A stretch of 14,188 bases of DNA from positions 1 to 14,188 of the forward strand of contig JACPSX010000025.1 in NCBI GenBank assembly GCA_016193065.1, in the 5' to 3' direction. The DNA is from Candidatus Tectimicrobiota bacterium (GTDB lineage Bacteria > JACPSX01). Below, one piece after another: positions 1 through 14,188 of this stretch. A program made the position numbers and the translations under genes. The notes under the pieces are model-generated. The model made no database searches. It was not told the DNA's origin and was given only the letters and a program-made list of their open reading frames with translations. Within the stretch, counting starts at the first letter, position 1. Every line of letters starts with the position of its first letter.

Positions 1-1
1 A

Positions 2-514
2 GAAGACCGAGCAGCGCCGGCATTCGGTGCACTGGTAGAAGTAGTAGAACCACTCCTTGAGGACACCTTCGATGAGATCGCGCGCTCCGGCCAGGCCGCG
101 CAGGATCCGGCCGGCGAGCGTGAAATACCTCCGGTAGACCGAGCGCACGAGCTCGGCGCGCAGGACCGGCATGTTCTTGGGATCCCCGGAGCCCAGGTAG
201 AACTGGCACTTGTCCGCGCAGGCCCCGCAGCGCACGCAGATGTCCATGAAGAGGCGGAAAGAGCGGTACTTCTCCAGCCTCTCCTTCATCCCCTTCAGGA
301 TGATCTCTTTCCAGTTCGGGGGGAGCTTCCAGTCCTCGTCATAGGGCTGCCACTTGCGCGGGTTGGACAGTCCCAGGTATTCCAGGTGCTTGGGCAGGGC
401 GCTGTAGCAGAAGACCCCTTTGCGGAACTCCACGGCCGGATCTCGCCAGTCCTTCTCGGGGGGGCTGTAGTCGATGCGGGCGACTTCTTCGGGTTTGGGG
501 GATGGTTCCGCCAT
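2..514 (-). CDS. dsrK: DsrK, Hdr-like iron-sulfur subunit of DsrMKJOP (partial, cut by window edge)
   Basis: The frame opens at an ATG at 514 and stays open to the window edge, giving the first 171 residues of a protein normally over 500 long. Cysteines C93, C96, C99 and C103 form a CxxCxxCxxxC [4Fe-4S] motif, and C162, C165 and C168 begin a second one that is cut off. This N-terminal ferredoxin pattern, with the partner dsrM directly upstream, fits DsrK, the cytoplasmic HdrD-like subunit thought to reduce the DsrC trisulfide. The start lies three bases after the dsrM stop, and a purine-rich ribosome site sits in the end of dsrM, so translation is probably coupled. The catalytic CCG domains expected in the C-terminal half lie outside the window and cannot be checked. 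Confidence 0.9.
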   Translation of the reverse strand, partial: MAEPSPKPEEVARIDYSPPEKDWRDPAVEFRKGVFCYSALPKHLEYLGLSNPRKWQPYDEDWKLPPNWKEIILKGMKERLEKYRSFRLFMDICVRCGACADKCQFYLGSGDPKNMPVLRAELVRSVYRRYFTLAGRILRGLAGARDLIEGVLKEWFYYFYQCTECRRCSVF

Positions 515-517
515 GTT

Positions 518-1510
518 CTAGCCCTTCTCCAGAGGCAGCCCGGCCGTCCGGATCTTGTCCCGGAACTCCTCTTCCCACTCCTCGTAGGTGTGGACCTTGA
601 CCGGGTAGTCCCAGGGATTGACGTGTCGCTTCATGCGGTTGTTGTTGGCCAGGTTTCTCGTGGGGCTCAGAAAGACCCCCGCCATGTGCATGAGCTTGCT
701 GAAGGGGAAGTAAGCCACCAGAACGCTCAAGAGGAAAAGGTGAACAAAGAACAGCGGCCCCACTTCTTTGGGTATGACCGGTGAGAAGGTCACCAGGCCC
801 ATGGCGAGCTGCTTGGCGGCCACCGTGTCGATACGGAAGAAGTACCGCATGAGGACTCCGGCGAGGACAACCCCGAGCAGCAGGTAGAGGACGAAGTAAT
901 CGGTGAACAGGGAGACGTAGCGTACCGGGGCGTCCCTGAGCCTCCTGAACAGCAGGTAGCCGAGCCCCGCCAGAATCAGAATGTCCGTCATGTAGAGGTC
1001 CGGCACACCGATCTGGAAGAACCCGTCCAGTCCAGAGAGCAGGTTCACGAAACCGGGGATCGGTTCCAGGAAGAAGCGCAAGTGCCGCAGGAGGATGAAC
1101 AGGAAGGACCAGTGAAAGGCCAGGGCGGCAAGCCAGAGGGCCTTGTTTTCCCCGTAGACGAGCCTGGGACCCGCCCGGAGCTCCGCCCGGGTATTGCGGA
1201 AGAGGGACCGGAACAGTCCCACCTCCAGAGCCATCCGGGCCACCACACCCGCTGTGGAGTCGGGGCTCTCCAGCCATCCGGTCTTGATCCACGGCAGGGA
1301 TTTCTGCTGCCCGCAGGTGGTGGGTATGCGGAAGGGGACGGGAGAGCGGGCCCAGCCCGCGACCCTCCAGGCGACTCCCAGGAGAAAAAGAGTGAGGGCG
1401 GCATAGGGTGCCAGGACGCCGAACAGAAGTCGCAGGGGCTCGACCAGGCTCCCCAGGAAGGGGACGGCGGCCAGGACGAGCACCAGGAGGAGCGAATTCA
1501 GCGCCTGCAT
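518..1510 (-). CDS. dsrM: DsrM, NarI-like membrane cytochrome b subunit
   Basis: A 330-residue membrane protein with about five or six hydrophobic segments (around residues 4-24, 30-50, 124-148, 172-190, 200-222 and 252-270). H133 and H143 in one helix region and H257 and H275 near the end are candidate axial ligands for two b hemes, as in the NarI/HdrE family. DsrM takes electrons from the menaquinol pool and passes them to DsrK for reduction of DsrC trisulfide. The tail after residue 285 is charged and probably cytoplasmic. The ATG at 1510 has GAGGGA just upstream and lies six bases after the preceding gene. The following dsrK starts three bases downstream, as expected for a DsrMK module. 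NarI alone is unlikely because no nitrate reductase genes are near. Confidence 0.92.
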   Translation of the reverse strand: MQALNSLLLVLVLAAVPFLGSLVEPLRLLFGVLAPYAALTLFLLGVAWRVAGWARSPVPFRIPTTCGQQKSLPWIKTGWLESPDSTAGVVARMALEVGLFRSLFRNTRAELRAGPRLVYGENKALWLAALAFHWSFLFILLRHLRFFLEPIPGFVNLLSGLDGFFQIGVPDLYMTDILILAGLGYLLFRRLRDAPVRYVSLFTDYFVLYLLLGVVLAGVLMRYFFRIDTVAAKQLAMGLVTFSPVIPKEVGPLFFVHLFLLSVLVAYFPFSKLMHMAGVFLSPTRNLANNNRMKRHVNPWDYPVKVHTYEEWEEEFRDKIRTAGLPLEKG

Positions 1511-1516
1511 AGTCCC

Positions 1517-2032
1517 TCACCCCGCCTTTCTTCCCTGCATTCTTTCCACCAGGTACATCCTGCGCCTGGACTCGCCGGCCTGGATGGCCAGGATCTGCTC
1601 CCGGCACTTGGCGTAGAGCCCGGAGGCGAGCAGGGCCAGTTCGTCAATTCTGCCTTCCAAAGCCGTCAGCGCGTCCGCTGCTTCTTCCCCCTCTTTTCGC
1701 GCCTCTTCCCGGATGATGTTTTTCAGCAAAAAGATGAAACCCACTGCCTGGGCGGCGCTGAAATCCTGAACGGCCCGGATCCGCACGATCGTGTCCAGAA
1801 GACCCTCCAGGCGTGCTCCGTCCCTCTCCCCCAGGAGCTCGTCGAAGAGAGCCGGAAGAGCTTCCTGGAAGGCGTGGCCCACCGGATTGCGAAAGCGATC
1901 CTTCTCCCGCAGGAGAAAGCGGCGGGTGTGCTCGGGATACGTCTCCAAGGTCCGCGTGAGCCAGACCTCGACCACGGTCTTCTTCCGCGCCTTCAGTACC
2001 TCCATCAGGGAACAGTCGCCTTTGGGCTTCAT
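1517..2032 (-). CDS. RsbRD N-terminal-domain-like protein inside the dsr operon
   Basis: A 171-residue soluble, mainly helical protein. It resembles the RsbRD N-terminal domain family (a sensory module found on RsbR-type stressosome proteins): an FRNPVGHAF segment at about residues 47-55, then a helix with IVRIRAVQDF (about 81-90) and AVGFIFLLKNIIREE (about 95-109). No STAS domain, HTH or enzymatic motif follows, so it is a stand-alone sensor-like domain. The ATG at 2032 has GGAGG five bases upstream. It sits 40 bases after dsrC and six bases before dsrM, so it is almost certainly cotranscribed with the DsrC/DsrMK electron-transfer genes. A role as a ligand or redox sensor, or as an accessory to DsrM, is inference only. 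The family call is from pattern memory and needs a profile search. Confidence 0.72.
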   Translation of the reverse strand: MKPKGDCSLMEVLKARKKTVVEVWLTRTLETYPEHTRRFLLREKDRFRNPVGHAFQEALPALFDELLGERDGARLEGLLDTIVRIRAVQDFSAAQAVGFIFLLKNIIREEARKEGEEAADALTALEGRIDELALLASGLYAKCREQILAIQAGESRRRMYLVERMQGRKAG

Positions 2033-2072
2033 GGCGCCTCCACCAAGTCCGTTCTCGCCTCCGGTACCTTCG

Positions 2073-2393
2073 CTAGACGCAGCCCGTGGGCTTGGGGAGG
2101 CCGGCCACCTTGCAGGCCCCCTTGGCCGGGCCGGACGGGAAGAGCTCGTAGATCTTCTTGAGCTGGAAGCCGGTCTCCTTGCAGAGCTTGCGGATCATGG
2201 GGGCGATCCTGAATTCCTGGTAGTAGGTCCGCAAGTAGCGGACCACCTTCCAGTGATCGTCCGTCATCGGCTCGATCCCTTCCTCCCGCTTGGCGATCTC
2301 GGCGGCCACATCCTCATCCCAGAGCTCCGGGTTCTGGATGAACCCGTCCTCGTCCACCTCGAATTCCTTTCCTGCCAGGACAACGGTTCCCAT
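2073..2393 (-). CDS. dsrC: DsrC, sulfur-carrier protein of dissimilatory sulfite reductase
   Basis: A 106-residue protein of normal DsrC length, with the hallmark C-terminal arm: C94 in GACKVAGLPK and penultimate C105 in PTGCV, ten residues apart. Both cysteines being present marks a true DsrC able to carry the trisulfide, rather than a TusE-like relative lacking C94. The arm inserts into DsrAB, where sulfite-derived sulfur is bridged between the two cysteines; DsrMK(JOP) then reduces the trisulfide. The conserved NPELWDEDVA and FRIAPMIRKLCKETG segments are also present. The ATG at 2393 has AGGGGAG about seven bases upstream. A stem-loop just upstream of that ribosome site may tune its expression separately from dsrAB. 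It lies between dsrN and the RsbRD-like gene. Confidence 0.97.
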   Translation of the reverse strand: MGTVVLAGKEFEVDEDGFIQNPELWDEDVAAEIAKREEGIEPMTDDHWKVVRYLRTYYQEFRIAPMIRKLCKETGFQLKKIYELFPSGPAKGACKVAGLPKPTGCV

Positions 2394-2404
2394 CTTTGCT
2401 CCCC

Positions 2405-2426
2405 TTTCACATGGCGCCTTGTGAAA
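2405..2426 (-). promoter_or_regulatory. Stem-loop between dsrN and dsrC, just upstream of the dsrC ribosome site
   Basis: Perfect seven-base arms (TTTCACA and TGTGAAA) flank an eight-base centre that contains the self-complementary GGCGCC. In the transcript the hairpin ends right where the dsrC Shine-Dalgarno AGGGGAG begins. There is no U-run after it, so it is not a classic terminator. It could be an mRNA processing or stability element, or a protein binding site; the function is inferred. Confidence 0.45.
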
Positions 2427-2434
2427 TGGTTCCT

Positions 2435-3973
2435 TCAGCTTCCTCTTGTTTCCCCCCTCACCCCGACCCTCTCCCGCCCCTCAACCTCACCTTCCCCCCA
2501 CAGGGGAGAAGGGAGGGATGAGGGGTGAACTGCGGCAGCGCGACGGCGGTTTGCGTGCAGTCGCGCCTGTCGGACCAAAGCGCTTGCCCATTCGCGGGTC
2601 CCGCCCGCATGGAAGTGACAGAACGAAGCGAGGACGTTCTTGTACACGAGACCGTCCCGTTTCCCGTCGAATCCGTAGCCGCGCTCCATGCGGAAGGCCA
2701 TGCGGAGAGCCCCGGGCCGGGCGCCGCGCACGCGGGAGTAGCGGAATTCGTGGCCCCGCAGCACGGTCCCCGCAGCGAAAAACGGATTGGTTTCCCCCAC
2801 CTCGACCCGGGTGTATCCGTGTCCTTGCGGTCGGCTGCCCAGCTCGAAGGTCACCGGGAAGACGCCCACCATCGGTTGAGCCACGCCTTCCATCACCATG
2901 GCCTCCCCGAGATAGATCAGGCCGCCGCACTCTGCGATGACGGGGAGTCCAGCTTCGATCTCCCGCCGCAGGGCTTTCCGGAATCCGGAATTGGCCGCCA
3001 GTGTTCCCGCGTGGGTCTCGGGGTACCCCCCGCCAATGTAAAGCGCGTCCAACGGGGGAAGGTCAGGATCGGTCAGGGCATTGATCTCCACCAACGTGGC
3101 CCCAAGGCGCTCCAACGCCTCCAGGTTCTCGGGGTAATAGAAGGTGAAGGCGCTGTCTCTCACGACCCCGATCCGTACACCCCGTGCGGAACCCAACGAT
3201 TTCACCTCATTCGATTCGGATGTCCAGGTGAGGGGAGGCACGGCGGTGGCCAGAGCCCGAATGGCTTCCAGGTCCGCATGGTTTTCGACCGCCCGGCGGG
3301 CGACCGTGATCGGCAAGGCTGCCTCCCGATGTTCCGCCGGAGTGAGGAGCCCCAGGTGCCGTTCCGGAAGCTCCGTGTCCGGGAGGCGGGGAATACTTCC
3401 CAGCACGGGCAATCCGCAGATCTCCTCCACGGCCGTTCGGATCGCCGCTTCCTGACGGGGTGTGGCCACCCGGTTTAAAATGACGCCCGCCAGATGCACC
3501 TCGGGGTCCATCCGCTGGCACCCTAAAACCATGGCGGCTACAGTGCGCGTCGCTTTCGTGCAATCCACCAGGAGAACCACGGGCGCTTGCAACAGTCTGG
3601 CCAATTCGGCGGTGCTGCCGGCCGGGTACCCAGGCCCAGGGTCTGGGTGGGCGTCCAGGCCGTCGTACAGACCGTGGTTTCCCTCCACCACCAGGATGTC
3701 CGCGCCGCTGCCGTGCTCCCCTGCGGAGAAGAGAATTTGCTTCTCGGACATCAGGTAGGTATCCAAATTGCGGCACGGTCGGCCGGCAGCCAGGGTAAGC
3801 CAGGCCGGGTCAATATAATCCGGGCCTTTCTTGAACGGGGCGACCCGGATTCCCTGCGCACGCCAGGCCGCGATGATCCCCATGGTCACCAGGGTCTTGC
3901 CGGTGCCGCCTCGCAGGCTGCCGATCACCAGCCGGGGACAGGGCTGACTCTTTACTGCGGTTTCGTTGCGCAT
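2435..3973 (-). CDS. dsrN: DsrN, CbiA-like siroheme amidase (cobyrinate a,c-diamide synthase family)
   Basis: A 512-residue protein from the ATG at 3973. The N-terminal ATP-dependent amidoligase domain has a P-loop at G22-G23-T24-G25-K26-T27 and a KKGPDYIDP segment (48-56). The C-terminal half is a class I glutamine amidotransferase-like domain with nucleophile C349 in AECGG and H453/H455 in FCHFHAGG. In dsr clusters this family is DsrN, thought to amidate siroheme to the siroamide used by DsrAB; biosynthetic CbiA/CobB is the alternative, but no cobalamin genes are near. A GTG at 3997 would add eight residues encoded by repeat-like sequence, so 3973 is preferred, although its ribosome site (GGGAG) is modest. 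The last 31 residues (482-512, from 2530 down) are translated dispersed repeat, so the native C-terminus probably ended near residue 481. Confidence 0.93.
   Translation of the reverse strand: MRNETAVKSQPCPRLVIGSLRGGTGKTLVTMGIIAAWRAQGIRVAPFKKGPDYIDPAWLTLAAGRPCRNLDTYLMSEKQILFSAGEHGSGADILVVEGNHGLYDGLDAHPDPGPGYPAGSTAELARLLQAPVVLLVDCTKATRTVAAMVLGCQRMDPEVHLAGVILNRVATPRQEAAIRTAVEEICGLPVLGSIPRLPDTELPERHLGLLTPAEHREAALPITVARRAVENHADLEAIRALATAVPPLTWTSESNEVKSLGSARGVRIGVVRDSAFTFYYPENLEALERLGATLVEINALTDPDLPPLDALYIGGGYPETHAGTLAANSGFRKALRREIEAGLPVIAECGGLIYLGEAMVMEGVAQPMVGVFPVTFELGSRPQGHGYTRVEVGETNPFFAAGTVLRGHEFRYSRVRGARPGALRMAFRMERGYGFDGKRDGLVYKNVLASFCHFHAGGTREWASALVRQARLHANRRRAAAVHPSSLPSPLWGEGEVEGRERVGVRGETRGS
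2453..2530. repeat. Dispersed GC-rich inverted repeat (copy 1), overlapping the dsrN 3' end
   Basis: A run rich in CCCCTCACCCCG, CCCTCTCCC and GGGGAGAAGGGAGGG that can fold back on itself. It resembles the widespread CCCTCACCC...GGGAGAGGG type of dispersed repeat seen in many bacterial genomes. A related copy lies at about 3981-4045. Read in the dsrN frame it encodes the characteristic proline, glycine, glutamate and arginine-rich peptide SLPSPLWGEGEVEG. Confidence 0.7.
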
Positions 3974-3980
3974 TACCCGC

Positions 3981-4045
3981 TCCCGGTCCCCCCCCACCCC
4001 ACCCTCCCCCTCGGAGGGGGGAGGGACAGGGAGGGGGTGAGAAAG
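3981..4045. repeat. Dispersed GC-rich inverted repeat (copy 2), between dsrD and dsrN
   Basis: A C-run/G-run inverted repeat. The core stem pairs CCCTCCCCCTC with GGAGGGGGGAGGG, and outer arms CCCCACCCC and GGGGGTGAG also pair. It shares character with the copy at 2453-2530 that lies at the other end of dsrN. It fills most of the 88-base gap between dsrD and dsrN and could form a strong hairpin in the mRNA, reducing read-through or protecting the upstream dsrAB message. Confidence 0.65.
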
Positions 4046-4061
4046 GCATTTTCAGACAGGC

Positions 4062-4313
4062 TTAGATCTCCGTGCCCTCCTCGGGAGGTAGCTCAACGAA
4101 GCTCCCCCCGTAGTACGTATAGACGCAGCGCCCGGAATCCATGAGGCGGCGCAGGGCCTCCTTGCAGGCTTCCTTGCTGCAGCGCTCCGGGCCGAAGTGC
4201 TCCATCATGGCCTTGGTCAGGTCCGTGGGCTTGAGCTTCTTGACGCCGGTGGCTTCCTTGACCATCCGGTACATCGCTTCCGACAGCTCCTCGATCGTGA
4301 CGGGGTTCGCCAT
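4062..4313 (-). CDS. dsrD: DsrD, small winged-helix protein, allosteric partner of DsrAB
   Basis: An 83-residue protein, close to the roughly 78 residues typical of DsrD, immediately downstream of dsrB as in known sulfate reducers. It shows the helix-helix-helix-hairpin pattern of a winged helix: a helix near residues 7-20, LTKAMMEHF (32-40), CKEALRRLMDSG (50-61), and a wing VYTYYGGSFVELP (64-76). DsrD has been reported to stimulate sulfite reduction by DsrAB rather than act as a DNA-binding regulator. The ATG at 4313 has GAGGAGG upstream and lies ten bases after the dsrB stop; an upstream in-frame extension would overlap dsrB and is rejected. C45, C50 and C63 are present but form no recognised metal site. 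Identification rests on length, fold pattern and position. Confidence 0.85.
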   Translation of the reverse strand: MANPVTIEELSEAMYRMVKEATGVKKLKPTDLTKAMMEHFGPERCSKEACKEALRRLMDSGRCVYTYYGGSFVELPPEEGTEI

Positions 4314-4323
4314 GGTGCCCTCC

Positions 4324-5406
4324 TCACGACTTGATGTGCACGGAACGCTGGTAGGTAAGACCGGCATGCCGGAAGTCGTCAATGTGCTGCTTGGTGAACG
4401 GGATACCGGTCTTCTGGAAGAAGCGGGGCCAGCCAATCCGCTCGATCCACTCGCCCATCCGCTCGTACTTCCGGGCATCCTTCGCCCACACCTCCACGAT
4501 GTTCTTCACCGCGGCCACCACCTCCGGCCAGCGGGGGGGATTGTTGGGCAGGTACGGGATCGCCAGTTTGGAGAACATCGGGGCATGCCGGGCGTTGCTG
4601 ACCTTTCCCCCTACCCAGATGGACACGCCGTCGTTCAGCGCGTTGCTCAAGGGCATGGCGGGGCACACCGTGTAGCAGTTGCCGCAGAACATGCACTGCT
4701 CCTCGATGACCTCCACCGTCTCTTTTCCGTTGATCCGCTTGGGGCGGATGGCTGCGGTGGGGCAGGAAGCCACCACCGTGGGGATCTCGCAGATCTTGGA
4801 GAGCTTCTCCTGGTCGACCTTCGGCGGCCGCCGGTGGATCCCCAGGATTGCAATGTCCGAGCAGTGCACCGCCCCGCACATGTTCAGGCAGCAAGCCAGC
4901 GCCAGCCGCAGCTTGGCCGGCAGCTCCATGGTCTGGAAGTGGCCGATCAGTTCGTCCATCACCGATTTTACGATCCCCGAGGCGTCGGTGGCTGCCGAGT
5001 GGCAGTGGATCCATCCCTGTGTATGGACCATGCTGGAGATGGCGTTTGCGGTTCCACCGACCGGAAAGCCTCTCGTTGTGAGCTCAATGATCAGAGGCCC
5101 CACCTTGTCCGGGTCGGTGAGCAGGAACTCGATGTTGTGGCGGCTCGTGAAGCGCAGGTAGCCGTCGCTGTAGGTGTCCGCCAGGTCGCAAAGCTCGCGG
5201 ATCGTCTGAATGCTCAAGAGCCGCGGCGTCCCGGCCCGCACCGTGTAGAGCTTGTCTCCCGATTCCGCCACATGAACCAAGACCCCGGGCTGAACGATCT
5301 CGTGGTACTTCCACTTCCCGTAGTTTGCCTTCACCACCGGGGGCAGGAACTTTTCGTAATGAGGAGGGCCGATATCGGTCTTCCGTTCCGCAACGGTGTC
5401 AGCCAT
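4324..5406 (-). CDS. dsrB: DsrB, dissimilatory sulfite reductase beta subunit
   Basis: A 360-residue beta subunit of the DsrAB heterotetramer, which reduces sulfite at a siroheme-[4Fe-4S] centre in the cytoplasm. Cluster ligands fit the DsrB pattern: C135 in [12 protein letters not shown], then C172/C173 and C177 in [12 protein letters not shown]. The inserted ferredoxin domain carries C238, C241, C244 and C248 in [16 protein letters not shown]. The C-terminal block [18 protein letters not shown] is typical of the family. The ATG at 5406 has AAGGAGA upstream; a longer open frame exists but overlaps dsrA. It begins 23 bases after the dsrA stop and ends ten bases before dsrD. Length and all key cysteines are intact. 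Whether it belongs to the reductive or oxidative DsrAB branch needs a tree. Confidence 0.98.
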
Positions 5407-5429
5407 GGCTTTCTTCTCCTTACAATTGT

Positions 5430-6650
5430 TCACCCTTCGGTCTCGCTCGCCGCTTCGGGCTCTTCTTCGAAGTACTCTTCGTAGAACACGTAGGGGTTCT
5501 CCCGGGGATGGGCCACCATTTCGGGCTTCGGCTCCAGGCCGATGGCCTCCAGGAAATTGCCCAGGCCCACGCGCTGGATGAACTCCCCGACCCGCTCCCG
5601 GCTCTTCCCTTCCTCGGACCAGAGGTCCAAGATCTTTCCCACCAGCTCCTTCAGCTCGGTGTAAGGCGGTTCCATCTTCATGAACGGCACCAGGACCGAG
5701 GAGAGCATCGCCCCCTGCACGATCGGCGCTTTCGAGCCGATGAGGATGACGGCCCCCCTCTCCTGGCCGGGGCGCAGGGCCTTGGGCATGGCGTTGATGC
5801 AGTGCATGCACTTCACGCACCACTCGTCGGCGATGCGGAGTTCCTTCCCGTTCCAGGACATGCACTGGCTGGGGCAGCGCTCGCAGACGTCGGCCTGGAT
5901 GTCGATTCCGTTTTCCGTGTACTCCTTGAGGGCGGCTTGGTCGATCTGGATCTCGTCTCTCCAGGTGCCGATGATGCTCAAGTCCGCCCGGGCGATGGCC
6001 GCCACGCAGTCGTTGGGGCACCCCGAGGCCTTGAACTTGAACTTGTAGGGGAAGGCCGGACGGTGCAGTTCGTCCTGGAAGTGCATGGTGATGTCGTAGG
6101 TGAAGTTCAGGGTGTCGTAGCAGGCCCACTCGCAGCGGGCCGGCCCGACGCAGCAGCTTGGTGTCCGGACGTCCGACCCCGACCCGCCCAGGTCAAACCC
6201 GGCCTTCGTCAGATCGGCAAACGTAGATTCCAGCTCTTCCGTGCGCGTTCCCAGCAGGATAATGTCCCCGGTAGAGCCATGGAGATTCGTAAGTCCCGAG
6301 CCGTGTCGCTCCCAGAGGTCGCAGATGGCGCGCAGGGCCTCGGTCCGATAAAACCAGCCGGCCGGCTGGTTGACCCGCAGTGTGTGGAAGTGGGCGACGT
6401 TGGGGAACTTCTCGGGGACGTCGGAATAGCGGCCGATGACGCCGCCCCCATAGCCCCGCACCCCCACGATCCCGCCGTGCTTCCAGTGGCCGACCTTCTC
6501 CTCGTACGAGAGTTCCAGAACCCCCAGGAGGTCCCGGGCCATGGGGCTTTTCGTGGCGGCCCGCTTGATCTCCCGCACAAAGCTGGGCCACGGCCCTTTC
6601 TCCAGTTCGTCCAGCTTCGGTGTCTGAGAGGGCTTGTTCTCATCACCCAT
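5430..6650 (-). CDS. dsrA: DsrA, dissimilatory sulfite reductase alpha subunit
   Basis: A 406-residue alpha subunit. The siroheme-coupled [4Fe-4S] ligands are visible as C167-x5-C173 in the segment [10 protein letters not shown] and C211-x3-C215 in GCPNDC. The inserted ferredoxin domain uses C256, C259 and C263 (VCERCPSQC) with C278, C281 and C284 (CVKCMHC), ending in the usual [23 protein letters not shown] (65-77) and the NQPAGWFYR segment (94-102) are conserved substrate and cofactor-side regions of the family. The ATG at 6650 is preferred because GGGAGG precedes it at good spacing and the start lies 35 bases after dsrL; the upstream extension overlaps dsrL. The subunit pairs with DsrB and receives DsrC's C-terminal arm. 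Confidence 0.98.
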
Positions 6651-6685
6651 TGTTGTCTTCCTCCCTGGTGCGACGGCCTCGGGGC

Positions 6686-8365
6686 TCACACCATTTCGAT
6701 GTAGCCGCAGGGGCATTCCTCTGCGCACTTCTTGCAGCCCTGGCAAAACTCCAGCTTGAACCGGTAGGGTTGGCCCTTCTCGAAGGGCTTGATCACGGCC
6801 TGGTCCTGGCAGTACTTCCAGCAGTTGTCGCATTCGGAGCACAGGCCGCAGCTCAGGCAGCGCTTGGCTTCGGCGATGACCTGTTCGCGGGTCAGGCCCA
6901 GGTTCACTTCCCGGTCCGGGTCCTGCAAGCGCTCGTCTACCGGGACACGCTCCATCTCCGTGCGTGGCTGCTTGGGGTAATAGTCCAGCCGCATCCGGTC
7001 ATAGGTGATCACCGGAGGCGCAGGAGCGGACTCCACCGGGGTTCCTCGCAGCCGGGAGTGGATAACCTCGGCGGCGCGACGGCCATGGAAGATGGCGGTG
7101 GTGACGATTCCCAATTCCAGGACGTCGCCGCCGGCGAAGGCACCCGGCACTGTGGTTTCCCCGCGGTCGTCTACCGGGATTCCTCCACGCTCGGCTGTGA
7201 AAGACTCCAATCCGGTGAAGTCCGGCTCCTGGCTGATTGCCGCAATGATAGTACTGGCGCCCACGTAGAACTCGGAGCCCGGGATCGGTACCGGGCGGCG
7301 CCGGCCGCTGGCGTCCGGCTCTCCCAGTTCCATCCGCAGGCAGGTCAAACCCACAGCGCAGCCGTTCTCGGTCGCCACCGCGGATGGCGCTGCCAGAAAT
7401 TCGATCTGGATCCCCTCGCGCTTGGCTTCCTCCACCTCCTGCCTGATGGCGGGCATTTCCTGGATGGTTCGGCGGTAGAGGATGGTGGTTTTGGCTCCCA
7501 GGCGCGCCGCCGCGCGGGCCGCGTCCACAGCGGTGTCTCCGCCGCCCACCACGACAACCGTCTTCCCAACGTCCGGTCGCTCACCCGCGTTGACGCGGTG
7601 CAGGAACTCCACGCCGGAGAGCACGTTTGGCGCTTCATCCCCCGGAACCCCGAGGGAGAGCCCTCGGTGTGCGCCGATGCCGACGAAGATCGCCGCATAG
7701 ACCTGGCGGAGATCTTCGTAGGGCACGTCCTTCCCCACCATCGTTTCACAGCGGAGCTCCACGCCCAGGGCAAGAATCCGCGCAATTTCCGCGTCCAGGA
7801 TTTGGCGGGGCAGGCGGTAGGTCGGGATGCCGTAGCGCAGCATGCCGCCTGGCTTCGGGAACGCCTCGAACACCGTCACCGGGTAGCCGCGGCGGGCCAG
7901 TTGGTAGGAGCAGGAGAGACCGGAAGGGCCAGAACCAATTACTGCGATCTTTTCCGGGAGACGATCCTCGCTCAGGCGACGCAGCGGGAATCCTTTCTCC
8001 AGCGCAAAGTCCCCGATGAACCGCTCCAGACAATTGATCGAGGCGGGAGCATCCAAGTGATTCCGGTTGCACGCTTCCTCGCACGGGTGGGGGCAAACCC
8101 GTCCGCACACGGCCGGCAGGGGGTTTCGCTCCGCGATGATATAAAACGCCTGCTCGAAGGCCTGGTCGTACGATTTCCCGTGGGTCTCGGCCTGGGCAAT
8201 GTTGGTGAGGACGGCGCGAATGTCCGTGTGGTTCGGACAGACGTCCGAGCAAGGCGGCGTCTTGAGCACGAACTGGGGTCTGAGCGGCGAGGTTGCTCGT
8301 GCACCTGGCCCTGCGGCTATGCCGGAGAGTCCTCCGAGCTTTCGAACCTTCTTGATGACGGGCAC
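6686..8365 (-). CDS. dsrL: DsrL, NAD(P)H-linked iron-sulfur flavoprotein
   Basis: A 559-residue protein built like the glutamate synthase small subunit with added ferredoxin domains. In order: an N-terminal Fe-S domain (C39, C43, C87, C91, C95, C99), an FAD Rossmann motif GSGPSG (144-149), an NAD(P)-binding motif GGGDTA (274-279) followed by R298-R299 suggestive of NADP(H), the second FAD motif GGD (412-414), and a C-terminal ferredoxin-like domain with C503, C506, C509, C512, C515, C519 and C541, C544, C547, C551. This domain order and the position beside dsrA identify DsrL, which passes electrons between NAD(P)H and DsrAB/DsrC. The start is a GTG at 8365 with AGGAGA upstream. It is the first gene of the operon, about 63 bases below the predicted start point of a sigma-54 promoter. 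Whether it is DsrL type 1 or 2 needs a tree. A GltD-like paralogue is less likely in this context. Confidence 0.92.
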
Positions 8366-8439
8366 CTGGGAGCTCTCCTTTCTATCACCCGGCTCAATTC
8401 GGCAATCGGCACACCCGTTCCCTCACGTTCTTATCCCAA

Positions 8440-8454
8440 GCAAGGACTTTGCCA
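8440..8454 (-). promoter_or_regulatory. Predicted sigma-54 (-24/-12) promoter of the dsr operon
   Basis: Read on the minus strand this is TGGCAAAGTCCTTGC, with GG and GC separated by ten bases, against the consensus TGGCAC-N6-TTGC. It would start transcription near 8428, about 63 bases upstream of dsrL. Paired palindromes lie 75-125 bases upstream, as expected for enhancer sites. The core is also a near-palindrome (GCAAAG-T-CCTTGC), so a repressor operator is a possible alternative. Confidence 0.7.
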
Positions 8455-8519
8455 GCTTGGCTCTGCGCTGGAACTGCTTGAGAAAAGTGCCCTGAGGGTT
8501 GGGGAGAGAGTCGGGACAG

Positions 8520-8535
8520 GTTACCCAAAGGTAAC
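8520..8535. promoter_or_regulatory. Palindromic enhancer/operator site D1 (dsr side)
   Basis: GTTACC-CAAA-GGTAAC, a perfect six-base dyad with a four-base spacer. It lies between the small HTH gene's stop and the dsr promoter. Its centre is 31 bases (three helical turns) from the next copy, so proteins bound at both would sit on the same DNA face. Near-identical sites precede the exporter gene at 10586 and 10618. Confidence 0.72.
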
Positions 8536-8538
8536 AGG

Positions 8539-8817
8539 TCATCCCTGCACGTTACCTTTCGGTAACGCGGGGGGCCATGAAACACCCAGATGCTTCAGCT
8601 TCTTCCACAAGGTCTTCCGGCTGATCCCGAGGATCCGGGCGGCCCGAGCCCGGTTTCCTTCCGTGATTTTCAGGACAGAGAGGATGTGCTCGCGCTCCGC
8701 CTCTTCCCGCACTTTCCCAAGCGACTGGTCCTGTACACCAAGAGGAAATGGCTCCATCGCCTGTGCTCTCTTTCTCATGTTGGATGCCATCGCAAAAAGA
8801 GAATGGACACGGGGCAA
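8539..8817 (-). CDS. Small Fis/NtrC-type helix-turn-helix DNA-binding protein
   Basis: Up to 92 residues. The C-terminal half (about residues 42-80) closely matches the Fis-type HTH at the end of NtrC-family sigma-54 activators: a REHILSVLK helix, the GNRARAARILGIS turn region, then RKTLWKKLKHLGV. No AAA+ or receiver domain is encoded upstream; the frame meets a stop within about 15 codons above the first start. It is therefore a stand-alone HTH or a remnant of a larger activator. The start is uncertain: TTG at 8817, ATG at 8790, 8778 or 8757 are possible and none has a strong ribosome site; the HTH is intact with all of them. It lies directly upstream of the dsr operon in the same direction and is the obvious, though unproven, candidate to bind the nearby GTTACC palindromes. 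Without an AAA+ domain it could not itself open a sigma-54 promoter. Confidence 0.75.
   Translation of the reverse strand: MPRVHSLFAMASNMRKRAQAMEPFPLGVQDQSLGKVREEAEREHILSVLKITEGNRARAARILGISRKTLWKKLKHLGVSWPPALPKGNVQG
8551..8566. promoter_or_regulatory. Palindromic enhancer/operator site D2, inside the 3' end of the HTH gene
   Basis: GTTACC-TTTC-GGTAAC, perfect dyad, extended by one matching base on each side (8550-8567). It overlaps the last codons of the small Fis-type gene, so a bound protein could also affect transcription through that gene's end. Confidence 0.72.
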
Positions 8818-8905
8818 ATCATGATGGCGGCCCCGCGCGGCCTGTTTTTTTTCACCTTCTTACTTATCCATCCGTGCAGACCGCGCCGGCGCCGCCATTC
8901 CGGAT

Positions 8906-10432
8906 CTACTTAATCACCGGCATCGGGAAGAGGGTTCCTCCAAACAGGAGATATGCCAGGATCAGCGTCCAGATGATGTTGAAGCCCTGGGCTCCCAGGA
9001 AAGCCACAGCCGGCCGGCCCCCTTCCATACTCGCCAGTTGGCCGAACCTCGTCTCCAAGCCGATGCAGGTAAAGGCCAGCGCAAACCACACCGTCCGCAG
9101 CCCGCCCAGTACCCCCTTGGTGGCCGAGACGGTCGTCGCAGGCAGGAAGAAGGAGAAGACGATCGAAGCCACCAGGAAGCCCAGGACGAACTTCGGGAAG
9201 CGCTCCCAGATCACCCCCGCGCTGGGCCGCTCGCCGGTCTGTGCGCCTGTCTTGAAGGCCCACCAGACCGCCAGGATGAAGGCCGCCACGCCGATCAGGA
9301 CGTTCTGGGAGAACTTGACGATTACGCCCACCTTCATGGCGGCTTCGCTGACGAGCGATCCGGCAGCCACCACGGAGCCGCTGGTGTCCAGCGTTCCTCC
9401 CAGCCAGGCCCCGCCGACCACGTCCGGGATTCCGAGGACCCTAACGATCCAGGGCATCAGGACCATCATGGGGACGGCGCACACCAAGATGATGGAGGTG
9501 GTGTAGCTGAGCTTCTTCTTATCCCCCTGGATGGCCCCGCAGGCGGCAATGGCGGCGGAGACCCCGCAAATGGAGACGCCGGTGGCCAGGATCGCCGCGA
9601 ACTCATCATCCACTCGTAGCTTCTTGGCCAGCCAGAAGCAGGTGTACCAGATCACCGAGACGACGAGAATCGCCTGAATGATCCCGTAAGCACCCGCCTG
9701 GAGGATCTCGAAGAAGAGGATCCCGGCCCCCAGGATCACCAGCCCCGTCTTGATGTAGTACTCGGTGCGGATTGCCTCCTTCAGCCACTCGGGCACTCCG
9801 AGAACGTTGCTGATGAAGAGGCCGATGATCAGCGCCCAGAGGACGTATTCCAGCCCCCAGTAGCTCACGGTGAAGTTCCCGGCAATGAACATGGAGAGCC
9901 AGGCCAGAATGTAGATCACCGGGAAGCCCAGGAGAAAGGCCCCCACCTTGCGCCCCATCAGCGCGTTGCCGATGGTGGCAAGGATGAGGAAGCCGAGCCC
10001 GATGTAGATAGACCAGAGGATGTTCCCTGAGGAGAACACCTTGCCGACCAGTTGACCTGCTGCTCCACTCACGTCCTTGCTGATCGCCCCGGCCTTCTTT
10101 TTCAAGGCGGCATCCTGCACCTTCGCGGCTCCGAGCGTCTTGGCGGCATCACCGATAGCCTTCCTGTCCTGACCCCCCATGGCAGTCCTGAGGGTCGTAG
10201 AAGCCACCAGCAGGTCCGCCTCTCCTTTCTCCCCGGCGGACTTGACGAGGGTCTCCACTGCCGGCGTGTTCTCGGAGACCATGGACATGAATTCACCATC
10301 GGTGGTCCACTTAAACGACGGCATCTTTGCCTGAACACCCAGGACAATGAGGGCAATGATGAGGAACCCGAGCCAGACCCCCATCCAGTCCTCATTCTTT
10401 AAGAGACTCAACCCCTTTTTCTCTTCCGCCAT
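8906..10432 (-). CDS. YeiH-family putative sulfate exporter, with an N-terminal insertion
   Basis: A 508-residue membrane protein of the YeiH/UPF0324 'putative sulfate exporter' family, which is usually about 340 residues. Recognisable family segments include GLVILGAGILFFEIL, ATGVSICGVSAAIAACGAI, and the late GLETRFGQLASMEGGRP region. A first membrane helix (about 16-34) is followed by a soluble, alanine- and lysine-rich helical stretch (about 37-130), probably extracytoplasmic, then about ten further membrane helices. The substrate is not established for most members; sulfate, sulfite or another anion is likely here given the dsr operon downstream. The ATG at 10432 has a strong GGGGAGG site. 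The gene has its own predicted sigma-54 promoter with paired palindromes matching those of dsrL. About 90 bases separate its stop from the small HTH gene; no clear terminator is seen there. Confidence 0.85.
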   Translation of the reverse strand: MAEEKKGLSLLKNEDWMGVWLGFLIIALIVLGVQAKMPSFKWTTDGEFMSMVSENTPAVETLVKSAGEKGEADLLVASTTLRTAMGGQDRKAIGDAAKTLGAAKVQDAALKKKAGAISKDVSGAAGQLVGKVFSSGNILWSIYIGLGFLILATIGNALMGRKVGAFLLGFPVIYILAWLSMFIAGNFTVSYWGLEYVLWALIIGLFISNVLGVPEWLKEAIRTEYYIKTGLVILGAGILFFEILQAGAYGIIQAILVVSVIWYTCFWLAKKLRVDDEFAAILATGVSICGVSAAIAACGAIQGDKKKLSYTTSIILVCAVPMMVLMPWIVRVLGIPDVVGGAWLGGTLDTSGSVVAAGSLVSEAAMKVGVIVKFSQNVLIGVAAFILAVWWAFKTGAQTGERPSAGVIWERFPKFVLGFLVASIVFSFFLPATTVSATKGVLGGLRTVWFALAFTCIGLETRFGQLASMEGGRPAVAFLGAQGFNIIWTLILAYLLFGGTLFPMPVIK

Positions 10433-10496
10433 GTTTGTTCCTCCCCTAAGAAATGAAAGCAGATTGCGGCGGACTCGATATCCATCCTTCTCAATA

Positions 10497-10511
10497 GCAA
10501 GGACCTTGCCG
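10497..10511 (-). promoter_or_regulatory. Predicted sigma-54 (-24/-12) promoter of the exporter gene
   Basis: On the minus strand it reads CGGCAAGGTCCTTGC, with GG-N10-GC spacing and the same TCCTTGC downstream half as the dsr promoter. The predicted start point near 10485 leaves a leader of roughly 52 bases. The core GCAAGG-A-CCTTGC is a perfect palindrome, so an operator reading cannot be excluded. Confidence 0.68.
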
Positions 10512-10585
10512 GATGAACAACTCGTCGGAAGCGCTGGAGAAAGCGTGTCTTACACGCCAAGGGGGGTCGGAGCGCTCGAGTAGAG

Positions 10586-10601
10586 GTTACCGAATGGGAA
10601 C
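10586..10601. promoter_or_regulatory. Palindromic enhancer/operator site E1 (exporter side, one mismatch)
   Basis: GTTACC-GAAT-GGGAAC, the same dyad as the other copies with one substitution in the right arm. Its centre is 32 bases from site E2 and about 96 bases upstream of the promoter's -12 element, nearly the same geometry as on the dsr side. Confidence 0.6.
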
Positions 10602-10617
10602 ATTCCTTGGAGAAACG

Positions 10618-10633
10618 GTTACCTCTCGGTAAC
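10618..10633. promoter_or_regulatory. Palindromic enhancer/operator site E2 (exporter side)
   Basis: GTTACC-TCTC-GGTAAC, perfect dyad, extended to GGTTACC/GGTAACC at 10617-10634. It lies between the tctA stop and the exporter promoter. It lacks a T-run on either strand, so it does not look like a tctA terminator. Confidence 0.7.
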
Positions 10634-10680
10634 CCGTCTCTTAGTGCGCCGTGAGCCGTTCAGAATCCGGATCAGGGACC

Positions 10681-12177
10681 TCAGCTCTTTATCCAGCCTT
10701 TGAGCTGTTTCACAAAGGTGTCCTGGAGGTATGGCCAGGCCAGGAAGGCCGCGGTCAGGATCAGGATGACCAGCGAGATCGGCTTGGTCACGAACACGGA
10801 ATAGGATCCGTCGGAGATCAGGAGCGCCCGGTGAAACATCCGCTCGATCAGGCTCCCGAGGACCAGACCCAGGACGAGGCAGGCGGGGGGATAGCCGGCC
10901 TTTCTGAGGATAAAGCCCAGCAACCCGAACAGGAGCATCGCCAACACGTCGAAGAGGTTGGAGCGGAAGGCGTAGGTGCCGTAAACAGAGAGGGCGACGA
11001 TCAGCGGCACCAACAGCGCCGAGGGGACGACCACGATCTTGGCGAAGAAGCGAGCCAGGATCAAGCCCAGGATGAAGAAGGTGAACTGGGCCAGGAGGAT
11101 CCCCGCAAAGACCGCGTAAGGGACAACGCCGCTCGAGAAGAAGTCGGGACCGGGCTTGAGCCCCTGGATCGTGAGCGCAGCGAGCAGAATGGCCGTGGTC
11201 GCCGAGCCCGGAATTCCCAGCGTGAAGGTTGGAACCAGGTCCCCCACGACGCAGGCGTTCTTGGCCGTCTCCGGGGCGAGAAGTCCCGCTGGGTTTCCTT
11301 CCCCGAAGGTCTCGGGCTCCTTGGAGAACTGCTTTTCCACGAAATAAGCCGAGATGCTGGCGGAAATGATCCCCAGAGCGGGCATGACACCCATGAAGAT
11401 GCCCACGAGCCCCCCCCGGATCAACGTCAACGGCCTTCGCAAGATTTCCTTCAGTCCCCTCCAGATGCTGTCGGCCACTTTCCGGACTTCTCCCGCCTGG
11501 GCGCTTTCCTCCGTCAGGATCATGGCCTGAGAGAGGGCGAACAGCCCCACGGTGACGGGGATCAGATTCACCCCGTCTTCCAGGTAGAGGCTGCCGAAGG
11601 TGAACCGGTAGGCCCCGCGGATGGGGTCCTGGCCGATGAAGGACAGGAGCAATCCCACGCCGCCCATGACCAGGCCCTTGGTCGTCTCCCCCCTTGCCGC
11701 GATGGAGAGCAGGGAGAGGGCCATGATTCCCAGGGCGAAATATTCCGCCGGGCCGATCTTGAGAGCCACGCTCGTCAGCAGCGGAGCGATCAGTACCAGG
11801 CTCAACCACCCCATCACCCCGCCGATCATGGAACCGAAGGTGGAGATGCCGAGAGCCATGCCCGCCCGACCCTGTTTGGCCAGAGGATAGCCGTCCCAGC
11901 AGGAGGCGACGGACCCCGGGCCCCCCGGTACGTTGATGAGAATCGAGGCGATGGAGTCTCCATAGGCCGTGGCGGCGTGAATGGAGCACAGAAAGATGAT
12001 GGCCGTCGCGGGAGGCATGAAGAACGTGAAGGGGAGCATCAGGGCGACACCGAAGATGGGCCCCAGGCCGGGGAGGACGCCGATGGCCAGGCCGATGAGC
12101 GCCCCCACCACAAGATAAAGCAGGTTGGTTCCCGACAGGGCCAATTGGAATCCCGCCATCCAGAGGTCCATGGTCAT
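10681..12177 (-). CDS. tctA: TctA, large membrane subunit of a tripartite tricarboxylate-type transporter
   Basis: A 498-residue polytopic membrane protein of normal TctA length with about eleven or twelve helices arranged as an internal repeat. Family motifs: GVLPGLGPIFGVALMLPF (33-50), SILINVPGGPGSVASCWDGYPLAKQGRAG (78-106), and in the second half FGEGNPAGLLAPETAKNA (291-308) and PTFTLGIPGSATTAILLAAL (316-335). The second-half counterpart of the PGLG turn reads PALG (266-269). It forms the membrane channel with TctB and is fed by a periplasmic TctC protein; TTT systems import carboxylates and related acids driven by ion gradients. The ATG at 12177 has GGGAG at suitable spacing; the ATG two codons later is also possible. 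It follows tctB by 21 bases. Substrate cannot be told from sequence. Confidence 0.93.
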   Translation of the reverse strand: MTMDLWMAGFQLALSGTNLLYLVVGALIGLAIGVLPGLGPIFGVALMLPFTFFMPPATAIIFLCSIHAATAYGDSIASILINVPGGPGSVASCWDGYPLAKQGRAGMALGISTFGSMIGGVMGWLSLVLIAPLLTSVALKIGPAEYFALGIMALSLLSIAARGETTKGLVMGGVGLLLSFIGQDPIRGAYRFTFGSLYLEDGVNLIPVTVGLFALSQAMILTEESAQAGEVRKVADSIWRGLKEILRRPLTLIRGGLVGIFMGVMPALGIISASISAYFVEKQFSKEPETFGEGNPAGLLAPETAKNACVVGDLVPTFTLGIPGSATTAILLAALTIQGLKPGPDFFSSGVVPYAVFAGILLAQFTFFILGLILARFFAKIVVVPSALLVPLIVALSVYGTYAFRSNLFDVLAMLLFGLLGFILRKAGYPPACLVLGLVLGSLIERMFHRALLISDGSYSVFVTKPISLVILILTAAFLAWPYLQDTFVKQLKGWIKS

Positions 12178-12198
12178 CGCTGCATTCTCCCGGGAGGG

Positions 12199-12684
12199 TT
12201 AGAAAATCACCTGCGGCATGGGGATCCTCAACAGGTAGGTGAAGGGGTAGTAGAGAGCGGCCGTAATACCCACCGCCACCGGGATCACCACTTTCCAGCG
12301 CCCGTAGTGGAGCATGAAGGGGATCAGGAGAGTGTAGGCCAGCGTGGGCCACAGCAACCCCAGCAGCGGGATGAGCAGGAAGTAGCCGACCATCGCCGCG
12401 TAGGACCACCAGGCGATACCTGCAATGGAACCCCCACGGCGAGCCCCGCCGGTCTCAGCGCCCGCTTCCGCCGTCTCCGTCTTGCCGGCCTTCACGACAC
12501 TGCGTATCCTCCCGACCAGGAGGCAGGCCGTGGCCAGAATCACGAGGCCGGAGACGAGGCGGGGAAACAGCGCCGGGACGGGCCCGTACCGGAACGTCTC
12601 GATCAGGAACGTGAGGGAGAAGATCAGGATGACCAGCGAAACCAGGGATCCCAGATTCAGCAGACCTGTCACGATTCCACCCAT
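12199..12684 (-). CDS. tctB: TctB, small membrane subunit of the tripartite tricarboxylate-type transporter
   Basis: A 161-residue protein with four hydrophobic segments (about residues 10-28, 40-58, 90-112 and 115-155, the last probably two short helices) and a charged loop at 59-88, the usual TctB layout. TctB pairs with TctA; its sequence is weakly conserved, so identification relies on topology, size and the adjacent tctA. The ATG at 12684 has purine-rich GAGG upstream. It starts 96 bases after the end of the TctC-like frame, giving the common TTT order C-B-A along the transcript. Confidence 0.87.
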   Translation of the reverse strand: MGGIVTGLLNLGSLVSLVILIFSLTFLIETFRYGPVPALFPRLVSGLVILATACLLVGRIRSVVKAGKTETAEAGAETGGARRGGSIAGIAWWSYAAMVGYFLLIPLLGLLWPTLAYTLLIPFMLHYGRWKVVIPVAVGITAALYYPFTYLLRIPMPQVIF

Positions 12685-12780
12685 GGCGCCTCAGACTCCT
12701 GCCGGGAATTTCACCTCGACCCGGATCTGCCGCTGCTCGTGTCCTCAGCCGGATATCCGGGCCATCAGATCTCCTTTCCC

Positions 12781-14154
12781 CTAATCCATCCCGGCTTTCA
12801 GCGCCGGGAGCATTTCCTCGACCATCTTGCTTGACTCCAGAATCATCCGCCGGAACTCGCCGGCAGAGGCCGGGGCCAGGGTGAAATCGGACCTCCTGGC
12901 GATGGCCACGAAGGCGGGGTCGGCCACCGCCTTGGCGGTGGCGCTCTCCAGGGCCTTCGCGATGTCCTCCGGCATCCGGGGCGGACCGAGGATCCCCAGG
13001 GAAATGTCGAAGCCGACGTCGCGATAGCCCAGTTCCACCAGGGTCGGAACCTCCGTAAAGGAATCGTGCCGCTTGGGGCCAAACCCGGCAATCACCCGGA
13101 TTCGCTTCTGCTCCGCCAGGGGGCTGAAGCTCACCACGCTGCCGGTGGCCATGTCCACCTGCTTGGAGATCACCGCGAGGGCGGCTTCGGTGCCGCTGTC
13201 AAAGGGGATGTATTTGACGTTCAGGCGCACCTTCTCCTTCAGGAGAACGAAGGCCAGGTAGCTGTTGTTGCCGATGCCGGAGCCCGAGACCTTGATGCTT
13301 TTCTGTTTCCCCAGATTCTTGAGGTCCTCCAGGGTCTTCAGGGGCGAGTCATAAGGCACAGCCAGGTAGTTGTAGTCCCCTCCGGTGATGTTGTAGATCG
13401 GGGTCATCTCCTCCATCTTGTAGCCGGGGTTGTCCATCTTCTGGGAGATCATGGGGGCGGGAACCCCGGTGAGGACCAGGGTGTAGCCGTCGGGCTTTGC
13501 CTTGTAGACCTGGTTTCTTCCCACCTTCCCTCCGGCCCCGGCCACGTTCTCGATCACGACGGGGGCGTTCAGGTACTTGGACAGGAAGGGCTGAAGGGTG
13601 CGGGCCACCTCGGGGTACTGGATGTCCCCGCACACGAGGACTCCCAGGCGCCCGATGGGGGTGTCCACGACGGGGAAGAGCGCCTCCTCGCCGAACACCT
13701 CGATGAATCGCCGGTAGACGTCCCCCGGACCCGTGTAGGTCGTGTTCAGATTGTTGGGTCCGTTGTGCTTTCGGTAGGTCAGGACGATTTCGCCCCGTGG
13801 GTCGATGATCACCGTGGTGTTGAAGTAGCGGCCCGGGAACTCGGGGTGCCGCTCCAGGAAGTGGCCGACCAGGTAAATCTCGAACTTCCTGGCCGTCTCT
13901 CCGAGCAGATCCGTGGCGAAGTTGGGGATGGGCAGGGCGATTTCGATCCATTCCTCCGTGGATCTGGGGCGGTACTGGCCGAACAGGGAATACTCCCCGG
14001 TAACTGCCAGCTTGACCTCGCCGATGCGGTGGAAGAGAAACCCGATCAGGTCGGTGATCCGGCGGATGTTTGTCTGGATGTGGCTCTCCCGTTCCTCCAG
14101 GCGGCGGACTACCTGACAGGGGCTTTGAATCAAGACGCCGTCGTAAGGGTCCAT
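12781..14154 (-). CDS. Chimeric frame: nitrilase-family N-terminus fused to signal-less TctC/Bug solute-binding protein
   Basis: A 457-residue open frame with two unrelated halves. Residues 1-187 are the first part of a carbon-nitrogen hydrolase (nitrilase superfamily), with plausible catalytic residues E54 (TGEYSLFGQY), K129 (TYRKHNGPNN) and C175 (LVCGD), but the fold stops about ten residues after the cysteine. From about 183 the sequence is TctC/Bug: LQPFLSKYLNAPVVIENVAGAGG, KAKPDGYTLV, then a complete C-terminal part. The usual signal peptide and first roughly 50 residues of TctC are missing, so this protein should not reach the periplasm. The join falls on VARTL, a motif that fits both families. 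The ATG at 14154 has a strong GGGAGGA site. tctB and tctA follow. Likely neither half works; a real deletion between neighbouring genes or an assembly join are both possible. Confidence 0.8.
   Translation of the reverse strand: MDPYDGVLIQSPCQVVRRLEERESHIQTNIRRITDLIGFLFHRIGEVKLAVTGEYSLFGQYRPRSTEEWIEIALPIPNFATDLLGETARKFEIYLVGHFLERHPEFPGRYFNTTVIIDPRGEIVLTYRKHNGPNNLNTTYTGPGDVYRRFIEVFGEEALFPVVDTPIGRLGVLVCGDIQYPEVARTLQPFLSKYLNAPVVIENVAGAGGKVGRNQVYKAKPDGYTLVLTGVPAPMISQKMDNPGYKMEEMTPIYNITGGDYNYLAVPYDSPLKTLEDLKNLGKQKSIKVSGSGIGNNSYLAFVLLKEKVRLNVKYIPFDSGTEAALAVISKQVDMATGSVVSFSPLAEQKRIRVIAGFGPKRHDSFTEVPTLVELGYRDVGFDISLGILGPPRMPEDIAKALESATAKAVADPAFVAIARRSDFTLAPASAGEFRRMILESSKMVEEMLPALKAGMD
13594..13608 (-). 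other. Junction between nitrilase-like and TctC-like coding sequence
   Basis: Residues 183-187 (VARTL) of the chimeric frame. Upstream, CGDIQYPEVAR matches the nitrilase pattern after the nucleophile; downstream, ARTLQPFLSKYLN matches the TctC pattern after its GGGTD-type motif. The join is in frame with no stop, consistent with recombination over a short shared sequence. Confidence 0.7.
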
Positions 14155-14188
14155 GCCTTCCTCCCTCGCGTTCGGAACAAACCTCCAC

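Follow-up and report, generated by a model that had tools for sequence, protein, structure and literature searches.

At glnAp2 of Escherichia coli, NtrC acts through two strong dyads, which lie about three helical turns apart and about 100-140 bp upstream of the sigma-54 start. The stretch of DNA analysed here (the window; 14,188 nucleotides of contig JACPSX010000025.1 from a Candidatus Tectimicrobiota bacterium) possesses paired dyads of similar spacing and upstream position, which differ from glnAp2 in operator sequence, predicted signal and targets. Another NtrC-type regulator, AioR, binds GTT-N10-AAC, as detected by DNase I footprint (PMC5335332). The dyads of the window, with a length of 16 bp, fit this frame. 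However, their inner half-site is ACC/GGT, and the predicted targets are dsr, a YeiH-like exporter and sulfur-type molybdopterin enzymes. Similar to AioR and ArxR-like proteins, the candidate activator encoded on contig C274 of the same genome is a receiver-AAA-Fis regulator beside a sensor kinase, and its relatives adjoin ArrA-like enzymes (L102, L103) and a putative periplasmic binding protein (L112). Nevertheless, an AioX-like gene was not identified at C274, where the gene upstream of the kinase is unannotated. A match on a Bosea plasmid (H28) was considered as a possible AioR and set aside, no aioX being annotated nearby. On the sensor side, c-haem Cache domains are described as NO-binding when fused to signalling modules (preprint, PMC12889525), and similar to the Tll0287/DUF3365 sensors of that type, the kinases of the system described here possess CXXCH in their periplasmic part.

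Two units on the minus strand of the window, the exporter and the dsr operon, are each preceded by a pair of dyads with the consensus GTTACC-N4-GGTAAC upstream of a sigma-54 site (Table 1). The -24/-12 sites show GG-N10-GC, with the consensus TGGCAC-N5-TTGC. The centres of the exporter dyads are 32 bp apart and lie 96 and 128 nt above the -12 GC; those of the dsr dyads are 31 bp apart and lie 87 and 118 nt above it. The distance from promoter to dyads differs between both units by about 9 nt, near one helical turn. The preliminary description, made from the window alone, had proposed the exporter promoter with its two dyads and a geometry common to both sides, and both proposals agree with these positions.

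Table 1. Features of the window, with positions counted from its first nucleotide.
Feature	Position	Strand	Remarks
dsrK-like ORF after dsrM	2-514	-	runs off the window
dsrM	518..1510	-	
dsrA, dsrB, DsrD-like ORF, dsrN, dsrC	2073..6701	-	Pfam PF01077, GATase_3/CbiA, DsrC
DsrD-like small ORF after dsrB	4065-4313	-	no Pfam match
dsrL, first gene in the dsr operon	6686..8365	-	
sigma-54 -24/-12 promoter of dsrL	8439..8454	-	TGGCAAAGTCCTTGCT; kept in L099 and L100
dsr proximal dyad	8520..8535	-	exact
HTH-only (Fis-type) protein, 72 aa	8539..8757	-	helix LGISRKTLWKK; longer start up to 8817 possible
dsr distal dyad	8551..8566	-	exact
YeiH-like putative exporter, 508 aa	8906..10432	-	PF03601
sigma-54 -24/-12 promoter of exporter	10496..10511	-	CGGCAAGGTCCTTGCT; GG-N10-GC; kept in L099 and L100
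exporter proximal dyad	10586..10601	-	GTTCCCATTCGGTAAC; one mismatch
exporter distal dyad	10618..10633	-	GTTACCGAGAGGTAAC; exact
carbon-nitrogen hydrolase part joined to TctC receptor part	12781-14154	-	gene fusion or assembly chimera

The exporter had been described as a putative sulfate/sulfite exporter of the YeiH type. Its protein passes the wider Pfam model PF03601, but stays far under the cut-off of the NCBI YeiH model TIGR00698 (80.5 against 232.6 bits); transport of sulfite or sulfate is taken from annotation and is regarded here as putative. In the dsr operon, dsrA, dsrB and dsrC are supported by Pfam matches, and dsrL shares 78-82% identity with its counterparts in L033, L099 and L100. 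The gene dsrD, to which the small ORF after dsrB shows likeness, is a marker of the reductive dsr operon. In three dsr genomes, all incomplete bins, aprA was not found above its cut-off, which fits reduction of sulfite rather than sulfate.

Dyads were counted by pattern search of the own genome (G000; 2.9 Mb in 294 contigs, with 86% completeness), using the reversed motif as control. With one mismatch at most, the dyad was found in 18 places, compared to one for the control, and a two-mismatch search revealed no further sites above background (61 against 56 in the control). Sixteen of the 18 dyads fall into nine pairs, two of which have a two-mismatch partner, and the spacing within pairs is 30-32, once 22. 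A composite pattern of half-site and sigma-54 site, GGTAAC-N60-86-GGYA-N6-TTGCW, has exactly eight matches in this genome and none in the control. By chance, a sigma-54 site is expected in the right 30-nt slot at 1.7% of positions; eight of the nine pairs have one (p ~5e-14, assuming independent positions). In the window, the paired pattern occurs three times, and none was found in 200 shuffles. A pair on contig C65 (7971/8003, L005 7971-8018, 32 bp apart) lacks a good sigma-54 site on either side. The preliminary description considered the double match unlikely by chance and named an abundant, randomly placed motif as evidence against its proposal; the genome scan detected no such abundance or scatter. 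Chance palindromes are ruled out by the shuffles, the reversed controls and the conservation footprint in relatives.

The eight target promoters of the own genome include those of dsrL, the exporter, and arylsulfotransferase-like, TatA and cytochrome c genes. The others precede a molybdopterin reductase-NrfD unit, a nitrilase-like gene, and an operon on C274 after the kinase and regulator genes, which encodes another molybdopterin enzyme, NrfD and a second YeiH-like protein. Five of the eight promoters are clustered on C65. The ends of this contig and of the window (C65:23582-23917, L006 3582-3917; window 13853-14188) overlap in dovetail fashion by 336 bp with 98.2% identity, and C65 probably runs into the minus strand of the window. 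If the overlap is real, seven of the eight promoters lie in one island.

A scan with the pair pattern, covering 84,980 species with one genome each, revealed 45 stretches; the pattern was shaped on the own-genome sites, so the relatives found this way are a biased sample. The kin of the own genome were resolved at the "same domain" level only and were uninformative. Among the stretches are L099 (from Candidatus Methylomirabilota NC_groundwater_1465) and L100 (from NC_groundwater_1287, a MAG named Chloroflexi). In both, the order of the exporter, the HTH-only gene and dsrL-A-B-N-C-M is retained, in a comparison covering the dsr genes apart from the DsrD-like ORF. Both also keep the two promoters and the two dyad pairs. 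In these two relatives, 23 of 24 and 22 of 24 half-site columns and 16 of 17 and 15 of 17 promoter columns are invariant, compared to only 13-29% of the DNA between these elements. The four sites of dsr and exporter are the only dyads with one mismatch at most in the genomes of L099 and L100, and the regulon there is therefore literally composed of two units. The two-unit regulon of the preliminary description holds for these MAGs, but not for the own genome with its eight promoters. That exporter and dsr belong to one response, as it also proposed, is strongly supported by the common operator, promoter type and geometry, and by their retention in both MAGs. The dsr-exporter cluster of L051/L100 (JACQOS010000087.1) shares 68-87% protein identity with that of the window; the name Chloroflexi may be wrong, or the cluster may have been transferred.

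Contig C274 encodes a sensor kinase and an NtrC-type response regulator, which possesses a receiver, a sigma-54 AAA+ domain with GAFTGA and a Fis-type HTH. A dyad pair follows 39 nt after the end of the regulator gene. Among the 13 NtrC-type HTHs of the own genome, the helix LGISRKTLWKK is present only in this regulator and in the HTH-only protein of the window, and the genes of both touch dyad pairs. A reverse test, which starts from the regulators and is free of the sampling bias of the dyad pattern, found a dyad near four of seven regulators with SRK[TA]LW helices and near none of 23 others (Fisher p ~0.0013). In the own assembly the C274 regulator is unlinked to dsr. An 80% identical regulator is present on the dsr-exporter contig of L100/L101, and another 80% identical one lies at a contig end in G082, with no dyads.

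Genes for a kinase, the regulator and the HTH-only protein occur together with dyads in L102, L103, L104 and L181 (Rokubacteria, deltaproteobacterial and related MAGs), where ArrA-like, TtrA-like or other molybdopterin reductases are encoded downstream of the dyads. More distant regulators (about 37-45% identical) were found near the same dyads in Desulfobulbaceae, Thermodesulfobacterium, Myxococcales and Sulfuricella, with NapA-, TtrA- or ArrA-like enzymes or a YeiH-like gene as neighbours; in Thermodesulfobacterium, the related regulator, the dyad and the YeiH-like gene are adjacent. Kinases with one CXXCH in the sensor part are present in both the close group and the NapA-linked group. Unlike the Tll0287/DUF3365 sensors, the own kinase does not reach PF11845; its only match is to PF21563, below threshold (16 against 27 bits) and spanning CYKCH. 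A match to PF11845 (77 bits) was obtained for L106, a distant kinase linked to NapA. A search for rpoN detected the gene in G059 and in four further genomes with the system, but neither in G060 nor in the own bin (86% complete, with 13 NtrC-type HTH genes); its absence from the own bin is likely an assembly gap.

The activator is likely the C274 response regulator, working with the CXXCH (haem-type) kinase, and we are fairly confident that exporter and dsr are two members of one sigma-54 regulon under this switch. The kinase, which has a periplasmic c-type haem motif, would phosphorylate the regulator. Dimers of the regulator would then occupy both dyads, which are separated by about three helical turns, and would oligomerise and loop the DNA. 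The regulator would open sigma-54 polymerase at the -24/-12 site, whose GC and the nearer dyad are about 87-100 bp apart. Such a switch would turn on at least eight promoters in the own genome, as a programme for sulfur-anion respiration in which the co-induced exporter could vent excess sulfite. An unlikely alternative is that the regulon is real, but governed by a different sigma-54 activator, for instance the GAF-GAF-AAA-Fis protein of C65 (L005 9703-11991), leaving the C274 regulator in control of its own operon only. The C65 protein possesses GAFTGA and is encoded within the cluster of five of the eight promoters; however, its recognition helix (LLGLTRSQLYTRLK) differs, no dyad adjoins its gene, and across phyla the dyads track regulators of the C274 type.

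The preliminary description included neither this activator nor the HTH-only gene, which lies between exporter and dsrL and holds the distal dsr dyad in its 3' end. In L099, L102, L104 and L181 the distal dyad encodes the last residues and the stop of the protein, for example GTT ACC GAA GGG TAA C for V-T-E-G-stop; in the window, the ORF is shifted in frame over the dyad and stops a few codons beyond it. The interval between exporter and HTH-only ORF showed no terminator on the minus strand, and the ORF therefore probably belongs to the exporter transcript. Similar to the DNA-binding domains of Fis and NtrC, the protein has an HTH_8 domain and a predicted Fis/NtrC-type fold (Foldseek E ~0.03, probability 1.0, for a small domain). 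It is shorter than Fis, has the helix of the regulator next to it and terminates within or shortly after an operator, and unlike the NtrC-type domains it stands alone. Seven family members show dN well below dS, and in a tree of 42 columns only the family forms its own clade beside the HTHs of the regulators.

The HTH-only protein is probably a second ligand of these dyads that dampens activation. Its simplest reading is a competitor of the activator, and an accessory role is possible. More tentatively, and with some doubt, it may represent a dedicated partner of a sigma-54 two-component activator, kept across phyla, which competes for the dyads and sets a threshold on dsr or other anaerobic respiration genes. 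If true, this would give NtrC-type activators an accessory of an unusual kind. The shared helix, the purifying selection, the separate clade and the position at operators would also suit a main dyad ligand, acting at dsr as a Fis-like repressor or DNA shaper with the activator elsewhere. We consider this improbable, since a protein without AAA+ domain cannot itself open the sigma-54 complex, and the dyads of the C274 and L182 units are present without an HTH-only protein.

GTTACC dyads were also observed as pairs that lack sigma-54 sites, in Flavobacterium (L036, L048, L053), roseobacters (L035, L044, L045) and Lachnospiraceae (L034, L067), which shows that such a sequence can have other origins. 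That the dyads of the window are RNA hairpins, terminator remnants or mobile palindromic repeats is nevertheless very hard to reconcile with their fixed distances above sigma-54 sites here and in relatives, the absence of terminator-like sites coinciding with them, and their few genome copies, mostly confined to these promoters. The pairs of these groups and of Paracoccus and Burkholderia were rejected as members of the system, since they lack both a regulator homologue and a strong sigma-54 site; those of Flavobacterium, roseobacters and Lachnospiraceae are probably other elements.

Control of a dsr operon by sigma-54 or an NtrC-type regulator was not found in the open-licence literature, and the main text of the Desulfovibrio vulgaris sigma-54 regulome paper mentions neither "dsr" nor such a motif. 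In the proposed regulon, sulfite reduction is linked to a putative exporter, and dsr comes under the control of a group of regulators found elsewhere beside arsenate-, tetrathionate- and nitrate-type reductases. An uncultured sulfite reducer might in this way switch on respiration and a safety valve together. With a candidate switch, exact DNA sites and eight target promoters named, the proposal is testable without culturing.

Similar dyads were also observed at six loci of Desulfobulbaceae and relatives (L106, L108, L110, L111, L114, L117), where genes for CXXCH kinases flank molybdopterin reductases, which are NapA-like in L106 and L108. CXXCH-bearing cytochrome-like genes are present at the same loci, and the group possibly constitutes a separate anaerobic respiration regulon.
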